The translations under genes and the position numbers were made by a program. 47,663 nt of DNA, taken from contig JALWEG010000015.1 in assembly GCA_027014155.1 (NCBI GenBank), forward strand, positions 1 through 47,663, read 5' to 3'. Shown here piece by piece: positions 1 to 47,663 of this stretch. The notes below the pieces were generated by a model. That model was not told where the DNA came from and did no database searches. It saw only the letters and a program-made list of their open reading frames with translations. Positions within the stretch are counted from its first letter, which is position 1, and each line of letters starts with the position of its first letter. The DNA comes from Aquificaceae bacterium. GTDB taxonomy: Bacteria; Aquificota; Aquificia; Aquificales; Aquificaceae.

Positions 1-36
1 CCTTAGAGCTTTTGTTCTCCCTCTCGGGAGCAGTGG

Positions 37-163
37 GGTATTTAACTATTTACTAATTTACTCCACAAATGTTTTCCGGTCAACTTCTATTTTAACGCCC
101 TTGCGGGCGACACTCCGTATCTCCTCCCTTACGGAAGGAGTCTTGGAGTGTTTTTTGAGATAA
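37..163 (-). repeat. 127-bp inverted terminal repeat, left copy, with RNA-like hairpins
   Basis: This stretch is the reverse complement of 47537-47663 with a single mismatch (position 103). Read on the minus strand it folds into a hairpin with stem CTCCTTCC and GGGAGGAG around a GTAA loop, enclosed by CACTCC/GGAGTG. A second hairpin, CGCCC/GGGCG, follows with a GCAA loop. Just outside the repeat (1-36) a third hairpin, CTCCC-GAGA-GGGAG, follows. All three loops fit the GNRA pattern. The repeat also covers the last codons of the tiny ORF at 129-239. It may be a dispersed element end or a structured RNA; its true length is unknown because the right copy runs off the window. Confidence 0.85.
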
Positions 164-239
164 AACTCCACGCCAAGGCAAGTAAAGAGGCTGACACTAC
201 CAGTAAGCCTATAACGCCTATGATGTCGTAAAAGCTCAT
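129..239 (-). CDS. 36-residue single-helix membrane protein
   Basis: This short frame starts with ATG inside the stop region of the HicB-like gene (ATGA overlap), so translation is probably coupled. It encodes one hydrophobic helix (about residues 6-28, rich in Gly, Leu, Val, Ala) followed by a basic tail ending RLLP. Its last nine codons lie in the terminal repeat and overlap the first RNA-like hairpin. At the right-hand repeat copy the same nine codons are present without the membrane helix, so only the tail is duplicated. The function is not recognised. It resembles in size and topology the 34- and 35-residue products at 532-636 and 1172-1279. Confidence 0.5.
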   Translation of the reverse strand: MSFYDIIGVIGLLVVSASLLALAWSFISKNTPRLLP

Positions 240-484
240 TTTGACACTTCCAATATCCTCAAGATAGCGTCATCGTATTCGCCTGATCTAAGAGCTTCTA
301 CGGGGATGTCGTAATCTATTTCCTCCCCTTCGTAGTGAAGACGGATAGCCTCCCTTAGGTTCTCAAGAGCCTCCTCAGTAGTAGAGCCTACACTAAATAT
401 AGGCACGCCCACAACTTCAGCCCCCCAGTTGCTTCCTTCGTCCTTCCTCAAGGCTACAAGGAATCTTACCTTAGTTTTCAGCAT
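236..484 (-). CDS. HicB-like (UPF0150) protein, no HicA partner seen
   Basis: The 82-residue product has the HicB N-terminal fold pattern: a beta strand with VALRKDEG, then a Gly-rich turn with WGAEV and VPIFSVGSTTEEAL, then a helix with ENLREAI. In HicAB toxin-antitoxin pairs HicB is the antitoxin and RNase-H-like partner of the small dsRBD-like HicA ribonuclease. No HicA-like frame is visible on either side; the gene is instead coupled to a 36-residue membrane peptide. There is no C-terminal DNA-binding domain. It could be a solitary UPF0150 protein, or part of another small system. TATAAA lies 6 nt before the ATG and no Shine-Dalgarno is seen. Confidence 0.7.
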   Translation of the reverse strand: MLKTKVRFLVALRKDEGSNWGAEVVGVPIFSVGSTTEEALENLREAIRLHYEGEEIDYDIPVEALRSGEYDDAILRILEVSK

Positions 485-531
485 CTACAATTTATATGGA
501 TTTTGTTAGCTAAGGCTTTTCCGCTACTCTT

Positions 532-636
532 CTACTGGTGGGCTTTCTCCTGTTTATCGGCTATAAAATAAACTGCCAGACCCGCCAAGGCTAACCCACC
601 AACAAGTATAAGGTAGTAAAGTACCAAATCACTCAT
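532..636 (-). CDS. 34-residue single-helix membrane protein
   Basis: The frame begins with ATG overlapping the end of the 67-residue gene by 8 nt (629-636), which suggests coupling. The product has a Tyr/Leu/Gly-rich membrane helix (about residues 4-25) and a charged tail with DKQEKAHQ. It was found by reading the minus strand below the usual ORF length cut-off. Its partner arrangement, a two-helix protein followed by a one-helix peptide, is repeated at 1172-1460. No function is known to me. Confidence 0.55.
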   Translation of the reverse strand: MSDLVLYYLILVGGLALAGLAVYFIADKQEKAHQ

Positions 637-832
637 CGTCAGCTCCTTTGGTAATTAATATTAGCCCTACTACAAAAAACACAAGGGCTGAAGAAAGGGC
701 AAGCAGTGCGGAATTTACATCTACATACTCACCCTTGAAAAGAGGCAGTAAAAGCCCCAAACCCGCAGAGATTTTACTGAGGTCGTAAAAGAATTTCCCG
801 GTTTCTTTTAAAGCTTCTTTACTGATTTTCAC
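629..832 (-). CDS. Two-helix small membrane protein, 67 residues
   Basis: The product begins with an amphipathic N-terminus (KEALKETGKFFYDLSK) and has two hydrophobic segments at about residues 19-33 and 42-61, ending in an acidic GADDE. The start is GTG, 6 nt after the stop of the helix-turn-helix gene, with the sequence GGATAAGGAA acting as a possible ribosome site. It shares layout, though little obvious identity, with the 59-residue protein at 1281-1460: a K-F-x-x-D segment, then two helices and an acidic end. Function unknown; a membrane component of the island. Confidence 0.6.
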   Translation of the reverse strand: MKISKEALKETGKFFYDLSKISAGLGLLLPLFKGEYVDVNSALLALSSALVFFVVGLILITKGADDE

Positions 833-838
833 CTTTCC

Positions 839-1021
839 TTATCCATTCCCCTTACTCTCTTCTATCAAGCGGTCAAGGTCAGCCTTATCTATAAGCGTCC
901 TCTTGCCTATCTTTACGGGCTTGAGCTTGCCTTGGTTTATAAACCTATAGAGTGTTGCTCTGCTTATGCGTAAGTAATCGCAAGCTTCCTTAATAGTCAA
1001 AAGCCGGTGGTCGGCACTCAT
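839..1021 (-). CDS. Small helix-turn-helix (excisionase/MerR-like) DNA-binding protein
   Basis: The sequence TIKEACDYLRISRATLYRFINQGKLKPVKIGKRTLIDK is laid out as a classic excisionase-type winged helix-turn-helix: a first helix with an ACDYL motif, a recognition helix RATLYRFI, and a KPVKIG wing. Such proteins are directionality factors or regulators in phages, plasmids and integrative elements. I chose ATG at 1021; a TTG 12 codons upstream (1057) is also possible. It heads the five-gene minus-strand run 1021-129 and probably regulates the island. About 60 residues. Confidence 0.85.
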   Translation of the reverse strand: MSADHRLLTIKEACDYLRISRATLYRFINQGKLKPVKIGKRTLIDKADLDRLIEESKGNG

Positions 1022-1171
1022 ATTAAAGAGGAGTTCGGGGAAGGCAAGCCAGTTCAAGCTCTCATGTGGGAAATAGAGGGCGGGACTTTGATTTTGTGTG
1101 GGCAGGAGGCTATCTGGTATGACCGAGAGTTTATCTGGTTAAGTCCAAAGAGGGAGGAGAAATGACTGAAG

Positions 1172-1279
1172 CTATACGGTCTTTTTCTTCTTTTCCTGCC
1201 AGACTATATAAGCCCCCAAGCTCCAAAGAGCGAGGGAAGCGAACAAACCCATTAGGACGAGTGTCCAGTCAATATTCAT
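1172..1279 (-). CDS. 35-residue single-helix membrane protein
   Basis: The ATG lies 1 nt after the stop of the 59-residue gene upstream. The product has one membrane helix (about residues 7-27, with LVLMGLFASLALWSLGAY) and a strongly basic end (EKKKKTV). It matches the 34-residue product at 532-636 in length, position after a two-helix partner and charged tail. Function unknown. Confidence 0.5.
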   Translation of the reverse strand: MNIDWTLVLMGLFASLALWSLGAYIVWQEKKKKTV

Positions 1280-1280
1280 A

Positions 1281-1460
1281 TCACTCCTCCGGTAATAAGG
1301 TAAGAGCGAATACGGTATTTAGCAAGCCCTCTACGAGGATTATCACAAGCGTAGCGTCGGATATTTGCTCTGTAATCCTAAGCAAGAACGCTCCCACCAT
1401 AAGCCCTACCCCGAAGTTCCTAATCGTATCCGCTAAGAACTTCCGCCTCATGGCCTTCAT
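1281..1460 (-). CDS. Two-helix small membrane protein, 59 residues
   Basis: The minus-strand frame encodes a basic N-terminus (KAMRRKFLADTIRN), a first helix with GVGLMVGAFLLRI, a short linker with TEQISDA, a second helix with LVIILVEGLLNTVFALTLL, and a PEE end. ATG at 1451 is an alternative start. It forms with 1172-1279 a pair that mirrors 532-832. The long plus-strand frame over the same region (1162-1662) is a shadow. No domain is recognised with confidence. Confidence 0.5.
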   Translation of the reverse strand: MKAMRRKFLADTIRNFGVGLMVGAFLLRITEQISDATLVIILVEGLLNTVFALTLLPEE

Positions 1461-1560
1461 TTTACCAACGAAGAAGAGAGGCTCACTTTCTCCGGGGCTT
1501 CCGCCCTCTCTTCCGCTCCTACGGTTTCGCCAGAGCCCATTAGAAGGGGGTGGGGTTCAG

Positions 1561-1590
1561 GCGGAAAAAAGCGGAAAAAACCGGAAATTT
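1561..1590 (+). repeat. Three 10-bp repeats with phased A-tracts upstream of a regulator gene
   Basis: GCGGAAAAAA occurs twice in direct succession and is followed by the related CCGGAAATTT. The 10-bp period puts the A-tracts on one helix face, which usually bends DNA, and repeated GCGGAAA units could be binding sites for a small helix-turn-helix protein. The array sits about 65 bp before the start at 1655, where a promoter would be expected. Confidence 0.5.
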
Positions 1591-1654
1591 TGTGCAGAAG
1601 TCATTGATACAGCGCGGTATTCTCTGAATATGGACACTACAGGAGGCAAACATC

Positions 1655-1855
1655 ATGAGTAAGAAAATTCTAACAACGCAACAAGTTGCCGAGATGCTCG
1701 GAATATCCCCGGGAGCGGTAAGGCAGAAGGTATATCGGGGACAGCTCCCGGCAAGGAAGCTCGGGGAGCGGATAGTCTTTCTGTCCGACGAGCTGGAAAA
1801 GTTCTTAGAGGATTTGCCTACGGTTGTTCCCCAAAAGTGGCAACGGAAGCCCTAA
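1655..1855 (+). CDS. Small helix-turn-helix (excisionase-family) DNA-binding protein
   Basis: The 66-residue product begins ILTTQQVAEMLGISPGAVRQKVYRGQLPARKLGERIVFLSDEL spread over a helix-turn-helix and wing, the common excisionase/MerR-like form; the recognition helix is around GAVRQKVYRG. A clear AGGAGG (1641-1646) precedes the ATG. It reads away from the minus-strand run and is followed 40 bp later by the DUF3854 gene, so it probably is the regulator or initiation cofactor of a replication or integration module. It differs from the protein at 839-1021 but belongs to the same general family. Confidence 0.85.
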   Translation: MSKKILTTQQVAEMLGISPGAVRQKVYRGQLPARKLGERIVFLSDELEKFLEDLPTVVPQKWQRKP

Positions 1856-1895
1856 GGGGGGCTTCTATGGAAAGGATTAAAAGGAGGCAGTGCCG

Positions 1896-2813
1896 ATGGA
1901 AAATAATTTTATCCCAACACCTACACCTTGGGAAGAGCTTTTTACCAACCCACCCACAGAAGGCTTAGAGAGGTTCATTATTCAAGACCTCAAAGCTTCA
2001 GGACTGAAGGCGGAAACCTTAAAAGAGGCGGGAGTTTATATCTTCTCCGGGAAAAGGGAAGACCTTAAGAAAGTTCTCGGCTATAGCTCCTACCAAGGAC
2101 ACGAATTAACCAGAGGCTTTACCTTGCTGGGCTTCCCGTATTTCAACCCCGAGGGAGAGGTAGAACTAACGAGGTTTAAGGTCTATCCGCAAATAGGAGA
2201 CGTTAAGTACTTGCACCCTTCCGGTAAGCCTCCTACCCCCTACATCCTCCCCGAAGTGTGGGAGATAGCAAACAAGCCTCATAAGCCTGTGGCTATCACG
2301 GAGGGAGAAAAGAAGGCTCTCAAGCTCACCCAAGAAGGTTTACCTACCATAGCCTTTAGCGGAGTATGGAATTTTAAGGCTGATAAAACCGCACGGGAGG
2401 AAGAGGATAAGTACCTTCTACGGGAACTCAGGAGCTTTGAATGGGAAGGGCGTAAAGTTTTTATCTTTTACGACGCTGACACTTTCACCAATCCCAAGGT
2501 TAGGCAGGCCCTCTACGAACTTGTCTTTAAGCTTACCGCTCTGGGAGCGGTCATAAGAGTTGCCACGTGGAAAGCCTCAGAGGGTAAAGGGATTGACGAC
2601 TACTTAGCAAGGAAGGAAAACCCTAAAGAAGCCCTTGAGGAGCTTATAGCAAAGGCTAAGCCTATAGAGGCGTTTGCGGAACGGGAAGATTTAAGGCTCA
2701 TCGTTAAGGGGCTGGCTTCTACGGAGTTTGATACCTCCCCGGAGGTGTTTATGAGCCTAATAAAGGCTCTGTCAAAGAAGGCAGGGCTTACTCCCAAAGA
2801 GCTTAAAACCTAA
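1896..2813 (+). CDS. DUF3854 Toprim-like replication protein, probably 3'-truncated
   Basis: The protein has a Toprim-like core: TEGEKKALKL near residue 136, GVWNF near 157, FYDAD with two Asp at 193 and 195, and GKGIDDYLA near 230. These features fit DUF3854, a domain found next to primase/helicase modules of plasmids and phages, where the Glu and Asp residues bind metal. I chose ATG at 1896, 8 nt after AAGGAGG; GTG at 1890 is too close. At 305 residues it stops shortly after the Toprim domain, without the helicase part seen in longer relatives, and a decayed transposase begins 80 bp later, so it may have been cut by that insertion. Confidence 0.75.
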   Translation: MENNFIPTPTPWEELFTNPPTEGLERFIIQDLKASGLKAETLKEAGVYIFSGKREDLKKVLGYSSYQGHELTRGFTLLGFPYFNPEGEVELTRFKVYPQIGDVKYLHPSGKPPTPYILPEVWEIANKPHKPVAITEGEKKALKLTQEGLPTIAFSGVWNFKADKTAREEEDKYLLRELRSFEWEGRKVFIFYDADTFTNPKVRQALYELVFKLTALGAVIRVATWKASEGKGIDDYLARKENPKEALEELIAKAKPIEAFAEREDLRLIVKGLASTEFDTSPEVFMSLIKALSKKAGLTPKELKT

Positions 2814-2859
2814 AGTTTTGCACGACTTGACAAAAGAGGACTCAAGATGTAAAAAAGAA

Positions 2860-2886
2860 CCTCCCCGAGGAATTCCCTCAAGGAGG
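2860..2886 (+). promoter_or_regulatory. Hairpin covering the transposase ribosome site
   Basis: CCTCC (2860-2864) pairs with GGAGG (2882-2886), and GAGG (2867-2870) pairs with CCTC (2876-2879) around AATTC. The 3' arm is the Shine-Dalgarno AGGAGG of the transposase frame that starts at 2895. Insertion sequences often hide their ribosome site this way in read-through transcripts from outside, which lowers transposase output. This is an inference from the fold; the gene itself is broken. Confidence 0.45.
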
Positions 2887-2894
2887 CGAGTCCA

Positions 2895-3778
2895 ATGACG
2901 AATGAAGCTAAATACTTATCACTACTTAACATTTTTCACATTCCTCCCCCACTCTGTCAACCTCTCCTACCTATTCAGCCTCTACATTTTCCAGATTCCT
3001 CAGCTCCTCAAACTTTGACCCCCTACCTCTAATCCAAAACCTTACAGAAGGACTCATAGGCAAGCTCGCCTCAAGCCTCTCTCATAATACTCCCGTCTTC
3101 CTCATCGCAGATACCACGCTCCTCAGAAAAACAGGTTCCAAGATTGAAGGTGTGAAGAGACTTTGGGACCCCTCCTCCAAGAGAGTAGTTCTTGCTCACA
3201 GAGCATTGGTTATCATGCTCTCTGCAAACAACCTAAGAATCCCTATCCACGTTCAACTGCTCCAGAGCTTAAAGCCGGCAGATGCTCTCATAAACGTCCT
3301 CGGAAAGCTACTTCCAGAGCTCAAGACTCTTTTTCCCAAACTCGTGTTCCTATGCGATGCAGGCCTTACCTGCGACAGATTGCTTAACTTCCTGATGAGG
3401 CTTGTTTCAAAGCTTGGGGGATTTGACTTTAAGGAGTGTCTGCTTTCTCTCGTGTATCCGCCTTCTGTGGTTGCTATTGCACGGCTACTTGAGTTCGCCA
3501 AAGGAGTAGCAGGGCGATGTTTGAGGTTTTCTCCTTTTCCTGATGATAGGCTTTTTGAGCTTATGTTCCAAGATTTGATAGGAGGTGACTCATATCGTGC
3601 AAAAGTTTAGTTTATGGTAATAGACCTGAGAAAGCCTCAGTTTAGAGGTATAAAGAAGGTGGTGGACAGGTTAGCTCGTAGGGTTCTGAAGAAAGGCAGA
3701 CCTAAGACGCAAGAGGAAATAGACAGGCTTTACGCCTACGCTAAGGCAGAGTTCTTTTATCCGGTTGTGAAGAATTGA
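2895..3778 (+). pseudogene. Decayed DDE transposase (IS4/IS701-like)
   Basis: An N-terminal piece begins MTNEAKYLSLLNIF at 2895, but the reading frame shifts twice before about 3000, then stays open in another frame through 3610. That part shows a likely first catalytic Asp in FLIADTTLL followed by KTGSKIEG, and a second in LVFLCDAGL. A TAG at 3608-3610 then interrupts the same frame, which continues from 3614 to 3778 with VIDLRKPQFRG and a basic C-terminus. So there are at least two frameshifts and one in-frame stop. The family is judged by eye; the group within IS4-superfamily elements is uncertain. No clear terminal inverted repeats were found. Confidence 0.7.
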
Positions 3779-3792
3779 CACATAATTAAACT

Positions 3793-4146
3793 ATGGCAGT
3801 TAAAACATATTCTAAGAAGGCTCTTGTAAAGAATTACAAAACCATGGTACTGGAATTTGAAAACGTCCCCTTTGACCTACAAAAACAGAGGGAGCTTATA
3901 TATGAGTATGGGGTGGAAGGTGAAAGAAATGTAATAGTCGGGGATAGAATTTTATTACTAAACCTCGGCTACTTCATAGAAAACTCCCCCGAGTGGCACG
4001 GCTTTAAGATACAGGACGACGAGAGCCAACCTCTTGAGAAGTGGTGGTGGCACTTGAACAAAATTGCCAAAGGTGAGTATCCCATAGACAAACTGCCTGA
4101 GCATTTGAGGGAGATATACAGGGAGGAGTATTATAAAGGGGATTGA
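3793..4146 (+). CDS. Hypothetical protein, 117 residues
   Basis: A soluble, mixed-charge protein with no signal peptide or membrane helix. Notable features are a run of three Trp (KWWWHLNK) near residue 84 and a C-terminus rich in Tyr and Glu (REIYREEYYKGD). I recognise no domain. It has no Shine-Dalgarno, and begins 14 bp after the end of the transposase remnant, so it may have been brought in or exposed by that insertion. Codon use and composition look like an ordinary coding region. It is the last gene of the island before the tRNA. Confidence 0.6.
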   Translation: MAVKTYSKKALVKNYKTMVLEFENVPFDLQKQRELIYEYGVEGERNVIVGDRILLLNLGYFIENSPEWHGFKIQDDESQPLEKWWWHLNKIAKGEYPIDKLPEHLREIYREEYYKGD

Positions 4147-4183
4147 AAACCTTATCTACCTATTGAGGTTGTAAGCTCGGAGT

Positions 4184-4202
4184 GGTTAAAGATAGGTTAA
4201 AA
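4184..4202 (+). repeat. 19-bp direct repeat, copy 1 (iteron-like)
   Basis: GGTTAAAGATAGGTTAAAA occurs here and again at 4321-4339, 137 bp apart start to start. Each copy is itself a doubled GGTTAAA unit with 11-bp spacing, about one helical turn. Such tandem sites suit a bound protein such as an integrase arm domain or a plasmid initiator. Confidence 0.7.
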
Positions 4203-4320
4203 GATTACCAGAACCGCCAACCTTCTTAAGGTTAAAAATCCACCCCTTTTCAAGGAAACCGCCTATACAAGGAAAGCCTTAAGTACCAAAGATTAGAGCC
4301 ATTCCGCAGGGAAAGATTTA

Positions 4321-4339
4321 GGTTAAAGATAGGTTAAAA
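4321..4339 (+). repeat. 19-bp direct repeat, copy 2 (iteron-like)
   Basis: An exact copy of 4184-4202, here preceded by TA so that the 11-bp doublet TAGGTTAAAGA / TAGGTTAAAAA is extended. A single additional GGTTAAA at 4230-4236 lies between the two copies. Confidence 0.7.
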
Positions 4340-4499
4340 AATGGTACTGATTTTTTGTGTTTTCCTGTAGCGTCCTGTAATATTCCAGCCACTTCTAAGT
4401 ATTGGGGGATAAGGACTACAGAGGCCACATTTCTAAAGAGCTTGATTATCAAAGCCTTGAGAGAGAAGGTTTTGGAAGTGGTTGATTTTCAAGGATTTA

Positions 4500-4575
4500 T
4501 GGTGGGCGGTGGCGGACTTGAACCGCCGACCTCCATCGTGTGAGGATGGCGCTCTCCCAACTGAGCTAACCGCCC
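4500..4575 (-). tRNA. tRNA-Val (CAC)
   Basis: A full cloverleaf is read on the minus strand. The acceptor GGGCGGT pairs with ACCGCCC, T8 A9 are present, and the D arm is GCTC..GAGC. The anticodon stem is CCATC/GATGG with loop CTCACAC (anticodon CAC), and the T arm has GGTTCAAGTCC. Discriminator A and CCA are encoded. The gene reads leftward, so its 3' end touches the accessory island, the usual orientation for an integration site. Confidence 0.95.
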
Positions 4576-4586
4576 TCAGGAGCTTG

Positions 4587-4600
4587 AGATAATATTATCT
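4587..4600. promoter_or_regulatory. Perfect 14-bp palindrome between tRNA-Val and comF
   Basis: AGATAATATTATCT is its own reverse complement and contains a TATTAT -10-like hexamer in both directions. It lies 12 bp upstream of the tRNA 5' end and 34 bp upstream of the comF ATG, so it could serve as a shared or divergent promoter core. No clear -35 was found. Confidence 0.4.
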
Positions 4601-4633
4601 TAACCTGTCTTGGGGAAAGTGCCAAAGGGGAAA

Positions 4634-5287
4634 ATGGGGATATTAGGCAGGCTGCTGGATTCCCTGTATATCACCGAGGACACGTGCACAAATTGCGGTA
4701 AAACCTTTGAACCAAGCGGGCAGGGGTTCGTATGCGACGAGTGTATAGGTGAAATAAAACCTTATCACCCCCTTGAGTATGAAGAGAAACCCTTCATAGC
4801 GGGCTACAGAATCTTCTCTCTTTACGAAGGAGTCATGAAGGAAGTTATAAAGGCCATAAAGTTCAGGCGGGCACTACCGCTGGTGGAAGTTCTTGCCGGC
4901 AGGATAAGAGGCCACATAAACGAGTATCTGCAAGAGATAGAGCCTCAGATTATAACCTTCGTTCCCGTTCACTTTTGGAGAAGGTGGGGAAGGGGTTTTG
5001 ACCAGAACGAGGAGCTTCTTAAGAGCTTGAAGATTCCCTTTTTGAGAGTGTTAGAAAGGCGCAAGTATGCCAGACCCTTGGCGAGATACGGCAAGTCCGA
5101 AAGGCAGAAGGTTGTGGAGGACGCCTTTAGAGTCAAGGAGCACTTCTTGGATTTGGTTGAGGGCAAAAGGATTTTGGTGCTTGACGACCTGATGACCACG
5201 GGTTCTACGGCTCAAAGTGTGGCCAGAACCCTGTTGGAAGTAGGAGCAGATTCGGTGTATTTTTACTTCTTAGCCAAAGAGCTTTAG
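4634..5287 (+). CDS. comF: ComF-family phosphoribosyltransferase-like protein
   Basis: ComF proteins take part in DNA uptake during natural transformation. The N-terminus has a four-Cys zinc site (CTNCG and CDEC), and the C-terminal half is a type I phosphoribosyltransferase fold with the PRPP loop VLDDLMTTGSTAQS. I chose ATG at 4634 after AAGGGG; a TTG at 4610 and a GTG at 4619 are in frame. 217 residues is normal for the family. The gene overlaps the 3' end of tgt on the other strand by 4 bp. Confidence 0.93.
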   Translation: MGILGRLLDSLYITEDTCTNCGKTFEPSGQGFVCDECIGEIKPYHPLEYEEKPFIAGYRIFSLYEGVMKEVIKAIKFRRALPLVEVLAGRIRGHINEYLQEIEPQIITFVPVHFWRRWGRGFDQNEELLKSLKIPFLRVLERRKYARPLARYGKSERQKVVEDAFRVKEHFLDLVEGKRILVLDDLMTTGSTAQSVARTLLEVGADSVYFYFLAKEL

Positions 5288-6414
5288 AGTTTTCTTTTTA
5301 TCCTTTCAAGGCTCTCCTTCTTGAACTCCTTAAACCTGCCCGTCCTTATGCTCTCCCTTATCTTTCTCATGAGTTGTAGGTAAAAGCTGAGGTTGTGTAT
5401 GGTGTTGAGTATGTAGGAGGTTATCTCTTCCGCAACGAAGAGATGCCTTAGATAAGCTCGAGAAAAGTTTTTGCAAGTGTAGCAGCTGCAACTCTCATCT
5501 AAGGGAGAGAAGTCTTTCTTGAACCTCTCTTTTCTTATGTTTATCTCACCTTGCCAAGTATAAAGGGTGCCGGTTCTGGCGGTTCTTGTGGGTATAACGC
5601 AATCAAACATATCAATGCCCCTTTGAACCGCCTCAATTATATCTTCGGGTTTGCCTACGCCCATCAGATATCTTGGCCTGTCCCAAGGCAGAACTTCGCT
5701 TACCACCTCCGTCATGTCGTACATTATGTCCTTTGGCTCTCCTACGGACAGGCCGCCTATGGCGTACCCGAAGGCCTCAAACTCTAAAGTTCTTAAAGCG
5801 GACTCCAACCTAAGCTCCTTGAAAAAGGCTCCCTGCACTATGGGAAATAGAACCTGGTCTTCCCTGCTCTTTGCTCTGAGACTCCTGCCGAGCCACCTGA
5901 TAGTTCTGTCCAGAGCTACTTTGGCGTATTCTCTGTCTATGGGATACTCAACGCACTCGTCAAGGGGCATAATTATGTCCGAACCCAAGCTTTCCTGAAT
6001 CTTAACTACCCTCTCGGGTGTGAAAAGGTGTAGGTCTCCGGCAAGGTGGTCTCTAAACTCCACCCCGTCCTCTCTTACCTTGACCTTTGCTTTCCTATCT
6101 CCGTATCTGCCTTGAGCGAGGGAGAATACCTGATACCCCCCGCTGTCCGTAAGTATCGGTCTGTTCCAGCTTATAAATGGGTGAAGTCCCCCGGCCTCCT
6201 CAATTACCTCCGTTCCGGGACGCAGGTATAGGTGATACGTGTTCCCGAGGATAATCTGAGCACCCACCTCCTCTAAGAGTTTGGGTGTCATAGCCTTTAC
6301 CGTGCCCTGGGTTCCTACGGGCATAAATACGGGAGTTTCCACGCTCCCGTGGGGAGTTTTGAGCAGACCTGCCCGCGCTCTTTCGTCGCTCGCTATTACC
6401 TTAAACTCAAACAT
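5284..6414 (-). CDS. tgt: tRNA-guanine transglycosylase
   Basis: The enzyme swaps guanine 34 of GUN-anticodon tRNAs for the queuosine precursor preQ1. The 376-residue product has the catalytic Asp in TDSGGYQVF (D90), the second Asp in FDCVIPTRTARTG, and the zinc site CSCYTC followed by the His in NTIHN. The ATG lies 1 nt after the uvrB stop, so both are probably read from one transcript. Length and motifs are complete. Confidence 0.97.
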   Translation of the reverse strand: MFEFKVIASDERARAGLLKTPHGSVETPVFMPVGTQGTVKAMTPKLLEEVGAQIILGNTYHLYLRPGTEVIEEAGGLHPFISWNRPILTDSGGYQVFSLAQGRYGDRKAKVKVREDGVEFRDHLAGDLHLFTPERVVKIQESLGSDIIMPLDECVEYPIDREYAKVALDRTIRWLGRSLRAKSREDQVLFPIVQGAFFKELRLESALRTLEFEAFGYAIGGLSVGEPKDIMYDMTEVVSEVLPWDRPRYLMGVGKPEDIIEAVQRGIDMFDCVIPTRTARTGTLYTWQGEINIRKERFKKDFSPLDESCSCYTCKNFSRAYLRHLFVAEEITSYILNTIHNLSFYLQLMRKIRESIRTGRFKEFKKESLERIKRKL

Positions 6415-6415
6415 A

Positions 6416-8425
6416 TCAGTTCAGATTTATCAGGTCTCTGAGCCTCTTTATCTCGTCTCTGAGCTTTGCCGCCTTCTCAAATTCCCAGTTCTTTGCCGCC
6501 TTCCACATCTCCTTCTCAAGCCTGTCTATCTCCTTGATTATGTCTTCCTCCCGTTTTATACCTTTGGGCAACTTGGTGGGCAGCTTAACGTAATCAAGCT
6601 CCTCAAGGGCTAAGAGCTCTTTCACGGGTTTGACTACGCTCTTGGGCGTTATACCCATCTTCTCGTTGTATTCCAGCTGTTTCTTCCTCCTCCTGTTGGT
6701 CTCCTCTATGGCCCTCCGCATTGAGTTGGTTATCCTATCGGCAAAGAGAATGGCCTTGCCGTTTACGTTCCTCGCCGCTCTACCTATGGTCTGTATGAGA
6801 GAGGTGTAGCTTCTGAGGAAACCCTCCTTGTCGGCCTCCAGTATCGCTACGAGGGAGACCTCGGGCATGTCCAACCCTTCTCTGAGCAGGTTCACCCCTA
6901 CTATCACGTCTATGGTGCCCTCCCTGAGCTCCTTTACCACCTTTGCCCTCTCAATGGCATCAAGCTCCGAGTGTAGATACTTGGCCTTTATCCTTCTATC
7001 GGTAAGGTAATCCGCCACCTCTTCGGCGAGCCTCTTGGTGGTGGTGAGGACTATGGCTCTCTCTTTCCTTTTTTTTCTCTCCTTTATCTCCTTTACCAGT
7101 TCCTCCAGCTGGTTGTTTCTGGGTTTTACTTCCACCTGGGGGTCAACCAGACCGGTAGGTCTTATTATCTGCTCCACCACCACCCCCTCGCTCCTGTTTA
7201 TCTCCCACTCTCCGGGGGTGGCGGATACGTATATAACCTTGTTCAGCTTTTCCAAAAATTCCTCAAACTTCAAAGGTCTATTATCAAGGGCCGAGGGCAG
7301 TCTCCAGCCGTATTCCACCAGCTTCTCTTTTCTACTCCTGTCTCCGTTATACATGGCCCTTATCTGGGGCACGGTTATGTGGGATTCGTCAACAATAAGC
7401 AGAAAGTCTTCAGGAAAGTAATCAAGCAGGGTGTAAGGTGGCTCTCCCGGTGCCCTTCCATCAAAGTATCTTGAGTAGTTCTCTATCCCTTTGCAGTGTC
7501 CCAGCTCCCTTATCATCTCTATGTCGTAGCTCGTCCTCTGCTTGAGCCTTTGAGCTTCCACCTCCCTGCCCTGTTCTTTGAACCATCTGACCCTTTCCTC
7601 CAAATCCTTCTCTATCTGAGCTATGGCTCTATCTACGGTGGGCTTGGGAGCAAGGTAGTGGGAGGCTGGAAAGATAACGTAGGAGTCCACCTCGCCGACG
7701 GTGTGTCTGTTTAGGGTATCTATTAGAACCAGCCTCTCTATCTCGTCGTCCCACAGCTCTATTCTCAAGGTGTAATCTTCGGCGTTGGAGGGTATTATCT
7801 CTATGGCGTCCCCCTTGACGGAGAAGCTTGCCCTCTTGAAGGCGTAATCGTTCCTCTCGTAGCCCATCTCCACCAGCTTCCTCACGAAGTTGGTAGGGTT
7901 CAGAAATTCCCCTACGGCGAGCCTCGCTACCATACTTTCGTAGTGCTCCGGACTTCCAAGGCCGTATATGCAGGAAACGGAAGCCACCACTATAACGTCC
8001 CTCCTGCTGAGCAGGGACACGGTGGCAGAATGCCTGTACTTCTCTAACACCTCGTTGATTGAAGAGTCCTTCTCTATGTAAAGGTCCTTTTCGGGAATGT
8101 AGGCTTCGGGCTGGTAGTAATCGTAATAAGAGATGAAGTACTCAACGGCGTTGTCGGGAAACAGCTCTTTAAACTCCCTGTAGAGCTGTGCGGCGAGTAT
8201 CTTGTTGTGGACCACCACGAGGGTAGGCTTGCCGTACTGGGCTATAACGTTGGCTATGGTGAAGGTCTTTCCCGTTCCGGTAGCGCCCAGAAGAACCTGC
8301 TCCTTTACACCGCTCCTGAGGTTATCCAGAAGCTCCCTAATCGCCTTGGGTTGGTCTCCTGCAGGCTTTAGGGAGGTTTTGAGCTTAAAGCTTTTCTGCT
8401 TTGTAAGGCTATCCTTTTTTAGCAT
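6416..8425 (-). CDS. uvrB: Excinuclease ABC subunit B
   Basis: UvrB is the damage-verifying helicase-like subunit of nucleotide excision repair. The 669-residue product shows Walker [11 protein letters not shown], the Tyr-rich beta-hairpin [12 protein letters not shown], helicase motifs with VDESH and QTIGRAARN, and the C-terminal UVR domain [13 protein letters not shown] that contacts UvrC. Length and motifs are complete. It is immediately upstream of tgt, and tRNA-His lies 10 bp upstream of its start. Confidence 0.98.
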
Positions 8426-8435
8426 TTAATCGGGT

Positions 8436-8512
8436 TGGGGAGGGTGACGGGACTTGAACCCGCGACACGGGGATCCACAGTCCCCCGCTCTACCAGCTGA
8501 GCTACACCCTCC
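8436..8512 (-). tRNA. tRNA-His (GTG)
   Basis: The minus-strand cloverleaf has acceptor GAGGGTG/CACCCTC, an extra 5' G (position -1, base 8512) opposite C73, and an encoded CCA. The anticodon stem GGGGA/TCCCC surrounds loop CTGTGGA (anticodon GTG). The G-1:C73 pair is the identity element of bacterial tRNA-His. D and T arms are intact. Confidence 0.95.
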
Positions 8513-8551
8513 TACATGGAAAAGTATATTTTAACGTGAACCTTTACGCAA

Positions 8552-10576
8552 TCAAAGCTTGAATCTACCGACTCTCTCTTCTATATTTTGGGCATTCTCC
8601 GTTATCTGGGATATGTTCTCCTTCATCAGGTCTATGGCACGGCTTTGTTCTTCCATGGCGGTGGCTATATTGCTTATCACGGTAGCCATCTGAGAGGTTA
8701 TCTCCTCTATCCTCTTGTAGCTGTCCACCACCCTGTCCGAGGCGCCTTTGCCCTCCTCTACCGCCTTCACGGCGTTGTCCACGAGTTCCGCTATTTCCTT
8801 TGCGGCGTTTCCGGAGATTTCCGCGAGTCTCCTCACCTCGTCCGCTACCACGGCAAAGCCTTTACCCAATTCACCCGCCCTCGCGGCCTCTATGGCGGCG
8901 TTCAGAGCAAGCAGATTGGTTTGCTCCGCTATGGTTATTATCTTGCTGGTTATTGAGGATATGCTCTTGCTCACCTGCACTATCTTACTCATCGTCTCAT
9001 GCATGTCTCCGACCCGCGCTTTGCCATAATCTATGGCCTTTTCTACCTCCCTTGATATATCCCGTGCCCTGACCGTTTCCTTAGAAATCTGCCTTATGGC
9101 CTCCGCTGTCTCATCTATTGAGACGTTTATGCCCGATATGCTTGAACTCACGTTCTTTATGTCGTCTCTGACCTTTACAAGGAGCTTCTGAAGCTCACCT
9201 ATGGAAGAGTTTATGTAGTCCACCAGCTCTTTTAGGTCTCCCTTCTGGTCTATACGGATTCTTTCGCTCAGGTTGCCCTGAGAGACTTCTTTCATAAACT
9301 CCTTTACGGCAACTATGGTTTTTTGTAGGTTCTCAAGGGATAGGTTTATCTCACCCACGAGAACGCCCAAGTCCCCCTTGTAGCTTACGGGTGCTCTTTT
9401 GCTGAACTCACCCTGAGCTACATCTCTCATAACCTCTATTACGCTGTTTATGGCGCTTCCAACACTTCTGAGCATATCCGTTAGAGCCTTTTCTATCACA
9501 GCCAGCTCGTCCTTGATTTCCGAGGTCAGAGAGTTCACTTTGAAGCTCATGCTTTCGGAGACCTGGGAGATTTCCTCTACTACCTCTTCAATTCTTCTGT
9601 TTACTGAGCTTATAGCTCTGTAAGCCAGAGTGCCGGCAAAGCCCAGAACCAGCAGGGATATGAGGGAAGCGGCGGTAAACTTCATCAGCTCATTCCGTGA
9701 AAGTTTACCCACCATGAGCTTTATGTCTTTGAGCATGAAGTCTTCCATTTCTTTGAGGAGGTTTATCTTTTTCGTCTGCACTTCAAACCAACGCTCCGGG
9801 TTCACACCGTAAAATCCGTCCTGAGATAGAACCATCTCTTCAAACCTGCTCGCTTCCTTAAACTCGTCGCTTCCCGTCAAGGCTCCGTACCTCTTCAGGT
9901 ACTCCCTCGGAGCTATCCCCTTAAAGGAATTTATGTAGGCTTCCCCTTTGGCCTTTACATCTACATACCTCATGAGCAGGTCTTTATCTAAGCTATCCTG
10001 GGCAAATACCACGCTGAGGAGTGCCCTCTTTATGCCTTCCAGGTCCTTTGCAGAGGAGAAGTTCTTCAACGCTATTATCCTTGAGGCTACATGAACATTT
10101 TCCGCGTCGTGAACCGCTCTGCCCAGCAAAGCTATAAGGGCCTTGTTTATGCCTGTGTAGAACCTAACCGCCTCTATCTTGTCTATTGATAGGTTGTCCA
10201 CCTTCTTTCTGATATCTTTTAACCGTTCTATATCCTTTAGGATTAGCTTGAGCTTTAACTCCACGTCCCTTGAGAACTTCTTGCCTTTGATGAAATCCAG
10301 AAATCTTTTAATCCTTTCATCTGATAGCTTCCTCTGCTTGGGCAAAGCTTCTACGAACTTGGTTCCGGAGCTTCCTATGAAGCCGGCACTCATACCCCTC
10401 TCCTTCTGAAGCTCGTGAACCAGATTAGAGGAAAGTTCAGCAAGCTCCGCTATGCTTTCCACACTCTTATCGGCTCTGTAGCTCTGCCAGAACTTCCACG
10501 AGAGGGTGGCCGAGAACAGGAACATGAAGAACAAGGGTGCCCCTACCGCCAACGTTATCTTTTTCTTTATACTCAT
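8552..10576 (-). CDS. Methyl-accepting chemotaxis protein with NIT sensor domain
   Basis: Membrane helices are at about residues 6-27 and 307-328. The periplasmic part carries the NIT-domain signature with [18 protein letters not shown], a domain associated with nitrate/nitrite sensing. Two HAMP-like modules follow (around 360-420 and 420-470), then the signalling tip with [19 protein letters not shown]. No CheR-binding pentapeptide is seen at the C-terminus. The start is ATG at 10576; a GTG one codon earlier is possible. It is the only chemotaxis gene in the window. The ligand is an inference from the domain. Confidence 0.93.
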
Positions 10577-10599
10577 CACCAGCTTAATAATATAACCCC

Positions 10600-11454
10600 T
10601 TAGGTGAAGACCACCGTTTTGTTGTCGTAAACGAGAATCTTATTCTCAAGGTGCCATCTGACGGCCCTCGCGAGGACAATCTTCTCTATGTCTTTACCCT
10701 TCCTGATAAAGTCCTCAAGGGTATCCCTGTGGCTGACCCTTATTATGTCCTGTTCTATTATAGGTCCCTGGTCAAGCTCTTCGGTTACGTAGTGGCTGGT
10801 GGCACCGATTATCTTAACCCCCTTTTTGTAGGCTCTGTGGTAGGGCTTTGCGCCCGGAAAGGCGGGCAGAAAGGAGTGGTGTATGTTTATGATTCTGTTG
10901 GGATACTCGTGGACGAACCTGGGACTTAAAATCTGCATGTATCTGGCCAGTATTATCAGGTCTATGTCATGCTCTCTCAGAAGCTTCAGCTCCCTCTCCT
11001 CGGCGGACTCTTTGTTCTCCTTTGTCTTCGGAATGTGAAAGAAGGGAACGCCGAAGAAATCGGATATGGGTTTTAAATCCTCATGGTTGCTGATTACGAG
11101 CTTGACCTTTCCCTTTAGCTCCCCGCTCTTGAAACGGTGCATGATGTCGTAAAAGCAGTGGTCCTGCTTGGATACGAAGAGGGCCACCTTGGGAGTGCAA
11201 TTGGAGAATCTCAGGGAGAAGTTCATGCTAAACCTTTCGGCTATCCGGGAGAATTCCTCTTTTATCCTTTCCTTGGGTATGCGGAAACCGCTTATATCCC
11301 ACTCCACGCGCGCCAAAAAGGTGTTGGCCTGTCTGTCTATGTGCTGGTCAAGGTGCATGATGTTCCCATCGTTGTCCGCTATAAAACCCGCTATCTCCTT
11401 TATTATTCCCACCCTGTCGGGACACGCTATCAATAGAATCGCGCTCTCTTCCAT
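10600..11454 (-). CDS. purU: Formyltetrahydrofolate deformylase
   Basis: PurU hydrolyses 10-formyl-tetrahydrofolate to formate and tetrahydrofolate. The product has an N-terminal ACT domain ([21 protein letters not shown]) and a formyltransferase-fold catalytic domain with the Asn-x-His of [11 protein letters not shown] and the Asp of [10 protein letters not shown]. The size of 284 residues is typical. It starts 4 nt after the stop of the SulP transporter, with AAAGGA as ribosome site, so the two are probably co-transcribed. Confidence 0.96.
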
Positions 11455-11458
11455 TCCT

Positions 11459-13558
11459 TTATCCTTCTTTGAGGCTTTCCGATAGGGAGTGCTCTACTAT
11501 GGCTCTCAACCTGTCCGCTACCTCCTTGAGAGAGCTGCCCAGAACCGGGTGGCCGTTGACCGAAGGTATGCCCAGTTCCTTGGCAACCCTGCCCACAGAT
11601 ATTATATGGCCGTTTATCTCTAAAACTTTGGTGGGAGATACGTAAAATCTACCTTCGCCGTCCTTGGAAAAGTCCTTTATATCAAACCTGAAGGCGGTGC
11701 CTCCGACCATAATGAGTATCCTCTCGTCCCTGTGGCCTATAAAGACCTCTACACCGGGAAGAGCACTCAGGTGTTGATAGAGCTTCCTCAAAAATCCCTT
11801 GTCCACCGCCTCTAACTTGAGTATCTCCTTGACGCTCGCACACTCGTCAAAGACGGCGTAGGGGCAATCCCTCTTGCAGTAATCGTGGTCCAACTTTTTG
11901 AACAGCAAGCTTATCGTCTGTCCCTTGGAGGCTATCAATCTGTCCTCGCCTATCACGTTTATTATCCCGGCTCTGTAGAGAACTTCCTTAACCGGGAGCT
12001 TTACGTTGACCATGTAAAGCTCTACGTTTCTCCTCTCCAGCTCTTCCAAGAAATCTTTAAATACCTCCACGGCCGTCGCATCTATGTAGTTTATGGACTC
12101 TCCGTCTATAACCAGGTATTTTAACTCCTTGCCTTTGCTCTTTACGAGCCTGTCTATCTCCTCAAATATGTGCTCGGCGTTTGCGAAGTAAAGGGAGGCG
12201 TCCGGTCTTATGAAAAGTATCTGGGGACATTCGGGGATACCGAAGGTCTGAGCGTTAACGAAGGTTCTCGTTTCGGGGTCTCTGGATAGGTGAACTATCC
12301 TCGGATACATGCTCCTCCAGAGAAAGAGTATCAGGGAGAGAACTACGCCGATGAAGATGGCGTAATCTGGCTTCATGATGAAGGAAGAGAAGAAGGTTAT
12401 AAGGGCTATAATTCCGTCCTGCCTGTTGGTTTTGTAAAGGCTGAGAAACCTTGCAGGCTTAACTATCCCTATCACCGCAAGAATCACTATGGCGGCCAGA
12501 GTGGCTCTGGGCAGGTAATACAGCAGGGGAGCGAAGAAGAAGAGGGTTATGAGAACGAAAAGGGTGGTAAATACGCTGGACATGCCCGTTTTGGCACCGG
12601 CTATGAAGTTGACCGCGCTTCTGGAAAAGGAGCCGCTGACCGGGTAGCCTTTGAAAAATGAGACCACTATGTTCGCCAAACCTTGGCCTATAAGCTCTTG
12701 GTCAACGTCCAACTTCTGCTTGGTCTGAACTGATATGGTCTTAGCGATGGCGTAGGCTTCCATAAAGCCTATTATGGCTATCACTATGGCCTTACCCAGA
12801 AGCTCGTCCACCATGTCCATATCTATCAACGGGAGCGTGGGCGTGGGCAAACCCGCGGGTATGTCGCCGACCACCTTCACTCCTTTCTCTTCCAGGTTAA
12901 GGTAGTAGGTGGCCAAGGTGGAAAGAACCACTACAGCCAGGGCGGAAGGGAAGGCGTTGTGTATCCTCTTCAGAAGAATTATTAGAACTAAAGAGGCAAA
13001 GCCTATGGCGGCCGTGTAAGGGTTGGTATATACGGCATTTTTAGCAATCTCCGCGAAGTTTTTAAAGACAAACTCGTGCTTCTCTATCTCTATGCCCAAA
13101 AGGTGGGGCACCTGTGTGGAAGCTATTATTATGGCTGCGGCATTGGAGAATCCGGAAACTACGGCGTGGGATACGAAGTTCATTATGAAGCCCAGCTTAA
13201 AGGCTCCCAGAAATAGCTGAAATATTCCCGCCATTAGAGCAAGAGCCGAGGCCAGAAGCAAAAACTGGGGACTCTCCGGCTGGGCGAAGGTCATCAGAGA
13301 GGTAAATACCAAGAAGCTGACTATAGCCACGGGACCCGTCTGCAACTGGGGAGAGCTACCCCACAGGGCGGCTACCGCAGAGGCTATGGCTCCCGCATAA
13401 AGTCCATGAACGGGGGGAAGGCCCGCCAGCATGGCGTAAGCCATAGATTGGGGAACTAAGACCACCGCGACAGTCAGACCGGCGAGGAAGTCGCTGGTTA
13501 AGAACTCCCTATTGTAGCCCCTGAACCACTTAAGGAAGGGGAAGAGCCTCTCCACCAT
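11459..13558 (-). CDS. SulP-family anion transporter with STAS and extra C-terminal domain
   Basis: The protein begins with the SulP N-terminal signature (DFLAGLTVAVVLVPQSMAYA) and has about 10-12 membrane segments to near residue 410. A STAS domain follows, with VIDGESINYIDATAVEVF. An unusual tail of about 130 residues comes after STAS. It starts with a Cys cluster, CKRDCPYAVFDEC, and continues with VEVFIGHRDERI and a small DNA-binding-like end (VGRVAKELGIPSV). SulP proteins carry sulfate, bicarbonate or other anions; which one is not readable here. 699 residues is longer than the common 550-600. Confidence 0.9.
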   Translation of the reverse strand: MVERLFPFLKWFRGYNREFLTSDFLAGLTVAVVLVPQSMAYAMLAGLPPVHGLYAGAIASAVAALWGSSPQLQTGPVAIVSFLVFTSLMTFAQPESPQFLLLASALALMAGIFQLFLGAFKLGFIMNFVSHAVVSGFSNAAAIIIASTQVPHLLGIEIEKHEFVFKNFAEIAKNAVYTNPYTAAIGFASLVLIILLKRIHNAFPSALAVVVLSTLATYYLNLEEKGVKVVGDIPAGLPTPTLPLIDMDMVDELLGKAIVIAIIGFMEAYAIAKTISVQTKQKLDVDQELIGQGLANIVVSFFKGYPVSGSFSRSAVNFIAGAKTGMSSVFTTLFVLITLFFFAPLLYYLPRATLAAIVILAVIGIVKPARFLSLYKTNRQDGIIALITFFSSFIMKPDYAIFIGVVLSLILFLWRSMYPRIVHLSRDPETRTFVNAQTFGIPECPQILFIRPDASLYFANAEHIFEEIDRLVKSKGKELKYLVIDGESINYIDATAVEVFKDFLEELERRNVELYMVNVKLPVKEVLYRAGIINVIGEDRLIASKGQTISLLFKKLDHDYCKRDCPYAVFDECASVKEILKLEAVDKGFLRKLYQHLSALPGVEVFIGHRDERILIMVGGTAFRFDIKDFSKDGEGRFYVSPTKVLEINGHIISVGRVAKELGIPSVNGHPVLGSSLKEVADRLRAIVEHSLSESLKEG

Positions 13559-13578
13559 CTCCCCTTATCCCCATATTT

Positions 13579-13899
13579 CTACCTCTCAAAGTCCACACCT
13601 TGATACCACGAAGGTCGGAAGAAGAGCCAATCCTTCATATTTTCAGGAGACTTTGAGTAGCAAACCTCGCACAGAAGTCCCGTCTCCGTCAGCTTGGAGT
13701 TATCATCACAGCATTCGCTCAGATTCCAGAACTCGTAGTTATCGTGGAATATAAGTTTTCCACAACCCTCGCATTTATATAAAACACAATCCTTGGACCT
13801 CAAGAACTCCTCAAGCTCCACATCTTGGGGCAGGGATTCCGCCTCAAAGACGGTTTTAAGGAACTCTACCTGTTTTTCGGATAGCTCCCTTATCTTCAT
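13579..13899 (-). CDS. Hypothetical Cys-rich small protein
   Basis: The product has Cys pairs CEGCG, ECCDD and CEVCY that could bind one or two zinc ions, with an N-terminal helix (SEKQVEFLKTVFEAESL). I chose ATG at 13899, which follows AATAGGACTGCT; a TTG at 13941 would add 14 residues. It lies between ychF and the SulP gene on the same strand. I recognise no family; the metal site is an inference. Confidence 0.65.
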   Translation of the reverse strand: MKIRELSEKQVEFLKTVFEAESLPQDVELEEFLRSKDCVLYKCEGCGKLIFHDNYEFWNLSECCDDNSKLTETGLLCEVCYSKSPENMKDWLFFRPSWYQGVDFER

Positions 13900-13951
13900 A
13901 GCAGTCCTATTAATCTTAGCTCCAGAGGGACAGGTATGCAAGAAGAGGGTT

Positions 13952-15064
13952 CTACACGTTGAATCTAAAGAGGATTATATCCCCGTCCTGCACAACGTAA
14001 TCCTTACCCTCCAATCTAACGAGTCCCTTCTCCTTCGCCTTCACCATGGAGCCTACCTTTACGTAGTCCTCGTAGCTTATAACCTCGGCTGCTATGAAGC
14101 CTCTCTCAAAGTCCGAGTGTATCTTGCCGGCAGCCTGCGGAGCTTTGGTTCCCCTTTTTATAGTCCACGCGCGGGTTTCCTTCTCTCCGGCGGTGAAGAA
14201 GGTTATCAGGTCCAAAAGCCTGTAGCCTTCCCTTATAACCTTATTCAGACCGGGTTCGCTGAGTCCGTAAGCCTCAAGCAGCTCTCTCTTCTCTTCCTTA
14301 GACACCTCGGAGAGCTGAGCTTCTAAGTCTGCGCACACCACTACCACCGGTGAGCCTTCCTCTTGAGCCATCTTGAGCACCTCTTTCACGTGGGGGTTGC
14401 TCTCGCCAGAAGGGAGGTCTTCTTCGCCCACGTTGGCTATGTACATCACCGGCTTGGTGGTCAGCAGGAAAAGCTCCCTCTTAGCGTACCGGTAGGTGTC
14501 TTCGGGCAAAGAGTCCCTGTGCTTCCTCAGAGGCTCAAGGGCTTCCAGTATCTCCTTTATCCGCAAAAGGTGTTCAAGCTCCTGCTTCGCTCTTTTATCA
14601 CCGCCTTTGGCGGTCTTCTCCACCTTTTCCAGTCTCTTATTCACACTCTCTAAGTCTTTGGCGATAAGCTCTAAGTCTATTATCTCCTTGTCTCTTACGG
14701 GGTTTACGCTCCCTTCAACGTGAACTACGTCCTCCTTCTCAAAGCATCTGAGCACCTGAGCTATGGCGTCCACCTCCCTTATGTGGGAAAGGAATTGGTT
14801 CCCCAAACCCTCTCCTTTGCTCGCGTCCCTTACGAGACCGGCGATATCAACGAACTCAATGAAGGTGGGAGTTATCTTCCTTGAGTTTTCTAAGCGGGCT
14901 ATCTCGTATAGCCTGTGGTCTGGAACCTCCACCACTCCCACATTCGGCTCTATGGTGCAGAAGGGATAATTGGCCGCCTGTGCCTTGGCGGATTCCGTTA
15001 GAGCGTTAAATAGGGTTGACTTGCCCACGTTGGGCAGTCCCACTATTCCCAGGTTGAAGCCCAT
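13952..15064 (-). CDS. ychF: Redox-regulated ATPase/GTPase YchF
   Basis: YchF is an Obg-related P-loop protein that prefers ATP and associates with the ribosome. The 370-residue product has the P-loop GLPNVGKST, the switch region with [20 protein letters not shown], a coiled-coil insertion (around 130-200), and a C-terminal TGS domain with [17 protein letters not shown]. Start, length and motifs match the family. Confidence 0.97.
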
Positions 15065-15087
15065 AACCTATCTATTATCGCACAAAA

Positions 15088-15522
15088 TCAGAGGAGCACG
15101 GCCAGAACCACTGCGCTCATCAATCCTGCCGCTATGTCGTCCGCCATGACTCCATACGCACCGGGGAGCTTCTCAAAGAGGTTTACTGGGGGGGGTTTTA
15201 AGATGTCAAGCAGCCTGAAAATCAGAAAGCCCAGTAAGAGGCTCTTGAAGCTCAAAGGCACAAAGAGGAAGGTAAGCATATAGCCCACCACCTCGTCAAC
15301 CACCACCTCTTCGGGGTCTTTGACCCCCGTTGCCTCTATAACGACCTGAGAGGCCAAGGTTCCCGCGACCGAGAGAATCAGCAAGAGCAGTATGTAGCCC
15401 GCTCCCTGAGCCGAGGTAAGCAGAAGGAAAGGTACCCCTACCAAGGTGCCCACCGTTCCGGGTGCAAACTTGGACTTGCCCGCATAAAAACCCGTAGCTA
15501 TAAGCTCCGCAATCGTGTTCAT
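15088..15522 (-). CDS. pgpA: Phosphatidylglycerophosphatase A
   Basis: PgpA dephosphorylates phosphatidylglycerophosphate in the inner membrane to make phosphatidylglycerol. The sequence has the family hallmark FAPGTVGTLVGVP near the N-terminus, acidic residues in VVDEVVGY, and four membrane segments; the second half has FRLLDILKPPP and GVMADDIAAG. 144 residues is usual. It starts 8 nt after the SpoVG-like gene. Confidence 0.93.
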   Translation of the reverse strand: MNTIAELIATGFYAGKSKFAPGTVGTLVGVPFLLLTSAQGAGYILLLLILSVAGTLASQVVIEATGVKDPEEVVVDEVVGYMLTFLFVPLSFKSLLLGFLIFRLLDILKPPPVNLFEKLPGAYGVMADDIAAGLMSAVVLAVLL

Positions 15523-15530
15523 AGAAATAA

Positions 15531-15797
15531 TTAAAACAGAGAGTTGTAGTGGTCCACCACCTTTCTTCTTATGCCCTCCAGAAGCTCCTTGGAGAGCACC
15601 TCTACGATGGGGTAGCTCCGGTTGTCCTTGTATATGTCGGGCATCTGCACGTAAAGCCCTCCGTACCTGTTTCTCATGAGCTTGACGGACTTTATAATTA
15701 GCAAGTCGCCTATCTGAACGTCTGCATACCCTACCAGCTTGTAATTTCTGTAAGGCACCTCAAAGGGGTAGAACTTTACTACCTTAATCTCCTCCAT
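15531..15797 (-). CDS. SpoVG-like RNA-binding/regulatory protein
   Basis: The 88-residue product follows the SpoVG plan: a beta strand with LVGYADVQIGDLLIIKSVKLM, the loop GGLYVQMPD, then YPIVEVLSKELLEGIRRKVVDHYN. SpoVG of Gram-positives binds nucleic acids and affects septation and many regulons. I chose ATG at 15797, which overlaps the end of the MFS gene by 14 nt; an upstream in-frame ATG at 15836 is less likely. It has no sporulation context here, so the role is open. Confidence 0.75.
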   Translation of the reverse strand: MEEIKVVKFYPFEVPYRNYKLVGYADVQIGDLLIIKSVKLMRNRYGGLYVQMPDIYKDNRSYPIVEVLSKELLEGIRRKVVDHYNSLF

Positions 15798-16920
15798 GTG
15801 AACCTTCAGGATATACGAATTTTCTGTAAAGGACAAAACCTGCTAAGGGAAAGCACACCATCAGCAGAGCCGAAAGCCTGTAATTGTCCTGGGTCATAAA
15901 CAGGAAGAAGCTCCAAATCAGCAGACCGCTCATGGAAGCTACACGCTCGGTCAGAGATAGAAATGATAGGCGGAGGGAAGCTTCCTGCTGGGGAAACTCC
16001 TCAAGTATATAAAGGCGTGAGGTAGTCCAGATGTGAGCTAAGGAAAATCCCGCCAAGAATCCTGCCGGCACTATCAGGGACTTGGGGGTTAAGGACAGCA
16101 GAAGCAAGAAGACTATCCAAAACAGGAACCCTGCCGGGAACACCCTCCTGACTCCCAAGCTGTCGGTTATGAGACCCCAGAAAACGCCCCCTATGACTCC
16201 CCCCAGAGCGGAAGTCCCTATGACCCTGTAAATCTCTACCTTCTCAAGGGAATAGACCTCACGCAGGTATATTCCCATCATGGCAATCAGTGTGTTGGCA
16301 ACCTCCGTTATGGAAAGGACGGCAAGTATTAGAAGCAAGAACCGCCTGTCTTTCAGAACCGCCTTCACGCTCACCTCCCTTGAGGACTGAGAGGGGTTGG
16401 GAATCGCAACAGCCGAAGGAATGAAGAAGAGCAGATAAATCAGGGCAACCACCAGGTAAAGGCCGGGTTCTTTTAAGCTTTGTGCCAGAAACAGGAGAGC
16501 TAAGGCGGAACCTATATAACCGAAGGAAACCCCCAGCCCCGAGACACCGCCGCGGCTTTCAAAGCTGAGGAGAAGGGAGTTGTAAAACACCAGTGCCTGC
16601 TGATGAAATACCGCCATACTCAGAAATAAAAGGAGTGCCAACATGGGCTTTTCGTAAGCCACCGCTATAGCTCCGCAGAGCAGAGCTGCGCCTAAGGCAG
16701 AGGCTACGAAGAGGTGCTTGCGAAGCGCTCTCCTGTCCGCCAGCTTGCCCAGGTTCAGTGCCACAAGGAAGGAAAAGAGGAAGGATAGTCCGTAGAGCAG
16801 GGAGTAAACCTTCGTGTCTATAAAGCGGGTTATGTATAGGGGAAAGAAGGTAGAGAACACCAAAGCTCCGAGCACGGTTTCGCCCACGTCAAACAGGGCG
16901 AAGGACAGCCCCCTCTTCAT
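15784..16920 (-). CDS. MFS transporter
   Basis: The 378-residue product has about 12 membrane segments and the MFS motif LGKLADRRALRKH between helices 2 and 3 (around residue 57-70). The layout resembles UMF1/Vps-type 'effluxer' MFS proteins. It is located directly upstream of the SpoVG-like gene and 9 nt from dapA on the same strand. The substrate is unknown. Confidence 0.85.
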   Translation of the reverse strand: MKRGLSFALFDVGETVLGALVFSTFFPLYITRFIDTKVYSLLYGLSFLFSFLVALNLGKLADRRALRKHLFVASALGAALLCGAIAVAYEKPMLALLLFLSMAVFHQQALVFYNSLLLSFESRGGVSGLGVSFGYIGSALALLFLAQSLKEPGLYLVVALIYLLFFIPSAVAIPNPSQSSREVSVKAVLKDRRFLLLILAVLSITEVANTLIAMMGIYLREVYSLEKVEIYRVIGTSALGGVIGGVFWGLITDSLGVRRVFPAGFLFWIVFLLLLSLTPKSLIVPAGFLAGFSLAHIWTTSRLYILEEFPQQEASLRLSFLSLTERVASMSGLLIWSFFLFMTQDNYRLSALLMVCFPLAGFVLYRKFVYPEGSHGGD

Positions 16921-16929
16921 TAGCGCTTT

Positions 16930-17814
16930 TCAGTTCACGAGGGGAAGGCCGTATCCCCTCAAAACCTCCCTCAACTTATCCTCGTTCTCTTTTTTCATAC
17001 CCGTCATGGGGAGCCTGAACTCCTTTTCGCACATTCCCATCATCCAGCAGGCTGTCTTCACGGGTATGGGGTTTGTCTCTATAAAGAGAGCTTTAAAGAG
17101 CTTCAGCAGACCAAGGTGCAGGCGCCTCGCTTTCTTGAAATCACCCTTAAGTGCCAGGCTCGTAAGCTCCTTTATCTCTTTGGGCATTATGTTGTTGGCT
17201 ACCGAAATCACGCCCTTGGCTCCTAAGGCCATCATGGGGAGGGTCAGGCTATCGTCTCCCGATAGGACGCAGAAGTTGTCCCCCAACCTGCTGACCAGCT
17301 CGGAGATTCTGTCCATGTTAGAGACCGACTCTTTAGAGCCGACCACGTTGGGATACCTGGATACCAACCGATAAACGGTATCTACCCCTATCTCAACTCC
17401 GGTTCTTGACGGTATGTTGTATAGGATTATGGGAATATCTACCTCTTCCGCCACCGCGCTGAAGTGTCTGTAAAGGCCCTCCTGGGTCGGCTTGTTGTAG
17501 TAGGGAACCACCAGTAGTGCGGCATCCGCTCCCACCTCTTTGGCGTGAGCGGTAAGGTGAACCGCCTCGTGGGTGGCGTTGGCTCCCGTGCCGGCGATTA
17601 CCTTTATCCTGCCCGCGGCGTGCTTTACCGCGAACTCAACTACCTTATCGTGTTCCTCAAAGGTGAGGGTGGGGGACTCGCCCGTAGTGCCGCACACCAA
17701 GATGGCGTCCGTTCCGTTGTCCACGTGGAAATCTATAAGCTTGCCCAGAGCTTCGTAATCAACCTCACCCTCTCTGAAAGGCGTGATTAGAGCTACTATG
17801 GAGCCTTCAAACAT
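16930..17814 (-). CDS. dapA: 4-hydroxy-tetrahydrodipicolinate synthase
   Basis: DapA condenses pyruvate and aspartate semialdehyde in lysine/diaminopimelate synthesis. The product has the TTGESPTLTFEEH motif, the Tyr of ILYNIPSRTGVE, and the Schiff-base Lys of VVGSKES. I chose ATG at 17814; the upstream ATG at 17841 would add nine odd residues. The 294-residue length is usual. A TAAAAT lies about 7-8 nt ahead of this ATG with no ribosome site. Confidence 0.97.
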   Translation of the reverse strand: MFEGSIVALITPFREGEVDYEALGKLIDFHVDNGTDAILVCGTTGESPTLTFEEHDKVVEFAVKHAAGRIKVIAGTGANATHEAVHLTAHAKEVGADAALLVVPYYNKPTQEGLYRHFSAVAEEVDIPIILYNIPSRTGVEIGVDTVYRLVSRYPNVVGSKESVSNMDRISELVSRLGDNFCVLSGDDSLTLPMMALGAKGVISVANNIMPKEIKELTSLALKGDFKKARRLHLGLLKLFKALFIETNPIPVKTACWMMGMCEKEFRLPMTGMKKENEDKLREVLRGYGLPLVN

Positions 17815-17865
17815 GCAGATAATTTTAACCCATGTTCTCACGCACCAATGTTATATTTATTTCCT

Positions 17866-18138
17866 ATGGTTAAGCAGGAAGACATAGTGGCCAGAAGCAC
17901 CGAGATAGAGATTTTGGGCGACATACACAGATGCCACGAGGGTGAGTATGCCAAGTTTTACTGTCTGAAGGTGAAAATAAAGTTTGATAACGGAGAAGAG
18001 AGGGAGTTCCTGATGCGTTCCCACGAAAGTCCCAAGAGCTTAGAGAACTTCATAAACAACAAGAAGGGTATAAAGGAAAAGACGGAGAAGTCCTACGTCC
18101 TGTTGAGAAACGGTGAGATTATGTACCTATACACCTGA
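17866..18138 (+). CDS. Hypothetical protein, 90 residues
   Basis: A small, charged, soluble protein with a beta-rich first half (EIEILGDIHRCHEGEYAKFYCLKVKI) and a helix with SLENFINNKK. No family is recognised. I chose ATG at 17866 rather than the in-frame start at 17848 because TATATT ends 8 nt upstream of it and there is no ribosome site, a pattern seen at several gene starts in this window. It is divergent from dapA and followed by the tusA-like gene. Confidence 0.7.
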   Translation: MVKQEDIVARSTEIEILGDIHRCHEGEYAKFYCLKVKIKFDNGEEREFLMRSHESPKSLENFINNKKGIKEKTEKSYVLLRNGEIMYLYT

Positions 18139-18164
18139 GAGCTTTTGGAATATATTTATGAGTT

Positions 18165-18413
18165 ATGCAAGAGGAGAAGGTTAATATAGACAGGGAGCTT
18201 GATATAAGAGGTGAGGTTTGCCCCTTCACCTTCGTCAAGAGCAAGCTGGTGCTTGAGCAGATGGAGAAGGGGGAAGTCCTCAGGGTTATAGTGGATTACC
18301 AGCCTTCGGCCGAGAGCGTTCCCAAAAGCATGAGGGAAGAGGGTCAGGAAGTTATAGCGGTGAACGAGATAGGACAAAACACCTGGGAGATAATACTCAG
18401 AAAGGCCAAATGA
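18165..18413 (+). CDS. TusA/SirA-family sulfur carrier protein
   Basis: The 82-residue product has the TusA fold, with the N-terminal strand ELDIRGEVCP followed by a helix. The single conserved Cys of the family carries a persulfide. Here the usual CPxP is CPFT, so the second Pro is missing; the Cys itself is kept. It overlaps the DsrE-like gene by 4 nt. Such pairs (TusA with DsrE/DsrF) move sulfur in sulfur-oxidising and thio-modifying pathways. TATATT lies 8 nt before the ATG and no Shine-Dalgarno is visible. Confidence 0.85.
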   Translation: MQEEKVNIDRELDIRGEVCPFTFVKSKLVLEQMEKGEVLRVIVDYQPSAESVPKSMREEGQEVIAVNEIGQNTWEIILRKAK

Positions 18414-18712
18414 GGGTTCTGATAGTTATAACCACCGTTCCCTTTGCCAAAGACTTCAACACCGTAAGCAACCTGATAAAAGCCTTCAAAGAGGCCGGGG
18501 ACGAGGTTAGCGTGTTCTTGGCTGGCAACGGAGCTTACTACCTGCAGCGTCCGGAGACCGCAGCCCTTTCGGAAATGGCGAGCTTCTTTTTTTGCTCCCA
18601 TTCGGCGCACGAAAGGGGTGTAAAGAGCGTTCCCGATTGGGCCAACAGCAGCTCCACTTACAACCTCTCCAAGATGCTATCGGAATACGACCGGGTGATA
18701 GTTTTCAATTGA
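18410..18712 (+). CDS. DsrE/DsrF-like sulfur-relay protein
   Basis: The 100-residue product has the DsrE-like start VLIVITTVPFAKDFNTV, an internal VSVFLAGNGAYYL strand-helix, and a Cys at SFFFCSHSAHERGV near residue 62 that could accept persulfide. A C-terminal strand with DRVIVFN closes the domain. Its ATG overlaps the tusA-like stop, so translation is probably coupled and the two are probably partners. Exact family is uncertain; a lone DsrE rather than a full dsrEFH set is present. Confidence 0.75.
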   Translation: MRVLIVITTVPFAKDFNTVSNLIKAFKEAGDEVSVFLAGNGAYYLQRPETAALSEMASFFFCSHSAHERGVKSVPDWANSSSTYNLSKMLSEYDRVIVFN

Positions 18713-18737
18713 ACTTAGACTCAAAGCTCCTTTCACT

Positions 18738-20147
18738 TCACTGTTTAACCACCCTCAAGACCTCCTCCGATGTGGTGATTCCCTCCCTTATCTTCCTTAT
18801 ACCGTCCCTGAGCATGTCCTCGTATCCTTTCTTTATAGCCAGCTCTCTTATGCCGTTGGCGTCTTGGTTCTGGGTTATGAACTGCTTAAGCTCGTCGTCA
18901 AACTCCAAGACCTCAAATATGGCCGTCCTACCCTTATACCCCGTTCCCAAGCACATATCGCAACCCCTGCCCCTGTAGAAGGTGAAGCCCTCCTCCAATC
19001 CCAGCTCCCTGATTTCTTCCTCGGAAGGCTCGTATCCCTCCCTGCAGTGGGGGCATACCTTTCTGACGAGCCTCTGAGCCACCACGCCCTCTATAGAGGA
19101 GGCTACCAGAAAGGGTTCCACTCCCATGTCCAGCAGCCGTGGAACGGCAGATACGGCATCGTTGGTGTGCAGAGTAGAAAGGAGCAGGTGTCCCGTCAAA
19201 GCAGCGTGAACCGCTATGTCCGCGGTTTCGGAATCCCTTATCTCTCCCACCATTATCACGTCTGGGTCCTGTCTGAGTATAGACCTGAGTCCCGCGGCAA
19301 AGGTTAAACCCACTTTGGGGTTTACCTGTATCTGGCTCACGCCCTTAATCTGATACTCCACAGGGTCTTCTATAGTGATGATGTTCTTGGTGGGAGATTT
19401 TATGTGTAGCAGCATGGCGTAGAGGGTGGTACTCTTACCTGCACCGGTGGGTCCCGTTATAAGAACTATACCGTAGGGTTTTTCCGCCAGTCTCTTTAGC
19501 TTCCTCTCGTTGCTCGGGGACAGCCCCAGCTCCTCCAGAGAGAGGAGTGCTCCGCTCTTGTCCAAGAGCCTCATAACCACCCTCTCTCCGAAGACCGTCG
19601 GAACTACGGAAACCCTGATGTCCAGGTCCTTCTTACCTATCTTCACCCTTATCCTTCCGTCTTGGGGAACCCTCTTTTCCGCAACGTTCAGGTTGGATAT
19701 TACCTTGATGCGCGACACCACCGACCTGTAGGTGGTGGGATTTATCTTCATTACCTCGTGGAGCATGCCGTCAAGTCTGAATCTGACAAGCGTCTCCTCC
19801 TCGTAAGGCTCAAAGTGAATGTCGGAGGCTCCTACCGTTGAGGCCCTTATCAGCAGGCTGTTTACCAGTTGAACCACCGGGCTGTCGTCAGAGCGCAGGA
19901 GCAGGTCTTCGCTGACATCTTCGTAAACCTCTTCCGGGTTCTCTATGTCTATGGATTCCTCTGAGAGTTTCTCCTGAAGCGCCTTTGCAAACTCCTCCTC
20001 GGAGATTACGGACAGCTTTACGTCTTTTCCCTTTATGAACCTTATCTCCTCCACCTTCTCCGGTTGAAAGTTCTCCGGAACCAGCAGCTCTAAGGTGTTT
20101 TCGTCTTCCCTGAGCGGTATAAGTCTGTATTCTTTGAGTATGTCCAT
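18738..20147 (-). CDS. gspE: Type II secretion / pilus assembly ATPase GspE
   Basis: The cytoplasmic ATPase that drives pseudopilus assembly. The 469-residue product has Walker A GPTGAGKSTT, the Asp box, the Walker B/His box MVGEIRDSETADIA, and a four-Cys zinc motif (CPHC and CDMC). The N-terminal GspL-binding region is short. I chose ATG at 20147: a longer frame to 20288 would run through gspC on the other strand. The start is 18 bp from gspC and shares an overlapping -10 core. PilB is an alternative name, but the gspC neighbour favours type II secretion. Confidence 0.93.
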   Translation of the reverse strand: MDILKEYRLIPLREDENTLELLVPENFQPEKVEEIRFIKGKDVKLSVISEEEFAKALQEKLSEESIDIENPEEVYEDVSEDLLLRSDDSPVVQLVNSLLIRASTVGASDIHFEPYEEETLVRFRLDGMLHEVMKINPTTYRSVVSRIKVISNLNVAEKRVPQDGRIRVKIGKKDLDIRVSVVPTVFGERVVMRLLDKSGALLSLEELGLSPSNERKLKRLAEKPYGIVLITGPTGAGKSTTLYAMLLHIKSPTKNIITIEDPVEYQIKGVSQIQVNPKVGLTFAAGLRSILRQDPDVIMVGEIRDSETADIAVHAALTGHLLLSTLHTNDAVSAVPRLLDMGVEPFLVASSIEGVVAQRLVRKVCPHCREGYEPSEEEIRELGLEEGFTFYRGRGCDMCLGTGYKGRTAIFEVLEFDDELKQFITQNQDANGIRELAIKKGYEDMLRDGIRKIREGITTSEEVLRVVKQ

Positions 20148-20151
20148 AAAG

Positions 20152-20161
20152 TAAAATTTTA
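20152..20161. promoter_or_regulatory. Shared palindromic -10 core of divergent gspE and gspC
   Basis: TAAAATTTTA is a palindrome that gives TAAAAT on both strands. On the plus strand it ends 8 nt before the gspC ATG (20166). On the minus strand its complement ends 8 nt before the gspE ATG (20147). If used, both mRNAs would start at or next to their ATG and RNA polymerase could occupy only one direction at a time. No good -35 match was seen; each would lie in the other gene's coding sequence. Confidence 0.5.
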
Positions 20162-20165
20162 AGGT

Positions 20166-20951
20166 ATGAGCATACTCCTTATCTCTCTCCCGGTTTACAT
20201 AGTCCTCCTCTTCTTGGTGGGATTGATGGCCTGGACTTACTGGATTAAGGAGAACCTGAATGTAGCGAATGTGCCGCAACTGAGACAAGAGAGACCCGAT
20301 TTAACCGCCTTGAAGGAAGGACTTTCCCGTATATTCCCCTCGGAAAGTGGGGAAGTGGTAGCTTCCAAGGGCAAGGCAAAAAACACAAAAGAGGTTAGGA
20401 TACAGCTCAAAGGCGTGGTCATCGGGGCAATAAACAGGGCCTTGGTGGTCATAGATGGAAAGGAAACCCTTATATCGGAAGGACAAGAAGTTAAGGGAGT
20501 TAAGTTGGTAAAGCTGTGGAGAAGGGGTGCAAAGTTTTCCATAAACGGCAAGGAGAGGGTGGTTTACATTCGCTCCGGGGACTCAAAGACCTCTGCTGGC
20601 AAACCTAACCTCCCACCGCCACCGCTCCCTCCCGGCGATGTCAGACTCTCAAGGAAGGATATACTAAGGGTTACCAAAGACCCCGGAATAATGTTCAGGG
20701 AAATCAGGTTGGTACCTTACGTAAGAAACGGCAGAACCGAGGGCTTTATCTTTGAGTGGATAAAGAGTGGCAGTCTCTTTGACAAGGTGGGGTTGAAGAG
20801 AGGAGACATTCTCGTTTCCATAAACAACATGAATATAAAGAGTGGGGAGGACGCCTTCAGGATACTCCAGACCCTCAGAAACTCGCCCAACCTGAAGGTG
20901 GTGGTTTTAAGAGGAGGAGTTAGGAAGGAACTGAACATAAGAATAGATTAG
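20166..20951 (+). CDS. gspC: Type II secretion protein GspC with PDZ domain
   Basis: GspC links the inner-membrane platform to the outer-membrane secretin. The 261-residue product has one N-terminal membrane helix (about residues 3-23) and a homology-region domain with VQLKGVV-like sequence (QLKGVVIGAINRALVVIDGKE). A Pro-rich linker (NLPPPPLPPGD) and a C-terminal PDZ domain follow, the latter with RNGRTEGFIFEWIKSGSL, VGLKRGDILVSIN and a final VVVLRGG strand. No Shine-Dalgarno precedes the ATG. The gene is followed by pepA after a 26-bp gap. Confidence 0.9.
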   Translation: MSILLISLPVYIVLLFLVGLMAWTYWIKENLNVANVPQLRQERPDLTALKEGLSRIFPSESGEVVASKGKAKNTKEVRIQLKGVVIGAINRALVVIDGKETLISEGQEVKGVKLVKLWRRGAKFSINGKERVVYIRSGDSKTSAGKPNLPPPPLPPGDVRLSRKDILRVTKDPGIMFREIRLVPYVRNGRTEGFIFEWIKSGSLFDKVGLKRGDILVSINNMNIKSGEDAFRILQTLRNSPNLKVVVLRGGVRKELNIRID

Positions 20952-20977
20952 ACTTAATAAACTCAGGAGGTTCGGCG

Positions 20978-22429
20978 ATGAAAGTGAAGGTGTCCGATGG
21001 TATAAAGGCCAAGACGCTGGTGGTGTTCATGGCGGAAGGTCAGGATTCCATGCCCGCCGGCTTTCCCGAAGGATTAACTAAAAAGGTAAAGAAGCTCAAA
21101 GAGCTGGAAGGGTTCAAGGGTAAAGAGGGACAGGTGGCCAAGCTTCAGGTGCTTGAAGACGGTGCCGACCTGGTTTACCTGGTAGGATTGGGTAAAGAGG
21201 ATAAGCTCTCCGAGGATACCTACCGCAGAGCCGCGGCCGTAGCGGTCAAGAGGCTAAAGAAGGACAAGGTTCAGACCGCCGATATCCTGCTGCCGGAGGG
21301 GGACAAAGAGAGCCTTACCCAAGCGATAACCGAAGGCCTAATTCTGGGAGATTACAGCTTTGATAAGTACAAGACCTCAAAGGAAGAAGAGGAGAAAATC
21401 CGGATAAAGGGGCTGAACGTAGTCGGAGGTTCCCAAAAGGCCCTTGAAAAGGGTGAAGTTCTCGCCAACTCTCAGATTTACGCCCGTAGCTTGGTTAACG
21501 AGCCCGGAAACGTTATCAACCCCATAACCTTAGCCCAGGAGGCGCAGAGGCTTGCGCAGGAGCTCGGTTTAGAGTGCAGGGTTTACGACGAGAAGGAGAT
21601 ACAAGAGATGGGAATGCAAGCTCTGTGGAGTGTGGGTAAAGGTTCGGCCACGCCTCCCAGATTCATACACCTTACCTATAAGCCTGAGGGCAAGGCTAAG
21701 GACAAAATCGTGTTTGTGGGTAAGGGGCTGACCTTTGATAGCGGAGGACTCAACATAAAAACGGGCAACTTCATGAGAACTATGAAGATGGATAAATCCG
21801 GTGCCTGCGCCGTCTTGGGCATAATGAAGGCGATAGCCGCACTCAAGCCCGATGTTGAAGTTCACGGGATTATAGGTGCCGCGGAGAATATGCCCTCGGG
21901 CAGCGCCTACAGACCTGACGACATAATAAAGGCTAAGAACGGCAAGACCATAGAGGTGGACAACACCGATGCGGAGGGCAGAATAACCCTCGCCGATGCA
22001 CTCTCTTACGCCTCCGAGCTAAAGCCTTCCAAGATTATAGACATGGCGACCCTTACGGGTGCCTGTATGGTGGCCCTTGGAGAGTACACGGCAGGCCTGT
22101 TTACCAACGACGAGGAGTTCGCTCGGGAGTTAAAAGATGTGGCCAAGAGGACTGGCGAGAGGGTCTGGGAGCTTCCGATGGACGACGAGAGGCTTAGAAA
22201 GCACATAAAGAACACCTTTGCCGACGTTCTGAACACGGGAGGAAGGTACGGGGGTGCCATAACTGCGGCCATGTTCCTGCAGGAGTTCGTGGACGAAGGT
22301 ATCAAGTGGATACACTTGGACATAGCGGGTCCCGCATGGTCTAAGGAGGAATACGCTTACTACTCTAAGGGTGGAACCGGCTTTGGCGTTAGAACCTGCG
22401 TTGAGTACGTCATGGAGTTAGACAAGTGA
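20978..22429 (+). CDS. pepA: Cytosol (leucyl) aminopeptidase PepA
   Basis: A two-zinc M17 aminopeptidase that trims N-terminal residues from peptides. The 483-residue product shows the metal ligands around MKMDKSGA and the family signature NTDAEGRITLADAL, with the catalytic Lys in TFDSGG/K and the Arg of the signature. AGGAGG lies a few bases upstream of the ATG (20978). It overlaps the start of the FAD oxidoreductase by 4 nt. The window gives no sign of a DNA-binding role. Confidence 0.97.
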   Translation: MKVKVSDGIKAKTLVVFMAEGQDSMPAGFPEGLTKKVKKLKELEGFKGKEGQVAKLQVLEDGADLVYLVGLGKEDKLSEDTYRRAAAVAVKRLKKDKVQTADILLPEGDKESLTQAITEGLILGDYSFDKYKTSKEEEEKIRIKGLNVVGGSQKALEKGEVLANSQIYARSLVNEPGNVINPITLAQEAQRLAQELGLECRVYDEKEIQEMGMQALWSVGKGSATPPRFIHLTYKPEGKAKDKIVFVGKGLTFDSGGLNIKTGNFMRTMKMDKSGACAVLGIMKAIAALKPDVEVHGIIGAAENMPSGSAYRPDDIIKAKNGKTIEVDNTDAEGRITLADALSYASELKPSKIIDMATLTGACMVALGEYTAGLFTNDEEFARELKDVAKRTGERVWELPMDDERLRKHIKNTFADVLNTGGRYGGAITAAMFLQEFVDEGIKWIHLDIAGPAWSKEEYAYYSKGGTGFGVRTCVEYVMELDK

Positions 22430-23808
22430 AAATTCTCATAGTCGGCAACGGGCCGGCGGCGGCCAGTGCCATAGAGGCTTTCAGGCAGGTAGATAAAGAC
22501 AGCCAGATAGTGGTCCTCTCCGACGAAGAGCACCCCACTTACGCGCCCAACTGTATGGAGAACGTGATAAGAAACGATATAACCTCCCAAGCCCTTTTTT
22601 ACAAGGGGGGGGAAGCCTTTTACGAAAGGTATAAGGTGGACTTCAAGCCAAAGAGGGAAGTGGTCAGGATAGATAACGTGAGGAAAGTGGTAATAACCAA
22701 AGATGGAGAAGAGGAGAGCTACGATAAGTGTCTTTTGGCGGCAGGAGCTTACGCCTTCGTTCCGCCCATAGATGGGGTCAGGCTTAAAGGAATAACCACC
22801 GCCAAGACCCTTGACGATGCGAGGAAGATACGGGAGTGGATACTTTCGGGCAGGATAAGAAGCGCTACCATAGTGGGTGCGGGTCCCATAGGGATAGAGG
22901 ACGCTCAAACCCTCAAGCACATGGGCCTTGATGTGGCCGTGGTGGAGATATTTGACAGGGTTCTCCCGAGGATGTTAGACAGGGAGATGGGCATAAGGTA
23001 TGCCCGCTTCCTTGAAGAGGAAGGAATAAGGTTTTACTTGGAGCATCAAGTTGTAGCTTTCCACGGCAAGGAGTGGGTTGAGGTGGTAGAGGTAAAGCCC
23101 CGTGGCTCGGACAAGAGCTTCTTTATAAAAACGGACCTTGTGATAATCTCAACGGGAGTTAGACCCAGAACTTACCTGGTGGAAGGTACTGACATAGCCG
23201 TGCACGTGGACAAGAAACTCGGCAAGCCCATAGGCGGCGTGGTTGTCAATAGACACCAGCAGACCTCAGACCCCGATGTGTACGCGGCGGGAGATATAGC
23301 CTCCGGGGTGGACGCCTGGGGAAACCACCGCTGGATTGCTCTCTTCCCTCCAGCGCAGCAGGCGGGAGCCGTGGCCGGCTTCAATATGGCGGGTAAAGAG
23401 GTTATCAACACGGGTCTGGTGGACTACAACGCCGTTAAAACTAAGGGCATAACCGCCGGTAGCGGCGGCGTGTTTGAGGACGCCGAGGAGTTCGTTTACA
23501 CGGAGCATGAGAACTACCTTATAAAGGTCTTCTTGAGGGAAGGTAAAGTTAGGGGCTACCAGTTCGTAGGCGTTCCCAAGGAGAGAAATCTAAACACCGC
23601 CAACCCCTTCTTAAAGAATTTGAACTCTTGGAAGGATAGGGTTATCTCCGACTCGGGTCTCGGACTTGAGGCCTCCGGAGTCCTTTTCCACACCTTCATA
23701 AAGCTAAACAGGGAGTTCAGGAGCTTGGATAGAAAGATGATTGAACACTTTCTGCTAAGAGCCGTAGGAAACCCTGCCTACGAAGTTCCGCTGTTTTCCG
23801 GGGAGTAA
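22426..23808 (+). CDS. FAD-dependent pyridine nucleotide-disulfide oxidoreductase
   Basis: The 460-residue product has an FAD site at the N-terminus (VGNGPAAASAIEAF), an NAD(P) site near residue 148 (ATIVGAGPIGIEDA), and the second FAD motif VYAAGDIASG. Cys43 in YAPNCMENV lies where NADH oxidases and CoA-disulfide reductases have a redox Cys, but the surrounding sequence differs. A C-terminal dimer domain follows. Start is GTG overlapping the pepA stop. The substrate (NADH oxidase, polysulfide or CoA-disulfide) is not settled. Its 3' end overlaps the opposite diguanylate cyclase by 31 bp. Confidence 0.85.
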   Translation: MKILIVGNGPAAASAIEAFRQVDKDSQIVVLSDEEHPTYAPNCMENVIRNDITSQALFYKGGEAFYERYKVDFKPKREVVRIDNVRKVVITKDGEEESYDKCLLAAGAYAFVPPIDGVRLKGITTAKTLDDARKIREWILSGRIRSATIVGAGPIGIEDAQTLKHMGLDVAVVEIFDRVLPRMLDREMGIRYARFLEEEGIRFYLEHQVVAFHGKEWVEVVEVKPRGSDKSFFIKTDLVIISTGVRPRTYLVEGTDIAVHVDKKLGKPIGGVVVNRHQQTSDPDVYAAGDIASGVDAWGNHRWIALFPPAQQAGAVAGFNMAGKEVINTGLVDYNAVKTKGITAGSGGVFEDAEEFVYTEHENYLIKVFLREGKVRGYQFVGVPKERNLNTANPFLKNLNSWKDRVISDSGLGLEASGVLFHTFIKLNREFRSLDRKMIEHFLLRAVGNPAYEVPLFSGE

Positions 23809-25217
23809 ATCTCCACCCTGTCTTTACCGCTCCTTTTGGCCCTATAGAGAGCCTCGTCCGCCTCCTTTATAATGTCCTCGAGCCTGCTGTGTCCGTTGTA
23901 TTGGCTTACTCCTATACTGACGGTTGTCCTTACTTCCTCGTTTCCTACCTTGACAGAGACCTCTTTAAACATCTTCCGTATCCTTTCCGCTAAGTGTTTA
24001 GCTCCATTTGAGTCAGTAGTTGGGAGCATAATTATGAACTCCTCTCCTCCCCACCTTGCCGGTATGTCGGAGCTTCTGGAGGCTTGCTTAATTACCTCGG
24101 AGAACTCCTTGAGGACTATATCACCTATATCGTGTCCGTAAGTGTCGTTTATGCGTTTAAAGTTGTCTATGTCCATCAGGATTACGGAAAAGGGGTCGTT
24201 GTATCTCTTCGCATGCTCAAATATCTTTTTGGCGTGCTCTAAGAAGAACCTTCGGTTATATAAACCCGTAAGGGGGTCCTTGTAGGCTATCTCCTCAAGC
24301 TTCTCCTTGTCCTGCTGGAGCTGGTTTATCAGCTCCTCAAGCTCTGAAGCCATTATGTAAACGGCCTTCTTGAGGCGTTCCATCTCGTCGGAGCTGGTTC
24401 TCTTTATCTTCTTAGCCAACAGCTGTATGTTCTTAAAGTTCCCCGACTGAAACTCAGAGGCGAGCTTTTCAAGGAAGGATATATCCTTAACGATTCTGCT
24501 GAAGATGGTGTAAAAGATGACCGATAGCAAACTGATGAGAAGGAAGTTGTAAACTCCGAAGATGCCAACGTTGGCAAGGAAGTTCTTAAAGGCCGGTGAG
24601 ACGTCCTCCACGAAAACTATCCTGCCTATGGGCAACTCGTTCACGTCCAGTATCGGATACTCAATCACCAGCTTCTTGTTGGGGAACCTGCCTATGAGTC
24701 CGTATCCCCTGATGTTCTCTATGCTCTTTATTACCTCCGGTGCGTAAGGTCCCTCAAGTATGTATCCCCCTACAATCTGCCTGTTTTTAATGAAGCGGTC
24801 AAAGAACTCGGGGAAGTATATCTCGTTCAGCCTCTCCACGCTTATCCTCTCGTAAAGAAGAAAGTAAAAGGCGTCGTAAGTCTCGGACAGAGTTTGCAGT
24901 ATCTCGTTTATCTTGGTGCCGGAAAACACGCACCCTCCCTTACTCTTTGAAAGTCTGCCTACGTAAAGTCCGTCAACGTCAAGAACGTAGGCAAGTCCCC
25001 TTTTGCACCTCTTTATCTTCAGCTCCTTAATGTTGTGATGGTTGGCAGAGCTGTTCTCTTCCAATACCTTGTAAAGGTTGTAAATGCCTTTGTAAGTGTC
25101 GTCTATCTCCTCGTTCAATTCCCTGTAAAAGAGGAGCACCATAACTCCCAAGGACACTATGAAGAGCACAGAAGCCACGGAAGTTATGGTTATTAAAACC
25201 TTATTTCTCAGCGACAT
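23778..25217 (-). CDS. Membrane diguanylate cyclase (GGDEF)
   Basis: The 479-residue product has a first membrane helix (residues 9-30), an extracytoplasmic sensor region to about 215, a second helix with FLLISLLSVIFYTIF, a coiled-coil stretch, and a C-terminal GGDEF domain. The active motif reads GGEEF. An RSSD sits five residues ahead of it, matching the inhibitory I-site (RxxD). The usual DxxGLYNRRFF and DIDNFKRIND motifs are present. It should make c-di-GMP in response to an outside cue; the cue is unknown. Confidence 0.94.
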   Translation of the reverse strand: MSLRNKVLITITSVASVLFIVSLGVMVLLFYRELNEEIDDTYKGIYNLYKVLEENSSANHHNIKELKIKRCKRGLAYVLDVDGLYVGRLSKSKGGCVFSGTKINEILQTLSETYDAFYFLLYERISVERLNEIYFPEFFDRFIKNRQIVGGYILEGPYAPEVIKSIENIRGYGLIGRFPNKKLVIEYPILDVNELPIGRIVFVEDVSPAFKNFLANVGIFGVYNFLLISLLSVIFYTIFSRIVKDISFLEKLASEFQSGNFKNIQLLAKKIKRTSSDEMERLKKAVYIMASELEELINQLQQDKEKLEEIAYKDPLTGLYNRRFFLEHAKKIFEHAKRYNDPFSVILMDIDNFKRINDTYGHDIGDIVLKEFSEVIKQASRSSDIPARWGGEEFIIMLPTTDSNGAKHLAERIRKMFKEVSVKVGNEEVRTTVSIGVSQYNGHSRLEDIIKEADEALYRAKRSGKDRVEIYSPENSGTS

Positions 25218-25219
25218 GG

Positions 25220-25903
25220 CTAAACCGCCTCTATCTCTTTAAAGCTCTTTACCTGAGTGTGGGGAAAGTCCGGTAAAGGTTCGTTCTCTCCCTCTCTTGC
25301 GAAGCGTATGACCCGCATACCGGCCGCCGCTGCAGCCTCAATCTCTTGAGGATTATCGGACAGGAACAGGATACCCTCAGGCTCCAAACCTACCTTCCGG
25401 GCTATCCTCAGGTAAGAGTCTTTATCCTTTTTATTGCCTACATTGGTGTCAAAGTATCCCGAAAAGAGGTAGGTCAGGTCTCCGTAGGGAGTGTTTGAGA
25501 AGAGGAGCTTTTGAGCTTTAACCGAGCCTGAAGAGTAAACGTATATAGGAATTCCCTTCTCGTGCCACTCTTTGAGCTTTTCGTAGGCGTCCTCGTAGAT
25601 GTGTCCTCTCAGCTCCCCTTTCCTGTACCCCTCTTCCCAGACCAAACCCTGAAGCTCCTTAAGGGGAGTTATCTTCTTGTCCTCCCTTATCCACCTCAGG
25701 AGCAGTTTTATGACCTCTTCAAGGGATAGCTCCTTACCCTCAATCTCCTCTACGTCTTTGAGTATCTTGATGACCTCTCGGCGGTCGGATTCCCGCCTCA
25801 GGAAGGAAGGTATCTTCCTCTCCGCATAAGGAAAGAGAACGTCCTTCACGAAGGATATGGAAGAGGTAGTTCCCTCTATGTCCGTCAGAATTGCCTTAAC
25901 CAA
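25220..25903 (-). CDS. mtnC: Enolase-phosphatase E1 (methionine salvage)
   Basis: MtnC acts on 2,3-diketo-5-methylthiopentyl-1-phosphate, first as enolase and then as phosphatase, giving acireductone. The 227-residue HAD-family product opens with LTDIEGTTSSISFVKDVLFPYA, which holds the nucleophile Asp, and has the later motif LFLSDNPQEIEAAAAAGM. It starts with TTG overlapping the mtnD stop, with AGGAGA a few codons upstream. The pair makes the last two steps of methionine salvage; other salvage genes are not in the window. Confidence 0.95.
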   Translation of the reverse strand: MVKAILTDIEGTTSSISFVKDVLFPYAERKIPSFLRRESDRREVIKILKDVEEIEGKELSLEEVIKLLLRWIREDKKITPLKELQGLVWEEGYRKGELRGHIYEDAYEKLKEWHEKGIPIYVYSSGSVKAQKLLFSNTPYGDLTYLFSGYFDTNVGNKKDKDSYLRIARKVGLEPEGILFLSDNPQEIEAAAAAGMRVIRFAREGENEPLPDFPHTQVKSFKEIEAV

Positions 25904-26450
25904 TCTGGACTATCTCCTCGTACTTGGGAAATCTCTTGGCTATATCGCTACCTGTGTATTGGGCCACCCAGCCTTCCGGAGTTGTGAACAGCCTTATGCA
26001 CTTGAAATCGGGCGAAGAACCCATATCAAACCAGTGGGGCGTGTTGGGAGGGACGCTTATCAGGTCTCCGCCTTCGCAGTGGACTATGTAAACCTTGTCG
26101 TTGGGATGCAGGTAAAACACTCCATCTCCATAGACGAAGTACCTGACCTCAAAGTCGCTGTGCGTGTGTTCCTCCAGAAACTTCTGCCTGAGCTCCTCCT
26201 TCTTGGGACTGTCCGGTGTTAAGGAGACCACGTCGCAGGATTTAAAACCGAACTCTTGAGTGAGTCTATCTATATCTTCCTTGAAAGCTTCCATAACCCT
26301 CTCTTCGTCGTCCTCCCGGCTCAGGGCTACCTTAGGTTCCCACCTCTCAAAGAGAACCCCTATTTCAGAGAGTTTGCGGGCTATATCTTCAAAATCGGTA
26401 ATCTCTTCCAAGACCTTGCCGCTCTCGTCGCACAGAGTAAGTCTGCTCAT
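25896..26450 (-). CDS. mtnD: Acireductone dioxygenase (cupin)
   Basis: MtnD oxidises acireductone to the methionine precursor 4-methylthio-2-oxobutyrate. The 184-residue cupin has the metal ligands in HTHSDFEVRYFV (two His and Glu) and the last His in VPPNTPHWFDMG. It is the first gene of the mtnDC operon. Upstream is TTGAAA-16 nt-TATAAT, with the -10 only 9 nt before the ATG and no ribosome site. Iron or nickel as the metal cannot be read from sequence. Confidence 0.96.
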   Translation of the reverse strand: MSRLTLCDESGKVLEEITDFEDIARKLSEIGVLFERWEPKVALSREDDEERVMEAFKEDIDRLTQEFGFKSCDVVSLTPDSPKKEELRQKFLEEHTHSDFEVRYFVYGDGVFYLHPNDKVYIVHCEGGDLISVPPNTPHWFDMGSSPDFKCIRLFTTPEGWVAQYTGSDIAKRFPKYEEIVQIG

Positions 26451-26459
26451 AAGAGTAGA

Positions 26460-26487
26460 ATTATATTAACTTTCGGTTAGGTTTCAA
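26460..26487 (-). promoter_or_regulatory. Sigma-70-type promoter of mtnDC
   Basis: On the minus strand TTGAAA (26482-26487) and TATAAT (26460-26465) are separated by 16 bp, close to the bacterial consensus. The -10 ends 9 nt before the mtnD ATG at 26450, so the transcript would begin within a few bases of the start codon. Confidence 0.65.
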
Positions 26488-26494
26488 GAATTAC

Positions 26495-29419
26495 TCAGGC
26501 TATAACCTGTATCCTTGACACCCCCTCCTCCTTCTTTACGAGTATCCTCTGGGAGAAGCGTTCCGCGAACTCCGGTATGTGAGTTATAACCCCCACCATC
26601 TTGTTTATCTCCGTCTTAAGAACCTCAAGCACGTCCCCCACCCTGTCCCTGGTCTCCTGGTCAAGGCTACCAAAACCCTCGTCTATGAATAGGCTCTCCA
26701 AGTGGGCGTCGGAAGATAGGACATCGCTGACCCCCAACGCGAGGGAGAGGCTCGCCAGAAAGGTTTCCCCACCGCTCAAAGACTCCACCGAGCGCTCCAG
26801 TCCACCCTTGGCTCTGTCCACCACCAGCAGGTTGTCCCTCTCGTCAATCTCAAAGCTGTAATCTCCCACGAACTTCTCAAAGTAGTAGTTGGCGTGCTCA
26901 AGGATTTCCTTCATGAGCATGTTGGCCACAAAGCTCTGGAACCTGTCGCTCCTCATGTCCTCCTTCAGTCTTCCGTAAACTCTGAGCTTGGACTCCAGCT
27001 CGGGCACTTTTTTCTCTAAGCTTTCCTTCTCCCTGAGCTTCTCACGAACGCTCTCGCGCTGCGCCTTCTTGCTTCCAAGCTCCTGTGAGAGCCTATCTAT
27101 GCGCCGCACAAGCTCCTCGTATTCCCTCTCCAGGCTCTCCGGCTCGGGAATGTCGTCTAAGCTCTCCAGCTCCCGCTCTATCTCCTCAATCCTGTGCTTC
27201 AGACGTGTCAGCTCTTCCCTGTAGCTTTGGAGCTCACTCTCTAAAGCCTTCAGCTCCTCCTGGGACACGGCCTTGGCTCTGATTTCCTCAAGGGAAGAGG
27301 CTATCTCGTATATGGGAGAGAGCTTGCCGAGCAGGTGTTTCTTCCTCTCCTCTTTGGCGATTAAAGCCTTTTCCACCAAACCGAGACCCTCTTCCCTCTT
27401 GGACTTCTCCCTTCTTAGCTCCTCTATGTATCCTCTCTTGCGCTCGTAATCCCTCTTTATGCTTTCCATGCTCTTTCTCAAACTCGCTATCTTTTTCTTC
27501 ACCTCCGAGAGCCGCCGGCTTAGCTCCCCTTCTTTAACGCCTTCAAGGCTCTCCTTCAGCCTATCCTCCTCATCAGCGAGGCTCTCAAGAGTTGTAGAGA
27601 CCCTCTCTATCTTAATGAGAAGCTCCCTTCTGTAGTTCTTCAGCTCCTCCAGCCTGCTTTCGTAGCTCCTTAACTTGCTCTCCAGCTCTTTCCTCTTCTT
27701 TGATAGCTCCCTGAGCTGGCCGAGCCGTTCGTATACGTTTTCCTCCTTCAGCTCCTCCAGCTCTGCGAGCTTGCCTTTGAGCTTTTCCTTCTCCGATTCC
27801 CAGCTCTCCGCCTGGGCCTGCTGGCGCAGAAGTTGTGAATTGAGCTTCTCTATCTTTGCCTCCAGCCGGCTCAGCTCGTCGTTCAGCTCTCGGACCTGCT
27901 CAAGGTCGGCACCCTCTTGGGACGCTCCTCGGTAGGTGCCTCCGCAGACCGGACACCTATCCCCCGGCGTGAGGTTTTTATGTATAACGTGGGCGTGGTA
28001 TAGAAGCTCCTTCTCCCTAAGGGAACGTTCCAGGCCTTCCTTCTGCTCAAGTAGATTAGAAAGCTCTTTCTCAAATTTTGCCAGCTCCCTTCTATTTTCC
28101 TCCAGCCTGCGGTTCAGAGTCTCAAGCTCCTCCTCCAAGCTCTTTAGCGTCTCAAGCTTGTGGCTCTTTTCCAAAAGCTCTCTGTACTCTTCCTCGTCAA
28201 ACTCCAGCTCTTCCCACCTTCTTCTCTCCTCTTGAGTCAGCTCCTCACCCTTCTCAATCCTCCTTTCCGTATCCTCCAGCTCTTCTTTGAGCTTCTTAAG
28301 CTCCCTTTCCAACCTCTCCCTTCTTACGAGGACTTCCCCGAGGCGTTTTGCCTCCTCGTGAAGCCTCTTCAGTTTCTCCTCCTCCTTGATTAGCTCCGTG
28401 AGCTCCTCCTCCAAGGTTCCCAAGTTCCGATAGCTTTCCTCAACCTTTTTAAACTCTTCAAGACAGACGGAGAGCTCCTCCCTTAGCTGGCCGAGCTCCC
28501 CCTGATAGCGGGCGAGCTTCTCCCTGTCCTTCCTTATATCCTCCTCAAGGACGTCCAGCTCCTCTATGAGGTTCACGAAGGGCAGTATCCTCTTGGCCTC
28601 CTCCAGCCTCTCCTCCAGGGCCTGCATCTCCCCCTCTTTGGCCTTGAGTGCCTCAAGCCTGTCCGAGAGCGCTCGTAGTTCGTTATTAAGCTCCTTCTTT
28701 TTTTTGGCTCTGGTCAGTTGCGCTTCAAGCCTCTCCCTCCTCTCCCTCTTCTTCGCGAGAGAGCTTTCAAGGGAGAGTATGGAGCTCTCTATAGAGGCCA
28801 AGGTCTCCTCATCAAACCCTTCCAGCTCTTGCAGCCTCGCTTTAATCAGCTCCAGCTCCCTGCCTAAGGCCTTATACTCCTCCGAGGCCATCTCCCTTAT
28901 CCTCTCAAGCACCTCAAGGTTTATGAGCCTTATGAGTATGTCCTTCCTCTCCTTGGGCCTGTCCGGCTTCAGGAACTTATCAAACTCTCCCTGAGGCAGA
29001 ACTATGACCTTAGTAAAGGTTCTGAAATCTATCCCGGTGGCCTTCTCCACCCAGCTCTCAACCTCTCTTCCCTTTACGTTCTGCTTTATACCCTCCTCAT
29101 ACACCCTAACTATGGACTCCTCCCTACCCTTAGCTCCTCTCTTGTAGAACCTCTCTACGGCGTACTCTTTACCTCTGACCGAGAACTCAAAGTACACCCT
29201 CATGGTGCGTTTGCCTCTGGAGACCACCTTCTTCAGAGCTTGGGCGTTCCCGTATCTGGAGACCTTGCCGTACAGGGCGAAGGTTATGGCATCAACTATG
29301 CTGGTCTTGCCGGCACCGGTGCTACCCTGAATGGCAAAGAAGTTCAAAGGCCTGAAGTCTATCTCCACCGGTTCTGTGTAGGCGGTGAAACCTTCCATGT
29401 ATAAGCGCAGCGGTCTCAT
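26495..29419 (-). CDS. sbcC: SbcC/Rad50-type SMC nuclease ATPase
   Basis: The 974-residue product has an N-terminal ATP site (GSTGAGKTSIVDAITFALYG), two very long Glu/Lys/Arg/Leu coiled coils, a zinc-hook CPVC near residue 490, and a C-terminal ABC signature SGGETFLASLSLALG with a downstream Asp-rich Walker B (FIDEGFG). With SbcD it trims DNA ends and hairpins. SbcD is not in the window. The many long frames opposite this gene are low-complexity shadows of the coiled coil. Confidence 0.95.
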   Translation of the reverse strand: MRPLRLYMEGFTAYTEPVEIDFRPLNFFAIQGSTGAGKTSIVDAITFALYGKVSRYGNAQALKKVVSRGKRTMRVYFEFSVRGKEYAVERFYKRGAKGREESIVRVYEEGIKQNVKGREVESWVEKATGIDFRTFTKVIVLPQGEFDKFLKPDRPKERKDILIRLINLEVLERIREMASEEYKALGRELELIKARLQELEGFDEETLASIESSILSLESSLAKKRERRERLEAQLTRAKKKKELNNELRALSDRLEALKAKEGEMQALEERLEEAKRILPFVNLIEELDVLEEDIRKDREKLARYQGELGQLREELSVCLEEFKKVEESYRNLGTLEEELTELIKEEEKLKRLHEEAKRLGEVLVRRERLERELKKLKEELEDTERRIEKGEELTQEERRRWEELEFDEEEYRELLEKSHKLETLKSLEEELETLNRRLEENRRELAKFEKELSNLLEQKEGLERSLREKELLYHAHVIHKNLTPGDRCPVCGGTYRGASQEGADLEQVRELNDELSRLEAKIEKLNSQLLRQQAQAESWESEKEKLKGKLAELEELKEENVYERLGQLRELSKKRKELESKLRSYESRLEELKNYRRELLIKIERVSTTLESLADEEDRLKESLEGVKEGELSRRLSEVKKKIASLRKSMESIKRDYERKRGYIEELRREKSKREEGLGLVEKALIAKEERKKHLLGKLSPIYEIASSLEEIRAKAVSQEELKALESELQSYREELTRLKHRIEEIERELESLDDIPEPESLEREYEELVRRIDRLSQELGSKKAQRESVREKLREKESLEKKVPELESKLRVYGRLKEDMRSDRFQSFVANMLMKEILEHANYYFEKFVGDYSFEIDERDNLLVVDRAKGGLERSVESLSGGETFLASLSLALGVSDVLSSDAHLESLFIDEGFGSLDQETRDRVGDVLEVLKTEINKMVGVITHIPEFAERFSQRILVKKEEGVSRIQVIA

Positions 29420-29432
29420 GGCATAGGCTCTA

Positions 29433-29981
29433 TCAGTAGGTATTTAGTAAGTCCGCTATCACCTGGTCTCCCAATCTCTTCAGAGAGGCCTCGCTCAGGC
29501 ACCTCAGCGGTATAACCTGCACGTACTTGACCCCGTCCTCCTCCATTCCTATCTTCCTCGCCGCCGCTCTTGAGAGGTCTATTATCCTCCCGTCAACGTA
29601 GGGACCCCTGTCGTTAATCCTCACTACGACCGTCTTGCCGTTGTCTAAGTTCCTAACCAGCACGTACGTGTGCAGGGGAAGCGTTCTTGATGCGGCGGTA
29701 AACTTGAAGAGGTTAAACCTCTCCCTTGAAGAGGTGAGCCTGCCGTGAAATCTCCCCCCGTACCAAGAGGCGTAGCCTTCCTCTATGGGGCAGTTCTCTT
29801 CCACGTATATCCCTGGAGATACCTCAACGTATCCTACGAGGTCTCCACGCAGGCCTCTTACGAACTTTGCGTAGCTTTTAAACTCAGGTAGCTCCCTTAA
29901 CCTTTTGAGCGAATACGGCTCTCCGCTCCATACCGATACTGCAAACGCCAACGCCGCTACGGTTAAGCTCTTAAAGCTCAT
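29433..29981 (-). CDS. rlpA: RlpA-like septal ring protein / lytic transglycosylase
   Basis: The 182-residue product has a signal peptide (SLTVAALAFAVSVWSG) and a double-psi beta-barrel domain with EGYASWYGGRFHGRLTSS, FTAASRTLPLHTYVLV and the catalytic-type Asp in INDRGPYVDGRIIDLS. RlpA proteins cut naked glycan strands at division sites. It has no SPOR domain. The ATG overlaps the end of the upstream 224-residue gene by 4 nt. Confidence 0.9.
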   Translation of the reverse strand: MSFKSLTVAALAFAVSVWSGEPYSLKRLRELPEFKSYAKFVRGLRGDLVGYVEVSPGIYVEENCPIEEGYASWYGGRFHGRLTSSRERFNLFKFTAASRTLPLHTYVLVRNLDNGKTVVVRINDRGPYVDGRIIDLSRAAARKIGMEEDGVKYVQVIPLRCLSEASLKRLGDQVIADLLNTY

Positions 29982-30652
29982 ACCTCTACGGGATAGTAAA
30001 CCGGCTTCAGGTTAACCTCACCCGAGGGCAGCTTTACCGGCGACCGAGTCAGCTTGTCTATAAGCTCTATCTTGCCTTCCAAGGTTGAGGTATCTACTCC
30101 GTATATCTTTCCCAGCTCCTCCAACTCCGGAGCCGAACCTACCGCCTTGGCTATCTCCCTCGCCACTACGTAAGCTCTGCTGTCTATGTCGGGGAACAGG
30201 TCTTTTATGTACGTAAGGACGTCGCTGGAGTAGGCGACCACTCTGGGATACCTTACGAGCTTCTCCATCATCTTTTCCAGGCTCATTTGGTCGTATTTGG
30301 ATATACCCTCCTCGGTCTTTATTCCGGCGATGAGGACATCTCCCTCAAACTGGGCGTGATAGACGGCATACCTGTCGGGGACCCTCTCCCAACCCCTTTC
30401 CTCCGCTGTGGTCAGGAAAGCACCCATCGCCTCTTCAAGGCTCTGGAATATACCCAAGGTCTTCTCAAATTCGCTATCCTCAATCTCAAGCTCCAGTATG
30501 TAGGTGTTGTCGTCCAAGGCCTTGGACGTGAGCTTGAACTCAAGCTCTTCCCAGTTTTCTAAAAGCGAGTGCAGCTCCGGATATCTTTCCTTGATAAAGG
30601 CCACGGCGTCATCTATCTGAGAATCGCTTTTGATTACGGCCTGAAGTCTCAT
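29978..30652 (-). CDS. Hypothetical protein, 224 residues
   Basis: A soluble, Glu-rich protein with no membrane segment or signal peptide, and no motif I recognise. It has a mixed alpha/beta N-terminal half (LEFKLTSKALDDNTYILELEIED) and a helical second half with EIAKAVGSAPELEELGKIYGV. TTGGAGGAATGGC precedes the ATG as a strong ribosome site. It sits between the ATA-start gene and rlpA in what looks like one operon; a link to cell-envelope work is only suggested by rlpA. Confidence 0.75.
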   Translation of the reverse strand: MRLQAVIKSDSQIDDAVAFIKERYPELHSLLENWEELEFKLTSKALDDNTYILELEIEDSEFEKTLGIFQSLEEAMGAFLTTAEERGWERVPDRYAVYHAQFEGDVLIAGIKTEEGISKYDQMSLEKMMEKLVRYPRVVAYSSDVLTYIKDLFPDIDSRAYVVAREIAKAVGSAPELEELGKIYGVDTSTLEGKIELIDKLTRSPVKLPSGEVNLKPVYYPVEV

Positions 30653-30673
30653 GCCATTCCTCCAAAACGCTTT

Positions 30674-31141
30674 TTAGTTCCCAAGGAACCCTTTAGTCCT
30701 TTCAATTACTATACTAAGAAAAGCCGCTTCTTTCCTTGAGAATTCAGGCTCTATAAGCAAGGTAAATCCGTTCTCTCCAAACTCCCTTCCCTCAAGAGGG
30801 ATTAAACTTTCTAAAGCTTCCCGTATCAGCTCTTTCTTTTTCTCAACCTCGCTCCTTTCCTCCTCGCTCTCAAGGAACTCTTTTATTCCACCTTCAACCG
30901 TTATAACTCCGTTGGGGCAACCTGGCAGCTCAAAGTAAGAGAGGTGAACCCTCTTTCTAAGGTCACCTTTTTCAAGCTGTAAATAGACCTTATTCTGGGA
31001 CTCACCGACTACAAAACCTTCTCCGTAAGGTATTCCCTTTCTGATATCCTCAAAGAATTCGTAAGCCTCTCCTAAGGCATTTCTGAGTCCAAAGTACGCA
31101 AGCTCCCAAGCTTTTTTCAGGTCGTCCTCACTAATTTTTAT
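30674..31141 (-). CDS. Hypothetical protein with apparent ATA start codon
   Basis: An open frame of about 165 codons runs from inside the tRNA-Arg region to a TAA at 30674 and has no ATG, GTG or TTG except one late TTG. AGGAGG (31152-31157) lies 10 nt before ATA at 31141, where the sequence reads like KISEDDLKKAWELAYFG. The rest (155 residues in all) looks like a real protein: YEFFEDIRKGIPYGEG, VYLQLEKGDLRKRVHLSYFELPGCPNG and ending FLGN. No family is recognised. It could use ATA or ATT as start, or an original ATG may have been mutated. It is upstream of and same strand as the 224-residue gene. Confidence 0.6.
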   Translation of the reverse strand: MKISEDDLKKAWELAYFGLRNALGEAYEFFEDIRKGIPYGEGFVVGESQNKVYLQLEKGDLRKRVHLSYFELPGCPNGVITVEGGIKEFLESEEERSEVEKKKELIREALESLIPLEGREFGENGFTLLIEPEFSRKEAAFLSIVIERTKGFLGN

Positions 31142-31180
31142 CCCTTTTAGGCCTCCTGCAAGCTCTTTAAAAGGGAAAAA

Positions 31181-31257
31181 TGGCGTCCCCGGGAGGATTC
31201 GAACCTCCGACCTCGAGATTAGGAATCTCGCGCTCTATCCTGCTGAGCTACGGGGAC
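31181..31257 (-). tRNA. tRNA-Arg (CCT)
   Basis: The minus-strand cloverleaf has acceptor GTCCCCG/CGGGGAC with discriminator G and an encoded CCA. T8 A9 are present and the anticodon stem CGAGA/TCTCG surrounds TTCCTAA (anticodon CCT). The T arm has GGTTCGAATCC. It is 27 bp from the divergent gspG start and 40 bp from the ATA-start gene. Confidence 0.94.
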
Positions 31258-31284
31258 TCAAAGAAATAGTATAAAATAATCCCC

Positions 31285-31848
31285 ATGGATACGCAGAACC
31301 TCTTTCCCTTCTTTTTGTGGGTGATAAAGATATTCTCCTTGGCGCTCCTGATAGGCATTCCCATGATGCTCCTGGTGGTTTTCGTCTCTAACGCCGCCTA
31401 TAAGAAGTTCGGCAGCAAGATAGACAAGGCGCTGGAAAAGAAGTACGGCGACAAAGGCTTTACCCTCATAGAGATTCTCGTAGTTCTGGTGATACTGGGT
31501 CTTCTGGCAGCCCTAATCATACCCAGGGTCACCGGCAGGGTAGATGAGGCGAAGGTTGACTCTACCAAGATACAGATGAGAGCCATAAAGGACGCCCTTG
31601 AGCAGTATAGACTGGATAATGGGAAGTATCCTACGACCGAACAGGGTCTTAAGGCTCTGGTTGAAAAGCCCCAAGAGCCGCCTGAACCTAAGAGGTGGAA
31701 GAAGTATCTTGACAAGGTGCCCAAAGACGCTTGGGAGAACGAATTTATATACATATCCCCCGGAGTAAACCACCCTTACGAGCTGCGCTCCAAGGGCCCG
31801 GACGGCGAGGAGGATACCGAGGACGATATAGATGTCTGGGAACTCTAA
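31285..31848 (+). CDS. gspG: GspG-like major pseudopilin with long N-terminal leader
   Basis: The prepilin site is at DKG/FTLIEILVVLVILGLLAALIIP, with cleavage after Gly58 and Glu at mature position 5. The mature part has the calcium-region pattern YRLDNGKYPTTEQGLKAL and an acidic end DGEEDTEDDIDVWEL. The 58-residue leader is odd: GspG leaders are usually 6-20 residues, and this one has its own membrane helix (residues 8-36). No usable start lies close to the cleavage site. TATAAA ends 9 nt before the ATG and no ribosome site is present. The gene overlaps the next pseudopilin gene. Confidence 0.92.
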   Translation: MDTQNLFPFFLWVIKIFSLALLIGIPMMLLVVFVSNAAYKKFGSKIDKALEKKYGDKGFTLIEILVVLVILGLLAALIIPRVTGRVDEAKVDSTKIQMRAIKDALEQYRLDNGKYPTTEQGLKALVEKPQEPPEPKRWKKYLDKVPKDAWENEFIYISPGVNHPYELRSKGPDGEEDTEDDIDVWEL

Positions 31849-32119
31849 GGAAGGCTTTACCTTGGTGGAACTCCTAATAGCCTTCAGCATAGTGGCCATA
31901 ACCTTTCCCGTTCTACTAAGCCTTCTGTCCTACAGCACGCAGCTATACAGAAACTCCTCCGAGCTTTTCTCGGACCTGATAGTTTTAGACTCAAAGGTCA
32001 AAGAGGGTAAGCTCCAAGAGCTTGAGGTGAGAGAGGAAGAGGTTCCCGACTTCCCCAAGGTTAAAAAGATCATATACACCTACAAAGAGGTATTCCTCGT
32101 TGAGTACCGTATAAGATGA
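31832..32119 (+). CDS. Minor pseudopilin (GspI/GspH-like)
   Basis: The 95-residue product has the prepilin site EG/FTLVELLIAFSIVAITFPVL with Glu5. The mature domain is short, with charged helix (VLDSKVKEGKLQELEVREEEV) and a C-terminal strand. It starts 17 nt inside the gspG 3' end and overlaps the next gene by 4 nt. The precise type (GspI, H) is uncertain; length fits GspI best. Confidence 0.85.
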   Translation: MSGNSKEGFTLVELLIAFSIVAITFPVLLSLLSYSTQLYRNSSELFSDLIVLDSKVKEGKLQELEVREEEVPDFPKVKKIIYTYKEVFLVEYRIR

Positions 32120-32604
32120 GGAAGGCATTCACCCTCGTAGAGGTTCTCGTAGTTTTAACCTTGATGGGTCTTCTCTTCGGTATGCTCTCCTTTGCCTTTT
32201 ACCGTGCCAGCAACGGGAGCCTGAATGTTTTGCAGCTTTCTGAATCCATCAAACGGGAAGCGGTGCTCTACTGGGAACTTGAGAGAAAGATAACCGGCGC
32301 GAAAGAGATATACATAGAGAACGACAGGATATACATGCTGACGACCGGAGGCAGTCTGTACGACGGAGTTGTGAAGTGCGCTTACTTCGTAAAAGACGGA
32401 GCTCTTTTCTACTACGAGTTCCCGTATCCCTACCTCTCCTTAGACGACATAGAAGAGTCAAAGGCCTACAAGGTTATGGAGGTGGAAAGCTTCAAGGTGA
32501 GAGCCAAGGTCAGGGATTCGGAGGTAAGAACCCTGATAGGACTGCCGGATTACGTCCTGATAACTATAAACGACAGGAGCTTTACATACAGGGTGGTGAA
32601 GTGA
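32116..32604 (+). CDS. Minor pseudopilin (GspJ-like)
   Basis: The 162-residue product has the prepilin site KA/FTLVEVLVVLTLMGLLFGML with Glu5 after a very short leader. The mature part is a beta-rich domain with ERKITGAKEIYIENDRIYML. Its length and place after GspG and GspI-like genes suit GspJ. The ATG overlaps the previous gene by 4 nt. The next gene is a lipoprotein 48 bp downstream. Confidence 0.83.
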   Translation: MRKAFTLVEVLVVLTLMGLLFGMLSFAFYRASNGSLNVLQLSESIKREAVLYWELERKITGAKEIYIENDRIYMLTTGGSLYDGVVKCAYFVKDGALFYYEFPYPYLSLDDIEESKAYKVMEVESFKVRAKVRDSEVRTLIGLPDYVLITINDRSFTYRVVK

Positions 32605-32652
32605 TATGGTATTATTAAGTTCTAAAAGCTTAAGCCATAAAGGAGGGTTGTG

Positions 32653-33303
32653 GTGAAAAAGGTTAAACTTGCCCTTGCTGCGGGCTTGCTATCCGCGGGT
32701 TTGCTCTCTTGCGGCGGAGGAGGCTCCGGTATATACGGAGGGTTTGATACGGTCCTCATAGGCGTAAGCCAAGTTAACCCTCCAAAGCTGGAAAGCGATA
32801 CGCTAATACTGCAAGACAACGATGGAGATGGCTTTTGCGACGGATACTCTTTTCAGGACGATGCTCTGCAGATAACCCTCAAAAGTGAACCCATAAAAGA
32901 TGCCAACGGGGAGGTTATAACCCCGAACCCTTCACCCGTTTATATAGACAGGTATAGACTTACCTTTGTCAGCGGTGTCAGCAACAATAACTGCGAGAGA
33001 TACAAAAGTTGCAGGAGCTTATTTGCTCAACCTTACGAGCAGTTTACCTCAATAACCATAAATCCTAACGAGGAGCTTACCGTGGGTTTAGTTGTAGTCT
33101 TGGCTTCCTGGAAATCCTCGGTATTGAGCCAATACTGTGCCACCCCCTTGGATAACTGCATTTACAACGTGGTGCTTGAACTGAGAGGTAGAGAGGTGCT
33201 AACGGGCAGTACAAAGACCATCAGGGCTACCTTTAACGTGCAGTTTGCCAACTACAACCAGGGTAATGCTCAAGGAGCTACCGCAGATGCTAACTGTCAG
33301 TAA
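32653..33303 (+). CDS. Secreted lipoprotein with a calcium-loop-like motif
   Basis: The product (216 residues) has a lipoprotein signal peptide with lipobox LLSC, putting the lipidated Cys near position 20, followed by a Gly-rich linker. A DNDGDGFCDGY loop resembles type-3 thrombospondin/dockerin Ca-binding loops. Several more Cys (SNNNCERYKSC, QYCATPLDNC) could form disulfides outside the cell. I chose GTG at 32653, 6 nt after AGGAGG; GTG at 32650 is also possible. It lies between pseudopilin genes and the CTERM-like protein, and is probably part of the same operon. Confidence 0.8.
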   Translation: MKKVKLALAAGLLSAGLLSCGGGGSGIYGGFDTVLIGVSQVNPPKLESDTLILQDNDGDGFCDGYSFQDDALQITLKSEPIKDANGEVITPNPSPVYIDRYRLTFVSGVSNNNCERYKSCRSLFAQPYEQFTSITINPNEELTVGLVVVLASWKSSVLSQYCATPLDNCIYNVVLELRGREVLTGSTKTIRATFNVQFANYNQGNAQGATADANCQ

Positions 33304-33328
33304 TAAGATATTAAGGGAGGTTTAAACT

Positions 33329-34993
33329 ATGGGAATAGGAATAAAAAAGGTATTCTTAGGTTTACTCTTGGCTTCCATAGGCACAGGCTTGAGTGCTCCG
33401 ATGCTTAGGATATTTCCCGACTCCCCCTATAGCTTCGGTCCTACTACGATAGATACCTCTAAAACCGTTGAGTTCTCTTTGACCAACATAGGGACAGGGA
33501 TTTTGAGAGTATGCAACGTAAGCGTCAGCATGGGCTCTCCCAACTTTGAGATTGTTTCCGATAGATGCTCCGGCTCTTCCTTGGCTTACGGAGCGAGCTG
33601 CAATATAAGCGTAAGGTACACACCCAATCTCAAGGTGAACAACGTAGGCGCGATAAGCGTTGCCTACGATGACGACGAAGACAACGTAGCTTGCAATACT
33701 GTAAAGAGCGCAAGTATATCCCTCAGCGGCAGCGGAACCGCCATAAGGGTAGTTAAAGTAAGTCCTGCTCCTTCCATGGGAGGATTCAGCTTCTCTTTTC
33801 CCGCAACGGACTTTGGAAACACCAGCACCATGACCTTTAGAATATGCAACGCTGCGGGAGACCCCCTCGTATTGAACAATCCGGCCTTAGAGCTGCTAAA
33901 CACGCCCGATAGTACAACCTTCGGTATAGTGAGCAGCAACTGTCAAGGAGCGGTTCTAAATTACGCCGCAAACAACTCCGATTGTTCCCAGAATTACTGC
34001 GAGTTTAACGTGGTGTTTCAACCGCAATCGGGATACCCTTACAGTAAAACCACCTTTTACGGCTACGTGCGCATAAACGACCTGAACGGTGGACCCGACG
34101 GTCAGCCTTCAGGCTCCACGATTTCCCTTTTGGGAGAAGTCAATCCCCCCACCGGTGTGATATTTGCGGACATAGGACAATCTGCAGACCAGCTGGTGCA
34201 GTTGAACTTTACCTGTCCCGACGACCCCACCACGAACGCTAACGCAACCCAGAGCACCTTTGATTTAACTTACTCTCTTTCGGGAAGTTCATACTTCTCT
34301 TTACCCAACGGCGTTCAGGCATGTCCTACGCAATGTACTGAGAATAAACCCGTTTACTGCAACATTCTGGTCAGGTTCTCTCCGGAGACACCCGGAACCT
34401 TTACTGGACGCTTGATTATCGGATACCCGGGGGGCAGCCTTGTAAGAACCATATACGGCGTAGCCGGTTCTTCTACCGGCAATTACTTGGACGTTGACCC
34501 GGACGTTATCAACTTCGGGACCGTGTTCAGGTTCGCCTCGTACGGTGCATCTCTGATAATCAAGAATACGACCGGCTCGGCTTTAGAGTTTCAACCCCAA
34601 GCCGTAGGTGCGGGTGTAAGTATAAGCGGTATAACCTGTGGCTGTAATACGGGGTATGCCTCTAACGGACAGTTCTGCACACCGTCCGGAACCCCTACCA
34701 CGTCGCGTGCCTATAGGATTCGTCCCGGAGAGATATGCTCCATCAGCGTAGCCTTCTCTCCTCCGATAGTCGGGAACATAACCACCATAAACGCTGCAAT
34801 TCTCTTGGACACTCCCGCACAGGTAATTGCAATTCCGGTCATAGCTACGATGGAGGCACCTTCACCGCCTACGAACCCCTCTACCGGTCTTCCCTCTTTC
34901 GGTTCGGGTGGCGGTTGCAGCAGCACGGGTCTCTCTCTTCTGGGACTGCTCGCATTTTTGCCCGCAATCTGGCTCAGGAGATTCCTAAGGTAG
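33329..34993 (+). CDS. Large secreted protein with repeated choice-of-anchor-D-like domains and Cys-CTERM tail
   Basis: The 554-residue product has a signal peptide (VFLGLLLASIGTGLSA). About four beta domains of the ASH/choice-of-anchor-D type follow, at roughly 25-135, 140-265, 270-380 and 385-505. Each has a FGxxx..TxTVxFSLTN-like start and a CxISVxYTP-like end. The C-terminus is a linker rich in Pro, Thr and Ser, then GSGGGCSS with Cys near 530, a hydrophobic stretch of about 15 residues and an Arg-rich end. That tripartite tail (small/Gly-Cys motif, membrane helix, basic end) recalls sorting signals such as MYXO-CTERM. A CPBP protease is encoded nearby. GGGAGG precedes the ATG. Confidence 0.88.
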   Translation: MGIGIKKVFLGLLLASIGTGLSAPMLRIFPDSPYSFGPTTIDTSKTVEFSLTNIGTGILRVCNVSVSMGSPNFEIVSDRCSGSSLAYGASCNISVRYTPNLKVNNVGAISVAYDDDEDNVACNTVKSASISLSGSGTAIRVVKVSPAPSMGGFSFSFPATDFGNTSTMTFRICNAAGDPLVLNNPALELLNTPDSTTFGIVSSNCQGAVLNYAANNSDCSQNYCEFNVVFQPQSGYPYSKTTFYGYVRINDLNGGPDGQPSGSTISLLGEVNPPTGVIFADIGQSADQLVQLNFTCPDDPTTNANATQSTFDLTYSLSGSSYFSLPNGVQACPTQCTENKPVYCNILVRFSPETPGTFTGRLIIGYPGGSLVRTIYGVAGSSTGNYLDVDPDVINFGTVFRFASYGASLIIKNTTGSALEFQPQAVGAGVSISGITCGCNTGYASNGQFCTPSGTPTTSRAYRIRPGEICSISVAFSPPIVGNITTINAAILLDTPAQVIAIPVIATMEAPSPPTNPSTGLPSFGSGGGCSSTGLSLLGLLAFLPAIWLRRFLR

Positions 34994-34994
34994 C

Positions 34995-35651
34995 ATGCAG
35001 ATAGCCGTTCCCTTGACCGACGAGGCCTTCTCCGAGGAGGTGGGGAGGGCTGCATCTCTCGGTGCCGATATAATTGAGCTGAGGGTTGACCAGTTCAAGG
35101 ACAAATCGACCGAGCACGTGCTGGAATGCATAGACTTAGTCCACAGCAAAGGACTTAAGACCATTCTTACCGTAAGGATTCCCCAAGAAGGCGGAGCTTA
35201 CGTGGAGAACCGGTTGGAGATATTTGAGGCCGCTGCATCCGTCAGCGATTACACGGACTTAGAGCTGACCGCCAGAGAAGACATACTCAAAGTCAGGGAG
35301 TTTATGGGCAACGGCAAGCTCATAGTGTCCTTCCACGACTTTGAGAGAACACCGCCCCTTTGGCTTCTGAAAGAGGTCTATAGGGAAGCCAAGAGGTTCG
35401 GCGCCCACATACCCAAGATTGCCGTTATGGCCAACTCCCTTGATGACGTGGCCAGACTCCTGTGCTTGGGAAACGAGGAGAAGGGAGAGAAGATTCTGAT
35501 AGCGATGGGTGAGTTGGGAAGCGTATCCAGGATTGCCGCTTACGCCTTCGGTTCCGTTATATCCTACGCCTCGCTGGAGAGGAGCTTCGCACCCGGGCAG
35601 ATACCCTTAGAAGAAATGGTAAAGCTCAGAGAACGCTTCTATAGAGTATAG
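34995..35651 (+). CDS. aroD: 3-dehydroquinate dehydratase, type I
   Basis: AroD makes 3-dehydroshikimate in the shikimate pathway by a Schiff-base mechanism. The 218-residue product has ELRVDQF near the N-terminus, the catalytic His of VSFHDFERT and the Schiff-base Lys of IPKIAVMA. It starts 1 nt after the CTERM gene, so it is probably co-transcribed with it, an odd metabolic guest in a surface locus. It overlaps the opposite CPBP gene by 26 bp. Confidence 0.95.
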   Translation: MQIAVPLTDEAFSEEVGRAASLGADIIELRVDQFKDKSTEHVLECIDLVHSKGLKTILTVRIPQEGGAYVENRLEIFEAAASVSDYTDLELTAREDILKVREFMGNGKLIVSFHDFERTPPLWLLKEVYREAKRFGAHIPKIAVMANSLDDVARLLCLGNEEKGEKILIAMGELGSVSRIAAYAFGSVISYASLERSFAPGQIPLEEMVKLRERFYRV

Positions 35652-36135
35652 GGAACCTTTCCATCAAGGAGAAGTAGGAGAGATTGAAAACCCAATGGAA
35701 GATGATGGGTGCCAGTATAGAGCCCGAGCGCAGATAAACCCACCCGAATATCAGGGAGGGAAAAAAAGTAAGAACAGAGACGAAATTTTGATACAGAATC
35801 ACGTGGGGCAACGCAAAAAGGAGGGACACCGCTACGTTGTTTAACTTCCTCATCATAAAGCCCCTGAAGAAGGTCTCCTCGGCTACGGCCACGCCCAGAT
35901 TGTTCAGCACCACCCCCCAGCAGGAGAAGGAAGGTGGCAAGAGTAGCCATACCGGGAGAGATAGGGAGCCGTAAAGCAGTCCCCTCTTTAAGTTCCTGTA
36001 GCCGAGGCTCTTTATATCCTTCTCAAACACCAACGGAGAGAGTAAAACCGCCTGTGCCACAAGCGGGGTTTGGAAAAGCTTGAAAATGAAGACTCCGATG
36101 AGGAAGACTGAGTAAAGAGACAGGTAAACGAGCAC
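35626..36135 (-). CDS. CPBP-family (glutamic-type) intramembrane protease
   Basis: The 169-residue product has about six membrane segments and the CPBP/CAAX-protease motifs: EETFFRG with Glu86-Glu87 and Arg91, a His at ALPHVIL (111), and HWVFN with His147. Members include eukaryotic Rce1 and bacterial enzymes that cut CTERM-type tails, such as myxosortase. It starts with GTG. Its gene is convergent with aroD, and the CTERM-like substrate candidate lies just beyond aroD. Its substrate is not established. Bacteriocin-immunity-type CPBP is the alternative. Confidence 0.88.
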   Translation of the reverse strand: MLVYLSLYSVFLIGVFIFKLFQTPLVAQAVLLSPLVFEKDIKSLGYRNLKRGLLYGSLSLPVWLLLPPSFSCWGVVLNNLGVAVAEETFFRGFMMRKLNNVAVSLLFALPHVILYQNFVSVLTFFPSLIFGWVYLRSGSILAPIIFHWVFNLSYFSLMERFPILYRSVL

Positions 36136-36146
36136 CTATAAGATGT

Positions 36147-36161
36147 TATCACACCGTGATA
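36147..36161. promoter_or_regulatory. Inverted repeat TATCAC-ACC-GTGATA upstream of yjbQ
   Basis: A perfect 6-3-6 inverted repeat sits just upstream of and overlapping by 2 bp the likely -10 box (TACAAT, 36160-36165), between the divergent CPBP and yjbQ genes (starts at 36135 and 36176). Such a site could be an operator affecting one or both. The binding protein is unknown. Confidence 0.45.
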
Positions 36162-36175
36162 CAATACATAGACCC

Positions 36176-36580
36176 ATGCTGCACAGCTTTAGGGTAAAAA
36201 CTACAAAGCACACGAGTATGGTTAATATAACCCCTTACGTGAGGGACATAGTGAGAAAGTCTGGTGTAAAGGGGGGACTGTGCCTCGTTTACGTTCCCCA
36301 CACCACGGCCTGCGTCTTTATAAACGAGGCGGCCGACCCTGACGTCGTCAGAGACATAGCCTACGCCCTTGAGAGGCTGGTCTCTTGGGACGACCCCAAC
36401 TACAGCCACGCAGAGGGAAACTCCGCCGCACACATAAGGAGCGCAGTGATAGGCAACTCAAGAACCTTGATAATAGAAAACGGGGACCTGGTGTTGGGCA
36501 CCTGGGAAGGTATATTCTTAGGAGAGTTTGACGGACCCAGGGAAAGGAAGGTTTACGTGAAAATCCTTAAGGAAGACTGA
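36176..36580 (+). CDS. yjbQ: YjbQ / UPF0047 family protein
   Basis: YjbQ proteins are small cytosolic proteins with some reported thiamine-phosphate synthase-like activity. The product has the family motifs VPHTTACVFINEAADPDV, SHAEGNSAAHIRSAVIG and GTWEGIFLGEFDGPRER, with His/Glu residues for a metal. I chose ATG at 36176; the upstream in-frame starts lie at or before the promoter. TACAAT ends 10 nt before this ATG and there is no ribosome site. It is followed at a 2-nt gap by rseP. Confidence 0.9.
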   Translation: MLHSFRVKTTKHTSMVNITPYVRDIVRKSGVKGGLCLVYVPHTTACVFINEAADPDVVRDIAYALERLVSWDDPNYSHAEGNSAAHIRSAVIGNSRTLIIENGDLVLGTWEGIFLGEFDGPRERKVYVKILKED

Positions 36581-36582
36581 AG

Positions 36583-37890
36583 ATGTTAACGAGCGCCTTA
36601 GCCTTCATAGTTCTCATCGGGATACTTATATGGTTTCACGAGCTCGGCCACTTTTTGATGGCTAAGCTTTTCAGGGTAAGGGTAGAGGTATTCTCCATAG
36701 GTTTCGGACCCGTTCTGCTGTCCAAGAGGCTGGGGGAGACCCTGTACCAGATAGCGGCCATTCCTCTGGGTGGATACGTCAAGCTCTACGGAGAGGAGGA
36801 GTCTTCAAAGGAGCCTTACGCCTTCTCCGCAAAGCCGCCCTGGCAAAGGATAATCATAGCCTTAGGTGGACCCGTATTTAACATAATCCTGACGGTGTTC
36901 CTCTTTACTCTCGTGATGAGCTTGGGGGTAGAGGTTCCCAAATACGAAAAGCAGCAGGTTGTCGTAGGGCACGTGGCCGAAAACAGCTGGGCTCAGAAGG
37001 CGGGACTGAAACCCGGCGACAAGATCGTCTCCCTAAACGGCGTGCGGATAAAAGAGTGGAACGACCTCAGAAGGCTCTTCTTGGAGGAGAAGATAGATAA
37101 GAAGAGCAGAGCCATCTTGGAGGTAGAAAGGGGAAGCAGGCTTGTGAAGATTGAGGTTGAGGTGCCCGACCTTACCGGTGGTAAGGGTGTAGGTCTGGGA
37201 ATACTTCCGAAGATAGAGCCGGTTATAGGAGATGTTTTAAAGAACTCACCTGCTTCGCAGGTAGGTTTAAGGAAAGGGGACAGAATCTTGGCCGTGAACG
37301 GAAAGCCCGTGGAGAGCTGGTATCAGATGGTCAAGGAGATTCAGGCCTCGGAGGGCAAACCCATCAAGCTGACCTTAGAGAGGGAGGGCAAGAGAATTAC
37401 GAAAATCGTCATACCCTCTAAGAATCCCAGAACCGGGAAGCCCTTTCTCGGTGTATCTCCCAAGATAGAGACCGTCAAGGAATCTTACCCGCTACCGGAG
37501 GCCTTCTCCAGGGCCCTGGAAAGAACCAAAGAGCTTACACTGCTAACCTTCAAGGTGCTGGGTGGACTCCTGACCGGGGGAGTGTCCGTGAAGACTCTCG
37601 GAGGGCCCATAGCCATAGCCCAGTTCGCCGGGCAGGCGGCCCAGAGCGGTATAGTTCCCTACCTCTCCTCTATGGCCTTCATATCTCTGCAGCTGGGTAT
37701 ATTCAACCTGCTCCCGCTGCCCATACTTGACGGAGGCCTAATACTCCTGTTCTTGGTGGAGATGATAAGACGCAAGCCCCTGCCGGAAAAGTTCAAGGAG
37801 TACTGGCAGAAGGTGGGTTTTGCTTTGATACTGGCGCTCATGGGCTTTGTGATAGTCAACGATATACTCCGCCTCATAACCGGAGGCTGA
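36583..37890 (+). CDS. rseP: Site-2 protease RseP (M50 intramembrane metalloprotease)
   Basis: The inner-membrane zinc protease that cuts regulatory membrane proteins such as anti-sigma factors. The 435-residue product has HEXXH in WFHELGHFLMAK (near residue 17-24), two PDZ domains (around 120-215 and 215-305) with GLKPGDKIVSLNG and GLRKGDRILAVNG, and the C-terminal third-ligand motif with NLLPLPILDGG. It is close behind yjbQ and 12 bp ahead of dnaE. Confidence 0.96.
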   Translation: MLTSALAFIVLIGILIWFHELGHFLMAKLFRVRVEVFSIGFGPVLLSKRLGETLYQIAAIPLGGYVKLYGEEESSKEPYAFSAKPPWQRIIIALGGPVFNIILTVFLFTLVMSLGVEVPKYEKQQVVVGHVAENSWAQKAGLKPGDKIVSLNGVRIKEWNDLRRLFLEEKIDKKSRAILEVERGSRLVKIEVEVPDLTGGKGVGLGILPKIEPVIGDVLKNSPASQVGLRKGDRILAVNGKPVESWYQMVKEIQASEGKPIKLTLEREGKRITKIVIPSKNPRTGKPFLGVSPKIETVKESYPLPEAFSRALERTKELTLLTFKVLGGLLTGGVSVKTLGGPIAIAQFAGQAAQSGIVPYLSSMAFISLQLGIFNLLPLPILDGGLILLFLVEMIRRKPLPEKFKEYWQKVGFALILALMGFVIVNDILRLITGG

Positions 37891-37902
37891 GGAGGGTTTC
37901 AA

Positions 37903-40900
37903 ATGACCAAGGATTTTGTTCACCTTCATCTTCATACACAGTATTCTCTGCTTGATGGAGCCATAAAGGTAGGGGACCTGGTCAAGAAGGCCAAGGAGTT
38001 CGGCTTTAGAGCGGTTGGAGTATCAGACCATGGGAACCTCTTTGGCTCTTACAGCTTCTATAAGACACTTAAAAGGGAGGGCATAAAACCCGTCATAGGT
38101 ATGGAGGCCTACTTTACCACAGGTTCACGCTTTGATAGGAAGAGCAAGGGTAGCGAGGACAACATCACCGACCGCTACAATCACCACCTAATTCTCATAG
38201 CCAAGGACGATAGGGGCCTGAGGAACCTTATGAAGCTCTCCACCCTATCCTACAAGGAGGGCTTTTACTACAAACCCAGGATAGATTACGAGCTTTTAGA
38301 GAGATACGGAGAGGGCCTGATAGCGCTGACCGCCTGCCTGAAGGGGGTGCCCACCTACTACGCTTCCAAGAACGAAACCGATAAGGCCCAGAGCTGGGTA
38401 AAAAAGTTCAAGGACATATTCGGGGAAGACCTTTACATAGAGCTGCAGTCCAACTCCATCAAGGAGCAGGAGATAGCCAACAGGAACCTGATAGAGATAG
38501 CGAAAAAATACGACGTTAAGCTCATAGCCACCAACGACTCCCACTACCTAACGCCCGAGGACAGAGAGGCTCACTCGGTTCTGATGGCTATCCAGATGAA
38601 GAAGACTTTAAAAGAGATAGAGAAAGGCGGCTTCTTCTGCCACAACGAAGGTCTGCACTTTGCCTCCGGTGAGGAGGTATGGCGCAAGTTTGAGGGCAAG
38701 TTTGAGGGCTGGGAGGGTGCTCTGCTCAACACCCTTGAGGTGGCGGACAAGGTGGCGGACAGCTTTGAGGTATTTGAGAACAGAAGCTACCTGCTGCCCG
38801 AATACAGCGTACCTCAAGATACCAGCCTTGACGAGTTTTTCAGAGAGTTGAGCGTAAAGGGTTTGAAAAGGCGTATAGCTCAGAACTCCATAAGAAACCC
38901 CAAGGAATACTGGGACAGACTTGAATACGAGCTGGAAGTGATAAAGAGAATGGGCTTTGCCGGATACTTCCTCATCGTTCAGGACTTTATCAACTGGGCC
39001 AAGAACAACGGCGTTCCCGTCGGACCCGGAAGGGGCTCTGCTGCCGGCTCTCTGGTAGCTTACGCCTTGGGAATAACCGACGTTGACCCCATAAGGCACG
39101 GACTCCTCTTTGAGAGGTTTCTGAACCCCGACAGGGTATCCATGCCCGATATAGACGTGGACTTCTGTCAGGACAACAGGGACAAGGTCATAGATTACGT
39201 CAGACGCAAGTACGGGGAGGAGAACGTAGCTCAAATCATAACCTACAACGTCATGAAGTCTAAGCAAACTCTCAGGGACGTGGCCAGAGCCCTCGGAGTC
39301 CACATCTCCCAGGCGGACAAGATGGCCAAACTCATACCCCAGGGGGACGTTCAGGGAACCCAGCTCTCCCTGACGGAGATGTACATCACACCGGTGGAAG
39401 AGCTTTTAGAGAGGTACGGAAAGCACAGAACGGACATAGAGGACAACGTTAACAAGTTCAGGCAGATGTGCAAAGAGAGTCCGGAGCTGGACAAGATGGT
39501 AAAGATTTCCCTCAAGCTTGAGGGACTGACCCGCCACACCTCTCTACACGCCGCCGGCGTGGTCATAGCACCTAAACCCCTTCCCGAGCTGATACCCATG
39601 TATTACGACCGAGACAGGGTGTTCGCCACCCAGTACGAGATGACCCAGCTGGAGGAACTGGGTCTCTTGAAAATGGACTTTTTAGGACTCAAGACCCTAA
39701 CGGAACTGGACTCCATGCGCCGGCTCGTCAAAGAGAGGAAGGGTGTGGAGATAAACTTCTTGTCCCTTCCCCTTGACGACGAAGGGGTCTATAAGCTTTT
39801 AAAGGAGGGAAACACCACGGGTGTGTTCCAGTTGGAAAGCTCGGGCATGAAGAAGCTCCTCAGGCAACTCAAGCCCGACTCCTTTGATGAGATAGTGGCG
39901 GTGCTCGCACTGTACAGACCCGGACCCCTAAAGAGCGGGCTGGTGGACAGCTACATAAACAGGAAGCACGGCAGGGAACCGGTTGAGTATCCCTTTCCGG
40001 AGCTTGAGCCAATCCTGAAGGAAACCTACGGGGTAATCGTCTATCAGGAGCAAATAATGAAGATGTCCCAGATTCTTGCCGGCTTCACCCCCGGAGAGGC
40101 GGACACCCTCAGAAAGGGTATAGGCAAGAAGAAGAAAGAAATAATAGAGCAGATGAGGAGCAAGTTCGTAGAGGGCGCGGTGCAGAAGGGATACCCGAGG
40201 GATAAGATAACTAAGCTTTGGGAAGACATAGAGAAGTTTGCCTCTTACTCTTTCAACAAGTCTCACTCGGTAGCTTACGGATACCTATCTTACTGGACCG
40301 CCTATATGAAGGCCCACTTTCCGGAGGAGTTCTTTGCCGTGAAGCTCACCCTTGAGAAGAACGACAACAAGTTCCTGAATTTAGCGAGAAACGCCAAGCT
40401 CATGGGCATAGAGATACTTCCGCCCCACATAAACTTTAGTGAGGTGGGCTTCAAGATAGAGGAGGAAGGTATAAGGTTCGGCTTGGGAAGGATAAAGGGA
40501 GTGGGTGAGGAGGCCACTCAGGCGATAGTGTCTGCCAGAGGCAACGCCCCCTTCAGAGGCCTGCACGACTTCATAAAGAGGGTTGACGGCCGTAAGGTGA
40601 ACAAGAAGGTGATGGAGTGCTTAATCAAGGCGGGAGCCTTTGACTTTACCGGGGAGAGCAGAGAAGAGCTACTTGAGAAGCTGAGCAGTGCCGGAAAGAA
40701 CATACTGAACGTGGCTCAGAACTCCCTCTTTGGCAACGGCACGGGGGTGCAGAAAGAGAGGAAAGGCTCAAAGGCTACCGCTCTGCGCTTTGAGAGGGAG
40801 GTGATAGGCTTCTACCTGTCAGGACACCCCTTGGAGGACTTTGAGAGGGTTCTGGAGGGCAGATACACTCCCGTAGAGGAGGCTTTAAGCTACGAGAAGG

Positions 40901-41400
40901 GACGCGAGCTGACCCTCGCCGGAGTTATATCGGATTTAAAAGAAAAGAAAACGAGAAATGGAGACTACATGGCGGTATTCAATCTCATAGACAGAACCGG
41001 AATTCTGGAAGCGGTCGCCTTCCCACAGAGCTATGAGAAGAGCAAGGACAAGATTAAAGAGGACTCGGTGGTAGTAATAAAGGGCTACCTGGAAGAGGAC
41101 CCGGAAAGAGAAGAGCTTAAACTCATAGTTAAGGAAGCCTATCTGCCGGACGAGTTTGCCTCTGCCGGGGACTTTGTCAGAATCGGTTTAAGTCCGAAGG
41201 ACGTCAAGACGGGCAGGGCGGAGCGTCTCAGGGAGCTGGTGGAGAGGTTTAAAGCTCCCACCGGCAGACAGATAATACTGGACCTGTACGTGAACGGAGA
41301 CATTTACGTAATGCAGGCAGACCCTTCCCTCAGGGTTAGGACGGACTCGGAGTTCATGGAAGAGATTCGCCGGCTGGGCTTTAGAGTAAAGCTATGTTGA
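37903..41400 (+). CDS. dnaE: DNA polymerase III alpha subunit
   Basis: The 1165-residue replicative polymerase has an N-terminal PHP domain (FVHLHLHTQYSLLDGA and GVSDHGNLFG), palm Asp residues in MPDIDVDFCQDNRD, the fingers region with GPGRGSAAGSLVAY, the TLRKGIGKKK/FNKSHSVAYG region, and a C-terminal OB domain with LTLAGVISDLKEKKTRNGDYMAVF. No beta-clamp motif is read with certainty. AGGAGG-type ribosome site just upstream. Length fits the family. Confidence 0.98.
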   Translation: MTKDFVHLHLHTQYSLLDGAIKVGDLVKKAKEFGFRAVGVSDHGNLFGSYSFYKTLKREGIKPVIGMEAYFTTGSRFDRKSKGSEDNITDRYNHHLILIAKDDRGLRNLMKLSTLSYKEGFYYKPRIDYELLERYGEGLIALTACLKGVPTYYASKNETDKAQSWVKKFKDIFGEDLYIELQSNSIKEQEIANRNLIEIAKKYDVKLIATNDSHYLTPEDREAHSVLMAIQMKKTLKEIEKGGFFCHNEGLHFASGEEVWRKFEGKFEGWEGALLNTLEVADKVADSFEVFENRSYLLPEYSVPQDTSLDEFFRELSVKGLKRRIAQNSIRNPKEYWDRLEYELEVIKRMGFAGYFLIVQDFINWAKNNGVPVGPGRGSAAGSLVAYALGITDVDPIRHGLLFERFLNPDRVSMPDIDVDFCQDNRDKVIDYVRRKYGEENVAQIITYNVMKSKQTLRDVARALGVHISQADKMAKLIPQGDVQGTQLSLTEMYITPVEELLERYGKHRTDIEDNVNKFRQMCKESPELDKMVKISLKLEGLTRHTSLHAAGVVIAPKPLPELIPMYYDRDRVFATQYEMTQLEELGLLKMDFLGLKTLTELDSMRRLVKERKGVEINFLSLPLDDEGVYKLLKEGNTTGVFQLESSGMKKLLRQLKPDSFDEIVAVLALYRPGPLKSGLVDSYINRKHGREPVEYPFPELEPILKETYGVIVYQEQIMKMSQILAGFTPGEADTLRKGIGKKKKEIIEQMRSKFVEGAVQKGYPRDKITKLWEDIEKFASYSFNKSHSVAYGYLSYWTAYMKAHFPEEFFAVKLTLEKNDNKFLNLARNAKLMGIEILPPHINFSEVGFKIEEEGIRFGLGRIKGVGEEATQAIVSARGNAPFRGLHDFIKRVDGRKVNKKVMECLIKAGAFDFTGESREELLEKLSSAGKNILNVAQNSLFGNGTGVQKERKGSKATALRFEREVIGFYLSGHPLEDFERVLEGRYTPVEEALSYEKGRELTLAGVISDLKEKKTRNGDYMAVFNLIDRTGILEAVAFPQSYEKSKDKIKEDSVVVIKGYLEEDPEREELKLIVKEAYLPDEFASAGDFVRIGLSPKDVKTGRAERLRELVERFKAPTGRQIILDLYVNGDIYVMQADPSLRVRTDSEFMEEIRRLGFRVKLC

Positions 41401-41468
41401 CCTCAATCATAACGGGGTGCGCGAGGAGAGGGCATATTATTACATAGCCCTAAAAGGAGGTGTGGGTT

Positions 41469-41936
41469 ATGAGCTTTGAATACAGCGAAAAGGTATTGGA
41501 CCACTTCCTCAACCCGAGGAACGTGGGCGTTCTGGAGGACGCCAACGGTGTAGGACAGTGCGGAAATCCGGCCTGCGGGGACGCCATGCTCTTTACCATA
41601 AAGGTGAATCCTGAAAACGATGTTATAGAGGACGTCAGGTTTAAGACCTTCGGTTGTGGCTCTGCCATAGCCGTAAGCTCCCAGCTGACCGAGATGATTA
41701 AGGGTAAGGATATAAACTACGCCCTTAATCTGACCTACAAGGACATATTTGACGAGCTGGGAGGACTGCCACCACAAAAGATTCACTGCACCAATCTGGG
41801 ACTGGAAACCCTTCACGTGGCCATAAAGGACTACCTGCTCAAGCAGGGCAGGGAGGAAGAAGCTCTCAAGATTCCCGACTGCTACGAAGAGGAGGAAGAG
41901 GAAGAGCAAAGCGAGTTTGAGTTCCTGTCCACGTAG
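41469..41936 (+). CDS. iscU: IscU-type iron-sulfur cluster scaffold
   Basis: IscU assembles Fe-S clusters with sulfur from a cysteine desulfurase. The product has the three conserved Cys: CGNPACGDAM, FGCGSAIA and KIHCTNLG, with Asp of CGD. I chose ATG at 41469, 8 nt after AGGAGG; a GTG at 41460 is in frame but lies on the ribosome site. It has an acidic tail of about 15 residues (EEEEEEEQSE) not seen in the E. coli protein. It is the first gene of a run that ends with the DUF1461 gene. Confidence 0.93.
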   Translation: MSFEYSEKVLDHFLNPRNVGVLEDANGVGQCGNPACGDAMLFTIKVNPENDVIEDVRFKTFGCGSAIAVSSQLTEMIKGKDINYALNLTYKDIFDELGGLPPQKIHCTNLGLETLHVAIKDYLLKQGREEEALKIPDCYEEEEEEEQSEFEFLST

Positions 41937-41937
41937 C

Positions 41938-42981
41938 ATGGAGAAAATAAAGGCTCTCGCTCTCCTGTCGGGTGGACTGGACAGCTCGCTCGCCGTAGCC
42001 ATAATTAAATCCCAAGGCGTAGAGGTAAAGGCTCTACATTTTTACACGGGTTTTTGCATCACCGAACACAAGCGAAGGCTCGGACTAAAAAAAGAGGACG
42101 GCTCCAATTACGTCAATCCCGCCCTCAAGGCAGCCTCAAACCTGGGTGTTCCCCTTGAGATAGTTGACATATCCCAAGAGTACTACAACATAGTTCTCAA
42201 TCCCAAATACGGATACGGTAAGAACGTGAATCCCTGCATTGATTGCAGAGCTTACATGCTCAAAAGAACCAAGGAGATTATGGAAAGAGAGGGCTACCAC
42301 TTCGTAATAACGGGCGAGGTTCTCTACCAGAGGCCTATGAGTCAGACACCCCAGAGGCTCAAGCTCATAGAAAGAGAGGCCGGTTTGGAAGGTTTGATTC
42401 TAAGGCCTCTGTCCGCCAAAGTTTTGCCAGAAACCCTGCCAGAAAAGAGAGGTTGGGTTGATAGGAGCAAGCTTTACGGAATCAGGGGCAGGAGCAGGAA
42501 GGTGCAGATGGAGCTGGCTCGGCGGTTCGGCATAGAGGATTACGAGCAGCCGGCCGGTGGCTGTTGCTATCTTACGGACGAGACCTATGCGGCGAGGTTT
42601 AAAGAGGCCTTCGCTACCGAAGGACGCATAGACATAGACGACCTTAGCCTATTTTCGGTGGGCAGACACATAAGGCTTCCCTCGGGAGCCAAGCTCATAG
42701 TGGCCAGGAACGAGGGAGAGGTGAACTTCCTCAAGGGCTTTTCCGGCAGATACGGCCACGCTTACAGATTTGACGGCAAGGGTACCTTTGCCCTGATAAA
42801 GGGCAGTCCCTCTAAAGATGAGCTTGCGCTCGTAGCGGGTATAATAAGCAGGTATTCCAAGAGGGAGCCTTGCAAGGTCTTCCTGAAAGTAGGAGAGATG
42901 GAGATGGTGATGGAGGCCTATCCGGTTGAAGATTCCGTGATAGAGCCGATGAAAATCTATAATAAGGTTGGGGTGAGCTGA
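41938..42981 (+). CDS. PP-loop ATPase, tRNA 2-thiouridylase-like
   Basis: The 347-residue product has the adenylation PP-loop LLSGGLDSSLAVAI near the N-terminus, an NPCIDCRAYM Cys pair near residue 98, and GGCCYLT near 210, as in tRNA thiolation enzymes (MnmA/TtuA relatives). The C-terminal third is a separate domain with FSVGRHIRLPSGAKLIVARNEGE, which resembles the NFACT-R/DUF814-type fold. I chose ATG at 41938, directly after the iscU stop. Overlap and order with sulfur-carrier genes fit a sulfur-transfer role; the tRNA position modified is not known. Confidence 0.85.
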   Translation: MEKIKALALLSGGLDSSLAVAIIKSQGVEVKALHFYTGFCITEHKRRLGLKKEDGSNYVNPALKAASNLGVPLEIVDISQEYYNIVLNPKYGYGKNVNPCIDCRAYMLKRTKEIMEREGYHFVITGEVLYQRPMSQTPQRLKLIEREAGLEGLILRPLSAKVLPETLPEKRGWVDRSKLYGIRGRSRKVQMELARRFGIEDYEQPAGGCCYLTDETYAARFKEAFATEGRIDIDDLSLFSVGRHIRLPSGAKLIVARNEGEVNFLKGFSGRYGHAYRFDGKGTFALIKGSPSKDELALVAGIISRYSKREPCKVFLKVGEMEMVMEAYPVEDSVIEPMKIYNKVGVS

Positions 42982-42982
42982 T

Positions 42983-43237
42983 ATGGACGTAAAGAATATA
43001 GAGGCCGACGTGGTTCACGACGTTACCGGGACCTACTGTCCCGTCCCCATAGCGGAAACCGCTAACCAGATCAAGCAGATGGAGGTAGGACAGGTTCTTG
43101 AGCTGATAGCCGACGACCCCGGCGTGGTTGAGGACATACCCGCATGGTGTAGGTCCACGGGACAGGAGTTCTTGGGTATGTATGAGGAGGACGGAGAGTA
43201 CCATCTCTTCGTTAAGAAGGTAAAGGAGCTGACATGA
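42983..43237 (+). CDS. TusA-family sulfur carrier protein
   Basis: The 84-residue product has the TusA CPxP motif as CPVP in TGTYCPVPIAETANQIKQ, and the family's C-terminal half with LIADDPGVVEDIPAWC. The first Cys would carry the persulfide. It has the second Cys in the C-terminal half (AWCRSTGQ). It starts 1 nt after the PP-loop gene stop and overlaps the DUF1858-like gene by 4 nt. It could feed sulfur to the PP-loop enzyme upstream. Confidence 0.9.
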   Translation: MDVKNIEADVVHDVTGTYCPVPIAETANQIKQMEVGQVLELIADDPGVVEDIPAWCRSTGQEFLGMYEEDGEYHLFVKKVKELT

Positions 43238-43479
43238 CGATAACCAAGCTGACTCAGGACGTTCTTATAGGTGAGCTCATTGAGTTCCTACCCGAGGTGG
43301 AGAATCTTTTGAGAGGGTGCGGCCTGGACAGGCTGGAGGAGATGGGCATAAAGGAGATAGTGGTACAAAAGCTCTCCGTAAGGGGTCTCTTTCGTCTGAT
43401 GGAGGTGAGCGGGGAAAAGCAAGAAGAAGTTTGGCGCAAAATTCAGGAGCTTTATAATAAAAGGTTGGAGGACTCGTGA
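43234..43479 (+). CDS. DUF1858-like small protein
   Basis: The 81-residue product has the DUF1858 pattern: ITKLTQDVLIGELIEFLPEVENLLRGCGL, then a helix-rich rest. DUF1858 proteins are often associated with hybrid-cluster or redox genes. Only one Cys of the usual pair is obvious. The overlap with the TusA-like and Nfu-type neighbours suggests a shared role in Fe-S or sulfur chemistry, but the function is unknown. Confidence 0.65.
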   Translation: MTITKLTQDVLIGELIEFLPEVENLLRGCGLDRLEEMGIKEIVVQKLSVRGLFRLMEVSGEKQEEVWRKIQELYNKRLEDS

Positions 43480-43730
43480 TGCAGGAGGATAAGCTCAAGG
43501 AAGTGGAAGCTGTCCTTGAAAAGATAAGACCCGCTCTTAAAGACCATCAAGGAGAGCTCAAGGTTGTAGATATAAAGGGTGGCACCGTGTATCTCCAGTT
43601 TGAGGGAGGTTGCTCCGATTGTCCCGTGGTGGACGTGTCCCTCAAGGACGTGGTGAACATAGCCATAAAGGGAAATCTGGCCTGGGTTGAGAAGGTTGAG
43701 ATCTTAGCTCACAAGATAAGTATAGGGTGA
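43479..43730 (+). CDS. Nfu-type (NifU C-terminal) Fe-S carrier
   Basis: The 83-residue product holds the NifU C-terminal domain with KVVDIKGGTVYLQFEGGCSDCPVVD; the Cys-x-x-Cys of GGCSDCP binds a cluster between two subunits. I took ATG at 43479, which overlaps the previous stop; the GTG one codon upstream is also possible. Here the domain stands alone rather than fused to an N-terminal NifU. Its place downstream of iscU suits cluster delivery. It overlaps aroE by 4 nt. Confidence 0.92.
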   Translation: MQEDKLKEVEAVLEKIRPALKDHQGELKVVDIKGGTVYLQFEGGCSDCPVVDVSLKDVVNIAIKGNLAWVEKVEILAHKISIG

Positions 43731-44542
43731 TTAGGGGAAGCACCGCCGTTTACGGAATACTGGGAGACCCCGTAGAGCACTCTCTATCCCCCGTATTTCA
43801 AAATCTTGCCTTTAAACACTTGGGTATAAACGCCGTTTACGTAGCTTTCCATGTAGGAAAGGATAGGTTAAGAGACGCCATCTCCGGACTGAAGGCGTTG
43901 AGAGTTCGCGGGGTTAACATAACCATACCCCACAAGGAAGAAGTTCTGAACTTTGCCGACCTTCTGAGTTTGGAAGTCAGGGAGATAGGTGCCGCCAACA
44001 CCCTCAAGTTTTCCGATGCGGTTGAGGCCTACAACACCGATTGGCTCGGTTTCAAGAGGAGTTTGGAAGACATAACCGACCCTAAGGGTAAGAAGGCTTT
44101 GCTGCTGGGTGCGGGCGGCTCTTCAAGGGCGGTAGCTTACGCTCTGAGAAGGCTTGAGGTTGAGACCTTCGTATGGAACAGAACACGGAGCAAGGCAGAA
44201 AGGCTTGCGGAGAGGTTCGGGCTGAAGGTGATAAACAGGCCTGAGGAGGTGGTAGGAGAGGTTGATATAGTGATAAACACCACCTCTGTGGGGCTCAAGG
44301 ACGGGGACGGAGAGATATTTGATTACTCGCTGATAAGTGCGAGGCAGGTGGTTTTGGACATAATCTACAGGGACACCCCCCTGATAAAGAGGGCCAAGAC
44401 GGTAGGAGCGAAGGCCGTTAACGGCTTTCCCATGCTCCTGTATCAGGGAGTGGAGAGCTTCAAGATATGGACGGGTTGCGAGCCACCAGTTAACCTCCTG
44501 AAGGAGGCACTGATTCCCTTCGGTTATCCGACGGAATGCTGA
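43727..44542 (+). CDS. aroE: Shikimate dehydrogenase
   Basis: AroE reduces 3-dehydroshikimate with NADPH. The 271-residue product has the N-terminal GDPVEHSLSPVFQN motif, the catalytic Lys/Asp region VNITIPHKEEVLNFADL, the Asn/Asp in AANTLKF and YNTDWLGF, and the NADP motif LLGAGGSSRAVAYAL with WNRTRSKAERL. It starts with GTG overlapping the nfu stop. Its neighbour aroD is about 8 kb away. Confidence 0.97.
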   Translation: MIRGSTAVYGILGDPVEHSLSPVFQNLAFKHLGINAVYVAFHVGKDRLRDAISGLKALRVRGVNITIPHKEEVLNFADLLSLEVREIGAANTLKFSDAVEAYNTDWLGFKRSLEDITDPKGKKALLLGAGGSSRAVAYALRRLEVETFVWNRTRSKAERLAERFGLKVINRPEEVVGEVDIVINTTSVGLKDGDGEIFDYSLISARQVVLDIIYRDTPLIKRAKTVGAKAVNGFPMLLYQGVESFKIWTGCEPPVNLLKEALIPFGYPTEC

Positions 44543-45252
44543 GCCTGAGAATGAGAGCCAGCCTCGGAGGCAGGCACGTTTCTGGAGCGGAGAGGATAGT
44601 CAGGCGGGAGGAACTGGACTCCTCCGTGCTGGAGCTGCTTCACAGACCCAAGCTCTACGATAGCTTGACCATTACCGTAGAGAGCCTTAAAGAGATTCAC
44701 TACATAGAAAAGGCTATGGAGATAACGAACCTTGAGCTCCCAAACTACGAGAGAGCCAGAGAGGAGGTCGTTGAGCTTTTGAGCTACAAAATTGATAGGC
44801 CTATCCTTAGGAAAACCATATCCACCATAGCTAAAGGCGCCGCTCCCTCAGGGGGGAACATGAGGGGAGCCATGTTGGTGGACATAGACACCGGTCAAAG
44901 ACTGGAACCCGACAGGGAGAGGGGGGTAAGAACCGTCAGAGTTGATTGGGAGAAGAGAAAGGAGGTAATGGAGGCTCTTCTGAGGGAGGGCTACACCGAG
45001 AGGACTTTGGATGCCCTCGCTCTGGCAACCAAGAACGCCCACTGTGGAGTCTTAGCGGAGCTGTGCTGGAGCGACGATGAGGATTACCTGACGGGCTACG
45101 TTGCCTCGCCAGAGCTGGGATACGTTCGCATATATCCCTTGAAGAAGTTGGGAGACCCCTTCGGGGGCAGAGCTTACTTCATTCGCAGAGGAGACCTGCA
45201 AAGGGTAATAGAATGCCTACGGGAAAGGGCCTTCCTTATAAAAAGCTTGTGA
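44536..45252 (+). CDS. bioW: 6-carboxyhexanoate-CoA ligase (pimeloyl-CoA synthetase)
   Basis: BioW activates pimelate to pimeloyl-CoA in biotin synthesis. The 238-residue product begins SLRMRASLGGRHVSGAERIV, the family's hallmark Arg-rich N-terminus. It continues with KGAAPSGGNMRGAMLVDID, DRERGVRTVRVDW, and ALATKNAHCGVLAELCWSDDEDYLTGYVAS. It overlaps aroE by 7 nt. Its 3' end overlaps the DUF1461 frame. No other biotin gene is present. Confidence 0.92.
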   Translation: MLSLRMRASLGGRHVSGAERIVRREELDSSVLELLHRPKLYDSLTITVESLKEIHYIEKAMEITNLELPNYERAREEVVELLSYKIDRPILRKTISTIAKGAAPSGGNMRGAMLVDIDTGQRLEPDRERGVRTVRVDWEKRKEVMEALLREGYTERTLDALALATKNAHCGVLAELCWSDDEDYLTGYVASPELGYVRIYPLKKLGDPFGGRAYFIRRGDLQRVIECLRERAFLIKSL

Positions 45253-45890
45253 GCTTCCTTCTGGTGCTAACGTTTCCCTTCTTGGCGGTTGGATTATCAA
45301 CGAGGGTTCTCTTTAGCGAGTGGTTTATAGATTACGAGTATTCCAAGAAAGACTTTCCCAAGGACAGGTGGGGAATGTCCGAGAGTGCAAGGAAGGAGCT
45401 TGCCAAGCTGGGGCTTGAGGCGGTGATGTCCGAGGAAGGGCTGGAGAAGTTCAAAAGCGCACGCCTGCCGGCCGGAAGGCTCGCCTTCAGCTACAGGGAG
45501 GTCAAGCACATGGAGGACGTGAACCGCCTGCTCTCGGTGCTGTTTCCCGCAGTTTACGGGGGCTCGCTTTTGTGGCTCGTAGCCTTTTTAGCCTTGGTTA
45601 AAGACAAGGGTGGACTTCTTCTCAAGGCGGGAATATTCTCTATAAGCCTAATCCTTGCAATAACCGCCCTCGTGCTTCTGAATTACCAATTGGCCTTTGA
45701 GGTCTTTCACAACTTCGTATTTGACCCGGTCTCTTGGAGGTTCAGCTACAGGGATACCCTTTTGAGAATATACCCCATGAAGTTCTGGTTTGACGGCACA
45801 GTAGCCGTGATACTCCTATCCCTTCTGCTATCCCTGCTTGCCCTCGCGGTGGGACTCCTTCTTAAATTTGTGACCTCCTCTCCTCAATGA
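45213..45890 (+). CDS. TIGR01906/DUF1461 integral membrane protein
   Basis: The 225-residue product has a first membrane segment, a large outside loop with DYEYSKKDFPKDRWGMS and the segment FDPVSWRFSYRDTLLRIYPMKFWFDG, typical of the DUF1461 family, and four to five membrane helices in all. The function is unknown. The start at 45213 overlaps bioW by 40 nt; a GTG at 45249 with 4-nt overlap is possible. Its stop codon lies in the first hairpin of the intergenic array. Confidence 0.88.
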   Translation: MPTGKGLPYKKLVSFLLVLTFPFLAVGLSTRVLFSEWFIDYEYSKKDFPKDRWGMSESARKELAKLGLEAVMSEEGLEKFKSARLPAGRLAFSYREVKHMEDVNRLLSVLFPAVYGGSLLWLVAFLALVKDKGGLLLKAGIFSISLILAITALVLLNYQLAFEVFHNFVFDPVSWRFSYRDTLLRIYPMKFWFDGTVAVILLSLLLSLLALAVGLLLKFVTSSPQ

Positions 45891-46055
45891 ATTGAGGAGC
45901 TTCCCGCTTCACAGAGGGATATTCCCTCTCCACGGGCTTCAGTTCGGAGCAGTCCACCCCTACCACCCGTAAGGTGGGTGAACCCGATAGCCTTAGTTAT
46001 CGGCTATCACAAATTAATTTACGAAGCTCCTTCGGAAAATTCAACCCCTTGGGGT
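45880..46055 (+). ncRNA. Array of strong hairpins, IS200/IS605 right-end or omega-RNA-like
   Basis: Six hairpins are in order: CTCCTCAA-TGAA-TTGAGGAG at 45880; AGAGGGA-TAT-TCCCTCT at 45913, nested in CCCG (45903) / CGGG (45933); CCACC/GGTGG at 45963; GATAGCC/GGCTATC at 45986 with a 9-nt loop; CGAAG-CTC-CTTCG at 46022; ACCCC-TT-GGGGT at 46044. The phrase AATTGAGGAGCTTCCCGCTTC recalls what I remember of right ends of tnpB-bearing IS200/IS605 elements, where an omega RNA lies. No tnpB is present. It could be an orphan element end, a structured RNA or a terminator cluster. Confidence 0.5.
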
Positions 46056-46071
46056 GCGTCTGTATCTCTCC

Positions 46072-47463
46072 TTATCCTAAAACCTTCCCCGGATTAAAGA
46101 GGTTCTTCGGGTCAAAGAGGAGCTTAATTCCCTTCAAAAGCTCGTAGCCTTCGTCTCCCAGCTGCCACCTGAGGAACTTCCTCTTGGTAAGGCCTACTCC
46201 GTGTTCACCCGTTATTGAGCCGTGATAGGAGAGAGCAAGCTCAAAGACCTCATCTACCGCCTTTTCCGCCCTCTCTTCCTCCCGTCTGTTTGCCCTGTCG
46301 TAGAGCAGGTTAACGTGAAGGTTTCCGTCGCCTATGTGTCCGAATACAACCATGCTCAGCTCATACCTTTTGGCTATCTCCCTCAAGCGGGGCAAGGCCT
46401 CGGCCAGATAAGTTCTCGGAAACACTATGTCCTCGTTTATCTTACCGCTCTTTAGGTTGCCCAATGCCGGGCCCAGATTCTTACGGGCGGTCCACAGCCT
46501 TTGGGCCTCTTCATCACTTTGGGCTACCTTTACCTCAACGCCCATGGCTGTCAGAATGTCCCTTATCTGGTTTATCTGTTCCTTCACGGCTCCTTCGGAG
46601 CCGTCAACCTCTATCAAAAGAAGAGCTTCCGCCTCTTTGGGCAGACCTACGGGCTTGTAATCTTCCACGGCACGTATGGCGTCTCTATCCATAAACTCAA
46701 GGGCAGAGGGCAAAATCCCCTTTGTCATTATGTTGGTAACGGCATCGCCTACCTGCTCTAAGGACTTAAAGATGGCCAGTGCGGTAGCTCTCTTGGGAGG
46801 TTTGGGAATTAGCTTTAGGGTGGCCTCGCTGACCAACCCCAAGGTTCCTTCGGAACCTACAAAGAGTCCGGTTAGGTCGTAGCCGGCCACGTCCTTTATA
46901 ACGGGGCTACCGGTTCTTATAACGCTACCTTCCTTTATGACCGCCTCAAGTCCGAGAACGTATTCTCTGGTTACTCCGTATTTCAGACAGCGTGGTCCTC
47001 CCGCGTTCTCTGCTATGTTTCCACCTATGGTGGAGTATTTGAAAGAGGAAGGGTCCGGAGGGTAGAATAGGCCTAAGCTCTCCACGTACCTCTGGAAGTC
47101 GTAGGTCACGACACCGGGCTGGACCACCGCAGTGGTGTTTTCCAGGTCCACCTTAAAGCCGTTCATTCTCTCAAAGGACACCACCACTCCCCTGCCGTCG
47201 GTCGGGACAGCCCCACCCGTCAGGCCAGAGCCGGCGCCCCTTGGAAATATGGGTATGTTCTCCTCATAGCAGACCTCCACGAGTCTGCGCACGTCCTCTT
47301 TGCTTTCGGGAAACACCACCGCAGAGGGAGTTTCTCTCTCTACGGGTATGGGCGTGGCATCGTAAGAGTAAAGCTTCCTCTCAACGATGGAGGTATTAAC
47401 CTTATCCTTGCCCAAGGCCTTAGAGAGCCTATCTATAGGATTCCTTTTTATCAACCCCAACAT
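46072..47463 (-). CDS. glcD: FAD-linked oxidase, GlcD-type (glycolate/lactate dehydrogenase subunit)
   Basis: The 463-residue product has the FAD-PCMH domain with FPRGAGSGLTGGAVP, the flavin-site DPSSFKYSTIGGNIAENAGGPRC, GLFVGSEGTLGLV, and the C-terminal oxidase domain with FGHIGDGNLHVN and the final SITGEHGVGLTKR. It oxidises a 2-hydroxy acid, with electrons passed usually to an Fe-S subunit; none is in the window. D-lactate or glycolate cannot be told apart here. It lies immediately before the right terminal repeat. Confidence 0.92.
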   Translation of the reverse strand: MLGLIKRNPIDRLSKALGKDKVNTSIVERKLYSYDATPIPVERETPSAVVFPESKEDVRRLVEVCYEENIPIFPRGAGSGLTGGAVPTDGRGVVVSFERMNGFKVDLENTTAVVQPGVVTYDFQRYVESLGLFYPPDPSSFKYSTIGGNIAENAGGPRCLKYGVTREYVLGLEAVIKEGSVIRTGSPVIKDVAGYDLTGLFVGSEGTLGLVSEATLKLIPKPPKRATALAIFKSLEQVGDAVTNIMTKGILPSALEFMDRDAIRAVEDYKPVGLPKEAEALLLIEVDGSEGAVKEQINQIRDILTAMGVEVKVAQSDEEAQRLWTARKNLGPALGNLKSGKINEDIVFPRTYLAEALPRLREIAKRYELSMVVFGHIGDGNLHVNLLYDRANRREEERAEKAVDEVFELALSYHGSITGEHGVGLTKRKFLRWQLGDEGYELLKGIKLLFDPKNLFNPGKVLG

Positions 47464-47536
47464 GGGTTTTAAAGATAACCCCCTACACTTCTGAGAGCAA
47501 GGACATTTCTTCCTTAGAACTAAAGCTCTGTTAAGG
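47464..47536. other. Short intergenic stretch before the right repeat
   Basis: The 73 bp between the glcD start and the terminal repeat hold no gene that I can support. TTTAAAGATAACC and TTAAGGTTATC at its two ends form a partial inverted match. A promoter for glcD would be expected here on the minus strand but no good consensus was seen. Confidence 0.4.
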
Positions 47537-47663
47537 TTATCTCAAAAAACACTCCAAGACTCCTTCCGTAAGGGAGGAGATACGGAGTGTCGCCCGTAAG
47601 GGCGTTAAAATAGAAGTTGACCGGAAAACATTTGTGGAGTAAATTAGTAAATAGTTAAATACC
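47537..47663 (+). repeat. 127-bp inverted terminal repeat, right copy
   Basis: The sequence is the reverse complement of 37-163 with one difference: the loop of the second hairpin is GTAA here and GCAA in the left copy. Only the last nine codons of the left copy's tiny ORF are present, with a TAA 15 nt upstream of the match, so this is a copy of the element's tail. The copy ends at the window edge, so its real length is at least 127 bp. That may be why the assembly stops here. Confidence 0.85.

Follow-up and report, generated by a model that had tools for sequence, protein, structure and literature searches.

A Cys-tailed exported protein and a myxosortase-like protease as probable parts of an Aquificota-wide surface-anchoring system

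The contig analyzed here (the window, 47,663 nucleotides; G000:C15 of an Aquificota genome of 1.86 Mb and 99.9% completeness) very probably encodes one substrate, together with its genome's single processing protease, of a Cys-CTERM/myxosortase surface-anchoring system that is found throughout the Aquificota. The parts of this system and their co-inheritance are observed, namely a C-terminal tail, an enzyme with its catalytic residues, the co-occurrence of the two among genomes, the adjacency of their genes, and genes of the type II secretion system (T2SS). A preliminary description of this DNA had proposed an Aquificota version of CTERM sorting, and we looked for three patterns that would speak against it, i.e., tails common in genomes that lack the protease, a protease that groups with bacteriocin-immunity or Rce1-type enzymes, and a tail resembling an ordinary membrane anchor without Cys conservation; none of the three was found. 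The coordinates of the relevant features are collected in Table 1.

Table 1. Features of the putative sorting system in the window (positions counted from its first nucleotide)
Feature	Position	Strand	Evidence or remark
gspE, T2SS ATPase	18738..20288	-	TIGR02533, 633 bits (cut-off 630.25)
gspC, T2SS inner-membrane protein	20166..20951	+	TIGR01713, 130.2 bits (cut-off 101.6)
gspG, T2SS major pseudopilin, long N-terminal leader	31285..31848	+	TIGR01710, 178.3 bits (cut-off 88.85)
Minor pseudopilin, GspI-like	31832..32119	+	N_methyl PF07963 passes its cut-off; TIGR01707 falls short at 26.1 bits
Minor pseudopilin, GspH/J-like	32116..32604	+	N_methyl PF07963 passes its cut-off; TIGR01708 falls short at 24.1 bits
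Predicted substrate: exported choice-of-anchor D / Ig-like protein, Cys sorting tail at its C-terminus	33329..34993	+	554 aa; NF012200, PF22544, signal peptide
C-terminal sorting tail: GSGGGC motif, transmembrane stretch, RRFLR	34901..34990	+	TIGR04564; Aquificota tail profile A4
Predicted tail-cutting enzyme: myxosortase-like CPBP glutamic-type intramembrane protease	35626..36135	-	169 aa; PF02517, Mrt models, AlphaFold2
CPBP catalytic codons	E86/E87 35880-35875; R91 35865-35863; H111 35805-35803; H147 35697-35695; N151 35685-35683	-	

The genes lie in the order gspG, two minor pseudopilins, a 217-aa lipobox protein, the tail protein, aroD, CPBP on the opposite strand, and yjbQ, with aroD as the one gene between the tail protein and the protease, in keeping with the initial description of the two as one gene apart. 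The body of the tail protein belongs to the choice-of-anchor D / Ig-like families (NF012200, 71 bits, cut-off 45; PF22544, 43.5 bits), it starts with an N-terminal signal peptide, and it ends in GSGGGC-SSTGLSLLGLLAFLPAIWLRRFLR. Its Cys530 (codon 34916-34918) is the 25th residue counted from the C-terminus, which together with the reading frame and the signal peptide bears out the earlier picture of an exported protein with a Cys about 25 residues from its end, a helix and Arg residues; the tail matches the Aquificota tail profile A4 with E=6.1e-8. The 217-aa protein (32650-33303), which separates the pseudopilins from the tail protein, carries an N-terminal lipobox LLSC followed by GGGGS and has no family match. 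The T2SS genes had likewise been read correctly as three pseudopilin genes with gspC and gspE upstream: GspG, GspC, and GspE exceed their NCBIfam cut-offs and the minor pair carries the N_methyl domain, gspC and gspE preceding the tail gene by 12-15 kb and gspG by about 10-12 kb. The listed TTG start of gspE, which overlaps gspC, is probably too early. The leader of GspG is unusually long, comprising ~56 residues that include an extra hydrophobic stretch ahead of the GFTLIE prepilin motif.

The protease is the only PF02517 protein of the genome (Rce1-like family, 60.8 bits, cut-off 22.4) and possesses the complete motif set E86-E87-xxx-R91, H111, and H147-xxx-N151 that had been noted at first reading. 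E86, E87, R91, H111, and H147 are invariant both in an alignment of 20 Aquificota sequences and in a 57-sequence set of relatives, and N151 is kept in at least 90% of the aligned CPBPs. An AlphaFold2 model based on the 57-sequence alignment, used instead of a poor single-sequence model (pLDDT 65), is all-helical with a pLDDT of 96.4; Foldseek of this confident model against the PDB gave no significant match, so that solved CPBP structures lend the fold no support; nor did any CPBP turn up when PDB sequences were searched with a profile. Furthermore, each of the 20 Aquificota CPBPs examined matches the Mrt_core, MrtP, MrtS, MrtC, MrtJ, and MrtX models, with Mrt_core still among the best. An identity as bacteriocin-immunity or generic Rce1 enzymes, considered from the outset as the alternative, was dropped because the myxosortase models fit best.

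The tail is not confined to one protein or one genome, and its occurrence is far beyond chance. Scanning the Aquificota with a tail profile, as the preliminary description had suggested, revealed tails across the phylum at about 1-10 tail proteins per genome, with the motif GGGGGC(S/N)(T/M)G. An initial regular-expression scanner returned several spurious antisense ORFs, which were removed by eye, and a first profile, which was based on 26 tails drawn largely from a single family and showed noise at E ~0.05-1, was superseded by one built from 49 tails. The Gly-Cys pair is invariant in all 49 aligned tails, the first scanner having required the Cys. This genome contains seven tail proteins, with no eighth at E<=10: the choice-of-anchor D protein of the window, three long choice-of-anchor U and/or Q proteins (PKD domains occur in two), two S8 subtilases, and one fusion of a glycosyltransferase with a beta-helix. 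Signal peptides occur in six of the seven, the exception being the fusion, which contains internal membrane helices. This fusion (L154:4640-7477, on G000:C4) comprises 946 aa, in which a membrane glycosyltransferase-2 domain is joined to an exported-looking part with the Cys tail at its end, the beta-helix having been assigned by eye from the translation; the idea that it was a false match to a glycosyltransferase was dropped, as the translation has the exported-looking part ahead of the tail.

In addition, S8 subtilases are encoded within ~1.3 kb of CPBP genes in both Aquificota and Nitrospirota, and 17 of them carry distinct tails composed of a G-rich segment, Cys, helix, and basic residues, a count that is not wholly independent of the tail since the S8 profile was built from tail-bearing subtilases. 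Exceptions among the CPBP-adjacent S8 matches are a tailless Planctomycetota protein, a protein truncated by the end of its contig, and one fragment. In Nitrospirota, the CPBP-adjacent tail subtilases of six loci (L236, L228, L237, L223, L216, and L199) also carry an N-terminal lipobox, and at L228 and L237 such subtilases flank the CPBP gene on both sides. Judged from these two motifs, the Nitrospirota subtilases may be lipid-anchored at both ends.

Of 136 Aquificota genomes, 96 have a CPBP, almost invariably as a single copy, and the distribution of tails follows it closely. When CPBPs that are truncated or devoid of catalytic residues were scored as absent, 54 near-complete genomes had both CPBP and tails, 11 CPBP only, 3 tails only, and 20 neither. 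Tails accordingly occur in 54 of 65 genomes with an intact CPBP versus 3 of 23 without one (Fisher 3e-9, a value that ignores shared ancestry), so the co-occurrence that the preliminary description wished to see examined is present and tails are not common where CPBP is missing. The same description had also asked how CPBP is distributed relative to gspC/G: among GspC-positive genomes, tails are found in 52/61 with CPBP vs 1/10 without, GspC having been scored as absent where the match was weak (E greater than ~1e-8) and spanned the PDZ domain only. Because the split persists among these genomes, the link between CPBP and tail does not merely reflect the presence of T2SS. For instance, all five genomes of genus g5 lack both CPBP and tails, and GspC is present in four of the five and GspG in both genomes tested; in g22, CPBP and convincing tails are both absent. 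In two complete genomes without GspC (G036 and G037), CPBP (L119, L160) is cut to 125-126 aa and there are no tails (G036) or one weak tail (G037), and here the system is apparently decaying.

The three near-complete genomes with a tail and no intact CPBP are G037, G046, and G073. G046 has a single tail, on a protein that also bears an N-terminal lipobox, and CPBP, GspC, and an over-cut-off GspG are all missing from it; G073 is 96% complete, and both its congeners have CPBP. Tails were not detected in the eleven near-complete genomes with CPBP only. Two of these, G097 and G099, have intact CPBP (two copies in G099) and no GspC.

What these parts might do together can be drawn from MrtX of Myxococcus xanthus, for which cleavage of MYXO-CTERM and the requirement for its invariant Cys were shown experimentally, and which is active in E. 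coli (PMC11980579). By analogy with this enzyme, we infer tail cleavage, Cys lipidation, T2SS export, and surface display for the Aquificota system. The tail proteins (choice-of-anchor proteins, subtilases, and others) would be exported by Sec via their N-terminal signal peptide, and the C-terminal helix would then retain them in the inner membrane, so oriented that the Arg-rich end lies inside and the Cys on the outer face. Next, the Cys would probably be lipidated by a separate putative enzyme, CPBP would remove the helix by cleavage C-terminal to the Cys, and T2SS would deliver the product, with its lipid anchor, to the cell surface. Both systems share a short motif with an invariant Cys, a helix and an Arg cluster, a CPBP protease, and T2SS in the same organism, and in both the substrates include surface hydrolases (PMC11980579). 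They differ in that the Aquificota enzyme, at 169 aa, has fewer residues and reaches 44.9 bits against the MrtX cut-off of 180, in that the Aquificota motif stands in place of the GCGC of MYXO-CTERM, and in the number of substrates, which is dozens for MYXO-CTERM compared to the few per genome here.

Two other readings leave CPBP without a role in the maturation of the tail. The tail could be an ordinary, uncut C-terminal membrane anchor next to a CPBP that does something else. A helix followed by Arg residues is plausible as an anchor alone, and G046 retains one tail although no CPBP was found there; however, an anchor of this kind does not account for a Cys and a preceding Gly that never vary among 49 tails, for the dependence of tails on CPBP presence across the phylum, or for tail subtilases that adjoin CPBP in distant lineages, and we regard it as highly improbable. 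The conservation of the Cys, raised early on as the point that would tell a sorting signal from a plain anchor, extends to the 17 tails on CPBP-adjacent subtilases. Alternatively, the tail could be cut by another protease, a rhomboid or a signal peptidase II-like enzyme, with CPBP serving a different class of substrates. GlyGly-CTERM, which resembles the present system in its C-terminal tripartite signal, its intramembrane protease, and its T2SS, is processed by a rhomboid-family enzyme (rhombosortase), hence by another protease family, and this genome does encode one rhomboid (C55, 126.2 bits). Yet with the rhombosortase model this rhomboid reaches 18.2 bits, the cut-off being 84, so rhombosortase is absent from this genome, in which no exosortase match was found either, whereas its only CPBP matches the myxosortase models and tail presence tracks CPBP. 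That another protease cuts the tail is scarcely likely at all.

A further alternative retains the mechanism of tail cleavage by CPBP and concerns its classification, as the pair could simply be Synerg-CTERM/MrtS, which we take to be the system of Synergistota, in another phylum. Synerg-CTERM (TIGR04564) matches 24 of 26 tails, more than any other model and as short fragments, MrtS ranks with Mrt_core and MrtP as a best model for the window CPBP, and the enzymes are similar in length (the MrtS model has 170 aa). However, the Synerg-CTERM cut-off is passed in only 5/136 genomes and most tails fall below it, and the window CPBP reaches 61.4 bits with MrtS (cut-off 130) and scores at least as high with Mrt_core (NF040914, 67.7 bits, below its cut-off of 100) and MrtP (63.5). 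The comparison with NCBIfam CTERM families that the preliminary description had left open thus yielded Synerg-CTERM as the closest tail model, but the window tail itself proved borderline, with 17.6 in the whole protein against the cut-off of 22.5, 24.5 as a fragment, and 23.3 in the genome search. We therefore consider identity with Synerg-CTERM/MrtS rather unlikely. JDVT-CTERM/MrtJ is reminiscent of the subtilase-CPBP pairs, as one Cys-tail protein adjoins one CPBP protease; MrtJ scores just 39.8 against its cut-off of 75, however, and JDVT-CTERM matches only 3/26 tails. As the window CPBP passes no equivalog cut-off (MrtX, MrtP, MrtC, MrtS, MrtJ, and MrtZ are all well below), it is filed under no named Mrt. 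On its sequence features, we regard the pair as a predicted, so far unnamed myxosortase/Cys-CTERM pair of known kind that lies beyond the reach of the equivalogs of NCBIfam release 20.

It is possible, and we propose this tentatively, that the Aquificota possess a distinct myxosortase/Cys-CTERM pair that is ancestral in the phylum, with a related form in Nitrospirota and with some substrates lipid-anchored at both ends. In a quick tree, whose support is partly weak, most Aquificota CPBPs group together, apart from separate groups of Nitrospirota and of Thermodesulfobacteriota/Myxococcota, which fits long vertical descent within the Aquificota. The system described here would bring myxosortase-type sorting, for which named models cover few groups so far, to the thermophile phylum Aquificota and to Nitrospirota, and it predicts surface-anchored subtilases and adhesin-like proteins in both. 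Since there is mostly one CPBP, few substrates, and a compact subtilase-CPBP pair, it could also serve as a simple test bed for what becomes attached to the invariant Cys. Finally, L145, L165, and L166 (in G125, G124, and G126, respectively) encode a CPBP paralogue in which the catalytic residues are changed (QE or QS, FFK, first His absent), and a second CPBP match also occurs in G123 and G126.
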